Assembly (NCBI RefSeq): GCF_017744555.1
Contig: NZ_JAGIBD010000007.1
Coordinates: 129,446-193,445, forward strand
Origin: Cellulomonas sp.
GTDB taxonomy: Bacteria > Actinomycetota > Actinomycetes > Actinomycetales > Cellulomonadaceae
Direction of reading: 5' to 3'
Length of the DNA: 64,000 nucleotides
Below, in pieces: positions 1 to 64,000 of this stretch. Position 1 is the first letter of the stretch. Every line of letters starts with the position of its first letter. A program made the translations under genes and the position numbers. Below the pieces are notes generated by a model, which was not told the DNA's origin, searched no databases, and saw only the letters and a program-made list of their open reading frames with translations.

Positions 1-844
<844 letters not shown>

Positions 845-893
845 GAGCACCGAGAGTAGTGCGCCCGCGCGCACGGCTGACACGATGGGCCGC

Positions 894-1391
894 ATGACGC
901 AGGACGACCTCACCATCCGCAGTGTCACCCACGACGAGGCGGGCGAGCTGCTCACCCTGCGCCGCGCGGCGTTCGTCACGGAGGCGCAGCAGTACGGCGA
1001 CCCGAACATCCCGCCCCTGACGCAGACGCTCGACGAGCTCCGCGCCGACCTCGACGCCGAGGGCGTCATCACGCTGGGGGCCTGGAGCGGGCACCGGATG
1101 ATCGGCTCGATCCGCGTCCTCATCGAGGGCACCAAGGCCACGCTCGGACGGTTCGCCGTGGCCCCCGACCTGCAGGGGCGGGGTGTCGGCACGCGCCTGC
1201 TCATGGCGATCCTGCCGTACCTGCCGGACGGCATCGAGGAGGTCTGGGTGTTCACCGGGCGCGACTCGCTGCAGAACCTGGCGCTCTACGAGAAGCACGG
1301 CTACGAGTTCGAGCACGACCGGACCGCCGGCGACCTCACCTACTCGTACCTGCGCAAGATGCTCGGCGACGACGACCGGGCGGACGCCTGA
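894..1391 (+). CDS. GNAT-family N-acetyltransferase
   Basis: A single GNAT domain of 165 residues. The acetyl-CoA loop is visible as VAPDLQGRGVGTRLL (Q/RxxGxG/A type), followed by a beta bulge and the C-terminal GYEFEHDR segment typical of the fold. The substrate cannot be read from sequence. The ATG at 894 is preferred over the in-frame ATG at 885, because CACGAT (881-886) stands seven bases before it, matching the leaderless pattern seen elsewhere here, and neither start has a ribosome binding site. It is transcribed divergently from purU across about 50 bases and ends in a strong hairpin shared with the convergent membrane protein gene. Confidence 0.85.
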   Translation: MTQDDLTIRSVTHDEAGELLTLRRAAFVTEAQQYGDPNIPPLTQTLDELRADLDAEGVITLGAWSGHRMIGSIRVLIEGTKATLGRFAVAPDLQGRGVGTRLLMAILPYLPDGIEEVWVFTGRDSLQNLALYEKHGYEFEHDRTAGDLTYSYLRKMLGDDDRADA

Positions 1392-1424
1392 CGTCGTCGT
1401 CGACCCGACGCTGACGACCCGGAT

Positions 1425-1468
1425 ACGACACGCCGGGCGGGTGCCGGTCACCCCGCCCGGCGTGTCGT
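1425..1468. terminator. Bidirectional hairpin terminator
   Basis: Perfect 17-bp inverted repeat, 1425-1441 with 1452-1468, around a 10-base loop. It lies between the ends of two convergent genes. There is no T-tract, as is common in high-GC actinomycetes. Confidence 0.75.
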
Positions 1469-1471
1469 GCG

Positions 1472-2020
1472 TCAGGCGCGGCCCGCGGAGCGCGCGCGGT
1501 AGTACTCCGAGGACGAGGGACGCCACAGCAGCACCAGGATGACCACCGCGAGCACGACCGACACCAGGCTGACGAGGGTCGCGGGGGTGACGCCGGTCGT
1601 GAAGCCGTAGAGCGTGAAGACGACGTTCAGGCCGCCGAACACCGTCGCGACGACGCGGGCCCACGACCGGCCGCCCTTGTTCGCCGCGGCCATCCAGAGC
1701 CACAGGCCGACGCCGATCAGGCCGACGACCGTGCCCAGCACGAGCGAGATCATGACGGCGGTGTCGAGCGCGTCCGCCGAGAGGTCGGTGCCCGACTTGG
1801 CGATCCCGTCGCGGATCGTGTCCTGCGTGGCCCAGCCGATCACGATGCCGACGAGGCTCAGCGCGGCACCGACGTACATCAGCTGGACGGCGCGGGTCAG
1901 CGACGCGGGGCGCTCGACGGCCGGGCCGACCTCCTGCTGGACGGGGTACGCGGGCGCGACGGGAGGGGCGACGGGCGGGGCGGACGGGGGGCCGCTCGGC
2001 ACCTGGTCGGGGTGGGTCAT
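1472..2020 (-). CDS. Proline-rich four-helix membrane protein, function unknown
   Basis: A 182-residue protein with a cytoplasmic-looking Pro/Ala tail over residues 1-35 (SGPPSAPPVAPPVAP). Four hydrophobic helices follow, at about residues 45-65, 88-112, 120-140 and 145-166. The C-terminus is short, basic and Tyr-containing (SSSEYYRARSAGRA). No catalytic motif is visible. Proteins of this form are common and uncharacterised in Micrococcales. It stands alone, with a short upstream spacer and a shared terminator at its 3' end. Confidence 0.7.
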   Translation of the reverse strand: MTHPDQVPSGPPSAPPVAPPVAPAYPVQQEVGPAVERPASLTRAVQLMYVGAALSLVGIVIGWATQDTIRDGIAKSGTDLSADALDTAVMISLVLGTVVGLIGVGLWLWMAAANKGGRSWARVVATVFGGLNVVFTLYGFTTGVTPATLVSLVSVVLAVVILVLLWRPSSSEYYRARSAGRA

Positions 2021-2121
2021 GACGATCTCCTCGGGACGTGGGTCCGTGCTGGACAGCCGGACAGTGGCACCAGGACGCTACCCGCTGTGCTCTGCTGACC
2101 TGCGAAGATTTCCCCACGTGG

Positions 2122-3051
2122 TCACGACCTGCGGCCCGACCGCCCGACGTCCACGAGGACAGCGGAGGGTCCCCGGCGTGTGCGGCGGCGGGCGACGGCG
2201 CGATCGACGGTCGGCTGGCCGAGGAGCACGCCGGCGAGCACGACGAGCACGCCCGCGACCTGCAGCGCGGACAGGTGCTCGCCCGCGACGGCGACACCGA
2301 GCAGCACGCCGGTGACGGGGTTGAGCAGCCCGACGAGCCCGACCGTGCCCGCGGGCAGGTGGCGCAGGCCGGTGAACCAGGCGAGGTAGGCGACGGCGGT
2401 CGCGACGAGCGAGACGTACGCGAAGCCGAGCAGCGCGCGCCCGTCGAGGGGCGGCGGGCCGCCCTCGACGACCAGCGCGACGGGCACGAGCACGAGCCCG
2501 CCCGCGACGAGCTGCCACGCGGTCGACGACACGACGTCGACGCCGTCGCTCCAGCGCGCCGCGAGCACGAACCCGACGCTCGCCATGACCATCGCGCTGA
2601 CCGACGCGAGCAGCCCGAGCCCGTCGATCGTGCCGCCTCCGGTGAGCACGGTCGCGGCGACGCCGACCACGCCGAGCCCGGCGCCGACGGCGGCGAGCGG
2701 GCGGGGTCGCTGCGCGAGCAGGGCCCACGCGACCAGCATCATCACGACGGGCGAGGTCGCCATGACGGTCGACGCGACGCTCGTCGGCAGGAGCTGCGCG
2801 GCGACGTACACGAGCGCGAAGAACGCGCCCATCGTCAGCGTGCCGAGCACGAGCGACCGCCACCACCACGCGCCACGGGGCAGACGCCGCGCGACGAGGA
2901 GCAGGACGAGCCCGGCGGGCAGCGCGCGCAGCACCGCACCCCAGAGGGCGGCGTCCGCAGGGAGCGCGTGCCGGGTCACCCAGTAGGTCGTGCCCCAGGT
3001 GATCGGGGCGACGGCGGTGACGAGCGACCAGCGGGCCGAAGTGTCTTCCAT
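2122..3051 (-). CDS. EamA/DMT-family transporter
   Basis: A 309-residue integral membrane protein with about ten hydrophobic helices arranged as two EamA repeats. The second repeat ends in the typical segment GLVGLLNPVTGVLLGVAVAG. The family exports amino acids, metabolites or drugs; the substrate here is unknown. An Arg-rich tail (RRRTRRG) follows the last helix. The start is taken as the ATG at 3051. A TAGATT -10 hexamer at 3064-3059 lies seven bases upstream, implying a leaderless message, and no Shine-Dalgarno precedes this ATG or the GTG at 3072. The gene is divergent from a MarR regulator. The operator palindrome is centred exactly on this start codon, so MarR control of the exporter is very likely. 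Confidence 0.88.
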   Translation of the reverse strand: MEDTSARWSLVTAVAPITWGTTYWVTRHALPADAALWGAVLRALPAGLVLLLVARRLPRGAWWWRSLVLGTLTMGAFFALVYVAAQLLPTSVASTVMATSPVVMMLVAWALLAQRPRPLAAVGAGLGVVGVAATVLTGGGTIDGLGLLASVSAMVMASVGFVLAARWSDGVDVVSSTAWQLVAGGLVLVPVALVVEGGPPPLDGRALLGFAYVSLVATAVAYLAWFTGLRHLPAGTVGLVGLLNPVTGVLLGVAVAGEHLSALQVAGVLVVLAGVLLGQPTVDRAVARRRTRRGPSAVLVDVGRSGRRS

Positions 3052-3077
3052 GGAAGACAATCTAGCTTCCACGGAAG
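3042..3077. promoter_or_regulatory. Double MarR operator in the divergent EamA/MarR promoter region
   Basis: TGTCTTCCATGGAAGACA (3042-3059) is a perfect 18-bp palindrome. A second copy of its core, CTTCCACGGAAG, lies at 3066-3077 with one central mismatch. The centres (3050.5 and 3071.5) are 21 bp apart, two helical turns, so two dimers would sit on one DNA face. The first site covers the EamA start codon. The second overlaps the space between the two -10 elements (TAGATT on minus, TATCGT at 3079-3084 on plus). Autoregulation plus control of the exporter is inferred. Confidence 0.75.
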
Positions 3078-3092
3078 GTATCGTCGACCCCT

Positions 3093-3608
3093 GTGACCGA
3101 CGACCGTCCCGACCGGCTCGACCTCATCCAGCGCGCGTGGCGTACGGAGCGCCCTGACCTCGACGTCCGTCCCCAGGGCGTCATCGGGCGTCTGCACCGC
3201 GTCGCGGGGCACGTCACCGCGGAGCTCACCGCGATCTACCAGCAGCACGGGCTCGGGGAGGGTGACTTCGACGTCCTCGCGACCCTCCGTCGGGCCGGCG
3301 CGCCCTACGAGCGCACGCCGACCGACCTCGCCGCCAACACGCTCGTCACGTCCGGGGCGATGACCAAGCGAGTCGACCGGCTCGAGCGCGCCGGGCTCGT
3401 CACGCGCAGGCCCAGCGACGTCGACGGGCGCGGCCGCGTGGTCGCGCTCACCCCGCACGGCAAGGACGTGATCGACGCCGCCTTCACCGACCACATGGTC
3501 AACGAGCGCCGGCTCCTGGACGCGCTCGACGCCGACGATGTCGCGCAGCTCGAGCGCCTGCTCAAGCGGTGGCTCGCCGTGTTCGAGGAGCCCGCGGCGC
3601 GCGACTGA
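3093..3608 (+). CDS. MarR-family transcriptional regulator
   Basis: A 171-residue regulator with a MarR winged helix. The helix-turn-helix core (about residues 70-115) includes LAANTLVTSGAMTKRVDRLE, followed by the wing VTRRPSDVDGRGRVVALT. The N-terminal part (HRVAGHVTAELTAIYQQHGL) and the C-terminal helix form the dimer interface in this family. It starts at GTG 3093. TATCGT lies eight bases upstream, and no Shine-Dalgarno is seen. It most likely represses itself and the adjacent EamA transporter through the paired palindromes in the spacer, releasing them on binding a small ligand. The ligand cannot be inferred. Confidence 0.92.
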   Translation: MTDDRPDRLDLIQRAWRTERPDLDVRPQGVIGRLHRVAGHVTAELTAIYQQHGLGEGDFDVLATLRRAGAPYERTPTDLAANTLVTSGAMTKRVDRLERAGLVTRRPSDVDGRGRVVALTPHGKDVIDAAFTDHMVNERRLLDALDADDVAQLERLLKRWLAVFEEPAARD

Positions 3609-3711
3609 ACGCGTTGCGGGCACCTCGGCCGCAGGAGGGCGGCCCGGTTGCGGCCGGACCGGCCCCGCGTAGCGTGACCTGCGATTCGTCGACGACGCCG
3701 CAGGGGGCAGC

Positions 3712-5964
3712 ATGGTCGCGCAGTCGCAGGTCGAGCTCGTCCGGACCGACCCGGAGCTCCCTCCGGTCGGCGTCGTGGAACGCGGCCCGGCGCCGCCCGC
3801 CCGTCGGGTCGGGCTGGTCGTCGTCGCGGTGCTGGGCGCCGTCGCATGGTCGGTCCTCGCGCTCGTGCGCGGCGAGCACGTCAACGCGGTCTGGTTCGTG
3901 TTCGCGGCCGTCTGCACGTACGTCATCGCGTACCGCTTCTACGCCCGGCTCGTGGAGTCCCGCATCGTGCGGCCGCGCGACGACCGCGCGACGCCCGCCG
4001 AGCAGCTCGACAACGCCAAGGACTTCATGCCGACCGACCGGCGGGTCCTGTACGGCCACCACTTCGCGGCCATCGCCGGCGCCGGCCCGCTCGTCGGCCC
4101 CGTGCTCGCGGCCCAGATGGGCTACCTGCCCGGGACCGTCTGGATCATCGTCGGCTGCGTGCTCGGCGGTGCCGTGCAGGACTACCTCGTGCTCGCGCTG
4201 TCCGTGCGGCGGCACGGGCGCAGCGTCGGGCAGATGGCGCGCGACGAGCTCGGCCGGGTCGGTGGAGTCGCGGCGCTGGTCGCCGTGTTCGTCATCATGA
4301 TCATCCTCATCGCGGTGCTCGCCCTCGTGGTCGTCAACGCGCTCGCCCAGAGCCCGTGGGGCGTGTTCTCGCTCGCGATGACGATCCCGATCGCGCTGTT
4401 CATGGGCGTGTACCTGCGGGTGCTGCGGCCCGGACGGGTCTCGGAGGTCACGCTCATCGGCGTGGGGCTGCTGCTGCTCGCGATCGTCGCGGGCGGGTGG
4501 GTCGCCGAGACGTCGTGGGGGCAGGACTGGTTCACGCTCAGCCCCGTCGCGCTCGCCTGGTGGCTCGCGGCGTACGGGTTCGCCGCCTCGGTGCTGCCCG
4601 TCTGGCTGCTGCTCGCGCCGCGCGACTACCTGTCGACGTTCATGAAGGTCGGCACGATCGTGCTGCTGGCCGTCGGCATCCTCGTCGCGCGTCCCGAGGT
4701 GCAGGCGCCCGCGGTGTCGCAGTTCGCGCTGCGCGGCGACGGGCCGGTGTTCGCCGGCGCGCTGTTCCCGTTCCTGTTCATCACGATCGCGTGCGGCGCC
4801 CTGTCCGGGTTCCACTCGCTCATCGCGTCGGGCACCACGCCGAAGATGCTCGAGAAGGAGAGCCAGGCCAAGCTGATCGGCTACGGCGGCATGATGATGG
4901 AGTCGTTCGTCGCCGTGATGGCGCTGGTCACCGCGGTGGTCATCGACCAGCACCTCTACTTCGCGATCAACGCGCCGGCGGGGGCGACCGGTGGGACGGC
5001 CGAGACGGCCGCCGCGTACGTCAACGGGCTCGGCCTGGGCGGCACGCCGATCACGCCCGGGGAGATCCAGCAGGCGGCGACGGCGGTCGGGGAGGAGTCC
5101 GTCGTCTCGCGGACCGGCGGTGCGCCGACGCTCGCACTCGGCATGTCGCAGGTGCTCAGCAGCGTCGTCGGCGGTTCCGGGCTCGCGGCGTTCTGGTACC
5201 ACTTCGCGATCATGTTCGAGGCGCTGTTCATCCTCACGACGGTCGACGCCGGCACGCGCGTCGCGCGGTTCATGCTGTCCGACAGCCTCGGCAACCTCCC
5301 TGGCCCGGGCCGCAGGTTCCGGGACCCGTCGTGGCGCGTCGGCGCGTGGCTGTGCGCGCTCGTCGTCGTCGCCCTGTGGGGCGCGATCGTGCTCATGGGG
5401 GTCACCGACCCGCTCGGCGGCATCAACACGCTGTTCCCGCTGTTCGGCATCGCGAACCAGCTGCTCGCCGCCGTCGCGCTCACCGTCGTCACCGTCGTCG
5501 TCGTGAAGAAACGGCTCTACCGGTGGGTGTGGATCCCCGCGCTGCCGCTCGTGTGGGACCTCGCCGTCACGATGACCGCGTCGTACCAGAAGGTCTTCAG
5601 CGCCGAGCCGCGCATCGGGTACTGGGCGCAGCATCGCGCGTTCCAGGACGCGCGTGCCGCCGGCGAGCAGTCGTTCGGCGTCGCGAAGACGCCCGCCGAG
5701 ATGGACGCCGTCATCCGGAACACCGCGATCCAGGGGACGCTGTCGATCGTGTTCGCCGGCCTCGTGCTGGTGGTCGTCCTCGCCGCCGTCGTGGTCGTCG
5801 TGCGGTCCGTGCGGGCCGGTGGCCTGCCGACCACCGAGGACCCCGAGGTGCCGTCGCGCCTGTTCGCGCCGAAGGGCATGATCCCGACGCCCGCCGAGCG
5901 TGAGGTCCAGGCGCAGTGGGACGCGCGCGCCGCCGACCGGGTCGGGAGCGTGGCGGCGAGATGA
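3712..5964 (+). CDS. cstA: CstA/BtsT-family carbon starvation protein (pyruvate/peptide transporter)
   Basis: A 750-residue polytopic membrane protein. The CstA signature begins near residue 100 with KDFMPTDRRVLYGHHFAAIAG and GPLVGPVLAAQMGYLPG. Later come the loop GTTPKMLEKESQAK and the helix-rich C-terminal half with LFPLFGIANQLLA. Characterised relatives take up peptides or pyruvate by proton symport when carbon is scarce. A TAGCGT-like -10 lies about 45 bases upstream, and GGGGGC precedes the ATG at 3712 by two to three bases. The stop overlaps the start of ybdD (ATGA), the arrangement normal for this pair. An alternative frame across the same bases is only a GC shadow. Confidence 0.93.
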   Translation: MVAQSQVELVRTDPELPPVGVVERGPAPPARRVGLVVVAVLGAVAWSVLALVRGEHVNAVWFVFAAVCTYVIAYRFYARLVESRIVRPRDDRATPAEQLDNAKDFMPTDRRVLYGHHFAAIAGAGPLVGPVLAAQMGYLPGTVWIIVGCVLGGAVQDYLVLALSVRRHGRSVGQMARDELGRVGGVAALVAVFVIMIILIAVLALVVVNALAQSPWGVFSLAMTIPIALFMGVYLRVLRPGRVSEVTLIGVGLLLLAIVAGGWVAETSWGQDWFTLSPVALAWWLAAYGFAASVLPVWLLLAPRDYLSTFMKVGTIVLLAVGILVARPEVQAPAVSQFALRGDGPVFAGALFPFLFITIACGALSGFHSLIASGTTPKMLEKESQAKLIGYGGMMMESFVAVMALVTAVVIDQHLYFAINAPAGATGGTAETAAAYVNGLGLGGTPITPGEIQQAATAVGEESVVSRTGGAPTLALGMSQVLSSVVGGSGLAAFWYHFAIMFEALFILTTVDAGTRVARFMLSDSLGNLPGPGRRFRDPSWRVGAWLCALVVVALWGAIVLMGVTDPLGGINTLFPLFGIANQLLAAVALTVVTVVVVKKRLYRWVWIPALPLVWDLAVTMTASYQKVFSAEPRIGYWAQHRAFQDARAAGEQSFGVAKTPAEMDAVIRNTAIQGTLSIVFAGLVLVVVLAAVVVVVRSVRAGGLPTTEDPEVPSRLFAPKGMIPTPAEREVQAQWDARAADRVGSVAAR

Positions 5965-6206
5965 GCGACGCGACCGCCGTCGGGCGCCGGACGGACGCTC
6001 GCGGACGAGGTGTCGTCCGCGGGATCGTGCGCGCCGGCGCGGCCGTCCGCTGGTACACCACGACGCTGCTCGGGGACCGCGACTACGCGCGCTACGTCGC
6101 GCACCTCGCGCGCACGCACCCCGGCGCCGTCCCGGTGACCGAGAAGGAGTACTGGCGCGCCCGGCACGCGGAGCAGGACGCCCACCCGTCGGCGCGCTGC
6201 TGCTGA
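5961..6206 (+). CDS. YbdD/YjiX-family small protein (DUF466)
   Basis: An 81-residue cytosolic protein. The family core is RDYARYVAHLARTHPGAVPVT, followed by EKEYWRARH, and it ends in CC. Members are almost always encoded immediately after a CstA/BtsT transporter and are thought to assist it; the mechanism is not established. The ATG at 5961 overlaps the cstA stop by four bases (ATGA), indicating translational coupling. An upstream start at 5916 would lie inside cstA and is not supported. Confidence 0.87.
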   Translation: MSDATAVGRRTDARGRGVVRGIVRAGAAVRWYTTTLLGDRDYARYVAHLARTHPGAVPVTEKEYWRARHAEQDAHPSARCC

Positions 6207-6261
6207 CGCCGGCCGCCCGGGCCGCGGAATCGCGGGACCGGAACCGGCTCCGGCTTGGTAG

Positions 6262-6345
6262 CCTGTCCCGGTCGCGACTGGCGCAGAGGTGGGGAACCAC
6301 CGGGGAGCGACGCAGCAGCAGACTTCGGGTCGGACGCCTGGGCCC
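6262..6345 (+). promoter_or_regulatory. ZTP (pfl) riboswitch upstream of glyA-folD
   Basis: The aptamer can be drawn by hand. P1 pairs GTCGC (6271-6275) with GCGAC (6307-6311). Inside it, ACTGGCG is followed by a P2 hairpin GGTGG-ggaa-CCACC (6288-6301) and the conserved GGGGAGCGAC. The 3' subdomain ends in GCCTGGGC (6336-6343). These are hallmark elements of the pfl RNA, which binds ZTP/ZMP when 10-formyl-THF is short. Downstream, CACACC-gct-GGTGTG (6354-6368) may be part of the expression platform. glyA and folD are classic targets. Class assignment is by recalled consensus; no covariance search was run. Confidence 0.85.
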
Positions 6346-6438
6346 ACGGTCACCACACCGCTGGTGTGCGTGCCCGTCCGTGTGCCGGGTGCGACCACGA
6401 GCTTCGACAAGCCGTCCGCTGATGCCTGAGGAGTGTCC

Positions 6439-7728
6439 ATGAGCGCCGACAACACCCCGATCCTCGACCAGAACATCTCCGAGCTCGACCCGGAGATCGC
6501 CGCCGTCCTCGACGGCGAGCTCGCGCGCCAGCAGGGCACGCTCGAGATGATCGCGTCCGAGAACTTCGTGCCGAAGGCCGTCCTGCAGGCGCAGGGCTCC
6601 GTGCTCACCAACAAGTACGCAGAGGGCTACCCGGGCCGCCGCTACTACGGCGGCTGCGAGCAGGTCGACATCGCCGAGAACATCGCGATCGACCGCGCCA
6701 AGGCCCTGTTCGGCGCCGAGCACGCGAACGTCCAGCCGCACTCGGGCGCGACGGCGAACGCCGCCGTGCTGCACGCCCTCATCAACGCGGGCGACAAGAT
6801 CCTCGGTCTCGAGCTCGCGCACGGCGGCCACCTCACGCACGGCATGCGGATCAACTTCTCCGGCAAGCTCTACGACGTCGCGTCGTACGGCGTCGACCCG
6901 CAGACGTTCCTCGTCGAGCCCGAGGCCGTCCGCAAGGCGGCGCTCGAGCACCGCCCCGACGTCATCATCGGCGGCTGGTCCGCCTACCCGCGGCACCTCG
7001 ACTTCGAGGCGTTCCGGTCCATCGCCGACGAGGTCGGCGCGAAGCTCTGGGTCGACATGGCGCACTTCGCGGGCCTCGTCGCCGCGGGCCTGCACCCGTC
7101 GCCCGTGCCGCACTCCGACGTCGTGTCGTCGACCGTGCACAAGACCATCGGCGGCCCCCGCTCGGGCTTCATCCTGAGCAAGGAGGAGTACGCCAAGAAG
7201 ATCGACTCCGCCGTGTTCCCGGGCCAGCAGGGCGGCCCGCTCATGCACGTCGTGGCCGCGAAGGCCGTCGCGTTCAAGGTCGCCGGCACGGAGGACTTCA
7301 AGGCCCGCCAGCAGCGCACGCTCGACGGCGCCCGCCTCATCGCGGACCGCCTCAACGCGCCCGACGTGGCCGCGGCCGGCGTCTCCGTGCTCACCGGCGG
7401 CACCGACGTGCACCTCGTACTCGTCGACCTGCGCCACTCGGACCTCGACGGCCAGCAGGCCGAGGACCTCCTGCACGCCGCCGGCATCACCGTGAACCGC
7501 AACGCCGTCCCGTTCGACCCGCGCCCCCCGCGCGTCACGTCCGGCCTGCGGATCGGCACGCCCGCGCTCGCGACCCGCGGCTTCGGCGACGCCGAGTTCA
7601 CCGAGGTCGCCGACATCATCGCGAACGCACTGGTCAACGGTGCCGCGACCGACGTCGAGGCGCTCAAGGCCCGGGTGGCCAAGCTCACCGAGGCCTTCCC
7701 GCTGTACGGCGACCTGAAGCAGTACTGA
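6439..7728 (+). CDS. glyA: Serine hydroxymethyltransferase
   Basis: PLP enzyme converting serine and THF to glycine and 5,10-methylene-THF. The 429-residue protein has the family landmarks in order: [46 protein letters not shown] and the PLP-lysine segment [14 protein letters not shown] (Lys near residue 235). The C-terminal motif is [13 protein letters not shown]. The ATG at 6439 is chosen because GAGGAG (6428-6433) lies five bases upstream; a GTG six bases earlier falls within that site. It is preceded by a 230-base leader holding a ZTP riboswitch. The stop overlaps the folD start by one base (TGATG), so the two folate enzymes are co-translated. Confidence 0.97.
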
Positions 7729-8609
7729 TGACGGCACAGATCCTCGACGGGACCGCGACCGCGGCCCGGATCAAGGGCGAGCTCACCGAGCGGGTCGCCG
7801 CGCTCGCGGCCCGTGGCATCGTCCCCGGGCTCGGTACGCTGCTCGTCGGCGACGACCCCGGCTCGCGCTGGTACGTGGCGGGCAAGCACAAGGACTGCGC
7901 CGAGGTCGGCATCGCCTCCATCCGCGAAGACCTGCCGGAGACCGCGACGCAGGAGGACATCGAGGCCGCGGTGCGCCGGCTGAACGACGACCCGGCCTGC
8001 ACCGGGTTCATCGTGCAGCTGCCGTTGCCGAAGGGCATCGACACCAACCGCGTGCTCGAGCTGATCGACCCCGACAAGGACGCCGACGGGCTGCACCCGA
8101 CGAACCTCGGGCGCCTGGTGCTGCGGGTCAACGAGCCCGTCACGTCGCCGCTGCCGTGCACGCCGCGCGGAATCGTCGACCTGCTGCTGCGGCACGACGT
8201 CGACCTGCGCGGCGCAGACGTCGTGGTCGTCGGGCGCGGAGTCACCGTCGGGCGGTCGATCGGGCTGCTGCTGACGCGCCGTGAGCTCAACGCGACCGTC
8301 ACGCTCACGCACACCGGGACCGTCGACCTCGCGGAGCACACCCGCAACGCCGACGTGGTCATCGCGGCCGCGGGCGTGCCCGGCATCATCACGGCCGACA
8401 TGGTCAAGCCGGGTGCCGCGGTGGTCGACGTGGGTGTGTCCCGCGCGACCGACCCCGAGACCGGCAAGAGCCGGGTCGTCGGGGATGTCGACCCGGGTGT
8501 GCGCGAGGTCGCGGCGTGGGTCTCGCCCAACCCGGGCGGCGTCGGGCCGATGACGCGCGCGATGCTGCTGAGCAACGTGGTCGACACGGCGGAGCGCCTG
8601 TCCGCCTGA
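7728..8609 (+). CDS. folD: Bifunctional methylene-THF dehydrogenase/cyclohydrolase
   Basis: Interconverts 5,10-methylene-THF and 10-formyl-THF, the step after GlyA. The 293-residue protein carries the catalytic Tyr/Lys pair in [10 protein letters not shown] (about residues 48-56). It also has the substrate motif QLPLPKGID, the NADP Rossmann segment [14 protein letters not shown] and the C-terminal [14 protein letters not shown]. The length is normal. The ATG is fused to the glyA stop, so expression should follow the upstream ZTP riboswitch. A strong hairpin closes the operon ten bases after the stop. Confidence 0.97.
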
Positions 8610-8618
8610 GCTCGTGCT

Positions 8619-8654
8619 GACGGCCGCTCCGGGGACCTCCCCGGGGCGGCCGTC
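8619..8654 (+). terminator. Intrinsic-type terminator after folD
   Basis: A 16-bp stem (8619-8634 with 8639-8654, one G-U pair) and a four-base loop, ten bases past the folD stop, ending the glyA-folD transcript. Confidence 0.8.
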
Positions 8655-8730
8655 TCGTCGTCCGGCCGATGTCGGCTCCCGGTGGCAGCCTGGACCCTGA
8701 CCGCAGCGCCGCGTCTCGGGAGGGATCGTC

Positions 8731-9216
8731 ATGGGCAGGATCCACACGCACCTCTGGTTCGCCGACCAGGCCGAGCAGGCCGCCGAGTTCTACGTGTCCC
8801 TCATCCCGAACTCGTCCATCACGTCGGTCGTCAAGGCGCCGCCGGGTGTGCCCGACGTCCCCGAGGGGGCCGTGTTCGTGGTCGACCTGCTGCTCGACGA
8901 CCACCAGGTCACGCTGCTCAACGCCGGTCCCGCGTTCCAGCTCGACGAGGCGTTCTCGTTCGTCCTCGACTGCGGCGACCAGGCCGAGATCGACCACTAC
9001 TGGGACGCGCTCGTCGCCGGCGGCGGCGAGCACAGCCAGTGCGGCTGGCTCAAGGACCGGTTCGGCGTCTCGTGGCAGGTCGTGCCCGCGGGGTTCAACG
9101 ACATGCTCGGGGACGACGCCGACCCGGCTGCCCGGGCGCGGGCGATGGCCGCCGTGCTGACGATGACCAAGCTCGACATCGCGGCGATCGAGGCCGCGTT
9201 CGAGGGCACCGCCTGA
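8731..9216 (+). CDS. VOC-superfamily protein, PhnB-like
   Basis: A 161-residue PhnB-type VOC domain (formerly labelled 3-demethylubiquinone methyltransferase-like). The N-terminus THLWFADQAEQAAEFYVSLIPNS is the family opening. The second module has CGDQAEIDHYWDALVAGG and the conserved CGWLKDRFGVSWQVVP. These proteins are of uncertain function; some may bind metal or modify small molecules. GGGAGGG five bases before the ATG at 8731 supports the start. It is monocistronic as far as can be seen. Confidence 0.85.
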   Translation: MGRIHTHLWFADQAEQAAEFYVSLIPNSSITSVVKAPPGVPDVPEGAVFVVDLLLDDHQVTLLNAGPAFQLDEAFSFVLDCGDQAEIDHYWDALVAGGGEHSQCGWLKDRFGVSWQVVPAGFNDMLGDDADPAARARAMAAVLTMTKLDIAAIEAAFEGTA

Positions 9217-9290
9217 GCCTGCCCGTCGCGTGACCGGCACCTCACGCGAGGTGCGGCGGGGGTGTCGGTGAGGTCGTGTTGGATGGTCCG

Positions 9291-10103
9291 GTGCTGACCA
9301 TCGCGAGCGTCAACGTCAACGGGATCCGGGCCGCCTTCAAGCGCGGCATGGGGGAGTGGCTGGAAGCCCGTCGGCCCGATGTGCTGCTGCTGCAGGAGGT
9401 CCGGGCGACCGACGAGATCCTCGCGGACCACCTGTCGAGCGACGAGTGGCACCTCGCGCACGAGGCGAGCGAGACGAAGGGCCGGGCAGGTGTGGCGATC
9501 GCGTCGCGGCTGCCGATGGACGCGATCCGCATCGGCCTGCGCACAGGCGTGACGGGCGACTCGGGCCGGTGGGTCGAGGCGGACCTCGCGCTCCCCGGGC
9601 ACGACGGTGCCCCGGCGCGCACACTCACGGTCGTGTCGACGTACCTGCACTCCGGCACGGTCGGGACGCCCTCGATGGACGAGAAGTACGCGTTCCTCGA
9701 CCACGTCACGTCGCGGCTCGCCGACATCGCCGAGCAGGGCGGCTACGCCGTCGTCGCGGGCGACGTGAACATCGCGCACCGCGAGGTCGACATCAAGAAC
9801 TGGAAGGGCAACCTCAAGTCCGCCGGCTTCCTGCCGCGCGAGCGCGCGTACCTGGACCGCTGGATCGACGACCTGGGGTGGCACGACCTGGGCCGCGAGC
9901 TCGGTGGCGACGGACCCGGGCCCTTCACGTGGTGGTCCTGGCGGGGGCAGGCGTTCGACAACGACGCGGGGTGGCGGATCGACTACCAGCTCGCCACGCC
10001 GGACCTCGCCGACGCCGCGGTCAGCGCGACCGTCGACCGGGCCGAGACGTACGCGGCGCGGTTCTCGGACCATGCGCCCGTGGTGGTCGTCTACGACCTC
10101 TGA
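9291..10103 (+). CDS. xthA: Exodeoxyribonuclease III (AP endonuclease)
   Basis: A 270-residue Mg-dependent exonuclease/AP endonuclease of base-excision repair. All active-site motifs are present: SVNVNGIRAA (Asn), LLLQEVRA (Glu), AGDVNIAH (Asp/Asn), the Trp-rich loop WWSWRGQAFDNDAGWRIDY and the final SDHAPVVV (Asp/His). GTG 9291 gives the usual start MLTIASVNVNG. GTG at 9276 is possible, with GGTGAGG upstream. It ends three bases from the stop of the convergent MFS gene, leaving no room for a separate terminator. Confidence 0.94.
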   Translation: MLTIASVNVNGIRAAFKRGMGEWLEARRPDVLLLQEVRATDEILADHLSSDEWHLAHEASETKGRAGVAIASRLPMDAIRIGLRTGVTGDSGRWVEADLALPGHDGAPARTLTVVSTYLHSGTVGTPSMDEKYAFLDHVTSRLADIAEQGGYAVVAGDVNIAHREVDIKNWKGNLKSAGFLPRERAYLDRWIDDLGWHDLGRELGGDGPGPFTWWSWRGQAFDNDAGWRIDYQLATPDLADAAVSATVDRAETYAARFSDHAPVVVVYDL

Positions 10104-10106
10104 CGG

Positions 10107-11489
10107 TCAGCCGACCGGCGGTTCGCCCGTGGTGCCCGCGGGGCCGCCCGGGGCGGTGTGCGGACTCGGGGTGGCGTCGAGGAGCGCGTCGTCCTCGGCG
10201 TCGTCGACCGCGTCTGCGGGCTCGTCGTGGGACGGGACGGGCAGCTCGCGCATGCGGAGCATCGGCGACAGGAGCACCGGCAGCGCGGCGACCAGCATGC
10301 CGATCGCGCCGACCCACAGCGTCGGGACCACGCCGGCGCGCGTGCCGAGCCAGCCGCCCAGCAGGCCGCCGATGGGCATGGTGCCCCAGACGATGAACCG
10401 CACGGACGCGTTCATGCGCCCGAGCAGCGCGGGTGGGCACAGCCGCTGCCGGAAGCTCACCTGGGCGACGTTGTAGACGACCACCGCGAAGTAGAACGTC
10501 ACGCCGCTGGCGATGAGCAGCACCTGCGGGTCGATCGACGTCGACGCCGACAGCGGGATGAGCGCGTACGTCGGGAAGCAGAGCAGGGCGGACAGCGGGA
10601 TGATCCGGCCCTCGCCGACCCAGCGTGCCAGCCGGTCGGCGACGACGGCGCCCACGAGCCCGCCGATCGCGGAGGCCGACAGGACGGTGCCCCACGCGGC
10701 CGTGCCGAGGTCGAGCGTGCGGAGCACGTAGATCGCGGTGACGGCGCCGGCGATCGAGTTGAACAGGTTGGACAGCGACGTGCACGCGACGATCCGGCGC
10801 AGCAGCGGCTGGCGGACGACGAAGGAGAGGCCCTCGGCGATCTCGGTCTTGAGCGGGCGCCGGGTCTCGGGGGCCGGTGGCGTCTCCTCGTGCGTGATGC
10901 GTCCCACCGCGAACGCGGAGACCAGGTACGTGACGACGTTGATGCCGATGAGCGCGGGTGCCGTCACGACGCGCAGCAGCACGCCGCCGAGGGCCGGAGC
11001 CGCGATCTGCGCGACCGACTGCGTGGCCTGCAGCTTGGAGTTGCCTTCGACGATGTGGTCGAGCCCGACGAGGCCGGGCACGTAGCTCTGGTGCGCGACG
11101 TCGAAGAACACGCTCGCGGCGCTGACCACCAGGCCGGCGCCGATGAGCAGCCACATCGACGCGTTGCCCGTGACCGCGGCCGCGACGACGACCGCGAGCA
11201 CGACGGCCCGCACGAGGTCGGACACGATGAGCACCTTGCGCTTGCGCATCCGGTCGACCCACGCGCCCGCCGGCAGGCCGATGACGAGGAACGCTGCGGT
11301 CTCGGCGGCGGTGAGGGCACCCATCTGCCACTCGGTCGCGGCGAGGTGCTGCACCGCGTAGACGGGGAGCGCGAGGCCGGTGAGCTGCGCACCGAGCTGG
11401 CCGAACGCGTCGCCGGTCCACAGTCGGCGGAAGTCGGCGTGGTGGATCAGCGACCGGTGGGTCGTGGCGGGGGGCGTCGTGGTGCTCAC
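10107..11489 (-). CDS. MFS transporter (MFS_3/enterobactin exporter-like)
   Basis: A 460-residue transporter with about twelve hydrophobic helices. The N-terminal FRRLWTGDAFGQLGAQLTGLALP and the cytoplasmic loop WVDRMRKRKVLIVSDLVRA are typical of the MFS_3 subgroup of drug and siderophore exporters. An acidic tail (ADAVDDAEDDALLDATPS) follows the last helix. GTG 11489 (MSTTTPPATTHRS) is preferred to the upstream start at 11525, which would run through the operator. It is divergent from an ArsR-like regulator with an inverted repeat between them, implying ligand-induced export. The substrate is unknown. Confidence 0.88.
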   Translation of the reverse strand: MSTTTPPATTHRSLIHHADFRRLWTGDAFGQLGAQLTGLALPVYAVQHLAATEWQMGALTAAETAAFLVIGLPAGAWVDRMRKRKVLIVSDLVRAVVLAVVVAAAVTGNASMWLLIGAGLVVSAASVFFDVAHQSYVPGLVGLDHIVEGNSKLQATQSVAQIAAPALGGVLLRVVTAPALIGINVVTYLVSAFAVGRITHEETPPAPETRRPLKTEIAEGLSFVVRQPLLRRIVACTSLSNLFNSIAGAVTAIYVLRTLDLGTAAWGTVLSASAIGGLVGAVVADRLARWVGEGRIIPLSALLCFPTYALIPLSASTSIDPQVLLIASGVTFYFAVVVYNVAQVSFRQRLCPPALLGRMNASVRFIVWGTMPIGGLLGGWLGTRAGVVPTLWVGAIGMLVAALPVLLSPMLRMRELPVPSHDEPADAVDDAEDDALLDATPSPHTAPGGPAGTTGEPPVG

Positions 11490-11508
11490 GGAGCCAGGAT
11501 GGACGAAG

Positions 11509-11528
11509 TGATTGGGATAAGTCAATCA
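11509..11528. promoter_or_regulatory. Putative ArsR operator between MFS and regulator genes
   Basis: TGATTG (11509-11514) and CAATCA (11523-11528) form a perfect inverted repeat with an 8-base AT-richer centre. It is the only low-GC patch in the divergent spacer, 20 bases from the MFS start and 17 from the regulator start. A dimeric winged-helix regulator site is inferred. Confidence 0.6.
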
Positions 11529-11544
11529 GTGAGAGGATGGGCGC

Positions 11545-12174
11545 ATGACAGCGGTCCAGCCCGAGCCCCGGCGAACGTCCGAGCCCGCGTCCGTGCCAAG
11601 GTCGAACCCCGAGCCGGCGACGTCGACCGCCGCCGACCGCGACGCGGACGCCCGCGCCCTCGCGTCGACCCTGCGCATCCGCATCCTGCGGCTCTGCCTC
11701 GACGAGGCGCTCACCAACCGAGAGATCGCGGCCCGGCTCGACAAGAACCCCGCGACCGTCCTGCACCACGTCCGTACGCTCGTCGACCGCGGGTTCCTCG
11801 TCGCCGAGCCCGTCCGGCGCGGCGCTCGCGGATCACGGGAGGTCCCGTACCGGGCGACCCGCAAGTCCTGGCGCACACCGGGCGGGTCGGGCCAGACGCG
11901 CGTGCTCGTGGACGCGTTCCTCGAGGAGCTCGCCCTCGTGCCGGACCTCGACGCCGTCCAGTCCGCCCGGCTCGGCCTCCGGCTCGACGAGGCCGGTCAC
12001 GCGGAGCTCACCGACCGCGTGAACGCCCTGCTCGAGGAGTTCGCGGCCCGTCCGATCGACCCGGACGGCCGGCCGTACTCGCTGTTCTACGTGCTGCACG
12101 AGGACGTGACGCGCGGCTCGCTGCGTCCGCGGGAGGCGGCGGAGCAGGACGGGTCGGACGAGAGCGCCGGCTGA
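11545..12174 (+). CDS. ArsR-like winged-helix regulator
   Basis: A 209-residue regulator. After a low-complexity N-terminal 30 residues, the winged helix runs from about residue 35 to 100: LRIRILRLCLDEALTNREIA, then ARLDKNPATVLHHVRTLVDRGFLV and the wing. The remaining half (LVDAFLEELALVPDLDAV onward) is probably a ligand-binding or dimer region seen in actinomycete members of this group. No metal-binding cysteine cluster is present, so arsenic or metal sensing is unlikely. It is divergent from the MFS exporter across an operator-like repeat and probably represses both. Confidence 0.88.
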   Translation: MTAVQPEPRRTSEPASVPRSNPEPATSTAADRDADARALASTLRIRILRLCLDEALTNREIAARLDKNPATVLHHVRTLVDRGFLVAEPVRRGARGSREVPYRATRKSWRTPGGSGQTRVLVDAFLEELALVPDLDAVQSARLGLRLDEAGHAELTDRVNALLEEFAARPIDPDGRPYSLFYVLHEDVTRGSLRPREAAEQDGSDESAG

Positions 12175-12236
12175 CGGCGGAGGCCCAGGCCGGCGCTCCC
12201 CGGGGGAGGTCGGCCCGGGCCCCGGGTGAGCGGCGC

Positions 12237-13481
12237 TCAGTACCGGATGGCGTCGATGACCTTGACCCGCACGGCGACGGTCGCGGGGATGATCCCCGCC
12301 AGCGCGCCGACGGCCGTCGCGCACGCCATACCGACGAGGGCGGCCGACACCGGGAACGGCGGCATGTCCGCGATCTGGCTGCCGAACACCCGCTCGATCG
12401 GGATGTTCTTGATGATCGCGACCGCGATCACGACCCCGACGAGCCCGGCGACGACGGTCGCGACGACCGACTCGAGCATGACCCCGAAGAACACCCGCCC
12501 GGACGTCGCGCCGAACGACCGCCGGATGCCGATCTCGCGGATCCGGTACCGCACGGTGACGAGCGCGATGTTCACCAGGCCGAGCCCGCCGAGGAGCAGG
12601 GCGAACCCACCGACGCCGATGCCGACCCACTTCGTCGCCCGCCCGATCGGGTCACGCCCGTCGCCGTTGGGTGACACGTCGACGCCCCAGCCGGGGACCG
12701 ACGAGGAGACGTCGTGCTCGATCGCGTCGGCGAGCTCGGTGGCCGACCCCGTCGGGACCCAGACCTGCATCATCGGGTACGACTGCATCATGTTCGCCGC
12801 GGCCTGCCCGGTGGTGGCCTGTCCGGGCGGTCCCGCGTTGCCGTCGGACCCGATCCACCGGTGCAGCTGGTCGTACAGGACGTACGCCATCGGCTCGGCC
12901 TCGGGCCAGTCGTTCCTCATCACACCGACGACGGTCGCGCGGACCGGCGCCTCGCCGCCGAGCTGCACGGTCGGATGGCTGGACAGGTCGGTCAGCCCGA
13001 ACGCGGTGAGGAACGACTCGTTGACCACGAGGGTCGGGGCGAATGCCTCGGCGTCGGCGTCGGTGAACCAGCGGCCCTGGGACGGGACGGTCCGGTTGAT
13101 CACCGCGTAGTCCGGGTCCACGACCGTCACCTGGAGCTGGCGGGTGCCGTCCGGGAACCGCGCGAGCACCTGGTTCCACTCCTGGCGGCTCGAGTACTCG
13201 ATGGAGTACCGGTCGAGCACCTGCGCGAACACGGCATCCACGTCGGTCGTCATCGTCGCGTCCGGGCCCTGGGGGTACACCTGCACCGTGAGCGTGATCT
13301 GCCGGCCCATGCTCCGGTCGGCGTCCTCCTGGAACGCCTGCTTGAGCATCGACACCGCCGCCGTGACCCCGGTGATTGCGGCGACCGCGCACGCGACGCC
13401 GATGAGCGCGAGCAGCACCCGCAGCTTGTGGATGCGCAGCTCGTCCCACGCCTCGACGAGCGCGCCGACGACGCCGGTCAT
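12237..13481 (-). CDS. MacB-like ABC transporter permease (FtsX domain)
   Basis: A 414-residue permease with one N-terminal helix (about 18-42) and a large extracytoplasmic MacB-type domain (about 45-285). Three C-terminal helices form the FtsX core, with the characteristic loop RIREIGIRRSFGATSGRVF. It ends in VRVKVIDAIRY, as MacB permeases do (KPIEALRY type). The ATG at 13481 overlaps the ATPase stop (ATGA). With the adaptor and ATPase it makes a tripartite-like efflux or lipoprotein/antimicrobial-peptide exporter; the substrate is unknown. Confidence 0.9.
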   Translation of the reverse strand: MTGVVGALVEAWDELRIHKLRVLLALIGVACAVAAITGVTAAVSMLKQAFQEDADRSMGRQITLTVQVYPQGPDATMTTDVDAVFAQVLDRYSIEYSSRQEWNQVLARFPDGTRQLQVTVVDPDYAVINRTVPSQGRWFTDADAEAFAPTLVVNESFLTAFGLTDLSSHPTVQLGGEAPVRATVVGVMRNDWPEAEPMAYVLYDQLHRWIGSDGNAGPPGQATTGQAAANMMQSYPMMQVWVPTGSATELADAIEHDVSSSVPGWGVDVSPNGDGRDPIGRATKWVGIGVGGFALLLGGLGLVNIALVTVRYRIREIGIRRSFGATSGRVFFGVMLESVVATVVAGLVGVVIAVAIIKNIPIERVFGSQIADMPPFPVSAALVGMACATAVGALAGIIPATVAVRVKVIDAIRY

Positions 13482-14401
13482 GCGCGGGCCCCGTCCTCGT
13501 CGCGCCCGAAGCCCAGCTCGGCGCGAAGGTCGCCGCCCAGGTCGGAGACCAGGTCGGAGCCCAGCTCGGCGCCGAGGTCGGAGCCCTGGCCGGCGCCGAG
13601 GTCGCCGCGCCGGTCGGGGCCCAGGTCGACGCCCGTCGGCAGCAGGCGCCGCTCTGCGACGGCCGAGCGGTCCGCGACGAGCGTCGGCACGTCGCCGACC
13701 CAGTCGCTGTCGCGGTCGAGGCGGATAGGGACGAGAACGCCGTCGGTGAGCCGGTACTGCCGTTCGGCGCGCGCCGCGACGGCGAGGTCGTGCGTGATGG
13801 TCACGAGCGCGGCGCCGGTCTGCGACGCGATCTCGTCGAGCAGGTCCATGACCTCGCCGCCGGTCTCGACGTCGAGCGCACCCGTCGGCTCGTCGGCGAG
13901 GATCACGCGCGGGCCGCGGACGAGCGCGCGGGCGATCGCGACGCGCTGCTGCTCGCCGCCGGACAGCTTCTCGGGCATGGTGTCGAGCCGGTCGCCGAGC
14001 CCGACGCGGGTGAGCATCTCCGCGGCGAGTCGCGTGCGCGACCAGAACTGCCGTCCGCGGGCGTAGAGCAGGGGAGCGGTGACGTTCTCGAGCGCCGTGC
14101 GTCCGGGCAGCAGGTTGAACTGCTGGAAGACGAACCCGAAGTCGCGGCCGCGACGGCGGGTGCGCGCGCGGTTCGACAGGCGCGCGATCGGCACGCCCTC
14201 GAGCAGGTACTCGCCCGAGGTCGGCGCGTCGAGCAGCCCGAGGATGTTGAGCAGCGTCGACTTGCCGGTGCCCGACCGGCCGACGACCGCGACGTGCTCG
14301 CCCGCGCCGACCGTGAGCGTGACGCCCTGCAGGATGTGCAGCATCCGGTCGTCGGGCAGCCGGACCGACCGGGTGACGTCGGTGAGCTCGAGGAGGCTCA
14401 T
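13478..14401 (-). CDS. MacB-like ABC transporter ATP-binding protein
   Basis: A 307-residue ATPase. Walker A GRSGTGKST (near residue 40), Q-loop FQQFNLLPG, signature LSGGEQQRVAIARAL, Walker B VILADEPTG and the H-loop TITHD are all intact. It belongs to the LolD/MacB subgroup. Unusually, about 80 residues follow the normal end of the domain. Its last 45 form a low-complexity run built on DLG/ELG units (GDLGAGQGSDLGAELGSDL), encoded by a degenerate 12-bp periodicity. ATG 14401 overlaps the adaptor stop; an upstream extension to 14446 lies inside that gene. Confidence 0.92.
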   Translation of the reverse strand: MSLLELTDVTRSVRLPDDRMLHILQGVTLTVGAGEHVAVVGRSGTGKSTLLNILGLLDAPTSGEYLLEGVPIARLSNRARTRRRGRDFGFVFQQFNLLPGRTALENVTAPLLYARGRQFWSRTRLAAEMLTRVGLGDRLDTMPEKLSGGEQQRVAIARALVRGPRVILADEPTGALDVETGGEVMDLLDEIASQTGAALVTITHDLAVAARAERQYRLTDGVLVPIRLDRDSDWVGDVPTLVADRSAVAERRLLPTGVDLGPDRRGDLGAGQGSDLGAELGSDLVSDLGGDLRAELGFGRDEDGARA

Positions 14402-15435
14402 CCGGCGCACATGCTCGGGTCGTAGGTCTTCGAGCTCGGGTCGCACGGGTCGCCGCCCGCACCACCGGGCACGGGGATGAACTGCAGGATCTCGTCGCCC
14501 GCTGCGAGGCCAGACGTGATCTGCACGTTCTCGCCGTCGGTGAGCCCGAGCCCGACCTCGCGCTTCTCGTTGGTCCCGTCGGGTCCGACGACCCAGACGT
14601 TGCCCTTCTGCACGGTGCCCTGCACCGACGTGACGGGCACGACGACGGCGTCCGCCGCGGTGCCGTTGGTGATCGCGAGCGTGGCGCCGAGGCCCGCGAA
14701 CGCGGTGACGCCGGCGGGGACCGCGCAGCTGACCGTCCCGGACGCCGGGGTCTGCGCGCCCGGGTCGGCGTTCGGGTCGGGCTGCTGCGACGTCGTGGCG
14801 GCCGCGCCGATCTTGACGCCCGTGCAGTCGAACGGCGCGGGTCCGCCGTTGAGCGTGACCGTGGCCTGCGACGGCGCGCCGATGAGCCGGTACTGCTGGT
14901 CGGGCGTGAGCGTGCCACTGACGGACAGCGTGCCCGGCGCGATGGTGCCGATCTGGTCGCCGACGGCCACGACCTGGTCCTTGAGCGTCGGCAGGCTCAG
15001 TGTGCCGGCGACCTTGGCCTTCACGGTCTCGATCGTCACCTTGGGCGCGCGCTCGGTCGTCGTCTGCTCGCCCGTCTCGGCGTTCGTCGTCACGACGGGG
15101 TCCTGTGGGGTCTCCTGGCGGATCTGGAGGATCGGGGTGTCGACGGCCACGACGTCGCCGTCCTTGGCGAGCAGCTTCGAGACGGTGCCCGCGAGCGTCG
15201 CGCGGACCACGACCGCCGGGTCCGCGACGACGCTCGCCTGCACGGTGACGGCGTTGGTCACGGTGCCGGTCGCGACCTGGACCGTCGGCTCGACGAGCTG
15301 CCCGGTCGGGTGCAGCGACGTGTCTTCGGTCTCGACGGACGCGCCGTTGAAGGCGATCTTGACGAGCGTGGCGGCGATGACGGCCCAGATGAGTATCCGG
15401 AGCGTCGGGAAGATGTACCTGCGGGTGACCCCCAT
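14398..15435 (-). CDS. HlyD/MacA-like membrane-fusion adaptor
   Basis: A 345-residue protein with one N-terminal helix (IFPTLRILIWAVIAATLVKI, about 8-27). A secreted biotinyl-lipoyl-like barrel follows (VVRATLAGTVSKLLAKDGDVV), then an extended insertion and a C-terminal beta domain containing VPVTSVQGTVQKGNVWVV. It ends with two Cys (GGDPCDPSSKTYDPSMCAG) that could form a disulfide. In Gram-positive bacteria such adaptors pair with MacB-like permeases. ATG 15435 is chosen for GAGGAG ten bases upstream. It is the first gene of the operon, and the spacer 15436-15681 holds its promoter but no clear gene. Confidence 0.87.
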   Translation of the reverse strand: MGVTRRYIFPTLRILIWAVIAATLVKIAFNGASVETEDTSLHPTGQLVEPTVQVATGTVTNAVTVQASVVADPAVVVRATLAGTVSKLLAKDGDVVAVDTPILQIRQETPQDPVVTTNAETGEQTTTERAPKVTIETVKAKVAGTLSLPTLKDQVVAVGDQIGTIAPGTLSVSGTLTPDQQYRLIGAPSQATVTLNGGPAPFDCTGVKIGAAATTSQQPDPNADPGAQTPASGTVSCAVPAGVTAFAGLGATLAITNGTAADAVVVPVTSVQGTVQKGNVWVVGPDGTNEKREVGLGLTDGENVQITSGLAAGDEILQFIPVPGGAGGDPCDPSSKTYDPSMCAG

Positions 15436-15681
15436 GGGGCGGAACTCCTCGCGTCGTGCGGCGGGCGCGGACGGGTGGTGCAGCCGCACGCTAGCGGCGG
15501 CGCGGTGACCTGCGGATCCACCCGGGGGAGGATGCGTGGGGTTACCGCGTGGACGACACTACTGCGCGATGCGCTGTAGATGTGTCGGTTTGGCCCGCGA
15601 GCATCTCGTCGACGCGGCAGGGTCCGCCGCACGGCGCGCGGGCGCCCGTGAGCGCCGCCCGCCGTCACCGCGAAGAGGGCG

Positions 15682-16892
<1,211 letters not shown>

Positions 16893-16896
<4 letters not shown>

Positions 16897-18083
16897 GCGA
16901 GCTCCTTCAGCCGGGCCGCGATCTTCTCGGGCGTCGTGTCGCTGATCCAGGCGCCGGCGCCGGACTCGACGCCCGCGAGGTACTTGAGCTTGTGCGGGGC
17001 GCGCAGCACCGAGATGACCTCGAGGTGCAGGCGGGAGACGTCGCGGCCCTCGCCGACCGGGGCCTGGTGCCACCCGGAGATGTAGGGCAGCGGGATGCTC
17101 GTACCGTCGTCCTCGAAGAACCGGTCGAGCCGGTCCAGCAGGGTCAGGTACGTGGTCGCGAGGTCGGCGCGCTCGTCGTCCGTCAGTGCCGGGAGGTCCG
17201 GCACGTCGCGGCGCGGGGCCAGGTGCACCTCGACGGGCCAGCGCGCGGCGAACGGCACGTACGCGACCCAGTGCTCCGACTCGAGCACGACGCGCTCGCC
17301 GTGCTCGAGCTCGGCGTCGAGCACGTCGCGGCCCAGCAGGCGGCCGGTCGCGGCGTGGTGCGCACGGGCCTGCTCGAGCATCCGCGTCGTCCGCGGCGTG
17401 AGGTACGGGAACGCGTAGATCTGCCCGTGCGGGTGGTGCAGCGTGACGCCGATCTCCTTGCCGCGGTTCTCGAAGACGAACACCTCCTCGATCCCGGGCA
17501 GCGCGCCCAGGGCGGCGGTGCGGTCCGCCCACGCCTCGATGATCGTGCGCATGCGGCGCGGGCCGACGGTGCGCAGCGACTGCGTGGGGTCGGCGGAGAA
17601 GCAGACGACCTCGCAGCGACCGGCGGCGGGGCGGACGGTCCACAGCGGCTCGTCGTCGCGGTGGCGCTCTGCGTCGGTCGCGCCCGGCACGGCGAGCAGC
17701 GACGGGAAGCGGTTCTCGAACACCACCACGTCGTAGTCCTCGGCCGGGATCTCGCCGTCCTGGTACGTGGCGCCGGGCCGCGCGGGGGCCAGGGGGTTCG
17801 CGTCGGCGGGCGGCAGGAACGTGCGGTTCATGCGGTGCGCCGCGATGGCGATCCACTCGCCGGTCAGCGGGTCGCGACGCAGCTCGGGGCCGGTGACGGG
17901 CTGCGGCACGCCGTGCTCGTCGGGCACGGGCGCGAACCGGTCCGGGAGCGGGCGGGGGTCGTCGAGCCGCCGCGTCTGCGCGCCCGACACGTACGGCTCG
18001 GTGTCGTCGAAGTAGATGAGCTCGCGGCCGTCCGCGAGGTGGGTCGTGGTCTTGCGCACGTCGGCGGTCACTGCAGGTGTCAC
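16893..18083 (-). CDS. galT: Galactose-1-phosphate uridylyltransferase
   Basis: A 396-residue Leloir enzyme exchanging UMP between UDP-glucose and galactose-1-phosphate. The nucleophile motif HHPHGQIYAFPY is present, with the second histidine of HPH as the uridylylated residue. ENRFPSLL, the early RDPLTGEWIAIAAHRMNR and the C-terminal LHLEVISVLRAPHKLKYLAG are also conserved. GTG 18083 overlaps the stop of the DeoR gene (GTGA), and the 3' end overlaps galK. A longer frame to 18653 lies wholly inside the regulator and is rejected. Confidence 0.95.
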
Positions 18084-18880
18084 TGTGCGGCTCCGAGGGG
18101 GGCGAGCGTGAGGTGGGTGGGCAGGTCGCAGAGGCGTCGACGTACCTCGTCGGGCAGGCCGTCGTCGGTGAGCAGGGTGTCGACCTCGTCGAGCGGGGCG
18201 ATGCGGGCGAGCCCGACGACGCCCCACTTGGTGTGGTCGGCGAGCACAGTCGTGGCCGCGGCGCTCGCCATGAGGGCACGGTCGGTGGCGGCCTCGGCGA
18301 GGTTCGGGGTCGTGAGCCCGTCGGCGTCGAGGCCGTGCACGCCCAGGTAGGCCCGGTCGACGCGCAGGTGCGCGAGGGTCGCGTCGGCGACCGGGCCGAC
18401 GAGCGCGTCCGACGGCGTCCGCACGCCGCCCGTGAGGATGACCTCGAGGCCGGCGGACGACGGCGCGTGGTGCAGCACGTCGGCGACGCGCAGGCCGTTC
18501 GTCACGACCGTGAGCGGGCGCAGGCCGACGTCCGCCGCGAGGAGCTCGGCGAGCAGGTACGTGGTGGTCCCGGCGGACAGCGCGATCGCCTGGCCCGGTT
18601 CGACGGTCGCGGCGGCGGCCCGGGCGATCGCCTGCTTCTCGGGCCCGGACCACTCGCGCTTCGCGTCGAACCCGGGTTCGTCGGTCGGGCGGCCCGCGGC
18701 GTCCGGCGCGACCGCCCCGCCGTGCACGCGGCGGACCAGGCCGGCGCGCGCGAGCTCGGCGATGTCCCGCCGGATCGTCATGTCCGAGACGTCGAGGCTC
18801 TCGACGAGGTCGGCGACGCGGGCGGCGCCGTGCAGGCGCACGGCGGCGAGGATCTGCTCCTGGCGTTGCGTGGCCAACAC
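18080..18880 (-). CDS. DeoR-family regulator of the gal operon
   Basis: A 266-residue DeoR/GlpR regulator. The N-terminal helix-turn-helix has RQEQILAAVRLHGAARVADL and SDMTIRRDIAELARAGLVRR. The C-terminal sugar-phosphate sensor domain includes VTNGLRVADVL, ILTGGV and LADHTKWGVVGLA, whose Asp/Lys bind phosphate in relatives. It is the first gene of the DeoR-galT-galK operon, with GTGA overlaps, so autoregulation with galactose-1-phosphate or a related sugar phosphate as inducer is plausible. The GTG at 18880 gives MLATQRQEQ, the normal family start. Confidence 0.93.
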   Translation of the reverse strand: MLATQRQEQILAAVRLHGAARVADLVESLDVSDMTIRRDIAELARAGLVRRVHGGAVAPDAAGRPTDEPGFDAKREWSGPEKQAIARAAAATVEPGQAIALSAGTTTYLLAELLAADVGLRPLTVVTNGLRVADVLHHAPSSAGLEVILTGGVRTPSDALVGPVADATLAHLRVDRAYLGVHGLDADGLTTPNLAEAATDRALMASAAATTVLADHTKWGVVGLARIAPLDEVDTLLTDDGLPDEVRRRLCDLPTHLTLAPLGAAQ

Positions 18881-18901
18881 CCGGACATCATCGCACCGGA
18901 T

Positions 18902-18920
18902 CGAACATAAACCAACACGG
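18902..18920 (-). promoter_or_regulatory. Putative DeoR operator
   Basis: An AT-rich island in GC-rich DNA just upstream of the deoR-galTK start. AACA occurs at 18904-18907 and 18914-18917, a direct repeat at 10 bp. DeoR-type proteins commonly bind such TGTT direct repeats, so autoregulation is inferred. Confidence 0.45.
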
Positions 18921-18955
18921 CGCGCGCGGACGCCGCGACGCGGCAGGTCAGCCGC

Positions 18956-20125
18956 TCAGCGCCCCGCGGGCGTCAGTCCGAGCGAGCGGCCCGCGAGGCC
19001 CCGACGACGAGCCGCGAGCGACGTCGCGACCGACCGCAGCGCCTGCGCCGCGGGGGAGTCCGGCTCCGCGAGCACGACGGGCGTGCCGCCGTCGCCCGCC
19101 TCGCGCAGCCGCACGTCGAGCGGCACCTGGCCCAGCAGCGGCACGTCGCCGCCCGTGAGCTGCGACAGGTTCTCCGCGACGCGTTGCCCGCCGCCCGAGC
19201 CGAACAGCTCGAGCCGTGACCCGTCGGGCTGCGGCAGCCACGACATGTTCTCGACGACCCCGACCACGTGCTGGCGCGTCTGCACCGCGACCGACCCGGC
19301 CCGCTCGGCGACCTCCGCGGCCGCGACCTGCGGCGTCGTCACCACCACGATCTCGGACCCCGGCAGCAGCTGCGCGACCGAGATCGCGATGTCGCCCGTG
19401 CCCGGTGGCAGGTCGAGCAGCAGCACGTCGAGGTCGCCCCAGAACACGTCCGCGAGGAACTGCTGCAGCGCACGGTGCAGCATCGGCCCGCGCCAGACCA
19501 CCGGCTGCCCGGGCGGCACGAACATCCCGATCGACACGACCTTCACGTCGTGCGCCACCGGCGGCAGCAGCATGTCGTCGACCTTCGTCGGCTGCCGCGT
19601 CACCCCCAGCATCCGCGGGATCGAGAAGCCGTAGATGTCCGCGTCGACGACGCCGACCCGCAGCCCGTCGGCAGCCATCGCGACCGCGAGGTTCGCCGTC
19701 ACGGACGACTTGCCGACACCGCCCTTGCCCGACGCGATCGCGAACACCTTCGTCAGCGACGTCGGCTGGGCGAACGGGATGACGGGCTCGGCGTCCGTGC
19801 CGCGCAGCAGCGTGCGCAGCGCGGCCCGCTGGTCGGCGCTCATCACGCCGAGGTCCACGACCACGTCCGTGACTCCGTCGACCGCGACCGCGGCGGCGGT
19901 GACGTCGCGCGTCAGCGTCTCCTTGAGCGGGCAGCCCGGCGTCGTGAGATCGATGCCGACCCGTACCCGGCTGCCGTCGACGTCGACCGAACGGACCATG
20001 CCGAGCTCGGTGATCGGCCGGCGGATCTCCGGGTCCAGCACGGTCGCGAGCGCCTCGTGGACCGCCGCCGTGAGGCCGTCGGTCCCTTCGGCGCCGGAGG
20101 TCGGGTGGGCGGCGTTCGACGACAT
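18956..20125 (-). CDS. mrp: Mrp/ApbC-type P-loop Fe-S carrier
   Basis: A 389-residue protein with an N-terminal MIP18 (DUF59) domain (about 15-95, including the conserved TTPGCPLKETL). A deviant Walker A SGKGGVGKSS near residue 134 is followed by VDADIYGFSIPRMLG and DLPPGTGDIAISV. These proteins carry or transfer Fe-S clusters. The C-terminal CxxC that usually bridges a cluster is absent: the segment reads ENMSWLPQPDGSRLELFG. From memory, actinobacterial Mrp proteins share this. The start is ATG 20125, with TACGAT (20138-20133) seven bases upstream and no Shine-Dalgarno. Confidence 0.92.
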   Translation of the reverse strand: MSSNAAHPTSGAEGTDGLTAAVHEALATVLDPEIRRPITELGMVRSVDVDGSRVRVGIDLTTPGCPLKETLTRDVTAAAVAVDGVTDVVVDLGVMSADQRAALRTLLRGTDAEPVIPFAQPTSLTKVFAIASGKGGVGKSSVTANLAVAMAADGLRVGVVDADIYGFSIPRMLGVTRQPTKVDDMLLPPVAHDVKVVSIGMFVPPGQPVVWRGPMLHRALQQFLADVFWGDLDVLLLDLPPGTGDIAISVAQLLPGSEIVVVTTPQVAAAEVAERAGSVAVQTRQHVVGVVENMSWLPQPDGSRLELFGSGGGQRVAENLSQLTGGDVPLLGQVPLDVRLREAGDGGTPVVLAEPDSPAAQALRSVATSLAARRRGLAGRSLGLTPAGR

Positions 20126-20183
20126 GGCGCCCATCGTAGGTCGGTCCCGCGCGCCGCTCGGTCGCCGAAAGGCCCTTGCGGCG

Positions 20184-20702
20184 TCAGGTGCGGTCGGACC
20201 CCTGGTCGGGCCGCCCCTCCGCCTCGCGCTCCTCCGCGAGGTCCTCGAGCAGGTTGCGCAGCTCCGAGCGGACGAAGTCACGCGTCGCGACCTCGGACAG
20301 CGCGATGCGCAGCGCCGCCATCTCGCGGGCCAGGAACTCGGTGTCCGCGAGGTTCCGCTCGGAGCGCTGCCGGTCCTGCTCGGCCTGCACGCGGTCGCGG
20401 TCGGTCTGCCGGTTCTGCGCCAGCAGGATCAGCGGGGCGGCGTACGACGCCTGCAGCGACAGCATCAGCGTGAGGACGGTGAAGCCGTTCGACGGGTCGT
20501 CGAACCGCGGGCGGTCCGGCCCCCAGTTCGCGTTCCACGCGAGCCACACGATGCAGAACACCGTGAGCCAGATGATGAACAGCGGCGTGCCGAGGAAGCG
20601 CGCGATGCTCTCCGCGATCTTGCCCGACGTGTCCTCGTCGAACTGCGCGCGCGGCAGCAGGGACCGCCGCGTCTCGCGCGGCTGGTCGAGCCGGTCAGCC
20701 AC
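20184..20702 (-). CDS. DUF1003 membrane protein
   Basis: A 172-residue protein of the DUF1003 family. A basic N-terminus with RAQFDEDTSGKIAESIARFLG is followed by two hydrophobic helices (about 38-57 and 72-95). The diagnostic stretch between them is AWNANWGPDRPRFDDP, and the C-terminus is a charged coiled coil rich in Arg/Glu. Function is unknown. It overlaps the end of the upstream CBS/MgtE_N gene by eight bases, so the two are co-transcribed; this pairing recurs in actinomycetes and suggests a joint ion- or envelope-related role. Confidence 0.9.
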   Translation of the reverse strand: MADRLDQPRETRRSLLPRAQFDEDTSGKIAESIARFLGTPLFIIWLTVFCIVWLAWNANWGPDRPRFDDPSNGFTVLTLMLSLQASYAAPLILLAQNRQTDRDRVQAEQDRQRSERNLADTEFLAREMAALRIALSEVATRDFVRSELRNLLEDLAEEREAEGRPDQGSDRT

Positions 20703-21993
20703 GACGGCCCCCCGCGGTCGGCCCGGCCGCGGGCGTCGGGTTCTCGTCGTCGTCCGTCTCGCGCCAGTCCTCGGGAAGCAGGTGGTCGAGGACGTCGTCG
20801 ACGGACACCGCGCCGAGCAGGCGCTTCTCGGCGTCGACCACGGGCATGGCGAGCAGGTTGTAGGTGGCGAGCTGCCGGGTCACCGCGAGCAGCGGGGCCT
20901 CGGCGGGGGCCGCCTCGATGTCCGTGTCGACGATCGAGCCGATCGCGTCGTGCGGCGGCTCGCGCAGCAGGCGCTGCAGGTGCACGACGCCGATGAAGCG
21001 GCCCGTCGGCGTCTCCAGCGGCGGGCGGGCGACGAACACCATCGACGCGAGCGCGGGCGTCAGGTCCTGTCGGCGCACGTGCGCGAGCGCTGACGCGATC
21101 GACGTCTCCGGGCCCAGGATCACCGGCTCGGTGGTCATCAGGCCGCCCGCGGTGTTGTCCTCGTAGGCCAGCAGGCGTCGCACGTCCTCGGCCTCGTCGG
21201 GCTCCATGAGGCCGAGCAGCTCGGCCTGCTGCGCGTCCGGCAGCTCGCCGAGCAGGTCGGCGGCGTCGTCGGGCTGCATCGCCTCGAGCACGTCGGCCGC
21301 GCGGGTCAGCTCCAGGCCCTGGAGGATCGCCACCTGGTCGTCCTCGGGCAGCTCCTCGAGCACGTCGGCGAGGCGCTCGTTGTCGAGGGCGGTCGCGACC
21401 TGCAGCCGGCGCGCGCGACCCAGGTCGTGCAGCACGTCGGCCAGGTCGGCGGGCTTGAGGTCCTCGTACTGCGCGAGCAGCAGCTCTGCGCCCTGCTCGG
21501 CGGACCGGCGGGCCAGGCCCGTCACCTCGTCGACCGAGACCAGCACCGTCTCGCCGCGCCGCCGCAGCAGACCGGACTTGCCGGGCCGGTGCCGCCGGAC
21601 GAACAGCTTGGTGACGACCCAGTCGCCGTTGCGCTGCAGCTCGATCGCGACGTCCTCGATGGACGCCTGCCCCGAGCCGTCCACGAAGTCGACCGTCCGG
21701 TCGAGCAGCTCGCCGACCACGACCGTCTCGAACGCGCGCTGCTCGAACCGGCGCATGTTCACCAGGCCCGTGGAGATGACCTGCCCCGCGTCGATGGAGG
21801 TCACGCGCGTCAACGGCAGGAACACCCGGCGCCGTCCGGCGACCTCGACCACCAGGCCGACCGCCCGCGGCGGACCCTTGGGTCGGACCAGCACGACGAC
21901 GTCGCGCACCCGCCCGACCTGGTCACCGAGCGGGTCGAAGACGATGGTCCCGGCGAGGCGCGCGACGAACACCCGGGTCCCGACGCTGCTCAC
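20695..21993 (-). CDS. Soluble MgtE-N/CBS-domain protein
   Basis: A 432-residue protein with three parts. A PRC-barrel-like N-terminal half (DPLGDQVGRVRDVVVL) comes first. An MgtE N-terminal superhelical domain follows (LADVLEELPEDDQVAILQGL, then QPDDAADLLGELP). Last is a CBS pair (MTTEPVILGPETSIASALAH to the final VDDVLDHLLPEDW). The MgtE channel helices are missing, so it can sense Mg or adenylates but not transport by itself. It starts at GTG 21993, with TAGGCT (22006-22001) seven bases upstream, consistent with a leaderless transcript. It forms an operon with the DUF1003 gene. Confidence 0.88.
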   Translation of the reverse strand: MSSVGTRVFVARLAGTIVFDPLGDQVGRVRDVVVLVRPKGPPRAVGLVVEVAGRRRVFLPLTRVTSIDAGQVISTGLVNMRRFEQRAFETVVVGELLDRTVDFVDGSGQASIEDVAIELQRNGDWVVTKLFVRRHRPGKSGLLRRRGETVLVSVDEVTGLARRSAEQGAELLLAQYEDLKPADLADVLHDLGRARRLQVATALDNERLADVLEELPEDDQVAILQGLELTRAADVLEAMQPDDAADLLGELPDAQQAELLGLMEPDEAEDVRRLLAYEDNTAGGLMTTEPVILGPETSIASALAHVRRQDLTPALASMVFVARPPLETPTGRFIGVVHLQRLLREPPHDAIGSIVDTDIEAAPAEAPLLAVTRQLATYNLLAMPVVDAEKRLLGAVSVDDVLDHLLPEDWRETDDDENPTPAAGPTAGGRRG

Positions 21994-22112
21994 GCCGGTC
22001 AGCCTAACCAACAGCCCCACCTCGGCCCTGGCACCACGCGCACACCGTCGCTGACCTGCGCGATCACGGTCCTGCCCTGGCGCCGGGGCGCGCTTCGGGG
22101 GAGGATCGCCGC

Positions 22113-22853
22113 ATGTCGTTCTCGGGCCAGCCGAGGCCTCCGCGCACCCCGACCCCGCCGCAGGGCGAGACCATCGCGGCCTACGCGACGTACCTCGAGG
22201 CGCAGCGCGCCGTCGACCACCTCGCCGACTCGGCGTTCCCCGTGCAGCTCGTGACGATCGTCGGCACCGACCTCAAGATGGTCGAGCGGGTCACCGGGCG
22301 ACTGTCCTACCCCCGCGTCGCGATGGGCGGGTTCGTGTCCGGGGCGTGGTTCGGCCTGTTCGTCGGGCTGCTGCTCTCGCTGTTCACGGCCCCCGGCTCG
22401 CGCAGCCCGTTCCTGCCCGCGATCCTCATCGGCGGCGCGTTCGGCCTCCTGTTCTCCGTCGTGCCGTACTCGTTCACGCGCGGGCGGCGGGACTTCACGT
22501 CGTCGAGCCAGATCGTCGCGTCGTCGTACGCGGTGCTGTGCCGCACCGAGCAGGCGCACAAGGCGCGGGAGCTCCTGCGGGAGGTCGGCGGGGTGCAGTC
22601 CGGCGTCGTCCGGCCGCCCGCCGCCGTCATCCCGGGCGGACCGCCGTCGGACGCCGCCGTGACGTACCCGCCGCCGTCCGCGCCCTCCGGGCCGCCGACG
22701 GGCTCGCCGACCGTGCCGCCGGTCGCCCCTCCCGGGCCGCCGTCCGGACCGGGCGGACCGTCCGGACCGGGCACGCCATCCGGACCAGGCACGCCATCCG
22801 GACCGGGCACGCCATCCGGACCGGGCACGCCACCCGGGCCGCCGCCCGGCTGA
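22113..22853 (+). CDS. General-stress-protein-17M-like membrane protein with Pro/Gly tail
   Basis: A 246-residue protein. The N-terminal domain (about 18-65, IAAYATYLEAQRAVDHLADS with VTIVGTDLKMVERV) matches the GSP17M/YflT fold. It is followed by two hydrophobic helices (about 75-120) and the remainder of the domain up to CRTEQAHKARELL. The last 75 residues are Pro/Gly/Ser rich and end in five PSGPGx units encoded by an 18-bp tandem repeat. Members are annotated as stress proteins or, probably wrongly, magnesium transporters. The real function is unknown. Confidence 0.75.
   Translation: MSFSGQPRPPRTPTPPQGETIAAYATYLEAQRAVDHLADSAFPVQLVTIVGTDLKMVERVTGRLSYPRVAMGGFVSGAWFGLFVGLLLSLFTAPGSRSPFLPAILIGGAFGLLFSVVPYSFTRGRRDFTSSSQIVASSYAVLCRTEQAHKARELLREVGGVQSGVVRPPAAVIPGGPPSDAAVTYPPPSAPSGPPTGSPTVPPVAPPGPPSGPGGPSGPGTPSGPGTPSGPGTPSGPGTPPGPPPG
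22740..22829 (+). repeat. Five tandem 18-bp repeats within the membrane protein tail
   Basis: Five 18-bp units (CCATCCGGACCGGGCACG and variants) run head to tail in frame, encoding PSGPGx. The last three differ at one base or less, a sign of recent slippage. Confidence 0.9.
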
Positions 22854-22933
22854 CGACCCGGTCGTCAGGACCGCACCGGCCGCACCGGCGTCGGCCCCAC
22901 TCCGCGCTCCACGCGATCGACAACGGGTGTCCC

Positions 22934-23431
22934 ATGAACGCCAAGAAGCAGGTCGTCGCCGTGCTCGCTGCCGGGCTCCTCGGGGTCGTCTACGTGTCGT
23001 CCGCCGCCGCCACACCGCCCTCCACCGACCCGCCCGAGGCGAGCGACCTCGTCAGCGGGCCGCTCGACGGCAGCGCGGGCCGGCACCCGCTACGCGTCGA
23101 GCAGGACGGCGTCGAGCTCACGGTCAAGCAGCCGACCACGGTGGCGACGTTCGACCTCACGTACGAGCCGCTCGAGTTCTCCGGCTGGCACTCGCACCCG
23201 GGGATCGTCGTCGTGGTCGTGAAGTCCGGCACGGTCGAGCGCACCACGCCCGGCAAGCACGGGCACTGCACCACGCAGACGTTCACCGCGGGCACGTCGT
23301 TCACCGAGGTCGGCACGCACTACGTCGCCAACCCGAGCGCGACCGACGCGGCCGTCCTGTCGATCACGCGCATCTACCCGACCGACGCCACCGTGAGCCG
23401 CATCGACCAGCCCGCGCCCGACTGCGGCTGA
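22934..23431 (+). CDS. Secreted cupin-domain protein
   Basis: A 165-residue protein with a Sec signal peptide (MNAKKQVVAVLAAGLLGVVY, cleavage likely after SSAAA near residue 26). A single cupin follows. SGWHSHPG gives a HxH metal-ligand pair, and GTHYVANPS holds the third histidine in the second cupin motif. Two Cys (GHCTTQ and the C-terminal PDCG) could form a disulfide outside the cell. The catalytic role is unknown. ATG 22934 follows the preceding membrane protein gene by 80 bases. Longer frames upstream are only readthrough in another gene's frame. Confidence 0.8.
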   Translation: MNAKKQVVAVLAAGLLGVVYVSSAAATPPSTDPPEASDLVSGPLDGSAGRHPLRVEQDGVELTVKQPTTVATFDLTYEPLEFSGWHSHPGIVVVVVKSGTVERTTPGKHGHCTTQTFTAGTSFTEVGTHYVANPSATDAAVLSITRIYPTDATVSRIDQPAPDCG

Positions 23432-23437
23432 CCGCCC

Positions 23438-23632
23438 TCACGACACGGGGGAGGGCTCCACGCCCCGGGCCCGGCGCACGCGCCACACCGTTCTCCACCA
23501 GCGGTGCCCGTGCACGCGCGGGTCGCGCGGCTCGGCAGGTTCGACGACAGGTGCGTCCGGCCGTGCGCTCGCGGCGAGTGCCGCGGTCGTCTGCCCGGCG
23601 AGCACCGCCAGCAGGTGCGATCCGTCCATCAT
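23438..23632 (-). CDS. Small hypothetical protein (64 aa)
   Basis: Reads MMDGSHLLAVLAGQTTAALA followed by a Pro-rich middle and a basic C-terminus (HRWWRTVWRVRRARG). A purine-rich GGGGGA lies about five bases before the ATG at 23632, which supports translation. It has no recognisable domain. The amphipathic basic tail could contact membrane or nucleic acid, but nothing proves it. It is convergent with the cupin gene, six bases apart. A longer frame to 23689 lacks a better start. Confidence 0.45.
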   Translation of the reverse strand: MMDGSHLLAVLAGQTTAALAASARPDAPVVEPAEPRDPRVHGHRWWRTVWRVRRARGVEPSPVS

Positions 23633-23692
23633 GAGATCCCCCGAGAGGCCGTGGGTCGGGGCGAGGTGCTCCGACGGGGGATGACGCACGAC

Positions 23693-23722
23693 GGCCCGCG
23701 ACCTCGACAGAGGCCGCGGGCC
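23693..23722 (-). terminator. Terminator after the Xaa-Pro aminopeptidase gene
   Basis: GGCCCGCG (23693-23700) pairs with CGCGGGCC (23715-23722). An inner CCTC/GAGG stem and a four-base loop complete it. It lies 18 bases past the aminopeptidase stop. Confidence 0.75.
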
Positions 23723-23740
23723 GATCGTCCGGCGGCGGGG

Positions 23741-25276
23741 TCAGGCCAGGAGGCGGGCCATCCACGCCTCGACGGCGTCGGGGTCGCGCGGCAGCGCGGC
23801 GGACAGGTTCTCGTTGCCGTCGGCCGTGACGAGCACGTCGTCCTCGATCCGCACCCCGATGCCCCGGTACTCCTCGGGGACCAGCAGGTCGTCGGACTTG
23901 AAGTACAGGCCCGGCTCGATCGTGAACACCATGCCCGGCTCGAGGATCCCGTCGAGGTACAGCTCGGCCCGGGCCTGCGCGCAGTCGTGCACGTCGAGGC
24001 CGAGGTGGTGGCTCGTGCCGTGCACCATCCAGCGGCGGTGGTGCTGGTTCTCGGGCAGCAGCGACTGCTCGGCGCTCACCGGCAGCAGGCCCCACTCGTC
24101 GAGTCGCGCGGCGATGACCTCCATCGCGGCGGCGTGCACGTCGCGGAACTTCGTGCCGGGCTTCGCGACGGCGAAGGCTGCGTCGGCGGCGTCGAGCACG
24201 GCCTGGTAGACCCGGCGCTGCACCTCGGTGAACGTGCCGTCGACGGGGAGCGTGCGCGTGACGTCGGCGGTGTACAGGCTGTCGATCTCGACGCCCGCGT
24301 CGACGAGCACGAGCTCGCCCGACCGGACGGGGCCGTCATTGTCGATCCAGTGCAGCGTCGTCGCGTGCTCTCCCGCCGCCGCGATCGTCTCGTAGCCGAC
24401 CGCGTTGCCCTCCTGGCGGGCGTGCCCGATGAACGTGCCCTCGATGACCCGCTCGCCGCGCGCGTGCGCCTGCGCGGCCGGCAGCGCCCGCACGATCTTC
24501 TCGAAGCCCTCGATCGTCGTGTCGACCGCGAGGCGCATCTGCTCGACCTCGTACGCGTCCTTGACCAGCCGCAGCTCCGAGAGCGACTCGGCCAGCGCGG
24601 TGTCGCGCTCACCCGACGCCTCCGCCGCGCGGATCTCCTCGATGACGGCCTCGACGGCCTCGTCCACGTCCGGCACGACGAGGAGCTGCACGCCGTCCGC
24701 GCCCACGTCCTTCGCGAGCGCGTCCCGCAGGTCGTCGAGGTGCGCCGTGCGGATGCCCGTCGTCGTCTCCATGTCCTCGAGCGTCGGACGGGCGCCGACC
24801 CAGAACTCGCCGTACCGCGAGTCGGAGAAGAACTCCTCGGTGTCCCGGCCCGCGAGCGGCCGCAGGTACAGCACCGCGTGGTGCGCGCTGCCGTCGTCGC
24901 CCGTGCCGTCCTCGACCGGGTGCAGCACGAGTACCGCGTCGGGCTCCTGCTCCATGCCCAGGCCCGTGAGGTGCGCGAACGCGGAGTGCGGCCGGAACCG
25001 GTAGTCCGTGTCGTTGGAGCGGACCTTGAACGCGCCGGCCGGCACGACGAGCCGCTCGCCCGGGAACTTCGCCGACAGCGCCGATCGCCGGGCCGCCGTG
25101 TGGTCCGCGGCGGGGCTGCGGGTCGCGGTCGACGCGGGACGCTCCGCCCAGCCCGACGTGACGAAGCGCAGGAACTCCGCCGACCCCGGTCGCTGGGACC
25201 GGTTGCTCCCTCGGTCCGCGAGCGGCTGCTCGCTGGTCGGGGTCTCCGGGGTGTCAGGCGTCGTGTCCGAGGTCAT
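23741..25276 (-). CDS. pepP: Xaa-Pro aminopeptidase (M24B, aminopeptidase P)
   Basis: A 511-residue cytosolic metallopeptidase removing the N-terminal residue before proline. The N-terminal domain (about 50-180) has RSNDTDYRFRPHSAFAHLTG. The pita-bread domain holds all five metal ligands: VDAGVEIDSLYTADVTRTLP (two Asp), GTSHHLGLDVHD (His), FTIEPGLYF (Glu) and GVRIEDDVLV (Glu). An acidic, Pro/Thr-rich first 35 residues precede the catalytic part. ATG 25276 is the natural start; the upstream extension to 25411 would run through the divergent PHP gene. Confidence 0.95.
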   Translation of the reverse strand: MTSDTTPDTPETPTSEQPLADRGSNRSQRPGSAEFLRFVTSGWAERPASTATRSPAADHTAARRSALSAKFPGERLVVPAGAFKVRSNDTDYRFRPHSAFAHLTGLGMEQEPDAVLVLHPVEDGTGDDGSAHHAVLYLRPLAGRDTEEFFSDSRYGEFWVGARPTLEDMETTTGIRTAHLDDLRDALAKDVGADGVQLLVVPDVDEAVEAVIEEIRAAEASGERDTALAESLSELRLVKDAYEVEQMRLAVDTTIEGFEKIVRALPAAQAHARGERVIEGTFIGHARQEGNAVGYETIAAAGEHATTLHWIDNDGPVRSGELVLVDAGVEIDSLYTADVTRTLPVDGTFTEVQRRVYQAVLDAADAAFAVAKPGTKFRDVHAAAMEVIAARLDEWGLLPVSAEQSLLPENQHHRRWMVHGTSHHLGLDVHDCAQARAELYLDGILEPGMVFTIEPGLYFKSDDLLVPEEYRGIGVRIEDDVLVTADGNENLSAALPRDPDAVEAWMARLLA

Positions 25277-25359
25277 CGGGCCAGTCTCCCACCGGCGCCC
25301 GGCGCGGCTCGACCCGGGCCGGTGCGGGCGCAGGCCCGTCCGCCGGATACCTTGGCCCG

Positions 25360-26202
25360 ATGCGCATCGACCTGCACACCCACTCGACGGCCTCCGACGG
25401 CACGCAGTCACCCGCCGACGTGGTGCTGGCGGCAGGGGAGGCCGGTCTCGACGTCGTCGCCCTCACCGACCACGACACGACGGCCGGGTGGGACGAGGCC
25501 GCGGAGGCGGCCCAGCTCGTGGGCGTCACGCTCGTCCGCGGCACGGAGGTGTCCGCGCGCTCGCGGGGGATCAGCGTGCACCTGCTGTCCTACCTGCAGG
25601 ACCCGACGCACCCGGCGCTCGTGACCGAGCTCGACAAGACCCGCGACGCGCGGCTCGGCCGGGCCCGCGCGATCGTCGACCTGCTCGCCGCGGACTTCCC
25701 GATCACATGGGACGACGTGCTCGCGCAGGCGAAGGACGCGGTCGTCGTCGGTCGGCCGCACCTCGCGGACGCGCTCGTCGCGAACGGCGTCGTCCCGGAC
25801 CGCGACGCCGCGTTCGCGCGGCTGCTGCGCGCGGACGGCCCCTACCACGTGCCGCACTACGCGCCCGCAGCACCCGATGCCGTCCGCGCGATCCGGGCCG
25901 CCGGGGGAGTGCCCGTGTTCGCGCACCCCGGTGCTGACGCGCGCGGCCGCATCGTGCCCGACGCGGTGTTCGACGAGCTCGCCGCGGTTGGGCTCGGCGG
26001 CATCGAGGTGCACCACCGCGACCACTCGCCGCAGCAGCGGGAGCGGCTCACCGCGATCGCGGAGCGGCTCGGGCTGCTCGTCACGGGGTCGAGCGACTAC
26101 CACGGGGACGGCAAGGCCAACCGGCTGGGAGAGAATCTCACCGAGCCGTCGGCGCTGGCCGCGATCGAGGAGCAGGGAGCAGTGGACGTGATCCGGGCAT
26201 GA
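25360..26202 (+). CDS. PHP-domain phosphoesterase (RNase AM/TrpH type)
   Basis: A 280-residue PHP phosphatase. Metal-binding motifs are visible in order: DLHTHSTASDG, ALTDHDTTAGW, RGTEVSA, HLLSY, GRPHLA, FAHPG, EVHHRDHS and the closing SSDYHGDG. This is the 3',5'-nucleoside bisphosphate phosphatase/5'-3' exonuclease branch (TrpH, RNase AM). TACCTT (25348-25353) sits six bases before the ATG, indicating a leaderless message. The stop overlaps the marC start (ATGA). It is divergent from pepP. Confidence 0.92.
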   Translation: MRIDLHTHSTASDGTQSPADVVLAAGEAGLDVVALTDHDTTAGWDEAAEAAQLVGVTLVRGTEVSARSRGISVHLLSYLQDPTHPALVTELDKTRDARLGRARAIVDLLAADFPITWDDVLAQAKDAVVVGRPHLADALVANGVVPDRDAAFARLLRADGPYHVPHYAPAAPDAVRAIRAAGGVPVFAHPGADARGRIVPDAVFDELAAVGLGGIEVHHRDHSPQQRERLTAIAERLGLLVTGSSDYHGDGKANRLGENLTEPSALAAIEEQGAVDVIRA

Positions 26203-26825
26203 GCGAGCTCTTCGACCTCCAGCTCTTCATCTCCGTCTTCATCACCCTGTTCGTCATCATGGACCCGCCCGGGACCGTGCCGATCTTCCTCGGGCTGACA
26301 GGCGCGATGACGCGCGCGCAGCGCAACCGGGCGGCGCGGCAGGCGATCCTCGTCGCCTTCGGCGTCATCGTGTCGTTCGCGGTGTTCGGGCAGCAGCTCC
26401 TCAGCTACATGCACATCTCGCTCGCGGCGCTGCAGGCGTCGGGCGGGCTGCTGCTGCTCGTGGTCGCGATGGAGCTGCTCACCGGCAAGATGGAGGAGCC
26501 CGAGCCGTCGGGCAACGCCAAGGTCAACGTGGCCCTCGTCCCGCTCGGCACGCCGCTGCTGGCGGGGCCCGGCGCGATCGTCGCGACCATGGTGTTCGTC
26601 AAGCAGGCCGACCTGTCCACCTCGCACGACTGGATCGCGATCGCGCTCGGCGTCGTCGCGGTGCACGTGTGCCTCTACCTGGCCATGCGGTTCGCCAACG
26701 TCGTGCACCGCGTGCTCAAGGACTCCGGCACCGTGCTCGTCACCCGCATCGCCGGTCTGCTGCTCGCCGCGATCGCGGTGCAGCTCGTCGCCGACGCCGT
26801 GGAGGCGTTCATCCAGAGCGCCTGA
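26199..26825 (+). CDS. MarC-family integral membrane protein (UPF0056)
   Basis: A 208-residue protein with six hydrophobic helices. The family signature is the N-terminal FVIMDPPGTVPIFLGLT and the mid-protein VPLGTPLLAGPGAIVATMV. Function is unknown; the old link to multiple antibiotic resistance in E. coli was withdrawn. ATG 26199 overlaps the PHP stop by four bases, so the pair forms an operon. A hairpin terminator shared with the convergent RNA helicase follows. Confidence 0.93.
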   Translation: MSELFDLQLFISVFITLFVIMDPPGTVPIFLGLTGAMTRAQRNRAARQAILVAFGVIVSFAVFGQQLLSYMHISLAALQASGGLLLLVVAMELLTGKMEEPEPSGNAKVNVALVPLGTPLLAGPGAIVATMVFVKQADLSTSHDWIAIALGVVAVHVCLYLAMRFANVVHRVLKDSGTVLVTRIAGLLLAAIAVQLVADAVEAFIQSA

Positions 26826-26839
26826 CGGCGCGGACGACG

Positions 26840-26871
26840 AAGGGTGGGCCCGCCGCGGCGGACCCACCCTT
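26840..26871. terminator. Bidirectional terminator between marC and the RNA helicase
   Basis: AAGGGTGGG (26840-26848) pairs with CCCACCCTT (26863-26871), with a GC-rich inner hairpin in the loop. It is flanked by convergent gene ends. Confidence 0.75.
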
Positions 26872-26903
26872 CACGTCGTGCTGCGCCAGGTCGGCGCCGG
26901 TCC

Positions 26904-28619
26904 TCAGCCCTCGCTCGGCGCGGGCGCGGCGGCCTCGCCGCCGGCCGGACGGCCACCGCGCGTGCGGCGACGGTTGCGGGTGCGGCGTGCGCCACCGGTC
27001 GACGAGCCGCCCTCGGCGGGACCGTCGGTCGTCGCCGGAACGGTCGACGTGCCCTCGGCCGGCGCGCTCGACGCGCCCTCGGCCTGTGCGCTCGCCGCGC
27101 CCTCGCCGCGACCACCGCGACCGCCACGACGGCGACGGCCACCCTCGCGAGGGGCGTCGCCCTCGCGCGCGGGACGACCGCCCGAGCGCGTCCGGTCGCC
27201 GCCACGGCCACCGGCACCGCCTGCGCCACCGCTGCGCTTGCCCGTCTCGCCCAGGTCCTCGAGCGCCTCGGCCGCCAGCCCGGCGCGGGTCTGCTGCGCC
27301 TTGGGCAGGCGCCCCTTGACGCCCTCGGGGATGTCGAGGTCGGCGTACACGTGCGGCGAGCTCGAGTACGACTCGACCGGCTCGGGGATGCCCAGGCCGA
27401 GCGCCTTGTCGATGAGGCCCCAGCGCGGCATGTCGTCCCAGTCGACGAACGTCACGGCCGTGCCCTTGTTGCCCGCGCGACCCGTGCGGCCGGTGCGGTG
27501 CAGGTACGTCTTCTCGTCCTCGGGGCACTGGTAGTTGACGACGTGCGTGACGTCCTCGACGTCGATGCCGCGCGCGGCCACGTCGGTCGCGACGAGCACG
27601 TCGACCTTGCCGTGGCGGAACGCGCGCAGCGCCTGCTCGCGGGCGCCCTGGCCGAGGTCGCCGTGCAGAGCGCCGGCGGCGAAGCCGCGCTCGACGAGCT
27701 CGTCGGCGACCTTCGCCGCCGTCCGCTTGGTGCGCGCGAACACGATCGTCAGGCCGCGGCCGTTGGCCTGCAGGATGCGGGCCAGCAGCTCCACCTTGTC
27801 GAGCGCGTGCGCGCGGTAGACGACCTGCTTGATGTTCTTGACGGTCTGGCCGTCGTCGTCCGGGTCGGCCGCGCGGATGTGCGTCGGCTGCGTCATGTAC
27901 CGGCGGGCCATCGCGACGACCGCCCCGGGCATCGTCGCCGAGAACAGCATCGTGTGGCGCGACGCGGGGGTCGCCGCCAGCAGCGTCTCGACGTCCGGCA
28001 GGAAGCCGAGGTCGAGCATCTCGTCGGCCTCGTCGAGCACGACCGTGCGGACGCGCGACAGGTCGAGGTGGCGCTGCTTGAGCAGGTCGATCATGCGCCC
28101 GGGCGTGCCGACGACGACCTCGACGCCCTTGTTCAGCGCGTCGATCTGCGGCTCGTACGCCCGGCCGCCGTACACCTGCACGACGCGCACCGTGCGGCGG
28201 GCCGACGCGGTCGCGAGGTCGCCCGCGACCTGCACGGCGAGCTCGCGCGTCGGGACGACGACGAGGGCCTGCGGCTTGCCGGCGGCGGGGAGCTGGTCGT
28301 AGCCGTCCTCGCCCGGCGCCACGATGGCGTCGAGCAGCGGGACGCCGAAGCCGAGCGTCTTGCCGGTCCCGGTCTTGGCCTGCCCGATGATGTCGTGCCG
28401 CGACAGGGCCACGGGCAGCGTCATCGCCTGGATGGGGAACGGGTGCGTGATGCCCGCGTCGGCGAGCGCCTGGACGATCTCCGGGCGGACGTCGAAGTCG
28501 GCGAACGACGCGTCGACCGCCTGGACGGACGAGTACGTGTTCTTGAGCGGGCGGGTCATGGGCGCTGCGAGGGCGGAAGCCGCTTCCTCGGGCGCGTTCG
28601 TGCTGGTCTGTGTGGTCAC
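26904..28619 (-). CDS. DEAD-box ATP-dependent RNA helicase
   Basis: A 571-residue helicase. Visible motifs are the Q motif (FPIQAMTLP), I (AKTGTGKT, 81-88), Ia (VPTRELA), II (DEADEML), III (SATMP), IV (IVFARTK), V (ATDVAARGIDV) and VI (HRTGRTGRAG). The last 130 residues are Gly/Arg rich (GGRRRRGGRGGRGEG) with Ala/Pro/Ser spacers and NRRRTRGG, an RNA-binding tail typical of actinomycete RhlE/DeaD enzymes in ribosome assembly and cold adaptation. The start is GTG 28619, with GAAGAG about nine bases upstream. It is preceded by a long non-coding leader. Confidence 0.95.
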   Translation of the reverse strand: MTTQTSTNAPEEAASALAAPMTRPLKNTYSSVQAVDASFADFDVRPEIVQALADAGITHPFPIQAMTLPVALSRHDIIGQAKTGTGKTLGFGVPLLDAIVAPGEDGYDQLPAAGKPQALVVVPTRELAVQVAGDLATASARRTVRVVQVYGGRAYEPQIDALNKGVEVVVGTPGRMIDLLKQRHLDLSRVRTVVLDEADEMLDLGFLPDVETLLAATPASRHTMLFSATMPGAVVAMARRYMTQPTHIRAADPDDDGQTVKNIKQVVYRAHALDKVELLARILQANGRGLTIVFARTKRTAAKVADELVERGFAAGALHGDLGQGAREQALRAFRHGKVDVLVATDVAARGIDVEDVTHVVNYQCPEDEKTYLHRTGRTGRAGNKGTAVTFVDWDDMPRWGLIDKALGLGIPEPVESYSSSPHVYADLDIPEGVKGRLPKAQQTRAGLAAEALEDLGETGKRSGGAGGAGGRGGDRTRSGGRPAREGDAPREGGRRRRGGRGGRGEGAASAQAEGASSAPAEGTSTVPATTDGPAEGGSSTGGARRTRNRRRTRGGRPAGGEAAAPAPSEG

Positions 28620-28940
28620 GGTCGACTCTTCGCTGCGAGGGTGGTGAGCCGCGCGCGGTCCGGGGCCGACGGGCGTCGGGGGCGTCCCGGGCGACAGCGG
28701 TCGTCACCACGTGAGTGGCCGGCAGCCGATCGTGAAAGTCCTCCCGCGAGCGACTCCGGACCACGTGTCCGGGGCTGCGCGGGATGGTCGCTGAACCGGG
28801 GACGACGCCCCCACCGTGACGACCGGGCAACCGATGTACCCGTACAGGGTATCGGACGGGTCCCGCCAGCCGGGGCGAGCGTCGCGCGCGTCACACGTTC
28901 CACCCCACAGGTTCACCGGCCGGACGCCTGCGCAACCCCG
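28620..28940 (-). other. Long non-coding leader/promoter region of the RNA helicase
   Basis: This stretch of about 320 bases separates two divergent genes and holds no convincing ORF. It contains a perfect hairpin CCGGAC-N5-GTCCGG (28756-28772). It also contains the inverted repeat TGTAC-CC-GTACA (28835-28846), overlapping a possible -10 region on the minus strand. A structured 5' UTR controlling the helicase is plausible because RNA helicase genes are often autoregulated, but this is inference. Confidence 0.4.
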
Positions 28941-28958
28941 GCGGTCTACGATCTTCGG

Positions 28959-29711
28959 ATGACGACGCACGCACGTCCGGGTGTCACCGGCGCCACCACG
29001 TCCCCCGTCGCCACCTCCCGCGAGCCCGACACGATCGAGCTGCTCGGTCTCGTCGCGCAGCTGGAGGACGTCGCGTTCGCGCGGCTCGCCGCCGACGCCG
29101 CCGAGGCCCCCACCACCGAGCAGCGGCTCGAGCTGAGCCGGTTCGCGGCAGCGGCCGTCGAGCGGCGCGAGCGGGTGCTCGCCCGGATCGCCGAGCTCGG
29201 CGCGGATCCCGTCGCGGCACTGCGCCAGTTCGACCACGTGCTCGACGACTTCGACGCGCGCACGCAGCCGGCCACCTGGTGGGAGCGTCTGCTCAAGGCG
29301 TACGTGGGCTACGGCGTGGCGGACGACTTCTGCCGGCTCGCGGCCGAGGGGCTCGACCCCGAGTCGCGCCGCGTGGTGCTCGAGGTGCTGGACGACGCGT
29401 CGCACGCGGAGCTCGCCGTCGCGGAGCTCGACGCGGCGGGCGGCGCGGACGACGTGCTGTCCGCGCGGCTCGCGCTGTGGGGCCGCCGGCTCGTGGGGGA
29501 GGCCCTCGGCGTCGTGCAGCGGCTGCTCGTGCAGCGGCCGGGGCTCGTCCGGCTCGTCAGCGAGGGCGCCGCGGCCGAGCAGCCCGGCGGTGGCGAGCAG
29601 AACGCGGGGACCGACGTCGTGGCGGCCCCGGCGAACGCGCCCACCAAGCTCTTCGGCGAGCTCACCGCACAGCACACCCGGCGGATGTCCCGGCTCGGCC
29701 TGACCGCGTGA
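28959..29711 (+). CDS. Ferritin-like (MiaE-type) fold protein
   Basis: A 250-residue, mostly helical protein. Helices with Glu and Asp/Glu-His features (ELLGLVAQLEDVAFARLAAD, LSRFAAAAVERRERVL, LEVLDDASHAELAVAELDA) match the ferritin-like di-iron fold found in tRNA hydroxylase MiaE relatives. Whether a di-iron site is complete cannot be told by eye. TACGAT (28947-28952) lies six bases before ATG 28959, so the message is probably leaderless. Longer in-frame ORFs upstream are antisense to the helicase. It ends at a terminator shared with the DUF3107 gene. Confidence 0.75.
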   Translation: MTTHARPGVTGATTSPVATSREPDTIELLGLVAQLEDVAFARLAADAAEAPTTEQRLELSRFAAAAVERRERVLARIAELGADPVAALRQFDHVLDDFDARTQPATWWERLLKAYVGYGVADDFCRLAAEGLDPESRRVVLEVLDDASHAELAVAELDAAGGADDVLSARLALWGRRLVGEALGVVQRLLVQRPGLVRLVSEGAAAEQPGGGEQNAGTDVVAAPANAPTKLFGELTAQHTRRMSRLGLTA

Positions 29712-29723
29712 CCTGCACAGACG

Positions 29724-29761
29724 ACGAGCCCGCGCCGACCAGGAGGTCGACGCGGGCTCGT
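29724..29761. terminator. Bidirectional terminator
   Basis: ACGAGCCCGCG (29724-29734) pairs with CGCGGGCTCGT (29751-29761), and the inner CGACC/GGTCG adds five pairs. It is placed between convergent genes. Confidence 0.8.
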
Positions 29762-29780
29762 TCGTCCGTCGGGAGGGCCC

Positions 29781-30011
29781 TCAGATGGTCCCGAAGCCGA
29801 CGCGGGCCTTGGCCTCCGAGCCGATCTCGACGTAGCCGATCGTCGCGGTCGGCACGATGATCCGCCGGCCGCGCACGTCCTGGAGCTCGAGCACGGCCTG
29901 GCCGTCGAGCGCCGAGGCGACGGCGGCCGCGACCTCGTCACCCGTCTGCTCGGTCTCCAGGACGATCTCCCGTGCCAGGTTCTGCACGCCGATCGTGATC
30001 TCCACCGTCAT
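29781..30011 (-). CDS. DUF3107 protein (TB9.4-like)
   Basis: A 76-residue small protein. MTVEITIGVQNLAREIVLET and the C-terminal TATIGYVEIGSEAKARVGFG are the family signature. M. tuberculosis TB9.4 is the recognised relative, and its role is unknown. ATG 30011 is chosen over GTG 30020 because AAAGAG precedes it directly. It lies 66 bases downstream of a TetR gene in the same direction, the same order as in mycobacteria, so the regulator probably shares its transcript. Confidence 0.9.
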   Translation of the reverse strand: MTVEITIGVQNLAREIVLETEQTGDEVAAAVASALDGQAVLELQDVRGRRIIVPTATIGYVEIGSEAKARVGFGTI

Positions 30012-30077
30012 CTCTTTCACGTCCCCTTCGCAGTCGTCGGGCGCCGGTCCACCGACCTGGTCCGCCTCCAGGCGATC

Positions 30078-30743
30078 CTAGGCGTCCTCGTAGACGAAGT
30101 CGGGCCGGATCAGCCCGGCCACGCCGCCCCACGCCAGCTCGGCCACGAGGTCGGCGGTGCTCTCGGCGTCGACGCCGCCGGTGGAGCGGAACCGGTGCGT
30201 CGCGGCGCCCTGCGCCATCGCGATGAGGGAGACGGCGAGCGTGGCCGACTGGTCGGGGCCGAGCCCGGTGACCTGGCCGAGCACCCCGGCGATCCGGCGC
30301 GACGCCTCGGCCGAGGCGTGCTCGACGCGGGCGCGCACGTCCGCGTCGTGCGTCACGTCGGACTCGAACAGCAGCGCGGACGACTCCCCGGCCACCTCGA
30401 CGAACATGATGTAGGCGTGCACGACTGCCGACACGACGGCGCGTCCGTCGCCGCGGCGGACCGGTCCCTGCTCGATCGGCTCGACCGCACTCTCCACGGC
30501 CGCGAGCAGGTCGGCGCCGCACTGGTCCACGACCGCGAGGTACAGGTCGAGCTTCGACGGGAAGTGCCGGTACAGCACCGGCTTGCTGACCTGGGCGCGG
30601 TCGGCGATGTCGTCCATCGAGACGTGGTGGAAGCCCTCGGTGGCGAACAGGTCCTGGGCGATCTTGAGCACCTGGGCGCGACGTTCGTCCCGGCCCATGC
30701 GCGGGTTGCGGGCCCGTGGAGGTGAGTCGTCCGTCCCGGTCAT
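30078..30743 (-). CDS. TetR-family regulator
   Basis: A 221-residue regulator. The helix-turn-helix spans about residues 18-65: RRAQVLKIAQDLFATEGFHH, then MDDIADRAQVSKPVLYRHFP. The C-terminal ligand/dimer domain is less conserved. It corresponds in context to mycobacterial Rv3208. TACCAT (30755-30750) stands six bases before ATG 30743, so the transcript is likely leaderless. It is divergent from the DUF3152 gene and precedes DUF3107. Confidence 0.92.
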   Translation of the reverse strand: MTGTDDSPPRARNPRMGRDERRAQVLKIAQDLFATEGFHHVSMDDIADRAQVSKPVLYRHFPSKLDLYLAVVDQCGADLLAAVESAVEPIEQGPVRRGDGRAVVSAVVHAYIMFVEVAGESSALLFESDVTHDADVRARVEHASAEASRRIAGVLGQVTGLGPDQSATLAVSLIAMAQGAATHRFRSTGGVDAESTADLVAELAWGGVAGLIRPDFVYEDA

Positions 30744-30790
30744 CCCGGCATGGTAGCCACGCCGTGTGTCATCGATGGCACCATGTCCGG

Positions 30791-31786
30791 GTGACACCCG
30801 CCGACGTCCCCCGGATGCCCGACGCTGCACGGACGCGCGGGCGCCGGCGTGCCGAGCCGCCGACGGGGTCCCGGCAGCGGCGTCGCGACCGGCGGTCGCG
30901 CTCCGGGTCGGCGCGCACGATCGTGGTCGCGTTCGGCGTCGGCGCGTTCGGGCTGGTCGCCGGTGCCGGTACCGCGCTCACCACCTCGACGGGCTCTCCG
31001 GCGGCCGCGCTCGACGCCGTCGTCGGCCGGGTCGCGGCGATGCGCGCGCAGCCCGCCGCGCAGCTGCCTGCGCCGTCCGGGCTCGTCGAGCGCGCCGACG
31101 CGGTGAGCCGCGCGGACGCGCAGCGGTCCCCGTTCGAGGACGACGCCCTCGTCGCCGTGCCGACGCCGACGCCGCAGGCGCTCGTGGACGACGCCCCGGC
31201 GGTGCTCGCGCTTCCGCCGGGCCTCACGCAGGTCGACTTCGCGGCGGGCCTGCGCGCGGCCGACGTGCCCGAGGCGGGGGCCGGGACGTTCTCGGTGGTG
31301 CCGGGCTCGGACCCCGGACCCGGCACGGGCCAGGTGCGGACGATCCGTGTCGAGGTCGAGGACGGGCTCGCGGTCGACGGTCGGGCGTTCGCGGCGACCG
31401 TCATGGCGACGCTCAACGACCCGCGCAGCTGGGGCCACGACGGGTCGATGTCGTTCGCGCGCACCGACGGGGATGCCGAGCTGCGGGTGATGCTCGCGTC
31501 GCCCACCAGCGTCGACGTGCTGTGCGCGCCGCTCGAGACCGAGGGCGAGGTGTCGTGCGGCCGGGCCGGGCACGCGGTGCTCAACCTCAAGCGCTGGGTG
31601 CTCGCCACGCAGGAGTACGCGCAGGACAAGGCCGCCTACCGCCAGTACCTGGTCAACCACGAGGTCGGCCACCTGCTCGGGCACGGTCACGACCAGTGCA
31701 CGACGCCCGGCGCCGTGGCGTCCGTCATGCAGCAGCAGTCGTACAAGGTCGCGCCGTGCCTGCCGAACCCGTGGCCGTTCCCCTGA
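30791..31786 (+). CDS. DUF3152 zincin-like secreted/membrane-anchored metalloprotease
   Basis: A 331-residue protein. A basic N-terminus (RRRDRRSRSGS) precedes one hydrophobic helix (TIVVAFGVGAFGLVAGAGTA, about 41-60), so the catalytic part is outside the membrane. The domain spans about 180-331 and ends with the zinc site YLVNHEVGHLLGHGHDQC, a metzincin-like HExxHxxxH. SVMQQQSYKVAPCLPNPWP follows. Cys residues around the site may form disulfides. The natural substrate is unknown. GTG 30791 was chosen; the frame runs back to 30716 but would overlap the divergent TetR promoter. Confidence 0.88.
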   Translation: MTPADVPRMPDAARTRGRRRAEPPTGSRQRRRDRRSRSGSARTIVVAFGVGAFGLVAGAGTALTTSTGSPAAALDAVVGRVAAMRAQPAAQLPAPSGLVERADAVSRADAQRSPFEDDALVAVPTPTPQALVDDAPAVLALPPGLTQVDFAAGLRAADVPEAGAGTFSVVPGSDPGPGTGQVRTIRVEVEDGLAVDGRAFAATVMATLNDPRSWGHDGSMSFARTDGDAELRVMLASPTSVDVLCAPLETEGEVSCGRAGHAVLNLKRWVLATQEYAQDKAAYRQYLVNHEVGHLLGHGHDQCTTPGAVASVMQQQSYKVAPCLPNPWPFP

Positions 31787-31902
31787 CCTGGGACCTCGTC
31801 GTCTGAGCTCGTCGTGGCCCTGCTCGGGGTGCTGCCGGCGCGCGCGGCGCCCCGGGTCGAAGGTCCACGCCGGTGTCGGTGGTCCGTGATGGGATCGACC
31901 GC

Positions 31903-34900
31903 GTGACGTCCTCGACCGCGCTGCGCCTCGTGCGCCCGTCGCTCGCGGACAGCCCTCTCTCCGGGCCGGGGTCGCCGGTGGCGCTCGACGACGCGCAGCG
32001 GTCCGCCGTGGCCCGGGCGGTGGACGGCGGTCGTGGCGCGCTCCTCGTGCTGGGTGCGCCCGGCACGGGCAAGACGACCGTCGCGCTCGAGACGGTCGTC
32101 GCCGCGGTCGCCGGTGGGATGCGGCCGGAGGACGTGCTGCTGCTCGCTCCGGCGCGCCGAGCGGCAGCGGACCTGCGCGACCGACTCGGCGCACGCCTGC
32201 GGACCACGTCGGGCCGCGCGCTCGTCCAGACGCCTGCCGCCGCGGCCTTCGCGGTGCTGCGGGCCCGCGCGTCCCTGCTCGGCGAGCCTCCGCCTGCCCT
32301 GGTGTCCGGCGCCGAGCAGGACCTGCTGCTCGGCGAGCTGCTCGCGGGCCACGTCGCGGGCGAGGGCGTGCCGCTCGCGTGGCCGCCGCACGTGCGTGAC
32401 GACGTGGTCGCGATGCGCGCGTTCCGCGACGAGCTGCGCGACCTGCTCATGCGCGCGGCCGAGCGCGGCCTCGACCCGGTCGACCTGGCGGACCTGGGGC
32501 GCACGCACGACCGGCCGGAGTGGGTCGCTGCGGCGACCGTGTACGAGGAGTACCTCGACGTCATCCAGCTCCGGTCCGGCACACCCGACCTCGGGCAGCG
32601 GCTCGACCCTGCGGTGGTCGTCGAGGAGGCCGCGCAGGCGCTGCTGGCGTGGGACGACGAGGTGCCGCGGGCGCCGCGGCCGCGCTGGCGGCTGGTGGTG
32701 GTCGACGACCACCAGGAGAGCACGTCGGCGACGGCCCGGCTGCTGCGCGTGCTCGCCGACGACGGCGCGCGCGTCGTGCTGCTGGCCGACCCCGACATCG
32801 CCGTGCAGACGTTCCGAGGTGCGGCCCCCACGCTCGTCGGTCGGGCGTCCGTCCTCGGCGTCGGTCCCGGCGAGCTCGGCGCCGAGACGGTCGTGCTGGG
32901 CACGGTGCGACGGCACGGTCCTGCGGTGCGGGAGGTCGTCGGGCGCGTCACGTCCCGGATCGGGTCGGTGGGGGCCGTCCAGCACCGGCGTGCGACGAGC
33001 GACCCCGACGCGGCGACCGGCGAGGTGCGTGCCGCGGTGCTGCCGAGCGGTGCCCAGGAGGCGGCGTACGTCGCCCGCGCCCTGCGGACCGCGCACGTCG
33101 AGCAGGGCGTGCCGTGGTCGGACATGGCCGTCGTCGCCCGCTCGGGAGCGCAGGTCACGGCGCTGCGCCGCGCGCTCGCGGGTGCCTCCGTGCCGGTGAG
33201 CGTGCTCAACAGCGACGTCCCGCTCCGCGAGGAGCCCGCCGTGCGTCCGCTGCTCGACGCGATGCGCGTCGTGGTCGGTGCGGTCGAGCTCGACGCCCCG
33301 ACGGCCGCCCGGCTCGCGTGCTCGCCGCTCGGCGGGCTCGACGCCGTGGCGCTGCGCCGCGTCCGCCGTGCGCTGCGCGCCGAGGAGCTCGCGGGCGGCG
33401 GCGGACGGACGAGCGACGCGCTGCTCGTCGAGGTCCTCGGGGACCGGGGGCGTGCCTCGACCCTGCCGCCGTCCGTCGCCCGGCCCGTCGCCCACCTGGC
33501 CGAGGTGCTCGCGCGCGGGCGGGACGCGGCCGCGCTGCCCGGTGCCGACGCGCAGACGGTGCTCTGGGCGCTGTGGCACGCCGCCGGGACGGCCGAGGCG
33601 TGGCGTCGCTCCGCGCTCGCGGGGGGCGCCGCGGGCGAGCGCGCGGACCGTGACCTCGACGCGGTGCTGGCGCTGTTCCGTGCCGCGGAGACGTTCGTCG
33701 ACCGGATGCCGCAGTCCGCGCCCGGCGCGTTCGTCGAGTGGCTGCAGGCCCAGGACCTCCCGTCCGACTCGCTCGCGGCGCGCGCCCGCCGGCAGGCCGT
33801 CCCCGTGCTGACCCCGGCCGGTGCAGCGGGACAGGAGTGGCAGCTCGTCGTGGTCGCCGGCGTGCAGGAGGGCGTGTGGCCTGACCTGCGGCTGCGGGAC
33901 TCGCTGCTCGGGGCACAGGCGCTCGTCGACGTCGTCGAGGGTCGCGCGGTGCACGGCGCGGACGCGGGTGCCCAGGCCGCGGCCGCCCGCGCCGCGGTGC
34001 TCGCCGACGAGCTGCGGTCGTTCGCGGTGGCCTGCTCCCGCGCGCGCGGCACGCTCGTCGTGACGGCCGTCGCGGAAGCCGACCAGCAGCCGTCGCCGTT
34101 CCTCGACCTCGTCGAGCCCTCGGACTCCGACGTCGACACGCGCCGCACGTCCGTCGCCGCGCCGCTCGACCTGCGGGGCCTGGTCGCCGAGCTGCGCGGA
34201 CGCCTGGAGCAGGCGGCGGACGACCGTACCGAGCCCGACCCGGCGTGGGCGCGCACGCTCGCCAGGCTCGCCGCCGCGGGCGTCCCGGGTGCCGACCCCG
34301 ACGCCTGGCACGGGCTCGCCGACCCGTCCACCGACGCTCCGCTGTGGGGGCCCGACGAGCTCGTCCCGGTGTCGCCCTCGAAGGTGGAGACCGCCCAGCG
34401 GTGCGCCCTGCGGTGGGCCCTCGAGTCCGCGGGCGGCACGGCGGCCGACAGCGGCGGGCAGACGCTCGGCACCCTCGTGCACGCCATCGCCCAGGAGCAT
34501 CCGCAGGGCACGCGCGACGAGCTCATGGCTGCGCTCGACCGGCGGTGGGGCGAGCTCGGCCTCGGCGACGGGTGGCCCGCCCGGGCGACGCGGCGCAAGG
34601 CCGACGCGATGGTCGACCGGCTCGCGGCCTACCTGCGGACGGCAGGCGAGCCCGTGCTCGTCGAGGGTGGCTTCTCGACGACCACCGCGCGGGCCGTGCT
34701 GCGGGGAACCGTGGACCGGGTCGAGCTCGACGGCGACGTCGACGGGACGCCGACGGTCCGCGTCGTCGACCTCAAGACGGGCGCCTCGCCGCCGTCGGTC
34801 GCGAAGGCGGCCGAGAACCCGCAGCTCGGCGCGTACCAGCTCGCGGTCGACGCGGGCGCGTTCGACGGTCTCCCGGCCGGGGCGACGAGCGCGGGCGCGC

Positions 34901-35121
34901 AGCTCGTGTACCTCGGCACCGGCGCGAGCGCGGCCGTCCGTCGCCAGGACCCGCTCGGCCCCGAGACCGACGGGCCGAGCTGGGCCCGGGTGCTGGTCGA
35001 CGAGGTCGCGGAGCGCATGGCGGCGTCGACGTTCGAGGCCACCGCGAACGACCTGTGCGACCGGTGCCCCGTCCGGCGGGCGTGCCCGGTGCGTGCCGAG
35101 GGCGGGCAGGTGGTCGCATGA
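31903..35121 (+). CDS. adnA: AdnA-like UvrD-type helicase with PD-(D/E)XK nuclease
   Basis: 1072 residues. Walker A GAPGTGKTT is at 51-59 and motif II reads LVVVDDHQES near 265 (DDHQ instead of the usual DExQ). The C-terminal PD-(D/E)XK nuclease has TLVHAIAQEHP (His) and VRVVDLKTGA (Asp, Lys near 957). Four cysteines suit an iron-staple cluster as in AddB nucleases: one in TAQRCALRW near 831 and three in CDRCPVRRAC near the end. AdnAB resects double-strand breaks for recombination in actinobacteria. ATGA overlap with the next gene implies a heterodimer. GTG 31903 is preferred; GTG 31873 is possible. Confidence 0.9.
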   Translation: MTSSTALRLVRPSLADSPLSGPGSPVALDDAQRSAVARAVDGGRGALLVLGAPGTGKTTVALETVVAAVAGGMRPEDVLLLAPARRAAADLRDRLGARLRTTSGRALVQTPAAAAFAVLRARASLLGEPPPALVSGAEQDLLLGELLAGHVAGEGVPLAWPPHVRDDVVAMRAFRDELRDLLMRAAERGLDPVDLADLGRTHDRPEWVAAATVYEEYLDVIQLRSGTPDLGQRLDPAVVVEEAAQALLAWDDEVPRAPRPRWRLVVVDDHQESTSATARLLRVLADDGARVVLLADPDIAVQTFRGAAPTLVGRASVLGVGPGELGAETVVLGTVRRHGPAVREVVGRVTSRIGSVGAVQHRRATSDPDAATGEVRAAVLPSGAQEAAYVARALRTAHVEQGVPWSDMAVVARSGAQVTALRRALAGASVPVSVLNSDVPLREEPAVRPLLDAMRVVVGAVELDAPTAARLACSPLGGLDAVALRRVRRALRAEELAGGGGRTSDALLVEVLGDRGRASTLPPSVARPVAHLAEVLARGRDAAALPGADAQTVLWALWHAAGTAEAWRRSALAGGAAGERADRDLDAVLALFRAAETFVDRMPQSAPGAFVEWLQAQDLPSDSLAARARRQAVPVLTPAGAAGQEWQLVVVAGVQEGVWPDLRLRDSLLGAQALVDVVEGRAVHGADAGAQAAAARAAVLADELRSFAVACSRARGTLVVTAVAEADQQPSPFLDLVEPSDSDVDTRRTSVAAPLDLRGLVAELRGRLEQAADDRTEPDPAWARTLARLAAAGVPGADPDAWHGLADPSTDAPLWGPDELVPVSPSKVETAQRCALRWALESAGGTAADSGGQTLGTLVHAIAQEHPQGTRDELMAALDRRWGELGLGDGWPARATRRKADAMVDRLAAYLRTAGEPVLVEGGFSTTTARAVLRGTVDRVELDGDVDGTPTVRVVDLKTGASPPSVAKAAENPQLGAYQLAVDAGAFDGLPAGATSAGAQLVYLGTGASAAVRRQDPLGPETDGPSWARVLVDEVAERMAASTFEATANDLCDRCPVRRACPVRAEGGQVVA

Positions 35122-38100
35122 CGCTCCTCGACGCCGAGCAGATCGCGCTGCTCGTCGGCCAGCACCCGCCCACGCCCGAGCAGCGGCGCATCATCGAGTC
35201 GCCACTGACGCCGTCGCTCGTCGTGGCGGGAGCGGGGTCCGGCAAGACCGAGACGATGGCCGCCCGGGTGGTGTGGCTGCTGGCCAACGGGCTGGTCGCT
35301 CCCGAGCAGGTGCTGGGCCTGACGTTCACGCGCAAGGCCGCGGCCGAGCTCTCCGACCGCGTGCGTCGGCGGCTGCGTCGGTTGTGGCGGGCAGCCGCCG
35401 AGGCCGGCGTCGTGCTGCCGGGGTCGGCGGGCGACGCGCGCGGCGGGCCCGACGACGTCCTGGGCGGTCTGGCCCGGCCGACGATCGCGACGTACAACTC
35501 CTACGCGGCGTCGCTGGTCTCGGACCACGCCCTGCGGCTGGGGCTCGACCCGTCGGCGAAGCTGCTCGGCGAGGCTGCGCAGTGGCAGCTCGCGAGCGAC
35601 GTCGTCGAGGCGTGGCGCGGCGACCTCGACACCGACGCGGCGACGTCGACCGTCGTCGAGGCCGTGCTGGCGCTGTCCGGCGCGCTCGACGAGCACCTGC
35701 TCACGGCCGACGAGGCCAGGCGCCAGGTCGAGGCGGTGATCGAGGCGATCGTCGCGACACCGGCGGGCGACCCGCCCCGCGAGCCGTACGCCGAGGTCAA
35801 GCGGCTGATCCGGTCGCTCGGCGAGCGCGCGCGGGTGCTCGACCTCGTCGCGGAGTACCGCCAGCGGAAGCGGGCCGCCGACGCCATCGACTTCGGCGAC
35901 CAGGTGGCGCTCGCGGCCCGGCTCGCGCGTGACGTGCCGGAGGTCGGCGCGGGGGAGCGGGACCGGTACCGCGTGGTGCTGCTGGACGAGTACCAGGACA
36001 CGTCGTACGCCCAGCTCACGCTGCTCGGCTCGCTGTTCGGCGACGGCCACCCGGTGACCGCGGTCGGCGACCCGCACCAGTCGATCTACGGCTGGCGCGG
36101 GGCGAGCGCGGGCGGGCTCGAGGGCTTCCCGACGTCGTTCCCGGCGGTCGACGCCGACGGCACCCGGCGGCCGGCGGACGTGCACGCGCTGTCGACGTCG
36201 TGGCGCAACGACCAGCGGATCCTCGACGCGGCGAACCACGTCGCGGCACCGCTGCGGACGCCGGCGGGCCGCGTGCCGGTCCCGGTGCTCGCCGCCCGCC
36301 CGGGGGCCGGCGAGGGCCATGTGCACGCGCACGTCGCCGAGACGCTCGAGACCGAGGCCGAGGCTGTCGCGCAGTTCGTCGCCGCCCGGTGGCGTCCCGC
36401 GGACGCCGCGGGAGCCGGTCGCGTGACCGCGGCCGTGCTGTGCCGCAAGCGCTCGCAGTTCGAGCCGCTGCGCGTGGCGCTGCGTGCCGCGGGCCTGCCC
36501 GTCGAGGTCGTCGGGCTCGGGGGCCTGCTGTCGACGCCGGAGGTCGTGGACCTCGTGGCCGCGCTCCAGGCCGCGCACGACCCGACGCGCGGCGACGCGC
36601 TCATGCGGCTGCTCACGGGCGCGCGGACCCGGCTGGGTGCCGCGGACCTGCATGCGCTCGGCGCGTGGGCGGGCGAGCTCGCGGCCCGGCACCCGGGCGG
36701 AGGCCGGCCCGTCGACGGCGTCGAGGCCGACGTCGTCGACCAGCGCAGCATCGTCGACGCGCTCGACGACCTGCCGCGACCCGGCTGGCGCAGCGCGACG
36801 GGCCGCGCGCTGACCGACACAGGCCGTCGCCGGCTCGTCGAGCTCGCCGGCCTGCTGAGCGCGCTGCGCGCCCACACCTACCTCGCCGTCCCCGAGCTGG
36901 TCGCGGAGGCCGAGCGGCTGCTCGGGCTCGACATCGAGGTCGCCGCTCGCGCCGGCGTCTCCCCGGGACGCGCCCGCGCGCACCTCGACGCGTTCCGCGA
37001 CGTCGCGGTCGAGTTCGCGCGGTCCGCCGACCACCCGACGCTCGGCGGTTTCCTCGCGTGGCTCGACGCGGCGGACGTCCGGGAGAGCGGCCTCGACATG
37101 CCGGTGTCGGAGCCCGACCCGGACGCCGTGCAGATCATCACGATCCACGCCGCGAAGGGCCTCGAGTGGGACGTCGTCGCGGTCGCTGGTCTCGTCGACG
37201 GCGGCCTGCCCGCGACGGCGACACGAGGCAAGGACGGCCCGAAGGACTCGGCGTGGCTGACGGGGCTCGGCACGCTGCCGTACCCGCTGCGCGGCGACCG
37301 GCACGACCTGCCGGAGTTCACGTACGCCGGTGCCGCCGACCCGAAGGACCTCGAGGAGCGCCGCAAGCGGTTCGTGCTCGACGCGGGCCACCACGAGGTG
37401 GCCGAGGAGCGCCGGCTCGCCTACGTCGCCGTGACCCGCGCGCGCAGCGACCTGCTGCTCACGGCCGCGTGGTGGGGCGACGGCTCCCGGGTCCGCGCGC
37501 TGTCGACGTTCCTCGAGGAGCTCGCGGAGTCGGGCCTCGTCGAGACGGACGACTGGTCGGCGGCGCCGCCTGACGGCGAGACGAACCCGCGCGCGTCGCT
37601 GACCGTGTCCGCGACGTGGCCCGCGGACCCGTTCGCGGTCGAGGGCGCGGGCGGGCGCCGAGCCGCCGTCGAAGTCGCCGCGGCCCAGGTCCGGGCGGCG
37701 ATGGCCGCGGAACCGGCCGAGGAGCCGGCATCGCGGTCGCGGTGGGACGAGCTCGCCGACAGGCTGCTCGCCGAGCACGAGCGCGCACGCACCCCCGACC
37801 GGGAGGTCGAGCTCCCCGCCCACCTGTCGGCGTCCGCACTCGTCCGGCTCGACGCCGACCCCGGCGAGTTCGCCCGGCACCTGCGCCGCCCGGTGCCCGC
37901 GGAGCCGTCCGCGCAGGCCCGTCGCGGCACGCGGTTCCACGCGTGGGTCGAGGGGTGGTTCGGTGCGGCGTCGCTGGTGGACGTCGACGCGCTGCCGGGC
38001 GCCGACGACGACTCCCTCGCGGTGGACCTCGACGAGCAGGCGCTGCGCGACTCGTTCCTCGCGACCCCGTGGGCGCACCGCACGCCGCTGGCCGTCGAGG

Positions 38101-38594
38101 TCGACGTCGAGACGTCCGTCGACGGGTACGTCCTGCGGTCCCGCATCGACGCGGTCTTCCCCGACGAGGACGCCGAGCCGCACGGCACGGGCGCCGGTGA
38201 CGCCGTGATCGTCGTCGACTGGAAGACCGGTGCCCCGCCGACCGACGACGCGTCCCGCGCCTCGCGCGAGCTGCAGCTCGCGGTCTACCGGCTCGCGTGG
38301 TCGCGCTGGACGGGCACCCCGCTCGACCGGGTCCGGGCGGCCTTCTGCTACGTCGGCACGGGCGAGACGGTGCATCCGCAGCGGCTGCTCGACGAGGTGC
38401 AGATCACCGCGCTCCTGCATGCCGCGACGTCCGCAGAGGAGCGGGCGGAGCAGGGCCGTCGGACCGTGCCGAACGTGCGGCGCGAGGTCGGCAACGCGTG
38501 GCGACCGGACGCGACCGCCGAGCGCGACGGCCGCAGCGGACGTGGTCGCTCCAGGGACGGCGACCGCACGAGCGAACGCGACCCCGCCAGGTAG
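35118..38594 (+). CDS. adnB: AdnB-like UvrD-type helicase-nuclease
   Basis: 1158 residues. A complete SF1A motor has VVAGAGSGKTETMAAR (Walker A, about 36), LTFTRKAA, LLDEYQDTSYAQ (motif II near 288), GDPHQSIYGWRGA, ITIHAAKGLEW and YVAVTRARSDLL. A C-terminal PD-(D/E)XK nuclease follows, with GTRFHAWVEGW, RSRIDAVFPD, VVDWKTGAPP and QLAVYRLAW. The motor motifs are canonical, unlike those of the partner, agreeing with reports that AdnB supplies the main motor. ATG 35118 overlaps the adnA stop (ATGA). A longer in-frame ORF back to 34245 lies within adnA. Confidence 0.93.
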   Translation: MTLLDAEQIALLVGQHPPTPEQRRIIESPLTPSLVVAGAGSGKTETMAARVVWLLANGLVAPEQVLGLTFTRKAAAELSDRVRRRLRRLWRAAAEAGVVLPGSAGDARGGPDDVLGGLARPTIATYNSYAASLVSDHALRLGLDPSAKLLGEAAQWQLASDVVEAWRGDLDTDAATSTVVEAVLALSGALDEHLLTADEARRQVEAVIEAIVATPAGDPPREPYAEVKRLIRSLGERARVLDLVAEYRQRKRAADAIDFGDQVALAARLARDVPEVGAGERDRYRVVLLDEYQDTSYAQLTLLGSLFGDGHPVTAVGDPHQSIYGWRGASAGGLEGFPTSFPAVDADGTRRPADVHALSTSWRNDQRILDAANHVAAPLRTPAGRVPVPVLAARPGAGEGHVHAHVAETLETEAEAVAQFVAARWRPADAAGAGRVTAAVLCRKRSQFEPLRVALRAAGLPVEVVGLGGLLSTPEVVDLVAALQAAHDPTRGDALMRLLTGARTRLGAADLHALGAWAGELAARHPGGGRPVDGVEADVVDQRSIVDALDDLPRPGWRSATGRALTDTGRRRLVELAGLLSALRAHTYLAVPELVAEAERLLGLDIEVAARAGVSPGRARAHLDAFRDVAVEFARSADHPTLGGFLAWLDAADVRESGLDMPVSEPDPDAVQIITIHAAKGLEWDVVAVAGLVDGGLPATATRGKDGPKDSAWLTGLGTLPYPLRGDRHDLPEFTYAGAADPKDLEERRKRFVLDAGHHEVAEERRLAYVAVTRARSDLLLTAAWWGDGSRVRALSTFLEELAESGLVETDDWSAAPPDGETNPRASLTVSATWPADPFAVEGAGGRRAAVEVAAAQVRAAMAAEPAEEPASRSRWDELADRLLAEHERARTPDREVELPAHLSASALVRLDADPGEFARHLRRPVPAEPSAQARRGTRFHAWVEGWFGAASLVDVDALPGADDDSLAVDLDEQALRDSFLATPWAHRTPLAVEVDVETSVDGYVLRSRIDAVFPDEDAEPHGTGAGDAVIVVDWKTGAPPTDDASRASRELQLAVYRLAWSRWTGTPLDRVRAAFCYVGTGETVHPQRLLDEVQITALLHAATSAEERAEQGRRTVPNVRREVGNAWRPDATAERDGRSGRGRSRDGDRTSERDPAR

Positions 38595-38628
38595 TGCGAG
38601 AGCGGTCCGCCCGCGCAGCGGACGAGCG

Positions 38629-39573
38629 TCAGGCGTACGAGACGTTCTCCGCGTCGGCCGCCTCGCTCGTGTGCGCGTCGAGGTCCTCGAGCATCCCGAC
38701 GGCGTCCTCGACGACCTCGTCGCTCCCGGACCGCACTCCGTACATGAGCCACCGGGCCAGCGCGAGCTCGCCGGCCAGCATCGCGCGGCGCGCCAGGTGC
38801 GGGTCGATGAGCTCGGTCCGGCGGAGCTGGTACGCCTCCATGATCGAGTCGGCGGCGTCGGGCGCGGCACCGACGAGCAGCCACGACAGGTCGTCGGCAG
38901 GGTCGGCCACGATGGTGTCGCCCCACCCGAGGATCCCCGACACGGCGCCGTCGCGGACGAGCACGCGGTCGCCGGACAGGTCGCCGTGCACGACCGTCGG
39001 CGTGAACCGCCACAGGGCGACGTCCTCGAGCTGGGCCTCCCAGCGGCGCAGCAGCCCGGTCGGCACCTTGCCGGTGCGGGCGGCCTCGTCGACCTCGGCC
39101 TGGCGACGCTCGCGGTACGCCGAGGCGTCGTAGACGGGCAGCCCGGCGTCCTCGACCAGCGAGGTGGGCAGCTCGTGCAGCGCCGCGAGGGCGCGGCCGA
39201 CGGACGCGGCGAGCCCCGGTCCGGGGCCGAGTGCCTCCACCCGCAGCGGGTCGCCGGGGATCTCGGCGTGCACCGCGGCGCGTCCACCCTCGGGCAGGTG
39301 CGCGAACCCGACGGGCTGCGGCACCGCGAACGGCAGCCGACCGGCCTCGACGTGGTCGGCGAGCCGGCTGATGAGCGCGACCTCGGCCTCGAGCGCGGCA
39401 CCAGCCGCGGCGTGCTGCGGGGCGCGGACCACCCAGCGGCGGCGGGTCGAGTCGATGACCACGGCGACGTCGTAGTCCGTCCCGGGCTGTGCGGGCCGTC
39501 GCACGTCGAAGGCGTCCAGCCCCGGGACGGCCACCGTCGCGAGGGCGGCGAGAGCGAGGGGTGAGCGAGGCAC
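38629..39573 (-). CDS. Aminoglycoside/macrolide phosphotransferase-like protein
   Basis: A 314-residue APH-fold protein. The N-lobe includes VIDSTRRRWVVRAPQHAAAG, where Val-Arg replaces the usual Val-Lys. The catalytic loop is VVHGDLSGDRVLV and the metal loop GILGWGDTIVADPADDL. The expected N after HGD and the D of IDW are missing or moved, so activity is uncertain. From memory, related actinomycete proteins also have a GWG(D/E) loop. Its place beside adnB is conserved more than a resistance gene would be. TACTCT (39585-39580) six bases before GTG 39573 indicates a leaderless start. Confidence 0.82.
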   Translation of the reverse strand: MPRSPLALAALATVAVPGLDAFDVRRPAQPGTDYDVAVVIDSTRRRWVVRAPQHAAAGAALEAEVALISRLADHVEAGRLPFAVPQPVGFAHLPEGGRAAVHAEIPGDPLRVEALGPGPGLAASVGRALAALHELPTSLVEDAGLPVYDASAYRERRQAEVDEAARTGKVPTGLLRRWEAQLEDVALWRFTPTVVHGDLSGDRVLVRDGAVSGILGWGDTIVADPADDLSWLLVGAAPDAADSIMEAYQLRRTELIDPHLARRAMLAGELALARWLMYGVRSGSDEVVEDAVGMLEDLDAHTSEAADAENVSYA

Positions 39574-39701
39574 GGGCCCAGAGTAGGCGGGGGCCTGCCG
39601 CCGACCCGGCTCTGCGCGCGGCGTGTCGGTCCGGTTCGTCCGCACGCGTGCCGCTTGTCCGGGGTGATGTCGGGTGGTCGCGCACCGCGTACCGTGGCGC
39701 G

Positions 39702-40694
39702 GTGATCGTCGACCTCCTGCCCCTGTCCCGTGCGCTCGTGGACCGGGCCGCGGCCCTCCGGGTCGAGGAGGGGGTGCTCGACGCCGCGCTGCGCGACGCC
39801 GGCACGCGGGTGCTGCTCGTCGACGACGGCGCCGTCGCGACGGTCACGGACGGGTCGGTGGCGCTGCTGGCCCCGGACGAGCTGCCCGCCGGGACGACGA
39901 CGGACGGCGAGCCCGACGAGCACGACGAGCGCCTGCTGCTGCTCGGTCGCGACGACGACGGCGTCACCTACGTCGGTGTCCGCGTGGGCGGCCCGCATCC
40001 GACCCCTCGCGCGGGCGCGGCGTCGGACGTGATGGTGCACCGCCGCTCGTCGACCGCGGACCACCCGCAGCTCCCGGACGGGCTGACGTGGTCGCCGCTG
40101 CGCGTGGTCGGGGCGGACCTCACCGCCCTCGAGGCGGGGCTCGTGACGACGGCGGTCGCGCTCGACGCCTGGCACGCCCGCCACCCGCGCTGCCCCCGCT
40201 GCGGTGCGGCGACCCGGGTCACGCAGGCGGGCTGGGTCCGGACGTGCACCGTCGACGCGTCGGAGCACTACCCGCGCACCGACCCGGCGGTGATCATGGC
40301 CGTGGTCGACGACCAGGACCGGCTGCTGCTCGGCCAGTCGACGGCGTGGGCGTCGGACCGCTGGTCGACGCTCGCGGGGTTCGTCGAGCCGGGGGAGTCG
40401 CTCGAGCACGCGGTGCGTCGTGAGGTCCTCGAGGAGACCGGTGTCGTGGTGGGAGCGGTCGAGTACCGGGGCAGTCAGCCATGGCCGTTCCCGGCGTCGC
40501 TGATGCTCGGCTTCCACGCCCGCGCGGCGACCACGGACGTGCGCGTCGACGGCGTCGAGCTGGCCCGCGCGCGGTGGTTCACACGCGACGAGCTGCAGGA
40601 CGCGGTCGAGCGCCGCGAGGTCGTGCCGCCCGGGCCGTCGTCGATCGCCCGGGCCCTCGTCGAGGACTGGTTCGGCGGCCCGCTGGGCCGCTGA
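39702..40694 (+). CDS. nudC: NAD(+)/NADH pyrophosphatase NudC
   Basis: 330 residues. The Nudix box GFVEPGESLEHAVRREVLEE fits GX5EX7REUXEEXGU and is followed by the NudC tag GSQPWPFPASLM. The central zinc ribbon shows CPRCG near residue 162 and a third Cys in RTCTVDASEHYPR. The fourth Cys is missing, though HYPRTDPAVIM is preserved. The enzyme hydrolyses NADH and can decap NAD-RNA in relatives. TACCGT (39690-39695) lies six bases before GTG 39702. The in-frame ORF back to 39489 is antisense to the phosphotransferase gene. Confidence 0.93.
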   Translation: MIVDLLPLSRALVDRAAALRVEEGVLDAALRDAGTRVLLVDDGAVATVTDGSVALLAPDELPAGTTTDGEPDEHDERLLLLGRDDDGVTYVGVRVGGPHPTPRAGAASDVMVHRRSSTADHPQLPDGLTWSPLRVVGADLTALEAGLVTTAVALDAWHARHPRCPRCGAATRVTQAGWVRTCTVDASEHYPRTDPAVIMAVVDDQDRLLLGQSTAWASDRWSTLAGFVEPGESLEHAVRREVLEETGVVVGAVEYRGSQPWPFPASLMLGFHARAATTDVRVDGVELARARWFTRDELQDAVERREVVPPGPSSIARALVEDWFGGPLGR

Positions 40695-40697
40695 CCG

Positions 40698-40958
40698 TCA
40701 GCTCAGGCGGTCGCGGACCTGCACGAGCGACGGGTTGGTGAGCGCGGAGCCGTCGGGGAACACGACGGTCGGCACGGTCCGGTTGCCGCCGTTGAGCTGC
40801 TCGACGAGGCCCGCCGCGTCCGGGTGGTCCTCGATGTCGACCTCGGTGTAGCCGATGCCCGCGGAGTCCAGCTGGGTCTTCAGCCGGTGGCAGTAGCCGC
40901 ACCAGGTGGTGGAGTACATCGTCACGGTGCCGGCCTGGGGCAGGGTCTGCGTCGTCAT
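40698..40958 (-). CDS. mrx1: Mycoredoxin-1-like glutaredoxin
   Basis: An 86-residue thioredoxin-fold protein with the active site STTWCGYCHRLKTQL (CGYC) and the cis-Pro segment NRTVPTVVFPDG. Mycoredoxins use mycothiol to reduce mixed disulfides, the actinobacterial counterpart of glutaredoxin. It starts at ATG 40958, with GAGGA seven bases upstream. It is convergent with nudC, three bases apart, and upstream of the divergent uvrD2. Confidence 0.93.
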   Translation of the reverse strand: MTTQTLPQAGTVTMYSTTWCGYCHRLKTQLDSAGIGYTEVDIEDHPDAAGLVEQLNGGNRTVPTVVFPDGSALTNPSLVQVRDRLS

Positions 40959-41120
40959 CGGTCCTCGTCGTTCGGCGGCGCGGCCGGTGGGGACCGGTCG
41001 CAGTCTTGACGCCGGGGCGCTCGCACGCCCCGGTCGTCACGTCCAACAGGGTCGCACGCGCGCATGTTCCCGGCCGCGGCCCGACGTCCCGTGTCGGCGC
41101 GGCCTGCGAGACTGTGCGCG

Positions 41121-43139
41121 ATGTCCGCCGACGCCCTCCTCGACGCGCTCGATCCCGAGCAGCGCGCTGTCGCCACCGCCCTGCGCGGGCCCGTCTGCGT
41201 GCTCGCGGGTGCGGGCACGGGCAAGACGAGGGCCATCACGCACCGCATCGCGTACGGCATCCGCACGGGCGTGTACCGGCCCGGGAGCGTGCTGGCGGTG
41301 ACGTTCACGGCGCGGGCCGCGGGCGAGATGCGCACGCGGCTGCGCGGCCTCGGCGCGACCGGCGTGCAGGCGCGCACGTTCCACGCCGCGGCCCTGCGCC
41401 AGCTCGGCTTCTTCTGGCCGAAGGTCGTCGGGGGTGCGGCGCCGCGGATCGTCGAGCAGAAGGCGCAGGTCGTCGCGGAGGCGGCCCGGCGCGTGGGCCT
41501 GTCGGTCGACCGGGTGAGCGTGCGCGACCTCGCGTCCGAGATCGAGTGGGCCAAGGTCTCGCTCGTGACGGCCGACGACTACGTGCGCGCGGTGACCGCG
41601 ATCGAGCGCTCGGTGCCGAGCGGCGAGGACCCGCAGGCGGTCGCGCGGCTCATGACGGCGTACGAGCAGGTCAAGCTCGAGCGCGGCGTCATCGACTTCG
41701 AGGACGTGCTGCTGCTGCTCGCGGCGATGCTCGTGGAGCGCCGGGACATCGCCGACGAGGTGCGCGACCAGTACCGCTACTTCGTGGTCGACGAGTACCA
41801 GGACGTCAGCCCGCTGCAGCAGTACCTGCTCGACCAGTGGCTCGGCGGCCGGCACGAGCTGTGCGTGGTCGGCGACCCGTCGCAGACCATCTACTCGTTC
41901 GCGGGCGCGACCCCGTACCACCTGACGACGTTCCCGCAGACCCACCCGGGCACCACCCTCGTCCGCCTGGTCCGCGACTACCGGTCGACGCCCCAGGTGG
42001 TAAACCTGGCGAACCACGTGATCGACGCGAGCCGCCGCGTCGGCGGGCCCGCGCCCCTCGAGCTGCGGGCCCAGCGCCCGGACGGCCCCGAGGTCCGGTA
42101 CGCGGCGTTCGACGACGACGACGCCGAGGCGACCGGTATCGCCCAGGCGGTCGCCCGGCTGGTCCGCTCGGGTGTGCGACCCAGCGAGATCGCGATCCTG
42201 TACCGGACGAACGCCCAGTCGGAGGCGTTCGAGGAGGCCCTCGCGAGCGCCGGCATCGCGTACCAGGTCCGCGGCGGCGAGCGGTTCTTCGCCCGACGGG
42301 ACGTGCGCGACGCGCTCGTGCTGCTGCGCGGTGGCGCGCGGGCCGCCGACCCGCAGGCCGCCATGCCCGACTCGGTCCGCGACATCCTGCGCAACGTCGG
42401 CTGGGCCGAGCAGCCGCCCGCCGCACGCGGTGCGGCCCGCGAGCGGTGGGACGCGATGCAGGCCCTCGTCACGCTGGCCGACGAGCTGGCCGCGGCACCG
42501 GTGGCGAGCGGCCGCGCGGCGACGGTGTCCGACCTCGTCGCCGAGCTCGACGAGCGCGCGGCCGCCCAGCACGCACCCACCGTCGAGGGCGTGACGCTCG
42601 CGTCCCTGCATGCCGCCAAGGGTCTCGAGTGGGACGCCGTGTTCCTCGCCGGCCTGAGCGACGGCCTCCTGCCGACCGCGCTCGCGGACACCGACGCGAT
42701 GGTCGCGGAGGAGCGGCGCCTGCTCTACGTCGGCATCACGCGAGCCCGTGAGCACCTGCAGCTCTCGTACGCCCGCGCGCGCATGCCCGGTAGCCGGCCG
42801 ACGCGATCGATGTCCCGGTTCCTCGTCGACCTGTGGCCCGACGGCCGGGGGCGGACGGGTGCGGGTCGAGCTGCCCGCGCCGCCACGACGGCGGACGACG
42901 CCGATCCGGTCACCCGCGAGACGGCGGCCCGGCTGACCCGCTGGCGCGACGACTACGCGCACGCGACCGGCGTGCCGGCCGTGCGGGTGCTGACCGCGGC
43001 GACGATCGCCGAGGTCGCCCGCCGCCGGCCGGCGAGCCGCGAGGAGCTCGGGCAGGTGCGCGGCATCGGCGCGGTGACGCTCGCGACCATCGGCGACGAG
43101 ATCGTCGACGTCGTGGTCCAGGGCTCCGCCCGGGCCTGA
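41121..43139 (+). CDS. uvrD2: UvrD2-like SF1 DNA helicase with HRDC domain
   Basis: 672 residues. The motor has LAGAGTGKTRAITHR (about 28-42), LAVTFTARAAGEM, VVDEYQDVSPLQQ (motif II near 222), GDPSQTIYSFAGA, LASLHAAKGLEWD and YVGITRAREHLQL. It ends with an HRDC domain (about 595-672, TRWRDDYAHATGVPAVRVLT with LGQVRGIGAVT). Mycobacterial UvrD2 carries a four-cysteine motif before the HRDC; none is seen here, where the linker is Gly/Arg/Ala rich. ATG 41121 is preferred over a start at 41064, with GAGACT seven bases upstream. Confidence 0.92.
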   Translation: MSADALLDALDPEQRAVATALRGPVCVLAGAGTGKTRAITHRIAYGIRTGVYRPGSVLAVTFTARAAGEMRTRLRGLGATGVQARTFHAAALRQLGFFWPKVVGGAAPRIVEQKAQVVAEAARRVGLSVDRVSVRDLASEIEWAKVSLVTADDYVRAVTAIERSVPSGEDPQAVARLMTAYEQVKLERGVIDFEDVLLLLAAMLVERRDIADEVRDQYRYFVVDEYQDVSPLQQYLLDQWLGGRHELCVVGDPSQTIYSFAGATPYHLTTFPQTHPGTTLVRLVRDYRSTPQVVNLANHVIDASRRVGGPAPLELRAQRPDGPEVRYAAFDDDDAEATGIAQAVARLVRSGVRPSEIAILYRTNAQSEAFEEALASAGIAYQVRGGERFFARRDVRDALVLLRGGARAADPQAAMPDSVRDILRNVGWAEQPPAARGAARERWDAMQALVTLADELAAAPVASGRAATVSDLVAELDERAAAQHAPTVEGVTLASLHAAKGLEWDAVFLAGLSDGLLPTALADTDAMVAEERRLLYVGITRAREHLQLSYARARMPGSRPTRSMSRFLVDLWPDGRGRTGAGRAARAATTADDADPVTRETAARLTRWRDDYAHATGVPAVRVLTAATIAEVARRRPASREELGQVRGIGAVTLATIGDEIVDVVVQGSARA

Positions 43140-43159
43140 CCGGGGCCCGCGACCGGTCC

Positions 43160-43185
43160 AGATACGTGCCTCGACGCACGTATCT
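43160..43185 (+). terminator. Hairpin after uvrD2
   Basis: AGATACGTGC (43160-43169) and GCACGTATCT (43176-43185) form a perfect 10-bp stem with a six-base loop, 20 bases past the uvrD2 stop. There is no T-tract. It may end the uvrD2 transcript. Confidence 0.6.
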
Positions 43186-43205
43186 CAGGAGGAACCGGAC
43201 CCGCT

Positions 43206-43227
43206 GAAGAACTTGTCGAAGTTCTTC
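43206..43227. repeat. 9-bp inverted repeat just upstream of the whiB7 promoter
   Basis: GAAGAACTT (43206-43214), gtcg, AAGTTCTTC (43219-43227). This perfect AT-richer repeat ends 11 bases before the -35 element. It could be a second terminator or a regulator binding site; both are inference. Confidence 0.55.
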
Positions 43228-43268
43228 GGTTAATTCGGTTGTCCGGCCTTCAGACGTCGCCCTAGGGT
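43228..43268 (+). promoter_or_regulatory. whiB7 promoter with AT-rich upstream element
   Basis: TTGTCC (43239-43244) and TAGGGT (43263-43268) are separated by 18 bp, a sigma-A-type promoter. GGTTAATTCGG directly upstream of the -35 is the sort of AT-rich patch that the WhiB7-sigma-A complex contacts via its AT-hook, suggesting autoactivation. Transcription would start near 43275, giving a leader of about 460 bases. Confidence 0.65.
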
Positions 43269-43339
43269 GAGACCCGTCCTTGAAACGTGGGCTGCGCCGT
43301 GAAGGCGGAGGCCCGGACCCGGAAGGAGGTGGCGAGCTG

Positions 43340-43600
43340 ATGGACATGACCATGACGAACACGTCGAGCGTCGAGCGCGCGGTGTCCCTCCGGAACCTCG
43401 TGCCCACCTCCACCGTGTCCCAGGGGCGAGCTCTGCCTACGCCGGTGTCGTGCGCCATTCATGGCGTGATCTCCGAGTCGAAGCAGAGCACGGCGAAGCA
43501 GCCGGCCTTTGCCCCCGGGTACACGACGCTCGGCGGAGCTGTCGCATGGCGCAAGCGTGGCGCCGATCTGCGACTCCGCCCTCGGGCTCCTCTGGTCTGA
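43340..43600 (+). CDS. whiB7 leader uORF (86 codons)
   Basis: AAGGAGGT (43323-43330), a perfect anti-16S match, stands nine bases before ATG 43340. The reading starts MDMTMTNTSSVERAVSLRNL and stops at 43598-43600. The product matches no family I know and ends in a basic run (RKRGADLRLRPRAPLV). The stop is only 15 bases before the left arm of an intrinsic terminator, and the 3' half of the ORF contains both strands of a competing hairpin. The act of translation, rather than the peptide, is therefore the likely signal: drug-stalled ribosomes would change which hairpin forms and let RNA polymerase reach whiB7. Confidence 0.7.
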   Translation: MDMTMTNTSSVERAVSLRNLVPTSTVSQGRALPTPVSCAIHGVISESKQSTAKQPAFAPGYTTLGGAVAWRKRGADLRLRPRAPLV

Positions 43601-43652
43601 CCGCACAACGGTCACAGGCCGCGGAGTCCGTCACTCGGATCCGCGGCCTTTC
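43532..43652 (+). promoter_or_regulatory. Transcription attenuator of whiB7
   Basis: Four segments can pair alternately. Segment 1, GGCGGAG (43532-43538, plus TCGCA 43542-43546), pairs with segment 2, CTCCGCC (43574-43580, plus TGCGA 43569-43573). Segment 2 (ACTCCGC, 43573-43579) can instead pair with segment 3 (GCGGAGT, 43621-43627). Segment 3 (AGGCCGCGGA, 43616-43625) pairs perfectly with segment 4 (TCCGCGGCCT, 43640-43649), followed by TTTCTCATT, giving a textbook terminator. A small hairpin GACCG-cacaa-CGGTC (43599-43613) lies between. Segments 1 and 2 are inside the uORF. Confidence 0.72.
43616..43652 (+). terminator. Intrinsic terminator within the whiB7 leader
   Basis: A 10-bp perfect stem (43616-43625/43640-43649) extended by TCCG/CGGA inside the loop, then TTTCTCATT. 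It lies 80 bases upstream of the whiB7 start, so it must be bypassed for expression. Confidence 0.8.
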
Positions 43653-43732
43653 TCATTCCTCCCGATGACGGGGGAGCGAGTCGGTCCCGGTCCGGAACCA
43701 TCGCTCACCCGCAAGGACATCAGGAGGACATC

Positions 43733-44086
43733 GTGCGGCTCACGACGCTGCTCGACACCGTGAACCAGGGCGGATCCGGCCCTTGGCCCCTCACGGGCAG
43801 CACCGCGACCACCGACGACCGTCAGCAGTTCGACCAGCTGCTCGCCGACCTCATCCCGTGCCGCTCGAACGACCCCGAGCTCTGGTTCGCCGAGCAGACC
43901 GCGCAGGTCGAGGCGGCGAAGGCCCTGTGCCGGGAGTGCCCGCTCATCGACGGCTGCCTCGCCGGCGCCATCGAGAGGGCCGAGCCGTGGGGTGTCTGGG
44001 GCGGTCAGGTGTTCATCGGCGGTGTGGTCGTCCCGACCAAGCGTGGTCGGGGCCGGCCGCGGAAGAACCCGGTCGTCGCAGCCTGA
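43733..44086 (+). CDS. whiB7: WhiB7-type Fe-S transcriptional regulator
   Basis: 117 residues. The four cluster cysteines are in ADLIPCRSNDPELWF and ALCRECPLIDGC (C...CxxC...C). The turn motif EPWGVWGGQVF follows, and then the C-terminal AT-hook KRGRGRPRKN that marks the WhiB7 subgroup. WhiB7 binds the primary sigma factor and turns on intrinsic antibiotic-resistance genes. AGGAGG (43722-43727) lies five bases before GTG 43733. The roughly 25 residues before the first conserved part (GGSGPWPLTGSTATT) are longer than in M. tuberculosis. Expression is probably set by the leader attenuator and by autoactivation. Confidence 0.95.
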   Translation: MRLTTLLDTVNQGGSGPWPLTGSTATTDDRQQFDQLLADLIPCRSNDPELWFAEQTAQVEAAKALCRECPLIDGCLAGAIERAEPWGVWGGQVFIGGVVVPTKRGRGRPRKNPVVAA

Positions 44087-44125
44087 CGCCACGGGTCCCG
44101 GGCCCCCGCCCGGGACCAGGGCGTC
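44085..44125 (+). terminator. Terminator after whiB7
   Basis: GGTCCCGGGC (44094-44103) pairs with GCCCGGGACC (44108-44117). The outer GACGCC/GGCGTC (44085-44090/44120-44125) extends the stem. It starts within the whiB7 stop codon. Confidence 0.8.
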
Positions 44126-44128
44126 GGT

Positions 44129-45181
44129 TCATGTCGACACATGCGCACCCGCCGGGACGGCGGGCAGGGCGGTGCACCCGCAGTCGGGGTGCACCGCCCA
44201 CGTGCGTCTGCGGGGGACGACGTCGGGCAGCCCCACCTCGAACGTCACGCCGCGCAGGTGCGACGACGTGCCGCCGAGGTGACCGAGCACCGCGGCGGCG
44301 CCCAGCGCGGCGCACACGCCCGCCACGGTCCCGACCTCGCCGGGCCCGGTGTCCGGACCGACGGCCGGCGCAGACGGGTCGCCGAGCAGCTGGGCCACGA
44401 GGATCGGCCACGCGGGGTCGGCGTCGGTGCGGTGCAGGTCGAGGCACCGCAGGCAAGGGCCGTCGCCGGGGACGACGAGCGGCCCGACGACCGCGTCCGC
44501 CTCCCGCACGACGATCGAGAGGTGCGGCGTCGCCGACGAGAGCAGGACGGGGGCGCGGCCCGGGTCCGCGGCGGACCGTTCGACGAGCACGAGCACGTCG
44601 GGCTCCTGCGTGCTGTCGACGCGGACGTGCGGGGCGACGTCCCGCAGCACACGCGTCGCGACCTGCTCGCGGACGGAACCGACGTCGCCCCAGCGGTAGC
44701 CGCCGGGTCCCACGTCGTCGGACCGGACGGGGCGCGGGTCGTCGAGCAGGACCGTGCCGACGCCCGCGGCGGCGAGTGCGACCGCGACGCCCAGCCCGGT
44801 AGGACCCAGGCCCATCACGCCCACGGTGCGACGAGAGCGGCCGGCCACGACGTCGGCACCGTCGGCGCGCGGACGCAGCAGCGACCACGTGGCCGCCTCG
44901 GGTGCCGCGGGACCCGGCCGGGCCCGACCGGCAGGATCGGTGTCGGTCAGCCGTGCCTCGTCGAGCAGTGCGACGAGCGTCGAGACACGCCCCGGGTCCG
45001 CCCCGCTGCGGCGGGCCGCCGTCGGCAGGGCGGCCAGGTCGGTGCGTTCGTCGACCGACAGCAGGAGGCGGCACTCGGCGGGGGTCAGGTCGGTCAGCCG
45101 GACCGCCCAGCGCGCGTCGGTCCCCACCTGGACCTCGGTGTCCCCGCGGCGCAGCACCCGCAGACCCGGTCGCAGTCGCAT
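44129..45181 (-). CDS. ThiF/E1-like protein (TOMM cyclodehydratase-related), orphan
   Basis: 350 residues. The first 90 (RVLRRGDTEVQVGTDARWAV, ECRLLLSVDER) look like the winged-helix leader-binding domain found in RiPP enzymes. A Rossmann fold follows, with VGVMGLGPTGLGVAVALAAA and LLDDPRPVRSDDVGP. A zinc site is suggested by PCLRCLDLHR and HPDCGC. Annotation tools often call such proteins bacteriocin cyclodehydratase-like, yet no YcaO, precursor peptide or transporter is nearby. It sits in the conserved uvrD2-whiB7 block, so a housekeeping role is likelier. ATG 45181 is chosen for the adjacent GGAGGG. It is convergent with whiB7. Confidence 0.78.
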   Translation of the reverse strand: MRLRPGLRVLRRGDTEVQVGTDARWAVRLTDLTPAECRLLLSVDERTDLAALPTAARRSGADPGRVSTLVALLDEARLTDTDPAGRARPGPAAPEAATWSLLRPRADGADVVAGRSRRTVGVMGLGPTGLGVAVALAAAGVGTVLLDDPRPVRSDDVGPGGYRWGDVGSVREQVATRVLRDVAPHVRVDSTQEPDVLVLVERSAADPGRAPVLLSSATPHLSIVVREADAVVGPLVVPGDGPCLRCLDLHRTDADPAWPILVAQLLGDPSAPAVGPDTGPGEVGTVAGVCAALGAAAVLGHLGGTSSHLRGVTFEVGLPDVVPRRRTWAVHPDCGCTALPAVPAGAHVST

Positions 45182-45270
45182 GCACCCTCCTCGATGTCCG
45201 CGCCACTCTGACAGCGCCCGGACGGCCGTGCGCCGGGATGTCCACAGGTCGCGCGACCCCAGGCACACCT

Positions 45271-45304
45271 CAGGGGGCACCGTCGACGACGACGGTGCCC
45301 CCTG
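45271..45304 (-). terminator. Strong terminator after the DUF5679 gene
   Basis: A perfect 15-bp stem (45271-45285/45290-45304) with a four-base loop, 25 bases past the small zinc-ribbon gene. It separates that gene from the E1-like gene. Confidence 0.85.
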
Positions 45305-45328
45305 ACGGACGACGTGCTGCGGTGGTGC

Positions 45329-45487
45329 TCAGGCCTTGCCGAGGATCCGGTTGAGCTTGGTGCCGCAGACCGGACACGTGGCCTTCGCCATGCGACGACC
45401 GGACTCGGAGACGACGACCTCGCCCTCCGCCTCGCGCTTCTCCTTGCACTTCACGCAGTAGAACTCACCCGCGTACGTCTCGGCCAT
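45329..45487 (-). CDS. Small zinc-ribbon protein (DUF5679-like)
   Basis: A 52-residue protein with two CxxC knuckles, GEFYCVKCKEKRE and KATCPVCGTKLNR, 26 residues apart. It is a complete minimal zinc ribbon rich in Lys/Glu, widespread and uncharacterised in actinobacteria. GAGGG seven bases before ATG 45487 supports the start. Its own terminator makes it a monocistronic unit, and it is divergent from the YgjP-like gene across 195 bases that hold only promoters. Confidence 0.85.
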   Translation of the reverse strand: MAETYAGEFYCVKCKEKREAEGEVVVSESGRRMAKATCPVCGTKLNRILGKA

Positions 45488-45682
45488 GGTGCCCTCCCTC
45501 GGTGTCGTGCACCGGTCCGGGACAACCGCCGGCCGGCGGCCGGGCATGGTCGTCACCGACGCGCCCGCGCGCGTCCACAGTAGTGGCGCAGGGTGCGCCG
45601 GACGCGTGATCACGCGGCGGCGCGCCGCGCGTCGGTCGGGTGAAGCGCGCTGCGCGTGGGCGCCTGGCGCTAGCGTGCACCT

Positions 45683-46399
45683 GTGCAGCCGTCCACGCAC
45701 GACCTGTCCCAGGTCGAGGTCCGCCGTTCACGCAAGCGCGTGCGCACGGTCACGGCCTGGCGCGAGGGCGAGCGCACCATCGTCGCCATCCCGGCGCGGT
45801 TCACGCATGCGCAGGAGCGCGAGTGGGTCCGCCGGATGCTCGCGCGGCTCGCCGCCCAGGAGCGCAGGCGGCGGCCGTCGGACACCGAGCTGGCGTCGCG
45901 CGCCACCGAGCTGTCGGCCCGGTACCTCGGCGGACGGGCGGTCCCGACCAGCGTCACCTGGTCCACCAACCAGGGGCGGCGCTGGGGGTCGTGCACGCCG
46001 ACGGACGGCACCATCCGCATCTCCGACCGGGTCCGCGGCATGCCGCGGTGGGTGCTCGACTACGTGCTGCTGCACGAGCTCAACCACCTGCTGCACGCGG
46101 GTCACGGCCCGGACTTCTGGGCCGAGCTCGAGGGGTACCCGCGCACGCAGCGCGCCCGGGGCTTCCTCGAGGGGTACGCGTTCGCCGGAGAGCCCGCCAC
46201 CGGGCGTGGCGGCGAGGGGCCCCCGCCCGCCGATGCGCGCGAGGGCGAGGACGACGTGTTCGAGGACGACGTGGCCGGCGAGCTGGACGACGTGCTCGGC
46301 GGCATCGACGGTGGCCCGGAGGTCGTCGACGTGCTCGGCGGGATCACGGACGACGCCGAGGTCGTCGACGTGGTGGCGCAGGTCGACGCAGGGCGCTGA
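45683..46399 (+). CDS. YgjP/SprT-like metallopeptidase with acidic tail
   Basis: 238 residues. The YgjP-type core has VEVRRSRKRVRTVTAWREGE, TNQGRRWGSCTPTDGTIRIS and the zinc site YVLLHELNHLLHAGHGPDFW (HExxHx8H). The last 55 residues are acidic with repeated DDVLGGI/VVDVLGGI units, unlike E. coli YgjP, and probably unstructured. TAGCGT (45671-45676) stands six bases before GTG 45683, so translation is probably leaderless. The stop codon lies inside a 31-bp tandem repeat. The biological substrate is unknown. Confidence 0.88.
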   Translation: MQPSTHDLSQVEVRRSRKRVRTVTAWREGERTIVAIPARFTHAQEREWVRRMLARLAAQERRRRPSDTELASRATELSARYLGGRAVPTSVTWSTNQGRRWGSCTPTDGTIRISDRVRGMPRWVLDYVLLHELNHLLHAGHGPDFWAELEGYPRTQRARGFLEGYAFAGEPATGRGGEGPPPADAREGEDDVFEDDVAGELDDVLGGIDGGPEVVDVLGGITDDAEVVDVVAQVDAGR

Positions 46400-46467
46400 A
46401 CCGGTGGCGCCGGTCGACGCAGGCCGCTGAACCGGTGGCGCCGGTCGACGCAGGCCGCTGAACCGGT
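46370..46467 (+). repeat. 31-bp tandem repeats spanning the stop of the YgjP-like gene
   Basis: Two identical 31-bp units (46395-46425 and 46426-46456) begin GCTGAACCGGTGGCGCC. They are flanked by a partial copy downstream (46457-46467) and a diverged one upstream inside the coding sequence (46370-46394). Each unit contains a TGA and the inverted repeat ACCGG-N5-CCGGT. It looks like duplication of the gene's own 3' end between two convergent genes. Confidence 0.85.
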
Positions 46468-46501
46468 CGTCGCTCGGCCCTGTCCCGCGGCCGGCCGTCG
46501 G

Positions 46502-47983
46502 TCAGGCGTCTTTGCTGGTGCCTGATCCGTCCGTGCCCCGCCCGGTGTCCGTGCCGTCGGTATCCGTGCCGTCGGTATCCGAGCCTTCCAGCCCCACCCC
46601 CCGCGCACCGGGGTCCTCGCCGAAGATCTCGGCGAGCGCCCGGTCGACGTCGGCCGGCTCGTCGACCGCGGCGGCGCCCGGAGCGGCATAGCCGGTCGGG
46701 TCGTCGAGGTCCTCCTTGCCGGGCAGCAGGTCGGGGTGGGCCCAGACGGCGTCGCGCGCCTCCGGGCCGGACTCGCGCGTGATCTGCGCCCACAGGGCTG
46801 CCGCGTCGCGGAGCCGGCGGGGGCGGAGCTCGAGCCCGACGAGGCTCGCGAACGTCTGCTCGGCGGGTCCGCCCGCGGCGCGGCGGCGCCGCACCATCTC
46901 GCGCAGCGCGACCGTGTGGGGCAGGTGCGGCAGCGCTGCGGCGGCGGTGACCTCGTCGACCCAGCCCTCGACGAGCGCGAGCGCGGTCTCGAGCCGTTCG
47001 AGGGCCGCCTTCTGCTCCGGGGTCGTGTGCGGGGCGAACACGCCGCTCGACATCGCGGCCTGCAGGGCGGCGGCATCGGTGGGGTCGACCGAGCGGACGG
47101 CCTCCTCGAGCTGGTCGGCGTCGATCGTGATGCCGCGCGCGTACGTCTCGACGGTGCCGAACAGGTGCGCGCGCAGCCACGGGACGTGCGTGAACAGCCG
47201 GGTCGCGGCGGACTCGCGCAGCGCGAGGAACAGGCGGACCTCGTCGGCGGGGGCGTCGAGGCCCTCGGCGAACGCGTCGACGTTGGCCGGGACGAGCGCC
47301 GGGGTCGGTGTCGAGACGAGCGGGAGCCCGACGTCGGTGGTGCCGAAGACCTCGCGGGCGAGCGTGCCGGCGCCCTGGCCGACCTGCATGCCGAACACGG
47401 CGGACCCGAGCCGGCGCAGCAGCTGCGTGGCGTCGATGCCGCCGGGCAGGGCGGGGGCGTCGGCCGGCAGGCTCGAGCCGAGCGCGCCGACGAGCGCGGC
47501 CGACAGCGACGTCGCGATGGGCTCCGTGAGCGTGCGCCACGTCGGCAGGGTCGCCTCGACCCACTCGGCGCGGTTCCACGCACCGGGCGTCACGGCGGCC
47601 GGCGGCAGGTCGGTGGCGGCGTCGAGCCACAGCTCGGCGGCCGCGAACGCGTCGCGGACCTGACGCACCTGCTCGGCGGTCAGCGACGGGTCGCCGCCCG
47701 TCGCGGCCTGCTGGCGGGCCAGGTCGTGCGCCATCTGCCAGTTCACGGGCTGGTCGCCGGACAGCGCGAGCATGCGCTGCACCTGCGCGAACACCTGCTC
47801 GAGGGCGGCCGGGTCCGACGGGAGGCCCGAGGCCTCGGCCATCGCGGCCGGGTCGATGCCGCGCGCCTGCAGCTCGCGGATCGCGTCCTGCGCGCCGTCG
47901 CCGAGCACGGCCCGCAACATCTGCTCCCAGGCGGGGACGTCCGACCCGCCGGGGTCCGGCGTGGCGGGGTTGTCGGGGCTCAC
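46502..47983 (-). CDS. DUF2342 protein annotated as zinc-dependent metalloprotease
   Basis: 493 residues, mainly helical. It has the recognised family run LVEGWVDEVTAAAALPHLPH, then ALREMVRRRRAAGGPAEQTF and LVGLELRPRRLRDAAALW. No HExxH is visible, so the protease label rests only on family assignment. The C-terminus carries a short repeat of GTDTD, encoded by 15-bp repeats near 46540-46585. AGGAGGT four bases before GTG 47983 fixes the start; an Arg-rich extension to 48166 is noise. The equivalent lies next to a PDZ-Lon protease in mycobacteria, as here. Confidence 0.85.
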   Translation of the reverse strand: MSPDNPATPDPGGSDVPAWEQMLRAVLGDGAQDAIRELQARGIDPAAMAEASGLPSDPAALEQVFAQVQRMLALSGDQPVNWQMAHDLARQQAATGGDPSLTAEQVRQVRDAFAAAELWLDAATDLPPAAVTPGAWNRAEWVEATLPTWRTLTEPIATSLSAALVGALGSSLPADAPALPGGIDATQLLRRLGSAVFGMQVGQGAGTLAREVFGTTDVGLPLVSTPTPALVPANVDAFAEGLDAPADEVRLFLALRESAATRLFTHVPWLRAHLFGTVETYARGITIDADQLEEAVRSVDPTDAAALQAAMSSGVFAPHTTPEQKAALERLETALALVEGWVDEVTAAAALPHLPHTVALREMVRRRRAAGGPAEQTFASLVGLELRPRRLRDAAALWAQITRESGPEARDAVWAHPDLLPGKEDLDDPTGYAAPGAAAVDEPADVDRALAEIFGEDPGARGVGLEGSDTDGTDTDGTDTGRGTDGSGTSKDA

Positions 47984-48048
47984 GGAAACCTCCTGCGACG
48001 ATGGGGTCCGGCTGCGACCACGGTAACCGCGCAGCCCAGGAACGGGGC

Positions 48049-49110
48049 ATGGTGGTCGGACAGGTTCGCTCAGGGCGCACGGAGGTCGTCGCCGACGACG
48101 CCTTCGTGCTCGTCGTCGGCCGCGGACCCGTCGCCGCCGCCGTCGCCGCGGCCTGGTCCGACGCACCCAGGCGGGTCGAGACGCTCGACGAGGTGCCCAC
48201 CACCGAACCTCAGGCGGCGCTCGCCGGTGCCGACGTGGTCGTGCTCGTCGCCCACCCCGGCGACCTGCGGGAGGTCATCGGCCGGCCGGCGCGCGAGCGC
48301 CAGGCGGAGGTCGTCGCTCACACCCAGCGCACACTCGCGGCCGCCCGCGCGGCGAAGGTCCGGCACGTCGTCGTCGTGACGTCCGCCGTGGTGCACGGCG
48401 CGTGGCCCGAGCGGCCCGTGGTCCGGGACGGCGACCCCCTGCACCGCGGCGCCGACGACCAGCAGGACGGGCTCGTCGGGGACCTGCTCGCGGTCGAGGC
48501 GGTCGTCGCGCGGTCCGGGCGGCGGCGGACGCCGCTGGTCACGGTGCTGCGTCCGGCGCCGATCGTGGGGGCCGGGGTCGACACGTTCGTCACGCGCCAC
48601 TTCGAGGCGCCGCGGCTGCTGACCGTGCGCGGCGCGACGCGGCAGTGGCAGTTCGTGCACGTGGACGACGTGGCGTCCGCCGCGCGGTTCGCGGTCGAGC
48701 ACGGGCTCACAGGCGCACTGACCGTGGGCGCGGTCGACGTGCTGGAGCCGCCGCAGGTCGAGGCTGCGGCCGGCATGCGGCGGGTCGAGCTCGCGGCGAC
48801 GACCGCGTTCGGGACGGCCGAGCGGCTCCACCGCGTCGGGGTGCTGCCCGCGCCGGCCGCGGAGCTCGCGTTCGTCGTCTACCCGTGGACCGTGGCCGCG
48901 GACCGGCTCCGGGCCGCCGGCTGGGAGGCGCAGTGGTCGAGCGCCGCGTGCCTCGACCTGCTGCTCGAGGGGGTGCAGGGCCGGGTCGCCGTCGCGGGCC
49001 GGCGGCTCGGCGCACGCGACGCCGCGGCGCTCGGTGCCGCCGGGGCGGCGGTCGCGGTCATCGGCACGGCGGCGGTCTGGCGGCAGGCCCGCGCGCGGCG
49101 CGGACGCTGA
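48049..49110 (+). CDS. NAD-dependent epimerase/dehydratase-like protein
   Basis: 353 residues. An atypical Rossmann start (AFVLVVGRGPVAAAVAAAWS) is followed by ADVVVLVAHPGDLREVIG, the strand HVVVVTSAVVHGA and TVLRPAPIVGAG, then QFVHVDDVASAARFA. These are extended-SDR landmarks, but the YxxxK catalytic pair is not evident. It is therefore more likely an NAD-binding or regulatory SDR than an active epimerase. A hydrophobic C-terminal helix (AAALGAAGAAVAVIGTAAVW) may anchor it in the membrane. ATG 48049 follows ACGGGG; a start at 48001 is also open. Confidence 0.75.
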   Translation: MVVGQVRSGRTEVVADDAFVLVVGRGPVAAAVAAAWSDAPRRVETLDEVPTTEPQAALAGADVVVLVAHPGDLREVIGRPARERQAEVVAHTQRTLAAARAAKVRHVVVVTSAVVHGAWPERPVVRDGDPLHRGADDQQDGLVGDLLAVEAVVARSGRRRTPLVTVLRPAPIVGAGVDTFVTRHFEAPRLLTVRGATRQWQFVHVDDVASAARFAVEHGLTGALTVGAVDVLEPPQVEAAAGMRRVELAATTAFGTAERLHRVGVLPAPAAELAFVVYPWTVAADRLRAAGWEAQWSSAACLDLLLEGVQGRVAVAGRRLGARDAAALGAAGAAVAVIGTAAVWRQARARRGR

Positions 49111-49152
49111 GCGCCGGCCGTGGCGGACAGGCACGTGGGGGATGATCGGGGG

Positions 49153-50262
49153 GTGCTCGACGAAAACGACCCGTTCGACGTCCCGCCGTACGAGCCGGAG
49201 CGGGTCAGCCCGCGCTCGCTGATGCTGTCCGTCGGCATGCTCGTCACCGCCGTGCTGCTCGCGCTCCTCGTCGTGCTGCCCACGCCGTACGCGGTGAACA
49301 GCCCCGGTCCGACGCGCGACGTGCTCGGCGAGCACGACGGCACGCCGCTCATCCAGATCTCCGGCGCCGAGACGTTCGACTCGACGGGCGAGCTGCGGCT
49401 GACGACGGTGTCCGGCACGGGTGGTCCGGGCTTCCCGTCGACGATCCTCGGCGCGCTGCAGGGCTGGTTGTCGCCGACGTCGGTCGTGCGGCCCGTCGAG
49501 GAGCTGTACCCGCCGGACGCGTCGCAGGAGCAGATCGACGAGGCGAACCAGGCCGAGATGGTGTCGTCGCAGGAGAACGCGAGCGTCGCGGCGCTCACCG
49601 AGCTGGGCTACGACGTGCCGGCCACGCTCGTCGTCGCCGGGACCGTCGAGGGCACCGACGCGGCGGACAAGGTGGAGAAGGGCGACGTCATCGTCGCGAT
49701 GAACGGCTCACCCGTGCCCGACTACCAGAGCCTCATCGACGACCTCGACGCCGTCACCGCGGGCGACACCATCACCCTCACGGTCACGCGGCACGGCCAG
49801 ACGGTCGACCTGCCGATCGTCACGGGGACGAAGGACGACGGCGGCGCGCAGATCGGCGTCTACATCGACCCGACGTTCGACATGCCCGTCGACGTGAAGA
49901 TCAGCATCGACGACATCGGCGGCCCGAGCGCCGGGACGATGTTCGCGCTCGGGATCATCGACAAGATGACCCCCGAGGACGAGGCGGCGGGCGTCGACAT
50001 CGCCGGCACCGGGACCATGGACGTGACGGGCGAGGTCGGCCCGATCGGCGGCATCCGGCAGAAGCTGGCCGGCGCGCGGCGGGACGGCGCCACGTGGTTC
50101 CTCGCGCCCGCGTCGAACTGCGACGAGGTCGTCGGGCACGTGCCCGACGGTCTGCATGTCGTGAAGATCTCGACCCTGCACGAGGCGCGCGAGGCGATGA
50201 CGGCCATCGGCGCCGGGACTGCCGGGTCGCTGCCGACCTGCACGTCGTCGACCGCGGGCTGA
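49153..50262 (+). CDS. PDZ/Lon-domain membrane-anchored serine protease (YlbL type)
   Basis: 369 residues. One N-terminal helix (LMLSVGMLVTAVLLALLVVL, about 23-42) leads to an outside PDZ domain (VEGTDAADKVEKGDVIVAMN). The Lon-type proteolytic domain follows, with the catalytic Ser in GGPSAGTMFALGII and the Lys in PIGGIRQKLAGARRDG. It matches B. subtilis YlbL and mycobacterial Rv3194c. GATGAT (49141-49146) lies six bases before GTG 49153, again a leaderless arrangement. It probably takes part in envelope protein quality control. Confidence 0.93.
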   Translation: MLDENDPFDVPPYEPERVSPRSLMLSVGMLVTAVLLALLVVLPTPYAVNSPGPTRDVLGEHDGTPLIQISGAETFDSTGELRLTTVSGTGGPGFPSTILGALQGWLSPTSVVRPVEELYPPDASQEQIDEANQAEMVSSQENASVAALTELGYDVPATLVVAGTVEGTDAADKVEKGDVIVAMNGSPVPDYQSLIDDLDAVTAGDTITLTVTRHGQTVDLPIVTGTKDDGGAQIGVYIDPTFDMPVDVKISIDDIGGPSAGTMFALGIIDKMTPEDEAAGVDIAGTGTMDVTGEVGPIGGIRQKLAGARRDGATWFLAPASNCDEVVGHVPDGLHVVKISTLHEAREAMTAIGAGTAGSLPTCTSSTAG

Positions 50263-50266
50263 CGCC

Positions 50267-50812
50267 TCAGTCGAACGTCGAGCGGACCGCTGCCACGAGC
50301 CCGGGGACGAGGTCCGGCCCCTGACCCACCTGGTCGTCCGTGTCGTGCGCGCGCGCCCGCACGGCGCACCACGACGGGCCGTCGCGGAGCGCTCCGACGG
50401 CGAGCCGGACGTCCTCGCGCTCGGGGTGCTGCAGCAGGTACTCAAGCGCGGCGTCGGGGTCCTCCGGCATGTCCGCCTCGGCGGCCGGGGGCAGCACGAC
50501 CCGCTCGACGGTGACCGCCATGCCGTCGACCGCGTCCGGCCAGGACAGCCCGGCGAGCAGCGACTCCAGGTCGGGCGCCGCGGGCAGGTCCTCCTGCTCG
50601 ACGGACGTCAGGTGCCACGCGTCGCCGGTCGCCGCCGCGAGCACCTCGGGCGTCAGCTGGGACGCCAGGCCGGGCTCGGCCTGCAGCGCGTGCTGCGTGC
50701 GGACCAGCGCGAACACCCGCACGGGGCCGTCCCAGCCGGCGGCGGCCACGTGGTGCTCGATCTCCTTGACCGCGTCGGCGAGCGCGGCGCGTGCGGCTTC
50801 CTCGTTCGTCAC
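50267..50812 (-). CDS. PPA1309-family protein
   Basis: A 181-residue soluble protein with the family signature: EIEHHVAAAGWDGPVRVFAL, RTQHALQAEPGLA, LTSVEQEDLP and the C-terminal GPSWCAVRARAHDTDDQV. It is conserved in actinobacteria between the PDZ-Lon and UPF0182 genes. The function is unknown. GTG 50812 starts MTNEEAARAAL. It is convergent with the protease gene, four bases apart, and divergent from the UPF0182 gene. Confidence 0.87.
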   Translation of the reverse strand: MTNEEAARAALADAVKEIEHHVAAAGWDGPVRVFALVRTQHALQAEPGLASQLTPEVLAAATGDAWHLTSVEQEDLPAAPDLESLLAGLSWPDAVDGMAVTVERVVLPPAAEADMPEDPDAALEYLLQHPEREDVRLAVGALRDGPSWCAVRARAHDTDDQVGQGPDLVPGLVAAVRSTFD

Positions 50813-50964
50813 GCGCCCATCGTCGCACCCGTGTGGGAACCTGGGTCGCGCCCGGCTCGTTCACGCTGCGAGCAGACCACCGCCCTGTGGTGGCCTGCCC
50901 GACGCGCCGGCTCACGCCGGTCGTGCCGCGATCCCCACCGTCGACGACGAGGACAGCCAGCACC

Positions 50965-53937
50965 GTGACCTTCGCCAGCCCGCCCCGCCCCCGGCCGACC
51001 CGTCGGCGGCGCGGAGCGCTCGTCCCCACCCTCGTCGTCCTCGGCGCGATCGTCGTGCTGGTGCTCGTGCTCGCGCAGGTCTGGACCGAGGTCCTCTGGT
51101 ACGACCAGCTCGGCTTCCTGCAGGTGCTGCGCACCGAGTGGGGCACCCGCGCGATCCTGTTCGTGCTCGGCTTCCTGCTCATGGCCGGCGCTGTCGCCGC
51201 GAGCCTGAGCTGGGGGTACCGGTCGCGCCCGGTGTACGCGCCGTCGACGCAGGAGCAGCAGAACCTCGACCAGTACCGCGAGGCAATCGAGCCGCTGCGC
51301 CGGCTCGTCATGATCGTCGGCCCCGCGGTGCTCGGCCTGTTCGCGGGCGCCGCGGCGTCGCAGCAGTGGCAGACGGTCCAGCTGTGGATGCACGGCGGCA
51401 GCGTGGGCAAGACCGACCCGCAGTACGGCATCGACCTGGGGTTCTACCTGTTCACGCTGCCCGGGCTGCGGTTCGTCGTGTCGTTCCTCATGGCCGTCAC
51501 CGTGCTGGCCGGCATCGCGGGCCTCGCGACGCAGTACCTGTACGGCGGCCTGCGGGTCGGCGGCCAGCGCGGCACCGCGCCGCGGACCACGCGCGCGGCA
51601 CGCATCCACCTCGCCGTCGTCGGTGCTGTGCTCATGCTGCTCATCGCCGCGAACTACTGGCTCGACCGGTACTCGATCCTCACCAAGGCCGGCGCGAAGT
51701 TCGAGGGTGCCTCGTTCACCGACGTGCACGCCGTCATCCCGTCGAAGGCGATCCTCGCGGGCATCGCGATCTTCGTCGCGGTCACGTTCATCCTCACCGC
51801 GATCCGCGGCAACTGGCGGCTGCCCGCGATCGGCGTCGGGCTCATGATCGTCGCGGCGATCGCGGTGGGCGGGATCTACCCGGCCGTCGTCCAGCGCTTC
51901 CAGGTGCAGCCGAACCAGCAGGACCGCGAGGCCGAGTACATCAAGCGCAACATCGACGCGACGCTCGCCGCGTACGACCTTGAGGACGTCGAGACGAGCG
52001 ACTACGACGCCAAGGTCACGGCCGAGGCCGGTGCGCTGCGGCAGGACGCCGACACCACCGCGTCCATCCGGCTCCTCGACCCGCAGATCGTCAGCCCGTC
52101 GTTCAAGCAGCTCGAGCAGATCCGGGCGTTCTACCACTTCCCCGAGACGCTCTCCGTGGACCGGTACGAGGTGAACGGCGAGAGCCGCGACACCGTGATC
52201 GCGGTCCGCGAGCTCGACCTGTCGGGTCTGGACGCGCAGGCGCGCAACTGGACGAACGACAGCACGGTCTACACGCACGGCTTCGGCGTGGTGGCCGCGT
52301 TCGGCAACACGACCGCCGGGCGCGGCGCCCCGAACTTCTGGGAGGGCGGCATCCCGTCCAGCGGCGAGATGGGCACGTACGAGCCGCGCATCTACTTCAG
52401 CCCCCGGGCGCCGCAGTACTCGATCGTCGGCGCCCCCGAGGGCACGAAGGCCTGGGAGCTGGACTACCCGGACGACAAGTCCGGCGGCGCGGTGAACACC
52501 ACGTTCCCGACCCAGACGGTGTCCGCGGGCCCGAGCATCGGCAACCCGTGGAACCAGCTGCTGTACGCGCTGAAGTTCGGGTCCGAGCAGATCCTGTTCT
52601 CCAACCGCGTCACCGACGCGTCCCAGATCCTCTACGACCGCGACCCGCGCGAGCGCGTCGAGAAGGTCGCGCCGTACCTGACGCTCGACGGGCGCGTGTA
52701 CCCCGCGGTCGTGGACGGTCGCGTGAAGTGGATCATCGACGGCTACACGACGAGCGACGAGTACCCCTACTCGGCGCTGCGCTCGCTCGAGGAGGCCACG
52801 ACGGACTCCATCACCGAGACGTCCACCACGATCCAGGCCCTGCAGCCGAAGAACGTGAACTACATCCGCAACTCCGTGAAGGCCACGGTCGACGCCTACG
52901 ACGGGTCCGTGGACCTGTACGCGTGGGACGCACAGGACCCGGTGCTCGCCGCATGGTCGAAGGTGTTCCCGACGTCGCTGCAGCCGATGTCCGCGATCGA
53001 CGGCGCCCTCATGAGCCACATCCGGTACCCCGAGGACCTGTTCAAGGTGCAGCGGAACCTGCTCGGCCAGTACCACGTGACCGACGCCGGCCAGTTCTTC
53101 TCCGGGAACGACTTCTGGGCCAACCCGGCCGACCCGACGAAGTCGAACGTCAACGTGCCCCAGCCGCCGTACTACCTGACGCTCAAGATGCCCGACCAGG
53201 ACTCGGCACGGTTCTCGCTCATGTCGACGTTCATCCCGAACGGCTCGGGTGCGCGCAACGTGCTCACCGGGTACCTCGCGGTCGACGCCGAGGCGGGCAG
53301 CGAGGCCGGCAAGCCGTCCGCCGACTACGGCAAGCTGCGCCTGCTCGAGCTGCCACGTGACTCGACCGTGCCCGGGCCCGGCCAGGTGAACAACAACTTC
53401 ACCTCCGACCCCGTCGTGTCCAACGAGCTCAACATCCTCGGGCGCGGCGACTCGAAGGTGGTCCGCGGCAACCTGCTGACCCTGCCGGTCGGCGGCGGCC
53501 TGCTGTACGTGCAGCCCGTGTACGTGCAGGCCGCGTCGGGCACCACGTTCCCGCTGCTGCAGCGCGTGCTCGTGGCGTTCGGCGACAACATCGGGTTCGC
53601 CGACACGCTCGACGGCGCGCTGGACCAGGTGTTCGGCGGCGACTCCGGGGCGGATGCCGGCGACGCCGGCACGGCACCGGGTACCGACACCGGTGCGACG
53701 CCGACCCCCACGCCGTCGCCCGACACCGGCGGCGACACGGGCGGCGACACCGGGACGGACGCGTCCGCGCGCGCCGACCTCGAGGCCGCCCTGCAGGCCG
53801 CCAACAAGGCCATCCAGGACGGCCAGGCGGCCCTCGCGACCGGCGACTTCACGGCGTACGGGCAGGCGCAGAAGAGCCTCGACGCGGCCATCGACGCGGC
53901 GATCGCGGCGGAGGCGAGGCTCAACCCCAAGCCGTGA
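50965..53937 (+). CDS. UPF0182 (COG1615) large membrane protein
   Basis: 990 residues. A basic N-terminus (RPTRRRRG) leads to seven hydrophobic helices within about residues 18-300, including VPTLVVLGAIVVLVLVLAQV. A long extracytoplasmic region of about 600 residues follows. It contains the family block QRFQVQPNQQDREAEYIKRN and later WIIDGYTTSDEYPYS and NYIRNSVKATVDAYDG. The C-terminus has a Thr/Pro/Asp-rich linker and a helical segment, also common in the family. Function is unknown. GTG 50965 is chosen because helix 1 follows closely. Confidence 0.92.
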   Translation: MTFASPPRPRPTRRRRGALVPTLVVLGAIVVLVLVLAQVWTEVLWYDQLGFLQVLRTEWGTRAILFVLGFLLMAGAVAASLSWGYRSRPVYAPSTQEQQNLDQYREAIEPLRRLVMIVGPAVLGLFAGAAASQQWQTVQLWMHGGSVGKTDPQYGIDLGFYLFTLPGLRFVVSFLMAVTVLAGIAGLATQYLYGGLRVGGQRGTAPRTTRAARIHLAVVGAVLMLLIAANYWLDRYSILTKAGAKFEGASFTDVHAVIPSKAILAGIAIFVAVTFILTAIRGNWRLPAIGVGLMIVAAIAVGGIYPAVVQRFQVQPNQQDREAEYIKRNIDATLAAYDLEDVETSDYDAKVTAEAGALRQDADTTASIRLLDPQIVSPSFKQLEQIRAFYHFPETLSVDRYEVNGESRDTVIAVRELDLSGLDAQARNWTNDSTVYTHGFGVVAAFGNTTAGRGAPNFWEGGIPSSGEMGTYEPRIYFSPRAPQYSIVGAPEGTKAWELDYPDDKSGGAVNTTFPTQTVSAGPSIGNPWNQLLYALKFGSEQILFSNRVTDASQILYDRDPRERVEKVAPYLTLDGRVYPAVVDGRVKWIIDGYTTSDEYPYSALRSLEEATTDSITETSTTIQALQPKNVNYIRNSVKATVDAYDGSVDLYAWDAQDPVLAAWSKVFPTSLQPMSAIDGALMSHIRYPEDLFKVQRNLLGQYHVTDAGQFFSGNDFWANPADPTKSNVNVPQPPYYLTLKMPDQDSARFSLMSTFIPNGSGARNVLTGYLAVDAEAGSEAGKPSADYGKLRLLELPRDSTVPGPGQVNNNFTSDPVVSNELNILGRGDSKVVRGNLLTLPVGGGLLYVQPVYVQAASGTTFPLLQRVLVAFGDNIGFADTLDGALDQVFGGDSGADAGDAGTAPGTDTGATPTPTPSPDTGGDTGGDTGTDASARADLEAALQAANKAIQDGQAALATGDFTAYGQAQKSLDAAIDAAIAAEARLNPKP

Positions 53938-53975
53938 CGTGACGGTGCTCACGGGGACCCGATTTGGGTCGCCCC

Positions 53976-54005
53976 CGTCGGTGAGGTAGGTTTGTCTCAC
54001 CGACG
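53976..54005 (+). promoter_or_regulatory. Promoter of the initiator tRNA gene within an inverted repeat
   Basis: TAGGTT (53987-53992) is a good -10 for the tRNA. It lies in the loop of a perfect 10-bp inverted repeat, CGTCGGTGAG (53976-53985) and CTCACCGACG (53996-54005), whose right arm enters the tRNA gene. Confidence 0.5.
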
Positions 54006-54077
54006 CGGGGTGGAGCAGCTCGGTAGCTCGCTGGGCTCATAACCCAGAGGTCGCAGGTTCAAATCCTGCCCCCGCTA
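54004..54077 (+). tRNA. Initiator tRNA-fMet (CAT)
   Basis: A 74-base cloverleaf. The acceptor arm is CGCGGGG/CCCCGCT with a C1-T72 mismatch. The D arm is GAGCAGCTCGGTAGCTC, and the anticodon arm CTGGG-CTCATAA-CCCAG has three G-C pairs below a CAT loop. The T arm is GCAGG-TTCAAAT-CCTGC. The mismatch and the GGG/CCC pairs mark the initiator. The CCA end is not encoded. Confidence 0.97.
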
Positions 54078-54083
54078 CAAGAA

Positions 54084-54119
54084 GACGAAGGCCCGGACCC
54101 GATGGTCCGGGCCTTCGTC
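54084..54119 (+). terminator. Intrinsic terminator after tRNA-fMet
   Basis: A perfect 16-bp stem (54084-54099/54104-54119) with a four-base loop, six bases past the tRNA, then GTTCGT. Confidence 0.9.
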
Positions 54120-54212
54120 GTTCGTGCGGTCGTGGAGCGTCGCCGGCCGTCGAGCGACAGCGGACACGGGGTGCGAGGGTCCGCACCGCACAGGGGACGG
54201 TGGTGAACGGCT

Positions 54213-54683
54213 GTGGAGAGCGAGGGAGACGTGCGCGGTGTCGAGCGCGTGTCGGAGCCGGCTGTCGACGACCTGCGGGAGTTCCTGCACCGAGCGGACC
54301 TGACGGTGGCCGGGCTGGACGAGCCCACGGTGCAGCTGTGGATCCAGCGCGACGGCGACGGCGGGATCATCGGCAGCACGGGCTTCGAGCTCAGCACCGA
54401 CGGGAGGCACGCGCTCGTCAGGAGCGTCGCGGTCGCGCCGGAGCACCGGGCTGCCGGGACAGGCTCGCGCCTGGCTCGGTTCGCGATCGAGCAGGCCCGG
54501 GGTGCCGGCGCGGGCCGTGCCTGGTTGTTCTCGCGTCGGTCCGGGCCGTTCTGGCAGAAGCTCGGGTTCACGAGCGCCGATCGGCACGAGCTCGCAGCGG
54601 CGCTGCCCGCCGCGCACCAGGTGCGCCTCTTCGTGGACAGCGGCCAGCTCGAGCGCGAGGTCGCCTGGTCCCGGGTCCTCTGA
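54213..54683 (+). CDS. GNAT acetyltransferase, ArsN2-like
   Basis: 156 residues. The CoA-binding segment VRSVAVAPEHRAAGTGSRLA fits the GNAT loop (R/QxxGxG/A), and WLFSRRSGPFWQKLGFTSAD supplies the C-terminal strand-helix. The overall pattern, with a one-helix N-terminus (LREFLHRADLTVAGLDEPTV), resembles the ArsN2 group. No arsenic genes are nearby, so the substrate is open. The start codon is GTG 54213; an in-frame GTG at 54231 is possible. It follows the tRNA terminator by about 90 bases. Confidence 0.8.
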   Translation: MESEGDVRGVERVSEPAVDDLREFLHRADLTVAGLDEPTVQLWIQRDGDGGIIGSTGFELSTDGRHALVRSVAVAPEHRAAGTGSRLARFAIEQARGAGAGRAWLFSRRSGPFWQKLGFTSADRHELAAALPAAHQVRLFVDSGQLEREVAWSRVL

Positions 54684-54743
54684 CCGAGCGCAGGCCGCGT
54701 CGAGTCGCATCGTCCGCAGGTCGATGCCCGCATACTTCCGTGC

Positions 54744-55439
54744 GTGGCACTCACCGCAGCGATCGCGCAGCTCTCGTCGTCCCCGTCGGTCGTCGACAAC
54801 CTCGCCCGCGGCCGGGAGCTCGCGGCGCGGGCCGCCGACGCCGGGGCCGACCTCGTCCTCTTCCCCGAGCTGTCGCTGACGGGCTACGACCTCGACCGCC
54901 TCGCGGCCGCCTCGAGCTGGTTCGCGCCGACCGACGCTCGGCTCGACGACCTGCGCGCCCTGAGCCGCGCGGCCGGTCTGACGATCGTGCTCGGCGCTCC
55001 CGTGAGCGACGGCGACGGTCGCGTGCTCGCCTCCCTGGTCCTGCAGCCGTCGGGCTCGGTGGTCGTCGCCGCCAAGACCTACCTGCACGGCGACGAGGTT
55101 GCGTACTTCTCGGCGGGAACCGGCCCGACCGTGGTCGACGTCGCCGGTGAGCGGGTCGCCCTCGCGATCTGCTTCGACACCGCGTTCCCCGCGCATGCCG
55201 CGGACGCCGCCGCCGCCGGGGCGAGCGTCTATGCGGCGTCGGTCGTCTACGTCGAGGGCGAGGAAGGCAAGCTCGGTGACCGGATGCGCGCCCGGGCTGG
55301 GGACCACGGGATGGTCGCCCTGGCCGCCAACGCAGGCGGTCCGGGGTCGGTGGGCGAGTCAGGCGCGTGGGCGACCGACGGTGCCGTGCTGGCCGCCGCG
55401 AAGGGTCCTGGCGACCAGCTGCTCGTGGTCGCCTGGTAG
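54744..55439 (+). CDS. Nitrilase-superfamily carbon-nitrogen hydrolase
   Basis: 231 residues, short but complete. The catalytic triad is visible: Glu in LVLFPELSLTGY, Lys in VVAAKTYLHGDEV and Cys in LAICFDTAFPAH. LAANAGGPGS follows in the usual position. It hydrolyses an amide or nitrile; the substrate is unknown. CATACT lies seven bases before GTG 54744. It stands alone between the acetyltransferase gene and a convergent hypothetical gene. Confidence 0.9.
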   Translation: MALTAAIAQLSSSPSVVDNLARGRELAARAADAGADLVLFPELSLTGYDLDRLAAASSWFAPTDARLDDLRALSRAAGLTIVLGAPVSDGDGRVLASLVLQPSGSVVVAAKTYLHGDEVAYFSAGTGPTVVDVAGERVALAICFDTAFPAHAADAAAAGASVYAASVVYVEGEEGKLGDRMRARAGDHGMVALAANAGGPGSVGESGAWATDGAVLAAAKGPGDQLLVVAW

Positions 55440-55482
55440 CTGACGGCATCCCCGGCAGCGGCTCGTTCGGGCCGAGCAACGA

Positions 55483-56169
55483 TCACCGGGTCCACACCCG
55501 CAGGGGGCCGGCCGGCTCGAAACCGATGGCGCGCGGCGCGTCGAGATCGTCGCCCGACTCGTACCCCACGAGGGGGAGCGGGCCGAGCTCGCGCCGGGCG
55601 ACGACCTGCAGGTCGGACCACACGGTCACGGCGTCGGCGCGCAGGACGCGCACGTTCGACACACCGACGACCGTTCCCGCCCCGGTGCCCGAGCGGTTGA
55701 GTGCGGCGACCGCGAGCGGGCCGTGCGCGTCCGTCGCGATCAGGAGGCGGACCGCGGGGTCGTCGAGCACGGCGGCACCGACCGCGGTCGGGCCGTGAAC
55801 GGCCGCCCACGTCGGCAGGGTGGCCGCGTCGACGACCCGCCACGTCAGGACGGTTCTCGTGGGACGACCCGACGGAGCGGCGCGGGTGATCCACAGTGCC
55901 GAGAAGAGGAGCGTGAACCCGTGCGGCGTGAGGTCGAGGTCGGCGAACGAGTCCTTCACCGATGCGCCGGGTGACGAGTCGACGGCCGCGAGCACGTCGG
56001 TCGCGCGCACCCCGGCGCGGAGGGTGACGGCGTCCGGATAGGCGTCGGGGGAGCGGCGCGGCGTGGACCACAGGTCCGGCCGCGTGACCGTCGGCAGGCC
56101 GGCTGCCCGGCACACGAGGTCGCACCACGCGGCGTTGTTCGCTGCGGCTGCGACGGACGTGGCGGTCAT
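55483..56169 (-). CDS. Hypothetical protein with GNAT-like C-terminus
   Basis: 228 residues, not confidently assigned. The N-terminal half begins MTATSVAAAANNAAWCDLVC and has RRSPDAYPDAVTLRAGV. The C-terminal half (GTVVGVSNVRVL, PLPLVGYESGDDLDAP, AIGFEPAGPLRVW) resembles the second half of a GNAT domain, so it may be an acetyltransferase relative whose CoA loop has degenerated. ATG 56169 is preferred; longer frames run antisense to downstream genes. A cytosolic location is likely, as no signal or helix is seen. Confidence 0.6.
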   Translation of the reverse strand: MTATSVAAAANNAAWCDLVCRAAGLPTVTRPDLWSTPRRSPDAYPDAVTLRAGVRATDVLAAVDSSPGASVKDSFADLDLTPHGFTLLFSALWITRAAPSGRPTRTVLTWRVVDAATLPTWAAVHGPTAVGAAVLDDPAVRLLIATDAHGPLAVAALNRSGTGAGTVVGVSNVRVLRADAVTVWSDLQVVARRELGPLPLVGYESGDDLDAPRAIGFEPAGPLRVWTR

Positions 56170-56304
56170 CTCTCCATCCTGCCCACCTGCGGCGAGGCGG
56201 ACGACCGACCGCGGGCCGAGATCCGCCTCGACCCGGCGGACGGCAGGCCGCACGCGTCCGCGGCTCGTCGCGCCCTCCACGCCGGCGGCACCTACCGTGG
56301 GGCG

Positions 56305-56595
56305 ATGGGTCGGGCCGCCGCCGTCGTCGATCGTCTCGTCGCGAGCTACCAGAGGCTCCTGTCGCCGCGGAAGGGGTGGAGCTGCGCGCACCGGGTCGCG
56401 TACGGCGACGCATCGTGCTCGGCGGCGGTGCGAGAGCTCGTCCGTGAGCGCGGTGTCCTGCGTGCCGTCGTCCCGACCGTCGCGAGGTTCGTGGCGTGCT
56501 ACCACGCGGCGGTGCTGCTCGCGCAGACGGACGTGAGCGGGGTGTGCTGCTGCGGCGGCATCCCGATCCCGTTCCGCTTCGGCTCGCGCCGCTGA
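56305..56595 (+). CDS. YidD-like protein with an unusual Cys-rich end
   Basis: 96 residues. YQRLLSPRKGWSCAHRVAYG and DASCSAAVRELVRERGVLRA follow the YidD layout (YQ..LSP..G..C......CS.Y). Canonical CRFxPTCSxY is changed to CAHRVAYGDASCS, and the RC-P end is replaced by GVCCCGGIPIPFRFG. YidD aids membrane protein insertion and normally sits between rnpA and yidC; this copy is isolated, so it is probably a second, diverged paralogue. TACCGT (56293-56298) six bases before ATG 56305 shows a leaderless start. Confidence 0.75.
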   Translation: MGRAAAVVDRLVASYQRLLSPRKGWSCAHRVAYGDASCSAAVRELVRERGVLRAVVPTVARFVACYHAAVLLAQTDVSGVCCCGGIPIPFRFGSRR

Positions 56596-56670
56596 CGAAC
56601 CCGGTCGCCGGCGGCCGTTCGTCGGCCCGGGCTTGCGTTCGAGCGCGCTCGAAGCGGCAGGGTGGCGGGC

Positions 56671-57603
56671 ATGACGGACCTGCGGCTGGCGCTCGGCACG
56701 ATCCCGCTCGGCACGACGGTGGACGAGGAGGGTTCGTTCGCGATCCTCGACCGGTACGTCGAGCTCGGTGGGACGAGGATCGACACGGCGGACAACTACC
56801 CGTTCTGGCAGGACGGCTGCACGGGCGACGAGAGCGAGGCGACGATCGGCCGCTGGCTCGCCGCTCGCCGGAACCGCGACGCGGTCGTGCTCTCGACGAA
56901 GGTCGGGGCGCGCCCGCGCACGCCGGGCGACCGGACGCTCGACGACGTCGAGGGGTTGTCGGCGGCGGCGATCCGCGCGGCCGTCGCGGGGTCGCTGCGG
57001 CGGCTGGGCACCGACCGGATCGACGTGTACTGGGCGCACGTCGAGGACCGGGCGGTGCCGCTGGAGGAGACCGTCGCGGCGTTCGGGGCGCTCGTCGCGG
57101 AGGGCACGGTGGGTGAGCTCGGGGCGAGCAACCACGCGACGTGGCGGCTGGAACGGGCGCGGCGGACGGCCCGGGAGCTGGGCGTCGCACCGTTCGCGCA
57201 CGTGCAGCTGCGGCACACGTACCTGCAGCCGCGCCCGGGCGTGCGGCTCCCCGAGGGCGGGCACACGCTCGCGACGGGAGAGACGTTCGACTACCTCGCC
57301 GCCGAGGGCGACCTGACGCTGTGGGCGTACAACACGCTGATGTTCGGCGCGTACACCCGCCCGGACAAGCCGCTGCAGGAGCTCTTCGAGCACCCCGGCA
57401 CCACGGCGAGGCTGGCCGTGCTGCACGAGGTCGCGGGCGAGCTCGGGGTGTCGGCGAACCAGGTCGTGATCGCGTGGCTCGTCGCGCACGGCGTGGTGCC
57501 GATCGTCGGTGCGACGCGCGTCGAGCAGGTCGAGGACGCCGTCGCGGGCGCCAGGCTCACGCTCGACGCGGACGTGGTCGCTCGTCTGGACGCACCCGCC
57601 TGA
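56671..57603 (+). CDS. Aldo/keto reductase
   Basis: A 310-residue TIM-barrel NADPH oxidoreductase. The catalytic tetrad is visible as Asp/Tyr in IDTADNYPFW, Lys in VLSTKVGARP and His in IDVYWAHVEDR. The cofactor end is VPIVGATRVEQVEDAV. The alcohol or carbonyl substrate is unknown. ATG 56671 gives MTDLRLALGTIPLG, the usual opening, with GGTGGCGGG nearby; a start at 56662 is also possible. It is convergent with the VOC gene. Confidence 0.92.
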   Translation: MTDLRLALGTIPLGTTVDEEGSFAILDRYVELGGTRIDTADNYPFWQDGCTGDESEATIGRWLAARRNRDAVVLSTKVGARPRTPGDRTLDDVEGLSAAAIRAAVAGSLRRLGTDRIDVYWAHVEDRAVPLEETVAAFGALVAEGTVGELGASNHATWRLERARRTARELGVAPFAHVQLRHTYLQPRPGVRLPEGGHTLATGETFDYLAAEGDLTLWAYNTLMFGAYTRPDKPLQELFEHPGTTARLAVLHEVAGELGVSANQVVIAWLVAHGVVPIVGATRVEQVEDAVAGARLTLDADVVARLDAPA

Positions 57604-57612
57604 CGTCGGGCC

Positions 57613-58002
57613 TCATGCCTTGGCGGCGATGAGCTGGATCAGGTTGCCGCACGTGTCGTCGAGCACCGCGACCACCGCGGGACCGATGTCGGTGGGGGGC
57701 TGCGTGAACGTGACGCCGAGCGCGGTGAGGCGGGCGTGCTCGGCCTCGACGTCGTCGACGGCGAACTGGGCCAGCGGGATGCCGTCCTCGACGAGGGCGT
57801 CCCGGTAGGGCTTGACCGCGGGGTGTCCGGACGGCTCGAGCAGCAGCTCGGGGCCGTCGGGGGAGTCGGGTGAGACGACGGTGAGCCAGGCGTCGTCGCC
57901 GAGCGGGATGTCGTGGCGCTTCACGAAGCCGAGGACGTCGGTGTAGAACGCGAGCGCGGCGCGCTGGTCGTCGACGTAGATGCTCGTCAGCTGGATCCTC
58001 AT
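57613..58002 (-). CDS. VOC/glyoxalase-like protein
   Basis: 129 residues. RIQLTSIYVDDQRAALAFYT and LGFVKRHDIPLG form the first module; FAVDDVEAEHARLTALGV and VLDDTCGNLIQLI the second. This is the extradiol-dioxygenase-like VOC subgroup common next to ArsR genes. The final Glu/Gln metal site is weak (GNLIQLI). ATG 58002 overlaps the ArsR stop (ATGA), so the two are coupled and share the ArsR-controlled promoter. The substrate is unknown. Confidence 0.87.
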   Translation of the reverse strand: MRIQLTSIYVDDQRAALAFYTDVLGFVKRHDIPLGDDAWLTVVSPDSPDGPELLLEPSGHPAVKPYRDALVEDGIPLAQFAVDDVEAEHARLTALGVTFTQPPTDIGPAVVAVLDDTCGNLIQLIAAKA

Positions 58003-58283
58003 GGGTCGGCCTTCCGGGTGTTGGGCCACCGGCGGGCGATGGCCTCGAGCGGAGTCGGGTCGAAGTGGTGGAGCTTGGTGCGGCCGCGTCGTTCGCTCGT
58101 CACGAGGCCGGCGTCCTCCAGCACCGCGAGGTGCTGGGAGATGGCCTGCCGGGTCGACCCGATGCCGTGCCGCATCGTGAGGGTCGAGCAGATCTCGAAC
58201 AGCGTCTGGCCGTTGCGGACGGCGAGCTCGTCGAGGATCAGGCGACGGGTCTCGTCGTCGAGCGCCTTGAACACGTCTGGCAC
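57999..58283 (-). CDS. ArsR-family regulator
   Basis: 94 residues. MPDVFKALDDETRRLILDEL opens a winged helix whose recognition region is GSTRQAISQHLAVLEDAGLV, with the wing RRGRTKLHHFDPTPL. No metal-binding ELCVCDL-type motif is present, so it probably senses something else or acts as a partner of the VOC protein. GTG 58283 has TATCGT (58295-58290) six bases upstream and no Shine-Dalgarno. It is the first gene of a two-gene operon with an operator in its promoter spacer. Confidence 0.9.
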   Translation of the reverse strand: MPDVFKALDDETRRLILDELAVRNGQTLFEICSTLTMRHGIGSTRQAISQHLAVLEDAGLVTSERRGRTKLHHFDPTPLEAIARRWPNTRKADP

Positions 58284-58289
58284 GTCACC

Positions 58290-58319
58290 ACGATAGGCAA
58301 GTATTGGCTTGCATATCAA
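58290..58319 (-). promoter_or_regulatory. Promoter and operator of the arsR-VOC operon
   Basis: TTGATA (58319-58314) and TATCGT (58295-58290) are 18 bp apart. Within the spacer GCAAG-N6-CTTGC (58297-58312) is a perfect inverted repeat, well placed for ArsR to block RNA polymerase. Confidence 0.65.
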
Positions 58320-58468
58320 CCCTCGTTCGGACGCGTCCACACCCGGTTCGCGGTGCGAGCCTCAACAGGGGCAGGCAGGGGGCGGGACCAAGGTCCGGGG
58401 TGGCGCCGCACCTCGTGCCTAGCGTGACAAGTGCGCCGACGCGGGTGCGTGGCGCCGAGGAGGTACGC

Positions 58469-59644
58469 ATGGACCGCGCGGGGACCGAGCAGAGGCAGAG
58501 CCGCGGCGGGCCGGTGCGGCGGCTGCACCACGACACCTCCGACCGCCCGTTCATCGTCATCTGGGAGGTCACGCGGGCATGTGCGCTCGCGTGCCGGCAC
58601 TGCCGCGCCGACGCGATCCCCGGCCGGGACCCCCGCGAGCTCACGACGGCGGAGGGCTTCCGGCTGCTGGACGAGCTCGCGTCGTTCGGGACGCCGCGGC
58701 CGCTCGTCGTCCTCACGGGCGGGGACCCGTTCGAGCGGCCCGACCTCGCCGAGCTCGTCCGGTACGGGACCGCCGCCGGGCTGAGCGTGTCGCTGTCGCC
58801 GTCGGTGACGCCCCGGCTGACGCGGGACGTGCTCGCCGAGCTGCGCGACGCCGGCGCGAAGGCGGTGTCGATCTCGCTCGACGGTGCCGAGGCGGCGACG
58901 CACGACGCGTTCCGGGGCGTGCCGGGCGTGTTCGACGACACCCTCGCAGCTCTCGACGCGGTCCGGGACGTCGGCCTGCGCCTGCAGGTCAACACGACCG
59001 TCACCGCTGGGAACGTGCACGAGCTGCCGCACGTCCTGCGCCGCGTGCTCGACGCGCGGGTGTCGCTGTGGAGCGTCTTCTTCCTCGTCCCGACCGGGCG
59101 CGGGCAGGGGCTCGGGGCGCTGTCCGCGGACGACGAGGAGGACGTGCTGCACTGGCTGCACGAGGTGTCCGACCTGGTGCCCGTGAAGGCGACCGAGGCG
59201 GCGCACCACCGGCGCGTGGCCGTGCAACGTGCGACGGCCGACGACCTCGACGCGGAGCTGCCGCCCGGTCCGCTGCGTCGGCTCCTGCGAGCCGAGACGG
59301 CGGTCGCGCTCGCAGGCGGGCAGTTCGCGCGGCGCCCGCCCCGACCGCCGATGGACGTCGGGTCGGGGCGGGGGTTCGCGTTCGTCGACCACGTCGGTGA
59401 CGTGTACCCGAGCGGCTTCCTGCCCGTCGTGGCCGGGTCCGTGCGCGACGCTCCGTTCCCCGACGTGTACCGGACGTCGCCCGTGCTCACGTCGCTGCGC
59501 GACCCCGACGCCCTGCACGGCCGGTGCGGCCGGTGCGAGTTCCGGGGCGTGTGCGGCGGGTCCCGCTCGCAGGCGTACGCCCGCACGGGCGACCCGCTCG
59601 CGGAGGACCCGAGCTGCGCGTGGGAGCCGGCGCCGAGCCACTGA
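58469..59644 (+). CDS. Radical SAM/SPASM protein, TIGR04053-like, orphan
   Basis: 391 residues. The radical SAM cluster motif is TRACALACRHCRADAIPG (CxxxCxxC, about 36-45), preceded by DTSDRPFIVIWEV. LTGGDPFERPDL is the SAM-binding GGE-like motif. The C-terminus has a SPASM-type cysteine set: GRCGRCEFRGVCGGSRSQAY, with a final Cys in EDPSCAW. The closest recalled groups are TIGR04053 and the AhbC/NirJ heme-modifying enzymes. No precursor peptide or heme gene is adjacent. GAGGAGGT (58456-58463) precedes ATG 58469, and TAGCGT near 58419 is a plausible -10. Confidence 0.88.
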   Translation: MDRAGTEQRQSRGGPVRRLHHDTSDRPFIVIWEVTRACALACRHCRADAIPGRDPRELTTAEGFRLLDELASFGTPRPLVVLTGGDPFERPDLAELVRYGTAAGLSVSLSPSVTPRLTRDVLAELRDAGAKAVSISLDGAEAATHDAFRGVPGVFDDTLAALDAVRDVGLRLQVNTTVTAGNVHELPHVLRRVLDARVSLWSVFFLVPTGRGQGLGALSADDEEDVLHWLHEVSDLVPVKATEAAHHRRVAVQRATADDLDAELPPGPLRRLLRAETAVALAGGQFARRPPRPPMDVGSGRGFAFVDHVGDVYPSGFLPVVAGSVRDAPFPDVYRTSPVLTSLRDPDALHGRCGRCEFRGVCGGSRSQAYARTGDPLAEDPSCAWEPAPSH

Positions 59645-59667
59645 CGAGGGCCGGTCGTCCCGGGGCG

Positions 59668-61059
59668 CTAGACGACCAGCCCCAGCAGCAGCACGAGGAC
59701 CAGGGCGGTCACGGACAGCACGGTCTCCATCACGGACCACGTCTTGAACGTCTGCCCGACGGTCATGCCGAAGTACTCCTTGACCAGCCAGAACCCCGCG
59801 TCGTTCACGTGGCTGAAGAACACCGACCCGGCGCCGATGGCGAGCACGAGGAGCGCGACGTGCGTCGCCGACAGGTCGGCGGCGAGCGGGGCGACGAGGC
59901 CGGCGGCGGTGATGGTGGCAACCGTCGCCGAGCCCGTCGCCAGCCGGATGAGGACCGCGACCAGCCAGCCGGCCAGCAGCGGCGAGATGGGCGCGTCGGC
60001 GAGGCTCTTGCCGATCACGTCGCCGATGCCCGAGTCGACGAGCGTCTGCTTGAACCCGCCGCCCGCGCCGACGATCAGCAGGATGCCCGCGATGGGCAGG
60101 AACGACGCGCCGACGAGCGCGCTGACCTCGTCGCGCGAGCGCCCGAGGGCCGTGCCGAACGCGACGAGCGCGACGAGCGACGTGATGAGCAGCGCGACGA
60201 GCGGCGTGCCGAGGAACAGGAGGAACGTGCCGACCGGGGTGTCGTCGAACCCGATGCTCTCGTCGATGGTCCGCGCCAGCATGAGGACGACCGGCAGCAG
60301 CACCACGGTGAGCGCGGTCGCGAACGCGGGTCGCCTCGCGCCCTCGTCCTGACGGGCCTCGCCCAGCAGGGACTCCGGCGGGGGCAGCGGAACCCAGCGG
60401 TTCATCGGCTTGGCGAGCAGGGGACCGCTGATCGCGACGGTCGGGATCGCGACGAGCAGCCCGAGGCCCAGCGTGAGGCCGAGGTTCGCGTTCAGGGCGT
60501 CGATCGCGATGAGCGGCCCGGGGTGCGGCGGCACGAGCCCGTGCAGCGCGGACAGGCCCGCGAGCGCCGGGATGCCGACGAGGATCAGGGAGATCCGCGA
60601 CCGGTGCGCGACGAGCATGACGATGGGGATGAGCAGGACGACGCCGACCTCGAAGAAGAGCGGGATCCCGATGATGAACGCGATGAGCGCCATCGCCCAC
60701 GGCAGCCGCTGCACGGGCGTGCGGTTCAGGATCGTGTCGACGATCTGGTCGGCGCCGCCGCTGTCGATGAGCAGCTTGCCGATGATCGCACCGAGCGCGA
60801 TGAGCACGCCGACGCCCGCGACGGTCGTGCCGAGCCCGGCGCTGAAGCTCGTGAACGCGTCCGGGTAGGGGATGCCGGCGGCGACGGCCAGCACGCCGGA
60901 CCCGATGGTGAGCGCGAGGAACGGGTGCAGCTTGAGCGCGACGATGAGCAGGACGATCGTCGCGATGCCGATGATCGCGGCGACGATCAGCCGGGTCTCG
61001 CTCACGTCCGGCTTGTCGGCGGCGAGCAGTCCGAGCGCTCCGAGCCTCGTGGCGATCAC
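59668..61059 (-). CDS. gntP: GntP-family gluconate permease
   Basis: 463 residues with about twelve to fourteen helices. Family segments include ALKLHPFLALTIGSGVLAV, GIPLFFEVGVVLLIPI, GLVPPHPGPLIAIDALNANL and GSATVATITAAGLVAP. The GPPHPG-type loop and the GSATVA motif are characteristic of gluconate:H+ symporters. GTG 61059 follows GGGAGGT and overlaps the gntK stop (GTGA). With gntK it imports and phosphorylates gluconate. A weak hairpin (GGTCGTC/GACGACC, 59653-59677) lies at the 3' end. Confidence 0.95.
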   Translation of the reverse strand: MIATRLGALGLLAADKPDVSETRLIVAAIIGIATIVLLIVALKLHPFLALTIGSGVLAVAAGIPYPDAFTSFSAGLGTTVAGVGVLIALGAIIGKLLIDSGGADQIVDTILNRTPVQRLPWAMALIAFIIGIPLFFEVGVVLLIPIVMLVAHRSRISLILVGIPALAGLSALHGLVPPHPGPLIAIDALNANLGLTLGLGLLVAIPTVAISGPLLAKPMNRWVPLPPPESLLGEARQDEGARRPAFATALTVVLLPVVLMLARTIDESIGFDDTPVGTFLLFLGTPLVALLITSLVALVAFGTALGRSRDEVSALVGASFLPIAGILLIVGAGGGFKQTLVDSGIGDVIGKSLADAPISPLLAGWLVAVLIRLATGSATVATITAAGLVAPLAADLSATHVALLVLAIGAGSVFFSHVNDAGFWLVKEYFGMTVGQTFKTWSVMETVLSVTALVLVLLLGLVV

Positions 61060-61580
61060 GGCCGCACCTCCCGGTCGTGCGCGAGCGCGTCGAGGACCCG
61101 GTCGGCGACCTCGTCGGGCGGTACGTCGACCGCGACGACGAACCCGTCCTCCGCGTCGGTGAGCGGCTCGAGCGTGCGGTACTGCGACGGCAGCAGCTCG
61201 GGCGGCATGAAGTGCCCGGTGCGGGCCTCCATCCGGTCGCCGATGAGGGCCTCGGGCGCGGCCAGGTGCGCGAACCGCACGCGCCCCTCGGCCTCCCGCA
61301 GCACGTCGCGGTAGGCGACCTTGAGCGCCGAGCACGTGACGACCGTGCTGCGGCCGGCGCGGGCGTGCGCGGTGAGCCAGTCGCGGATGGCGCGCAGCCA
61401 CGGCCAGCGGTCCTCGTCGACGAGCGGCGTGCCGGCGGCCATCTTCGCGACGTTCTCGGGCGGGTGGAACTCGTCGGCCTCGCCGAGCGGTCGGTCCAGT
61501 CGTGCCGCGAGGATGCGGGCGACGGTCGTCTTGCCCGAGCCTGCGACTCCCATGACCACCACGTGCTCGACGTCGCCCAC
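61056..61580 (-). CDS. gntK: Gluconokinase
   Basis: A 174-residue P-loop kinase making 6-phosphogluconate. GVAGSGKTT (about 11-19) is the Walker A. ADEFHPPENVAKMAAGTPLV and DEDRWPWL are substrate motifs, and CSALKVAYRDVLR and GHFMPPELLPSQY complete the family pattern. The start is GTG 61580. It is the first gene of the gntK-gntP operon. No GntR regulator is in the window, so control is unknown. Confidence 0.96.
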   Translation of the reverse strand: MGDVEHVVVMGVAGSGKTTVARILAARLDRPLGEADEFHPPENVAKMAAGTPLVDEDRWPWLRAIRDWLTAHARAGRSTVVTCSALKVAYRDVLREAEGRVRFAHLAAPEALIGDRMEARTGHFMPPELLPSQYRTLEPLTDAEDGFVVAVDVPPDEVADRVLDALAHDREVRP

Positions 61581-61650
61581 GTCCGCTCCCTGCCCGCCGG
61601 CGCAGCGGGGCGCGGCGGTGTCGGTCTTCCGGTCCGGCCCGTCGTCCCGA

Positions 61651-61680
61651 GCCGGTGGTCACGTCGAGCGTGGCACCGGC
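61651..61680 (-). terminator. Terminator after the Ddn-like gene
   Basis: GCCGGTG (61651-61657) pairs with CACCGGC (61674-61680), and inside CACG/CGTG adds four pairs. It lies 32 bases downstream of the oxidoreductase stop. Confidence 0.65.
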
Positions 61681-61711
61681 CGTCCACGGTCGCACCCGGG
61701 CGACGACCGAG

Positions 61712-62176
61712 TCAGGACACCAGCGGGGTCAGCTGGATGACGGGCATCTCGCGGTCCGTCTTCGTCTGGTAGGCCGCGAACCGGTCCGCCTCCGTCGTGA
61801 TGGCGGCCCACGCCTCGTCGCGGGCGGCGCCGTGGAGCTGCCGGGCCGTCACGCGCAGGACGCGGCCGGCCGCCTCGATCCGCACGTCGTCGGGGTGGGC
61901 CGCGAGGTTGTGGTACCACGCGGGGTTCCGGGCGCCGCCGTTGGCGGAGGCGACGATCAGCCAGCTGCCGTCGGGACGGGCGAACCCCCGCACGGGTGTG
62001 CTGCGTTCGACGCCGCTGCGCGCGCCGATCGTCGTGAGGACCAGGAGCCCACCCATGAGGTCGCCCCGCTTGCGCCGCGTCCGGTTGACCATCACCCGGG
62101 TCATCAGGCGTCCCACGGGGCCTGAGCTGCGGGGCTGGAAGGCGCCGCGGGTGCCGTTCGGGGTGTCGAAGCTCAT
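61712..62176 (-). CDS. Ddn-like F420-dependent nitroreductase-family protein (DUF385)
   Basis: 154 residues. The split-barrel fold is recognisable from LLVLTTIGARSGVERSTPVR, the core SWLIVASANGGARNPAWYHN and the following LAAHPDDVRIE. The C-terminal FAAYQTKTDREMPVIQL is also typical. Relatives use deazaflavin F420; some reduce quinones or nitro compounds. ATG 62176 is preferred. It stands alone with a terminator after it. Confidence 0.9.
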   Translation of the reverse strand: MSFDTPNGTRGAFQPRSSGPVGRLMTRVMVNRTRRKRGDLMGGLLVLTTIGARSGVERSTPVRGFARPDGSWLIVASANGGARNPAWYHNLAAHPDDVRIEAAGRVLRVTARQLHGAARDEAWAAITTEADRFAAYQTKTDREMPVIQLTPLVS

Positions 62177-62276
62177 GGGTCCTCCATCGGTGCGTCGGTG
62201 GGACCGATCAGACACCCCGCCGGGCCTGTCGCGCACCGTGCCGCAGGAGGGCGCATCCCCCTGCCGAAGGACGAGG

Positions 62277-62621
62277 TCAGCGGCGGGGGCGCCGCCACGC
62301 GAGCATCACGTGCAGGTCGCGCTGCCCCGGCGGGCCGGACAGCACGCCGCGGGCGACGGCGGCGACGCCGAGCTGCTCGCACTCCCACAGGTCGAAGTCG
62401 ACGGTCCGCGACCAGGCGGGGGACAGGTAGCCGAGGACCACCGGCCCGCTGGTCACCTGCACGAGCGCCCGGTCGACGCGCGAGAGGACCACGGGGAACC
62501 GGACGGCGTGCCGCGGCGCGTCGTCGGGCAGCGTCGTCTCGGTGAAGCCGAGGACCCGGACGCACACGTGACCGCCACCGACGGGCACCTCGCGGGTGCG
62601 TCCGATGCGGTCGACGTCCAT
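62277..62621 (-). CDS. Hypothetical protein (114 aa)
   Basis: Begins MDVDRIGRTREVPVGGGHVC and is rich in beta-type sequence (ALVQVTSGPVVLGYLSPAW, DFDLWECEQLGVAAVARG), ending LHVMLAWRRPRR. No domain is recognised, and no signal peptide or helix is seen. TACCGT (62633-62628) stands six bases before ATG 62621, the same leaderless arrangement as its neighbours, which supports it as a real gene. A longer frame to 62942 overlaps the next gene and is rejected. Confidence 0.65.
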   Translation of the reverse strand: MDVDRIGRTREVPVGGGHVCVRVLGFTETTLPDDAPRHAVRFPVVLSRVDRALVQVTSGPVVLGYLSPAWSRTVDFDLWECEQLGVAAVARGVLSGPPGQRDLHVMLAWRRPRR

Positions 62622-62647
62622 GCGCGGACGGTAGTCGCGCCCCTCGC

Positions 62648-62917
62648 TCAGTGCGACCTCAGCGCGTCGACGAGCTGGCTCTTGTTCATCGAGGACCGGC
62701 CCTCGATCCCGATCTCGGACGCGCGCTTGCGCAGGTCGGTGACGGTCCAGTCGTCGTAGGAGCCGGAGCGGCCGCCCTTGGCGCCGACCGCGGAGCGTCC
62801 CCGGGCCGCCGCCGCGTTGGCGATGCGGGCCGACTTCTCCTTGCTGTTTCCCTCGTCGCGGAGCTCCTCGTACAGCTCCTTGTCCTTGACGCTCGGTCCA
62901 GGGTCTCGTCCGGGCAC
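62648..62917 (-). CDS. DUF7218-like protein with Rho_N/SAP-type domain
   Basis: An 89-residue, highly charged protein. The first half (KDKELYEELRDEGNSKEKSA, RIANAAAARGRSAVGAKGG) is the conserved actinomycete part. The second half, WTVTDLRKRASEIGIEGRSS with MNKSQLVDALRSH, is the small helical domain found at the N-terminus of Rho and in SAP-like DNA/RNA-binding proteins. The start is GTG 62917, with GGAGG nine bases upstream. Nucleic-acid binding is likely; the role is unknown. Confidence 0.8.
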   Translation of the reverse strand: MPGRDPGPSVKDKELYEELRDEGNSKEKSARIANAAAARGRSAVGAKGGRSGSYDDWTVTDLRKRASEIGIEGRSSMNKSQLVDALRSH

Positions 62918-63033
62918 GGCGAGCCTCCTCCTGGTCGCTCACGGCTGCGGCGCCTGCTTCGCCGTCCGAGGTCCATGCTGCGTCCGCCGTCGCGGGACCG
63001 CATCCGAGCCGCCCGACCGCCCCGCGCGCGGCG

Positions 63034-64000
63034 TCACGCCTGCGGCACGGCGGCCGGTGCGTCCCGGACGACGTGCGGCGTCGCGGCCAGGCTGAGCGTC
63101 TGGGCGGCGGGCGACCCGGGCGGCGCGACGATCGCGAGGTCGGCGAGCTCGTCGGCGAGCGTCTGCAGCACCCGGACTCCCGCGCTGCCGAGGTAGCCGA
63201 CGCCGGCCAGGTCGAGCTCGACGGGCACGAGCCCGTTGCGGGCGAGCCGGCGCACCTCGGCGTCGAGCCGCGTCGCGGCGGCCAGATGGTCGACGGCGCC
63301 GGAGACCCGCAGCCGGGCGTGCTCCTCGTCGTGCACGAGCGTCACGGGTCCGGTTCCGGCGACGGTGGCCTCGCGCGGCGGACCTGCCTCGTCGACGGTC
63401 GCGAGCCGTCGCGCGGGGCACTCGAGCATCACGGCGGTGCCCGTCGGGCCCGGGCGCACGGTGATCTGCAGGCCCGCCGTGGCGAGCATGCTGAACCCTC
63501 GGCCGCGCTCACCGGGCCGGGGGTCCGGGTCGCGCCACCGACCCTGGTCGGTCACGACGACGCGGATCACGGCGTCGTCGTCGATCCGCGCGTCGAGCGT
63601 CATGGGACCGGAGGGCTGCCCCGGCTCGAGGTCGCGGTAGGCGTGCTCGACGGCGTTCGCGGCGATCTCGCTGGTGCCGAGCACCAGGTGGTTGCGGTCG
63701 AGCTGCGCGATGCCGACGCCCGCGCACCACTGGTCGATCGCGTACCGGAGCTGCGCCAGGCGGGTCGGCTCAGCCGGGACGGTGACGTGCAGCGGCGGCG
63801 GGGGCGCGCGCCGGACCGCGACCAGCAGCGTGACGTCGTCCGTCGCGCCGCTGTCCACGAGGTCGTGCGGCACGAGCTGGGACATCCGCACGGCGGTCGA
63901 CGTCGGGCCGGACGCCGGGCCGCCGAAGGCCGCGACGGCGGCCTGCTCGAGCTCGGCGACGCCGTCGAGCACCGGCTGGTCGTGCCTCTCGACGAGCCCG
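63034..64000 (-). CDS. PP2C (SpoIIE)-HATPase-STAS fusion regulator, 5' end cut by window edge
   Basis: The last 322 residues are present. The start of the visible part (GLVERHDQPVLDGVAEL to SGATDDVTLLVAVR) is the C-terminal end of a PP2C/SpoIIE phosphatase. It is followed by an RsbW-type HATPase (LVLGTSEIAANAVEHAYRDL, RGRGFSMLATAG) and a STAS domain (VELDLAGVGYLGSAGVRVLQ). All three modules of a partner-switch system thus lie in one chain, probably with a sensor upstream of the window. The STAS phosphorylatable residue is the Ser of YLGSAGV. It probably controls an alternative sigma factor. Confidence 0.88.
   Translation of the reverse strand, partial: GLVERHDQPVLDGVAELEQAAVAAFGGPASGPTSTAVRMSQLVPHDLVDSGATDDVTLLVAVRRAPPPPLHVTVPAEPTRLAQLRYAIDQWCAGVGIAQLDRNHLVLGTSEIAANAVEHAYRDLEPGQPSGPMTLDARIDDDAVIRVVVTDQGRWRDPDPRPGERGRGFSMLATAGLQITVRPGPTGTAVMLECPARRLATVDEAGPPREATVAGTGPVTLVHDEEHARLRVSGAVDHLAAATRLDAEVRRLARNGLVPVELDLAGVGYLGSAGVRVLQTLADELADLAIVAPPGSPAAQTLSLAATPHVVRDAPAAVPQA

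Follow-up and report, generated by a model that had tools for sequence, protein, structure and literature searches.

The stretch analysed here (the window) comprises 64,000 nucleotides of Cellulomonas DNA, within which a long leader precedes a whiB7-type resistance-regulator gene and raises a question of mechanism: Which segments of the leader RNA decide whether transcription stops before the gene or proceeds into it, and how would a ribosome influence that decision? In the passages of the literature consulted, actinobacterial whiB7 genes are described as having an upstream open reading frame (uORF) and a terminator, with ribosome stalling leading to the formation of an antiterminator (PMC10727445 and PMC11550727, citing Lee et al. 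2022 among others), a mechanism that these papers present as published for mycobacteria and Streptomyces. Passages of further papers describe the uORF and attenuation of mycobacterial whiB7 (PMC4128351), refer to whiB7 as a well-characterised example (PMC13236596), report that WblC responds to many ribosome drugs as well as to starvation (PMC12421871), treat whiB7 as an exception under linezolid (PMC10937400), and state that stalling inside the uORF had not been tested (PMC12121999). In PMC10990936, whiB7 came up in the reference list only, and PMC2965389 is without mention of WhiB.

The whiB7-type gene and the parts of its leader

The gene that follows the leader (43733-44086, plus strand) has a GTG start and encodes a protein of 117 amino acids matching the WhiB family of Pfam (9.4e-16) and ending in RGRGRPRK, a tail which we take to be the AT-hook mark of WhiB7. 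Its assignment to the whiB7 type combines this Pfam match, the AT-hook-like tail and 80 relatives at 57-98% identity, while a search of NCBIfam with the WhiB7 protein and the uORF peptide returned no match for either. The host is a Cellulomonas, the nearest relative by name among those compared being C. chitinilytica (leader L008), with a 98% identical WhiB7. Upstream of the leader lies a gene for a UvrD-like helicase with an HRDC domain (41064-43139). On the other side, an open reading frame on the minus strand (44129-45280) converges on whiB7 and shows similarity to ThiF, together with a weak match to TOMM leader-binding proteins (TIGR03882, E 3e-7, below its cut-off).

The predicted promoter (43228-43268, plus strand) consists of an AT-rich block (43228-43238), a -35 element TTGTCC (43239-43244), 18 intervening nucleotides and a -10 element TAGGGT (43263-43268). 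Of 77 leaders, 72 carry the pattern TTGnnn-N16..20-TAnnnT 5' of the uORF; flank windows never show it (0 of 905), and windows of shuffled leaders do so in 47 of 1540 cases. By analogy with the promoter element described in PMC7157823, the AT-rich block, which adjoins TTGTCC, might act as a WhiB7/WblC site; the exact GAAAWY of that paper is absent there.

A Shine-Dalgarno sequence (AAGGAGGT, 43323-43330) stands 9 nt before the ATG (43340) of a uORF of 86 codons (43340-43600, plus strand; TGA at 43598-43600). An earlier note on this DNA had read the same 86-codon uORF with its strong Shine-Dalgarno, which it called perfect, and was equally right in placing the stop codon 15 bases before the terminator arm at 43616. 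The intrinsic terminator is a predicted hairpin (43616-43649, plus strand) with its left arm at 43616-43630, its right arm at 43636-43649 and a U-rich tail reaching about 43655; the U-tract is poor (TTTCTCATT), and a simple terminator scan did not flag the hairpin. Searching Rfam matched no riboswitch or other family in the leader; elsewhere in the window, a ZMP/ZTP riboswitch lies at 6264-6350 (55.1 bits, above the Rfam gathering score) and a tRNA gene at 54004-54077.

This layout recurs widely. The first set of leaders contained 81 members, namely the window and the loci of its 80 WhiB7 relatives, and terminator arms were recognised in 77 of them (all except L063, L081, L082 and L086). In these 77, the left arm is preceded at 11-23 nt by the end of an open reading frame of 31-97 codons, the presence of the uORF being partly by construction, as the picking rule required a stop codon near the arm and scored the Shine-Dalgarno. 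Among genomes of the order, 82 of 149 gave WhiB7-like matches at E 1e-14, as did 130 of 148 in the class. Of 98 further leaders taken from these genomes, 92 had a terminator plus uORF by the rule (35/40 and 57/58); several of these 92 share a genus, so that the counts are not independent, and the six others are L092, L093, L104, L105, L107 and L184. By this rule-based search, the uORF with its Shine-Dalgarno occupies the same position in leaders throughout the class. This points to a common layout of the whiB7 switch across many actinobacterial families, beyond the mycobacteria and Streptomyces in which it has been studied.

Competing partners of the terminator arm

In the leader-peptide attenuators of trp and his type, the position of the ribosome picks terminator or antiterminator. 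The leader described here would have this choice in common with them, and the earlier note had modelled its wiring accordingly: segment 1 (43532-43546, plus strand) would by default form a hairpin with segment 2 (43569-43580), and it would take a ribosome stalling over segment 1 to free segment 2 for pairing (2:3) with the left arm of the terminator (3:4). The pairings it named do exist. The free fold of 43520-43660, which combines the 1:2 hairpin with the 3:4 terminator, has an energy of -69.7 kcal/mol (z -4.1) that none of 200 shuffles equalled, and GACUCCGC (43572-43579) is complementary to GCGGAGUC (43621-43628), which makes the core of segment 2 (GACTCCGC, 43572-43579, plus strand) an alternative, possibly ancestral, partner of the arm.

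However, the left arm has a better partner than segment 2, missed in that first reading: the end of the uORF. A composite hairpin (43583-43630, plus strand) joins the final 15 nt of the uORF and the stop codon to the left arm of the terminator and is built from three predicted helices, P3 (43583-43590 with 43623-43630), P2 (43593-43598 with 43616-43621) and P1 (43599-43603 with 43609-43613), the 5' strands of P2 and P1 together spanning 43593-43603. The stop codon (43598-43600) thus lies within the P2/P1 stem, and the folds of relatives also show a hairpin at the uORF stop codon. The energy of the composite is -28.8 kcal/mol versus -27.4 for the terminator alone, and we consider it the best predicted antiterminator, a fold predicted to arise before the right arm exists. 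In folds lacking the right arm, the uORF end pairs with 6 or more nt of the left arm in 77/77, 33/35 and 57/57 leaders, though these folds beat shuffles (z under -1.64) in only 51/77, 30/35 and 41/57.

The order of folding follows from the growing RNA. At the tested RNA 3' ends 43630-43644 the uORF end holds 14 nt of the arm, and once the 3' end reaches 43648 the minimum-energy fold is the terminator; barring 43582-43612, which mimics a ribosome at the stop codon, leaves the terminator. At full-length equilibrium the terminator state is the better one by about 10 kcal/mol (-69.7 vs -59.3), and because of this read-through would need the early structure to persist, presumably by kinetic trapping.

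How does the trp-like arrangement fare against these folds? Exclusivity holds for one part of it, since the left arm cannot be engaged both in the 3:4 terminator and with the uORF end, and fails for the other, since the 1:2 hairpin coexists with the composite antiterminator; because the two form together, the 1:2 hairpin is no anti-antiterminator. Nor is 1:2 versus 2:3 supported as the deciding choice, the best predicted antiterminator using 43583-43600 rather than 43569-43580. With the right arm barred, the composite fold reaches -59.3 kcal/mol and the forced 2:3 fold -48.2, 11 kcal/mol worse, part of the gap arising because forced 2:3 breaks the 1:2 hairpin. The leader further differs from trp/his-type attenuators in that no run of regulatory codons is seen and no protector (1:2) hairpin exclusive with 2:3, as in a trp-type attenuator, is conserved. 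Among 48 leaders carrying a segment-2-like element, GACTCC[GA], the window alone has at least 7 of the 8 nt paired with upstream sequence, and the mean number so paired is 2.75, versus 3.96 in shuffles. In a general 1:2 test, which in the window took the near-stop strand as segment 2, only one of 77 leaders (L077) reached 10 or fewer of 200 shuffles.

Several observations speak for the trp-like switch all the same: the 1:2 hairpin belongs to the minimum-energy fold of the window and, by a shorter direct fold, is kept in L008; GACTCCGC recurs in many relatives; and the stretch that covers the hairpin has changed little between the two species. The coexisting folds, their energies and the rarity of 1:2 among relatives nevertheless led us to reject the 1:2/2:3 choice as the main switch, and we regard a switch governed by stalling over segment 1 as improbable. 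Between the window and L008, the 93 nt of 43489-43581 differ at only 2 positions, whereas the 149 nt before them differ at 16 and the 11 nt of the uORF after them at 5.

The recurrence of GACTCCGC can be placed in an evolutionary frame. In Promicromonospora, Cellulosimicrobium and other relatives, the left arm is complementary to this element, whereas many Cellulomonas leaders use CGGACTCC, adjoining the stop codon. RNAalifold gave helices of 8 and 7 bp on two family subsets of 24 and 11 leaders, a result that is partly by construction, the subsets having been chosen for presence of the element. The window and L008 contain both candidate antiterminator strands, which suggests a lineage where the antiterminator strand may have moved; segment 2 may be the older register.

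Taken with the evidence from relatives, these folds lead us to conclude that the leader is very probably a whiB7 transcription attenuator wired through the uORF and the composite antiterminator. RNA polymerase would start near 43275, with a ribosome translating the uORF behind it. Were translation completed, the ribosome at the stop codon (43598) would cover the composite antiterminator, which contains that stop; the left arm (43616-43630) would then be free to pair with 43636-43649, and transcription would end near 43652. Were the ribosome instead stalled or slowed well upstream, by a drug or by shortage of an amino acid, the last 15 nt of the uORF and the stop codon would capture the left arm before synthesis of the right arm, and polymerase would read through into whiB7, the product of which would probably activate its own promoter. 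The uORF would hence act as a ruler of ribosome position and not via its peptide. With the stop codon in the antiterminator stem, it would be readily understood how different translation inhibitors could all work via a single leader, and the first reading is corrected here as to which RNA segments are likely to decide the outcome.

In these features the leader is a member of the known whiB7/wblC attenuators, with one conserved motif as a lead (see below). It has a whiB7-type gene downstream, a uORF led by a Shine-Dalgarno and ending just before the terminator, and, by prediction, an intrinsic terminator between uORF and gene as well as an antiterminator overlapping uORF and arm. The attenuators of mycobacteria and Streptomyces (Lee et al. 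2022; Burian and Thompson 2018, both via passages of citing papers) likewise have a long leader, a uORF and a Rho-independent terminator, and their antiterminator also overlaps uORF and terminator sequence (passages of PMC10727445). The Cellulomonas leader differs from them in the sequence and length of its uORF and in its two candidate antiterminator strands; a stop codon in the antiterminator stem and a motif in the middle of the uORF go unmentioned in the passages of citing papers that describe the known attenuators.

Co-adaptation of the uORF end and the terminator arm

Covariation of the paired segments among relatives was borne out in individual leaders and failed to appear column by column. 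Compensatory cases are found in L079 (GAAGCCC/GGGCTTC), in L040 and L056 (GTGGAGTC/GACTCCAC) and in L094 (GCGGAGCC/GGCTCCGC). A column-by-column test with rigid anchors in 66 class leaders gave a top score of 0.39, not above permutation (mean 0.30, maximum 0.50), and RNAalifold on 79 class leaders produced no consensus structure; spacing varies between lineages. After these two analyses had given nothing on the class, we used an alignment-free swap test, pairing each uORF end with the spacer and arm of its own leader or with those of other leaders. (L099 is without an anchor in the column test and was passed over in the swap test.)

In the full swap, the own combination surpassed the average of the swapped ones in 58 of 59 non-redundant leaders of the class (Wilcoxon p 5e-11) and in 23 of 30 leaders of the family (p 3e-5). 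Swapping the arm only, the own arm was better in 46/59 class and 24/30 family leaders; swapping the spacer only, the own spacer was better in 43/59 class leaders, the family result (18/30) not being significant (p 0.10). The uORF end and the arm are thus co-adapted among relatives, the window itself ranking modestly in the full test (0.66) and higher for the arm alone (0.83), where chance is 0.5.

This coupling bears on a further alternative, namely that the uORF is an untranslated relic and that the terminator either works constitutively or answers to a factor in trans (e.g., Rho or a protein). Translation of the uORF is something that we infer here, and the weakness of the U-tract would also suit such a reading; the swap test, however, ties the uORF end to the arm, and the uORF with its Shine-Dalgarno keeps its place through the class by the search rule, so that we judge the relic very unlikely. 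The claim of the earlier note that this is a whiB7 leader with uORF-coupled attenuation is instead supported by the arms in 77 of 81 leaders, the exclusive folds and the swap test.

A nucleotide motif in the middle of the uORF

Well upstream of the composite hairpin, the uORF contains a pause-like motif (CAGGGGCGAGCTCTGCCT, 43421-43438, plus strand) with the core GG-N6-T-S-Y-G at 43424-43435. The consensus, GG-N6-T-S-Y-G-Y-C-C, is present in all three frames across the class; the window copy fits the core, but ends in CCT, the last base departing from YCC. The string CAGGGGNNNGCTSTGCCC is common to many uORFs of Cellulomonas, where it lies around codon 28.

For the motif statistics, 73 of the 77 family uORFs were used (L040, L064, L066 and L076 were omitted), of which 47 non-redundant ones were kept. 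In 31 of these 47, the core is found at a distance of 80-108 nt from the start, as compared with a mean of 5.3 and a maximum of 14 in 500 synonymous-codon controls, the regular expression and the interval having been chosen after inspecting the family set. A matrix built from these 31 family uORFs alone was then scanned on 92 other uORFs, which had already been inspected beforehand; against 100 dinucleotide shuffles, it reached p ~0.01 in 31/92 and 0.05 in 46/92, and found no motif at p 0.05 in the other 46. Extended by YCC, the motif occurs in 28/47 family uORFs (3.65 per kb) and 33/92 class uORFs (1.46 per kb); upstream flanks totalling 86 kb contain it at 0.05 per kb, and it is missing from 15.6 kb and 36.5 kb of sequence on the whiB7 side. 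The bare core, found in 38/47 family uORFs (6.6 per kb, versus 2.62 per kb in upstream flanks), is only 2.5 times denser there than in the flanks, and the large excess arises with the added YCC.

Does the motif act through the peptide or through the nucleic acid? A drug-sensing arrest peptide, in which a specific nascent chain and a drug stall at a defined codon would set the switch, could draw on the recurrent string LAPT...FQG.A.P..G around codon 28 of Cellulomonas uORFs. Yet of the 40 family rows containing the loose motif, 37 have T as the third base of the codon preceding STG (the exceptions being L028, L051 and L080), even though the amino acid specified varies between A (25), G (5), T (5), S (1) and R (1), and the 33 class matches, some from one genus, fall in frames 0 (18), 2 (13) and 1 (2). 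Moreover, the frame in which GACTCCGC is read differs between lineages, and the 23 differences between the uORFs of the window and L008 are distributed 7/9/7 over codon positions 1/2/3, which in this one species pair gives no sign of selection on the peptide. Bases rather than residues being conserved, the motif standing in several frames and the differences being so distributed, we rejected the arrest peptide as the main reading and hold it to be slightly less probable even than the trp-like switch.

Structural roles were considered as well. Co-adapted pairing of the motif with six other stretches of the leader showed no excess (n=44, p 0.67-0.99), a hairpin inside the motif is weak (mean z -0.7; 12/61 below -1.64), and a hairpin directly upstream was seen in 0/61. 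Its distance to the stop codon ranges from 41 to 251 nt in the 61 uORFs of family and class.

The core, which is also common elsewhere, fits the elemental pause consensus of RNA polymerase, G-10, Y-1 and G+1 on the non-template strand, as quoted in passages of PMC9291695 and PMC10268239 (also PMC6336406). Against the pause reading, YCC, the source of the excess, is absent from the consensus quoted in those passages. We advance the hypothesis that the motif may be a polymerase pause; a protein site would fit the data too. It is conceivable, if somewhat short of an even chance, that across the class the middle of the whiB7 uORF contains a dedicated pause signal, independent of reading frame, which would hold polymerase until the ribosome has loaded and caught up and would thereby time its arrival at the stop codon to synthesis of the terminator arms. 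If this were true, the switch would gauge the progress of the ribosome against a clock rather than a stall at a special codon, which would explain its response to unrelated inhibitors.

Polymerase pausing is known from trp/his-type leaders (passages of PMC9291695). The leader of Bacillus subtilis vmlR, as described in part of PMC9226507, similarly joins an antibiotic, a uORF, a terminator, polymerase pausing in the leader and a resistance gene, but has its own NusG-dependent TTNTTT pause and an anti-antiterminator, the likeness being one of described features. The titles, abstract starts and passages searched yielded no report of a pause motif in a whiB7 uORF or of a Cellulomonas whiB7 leader. 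The motif makes the coordination of polymerase and ribosome at whiB7 directly testable. The window copy occurs once in its own genome at up to 1 mismatch, which speaks against a dispersed repeat.
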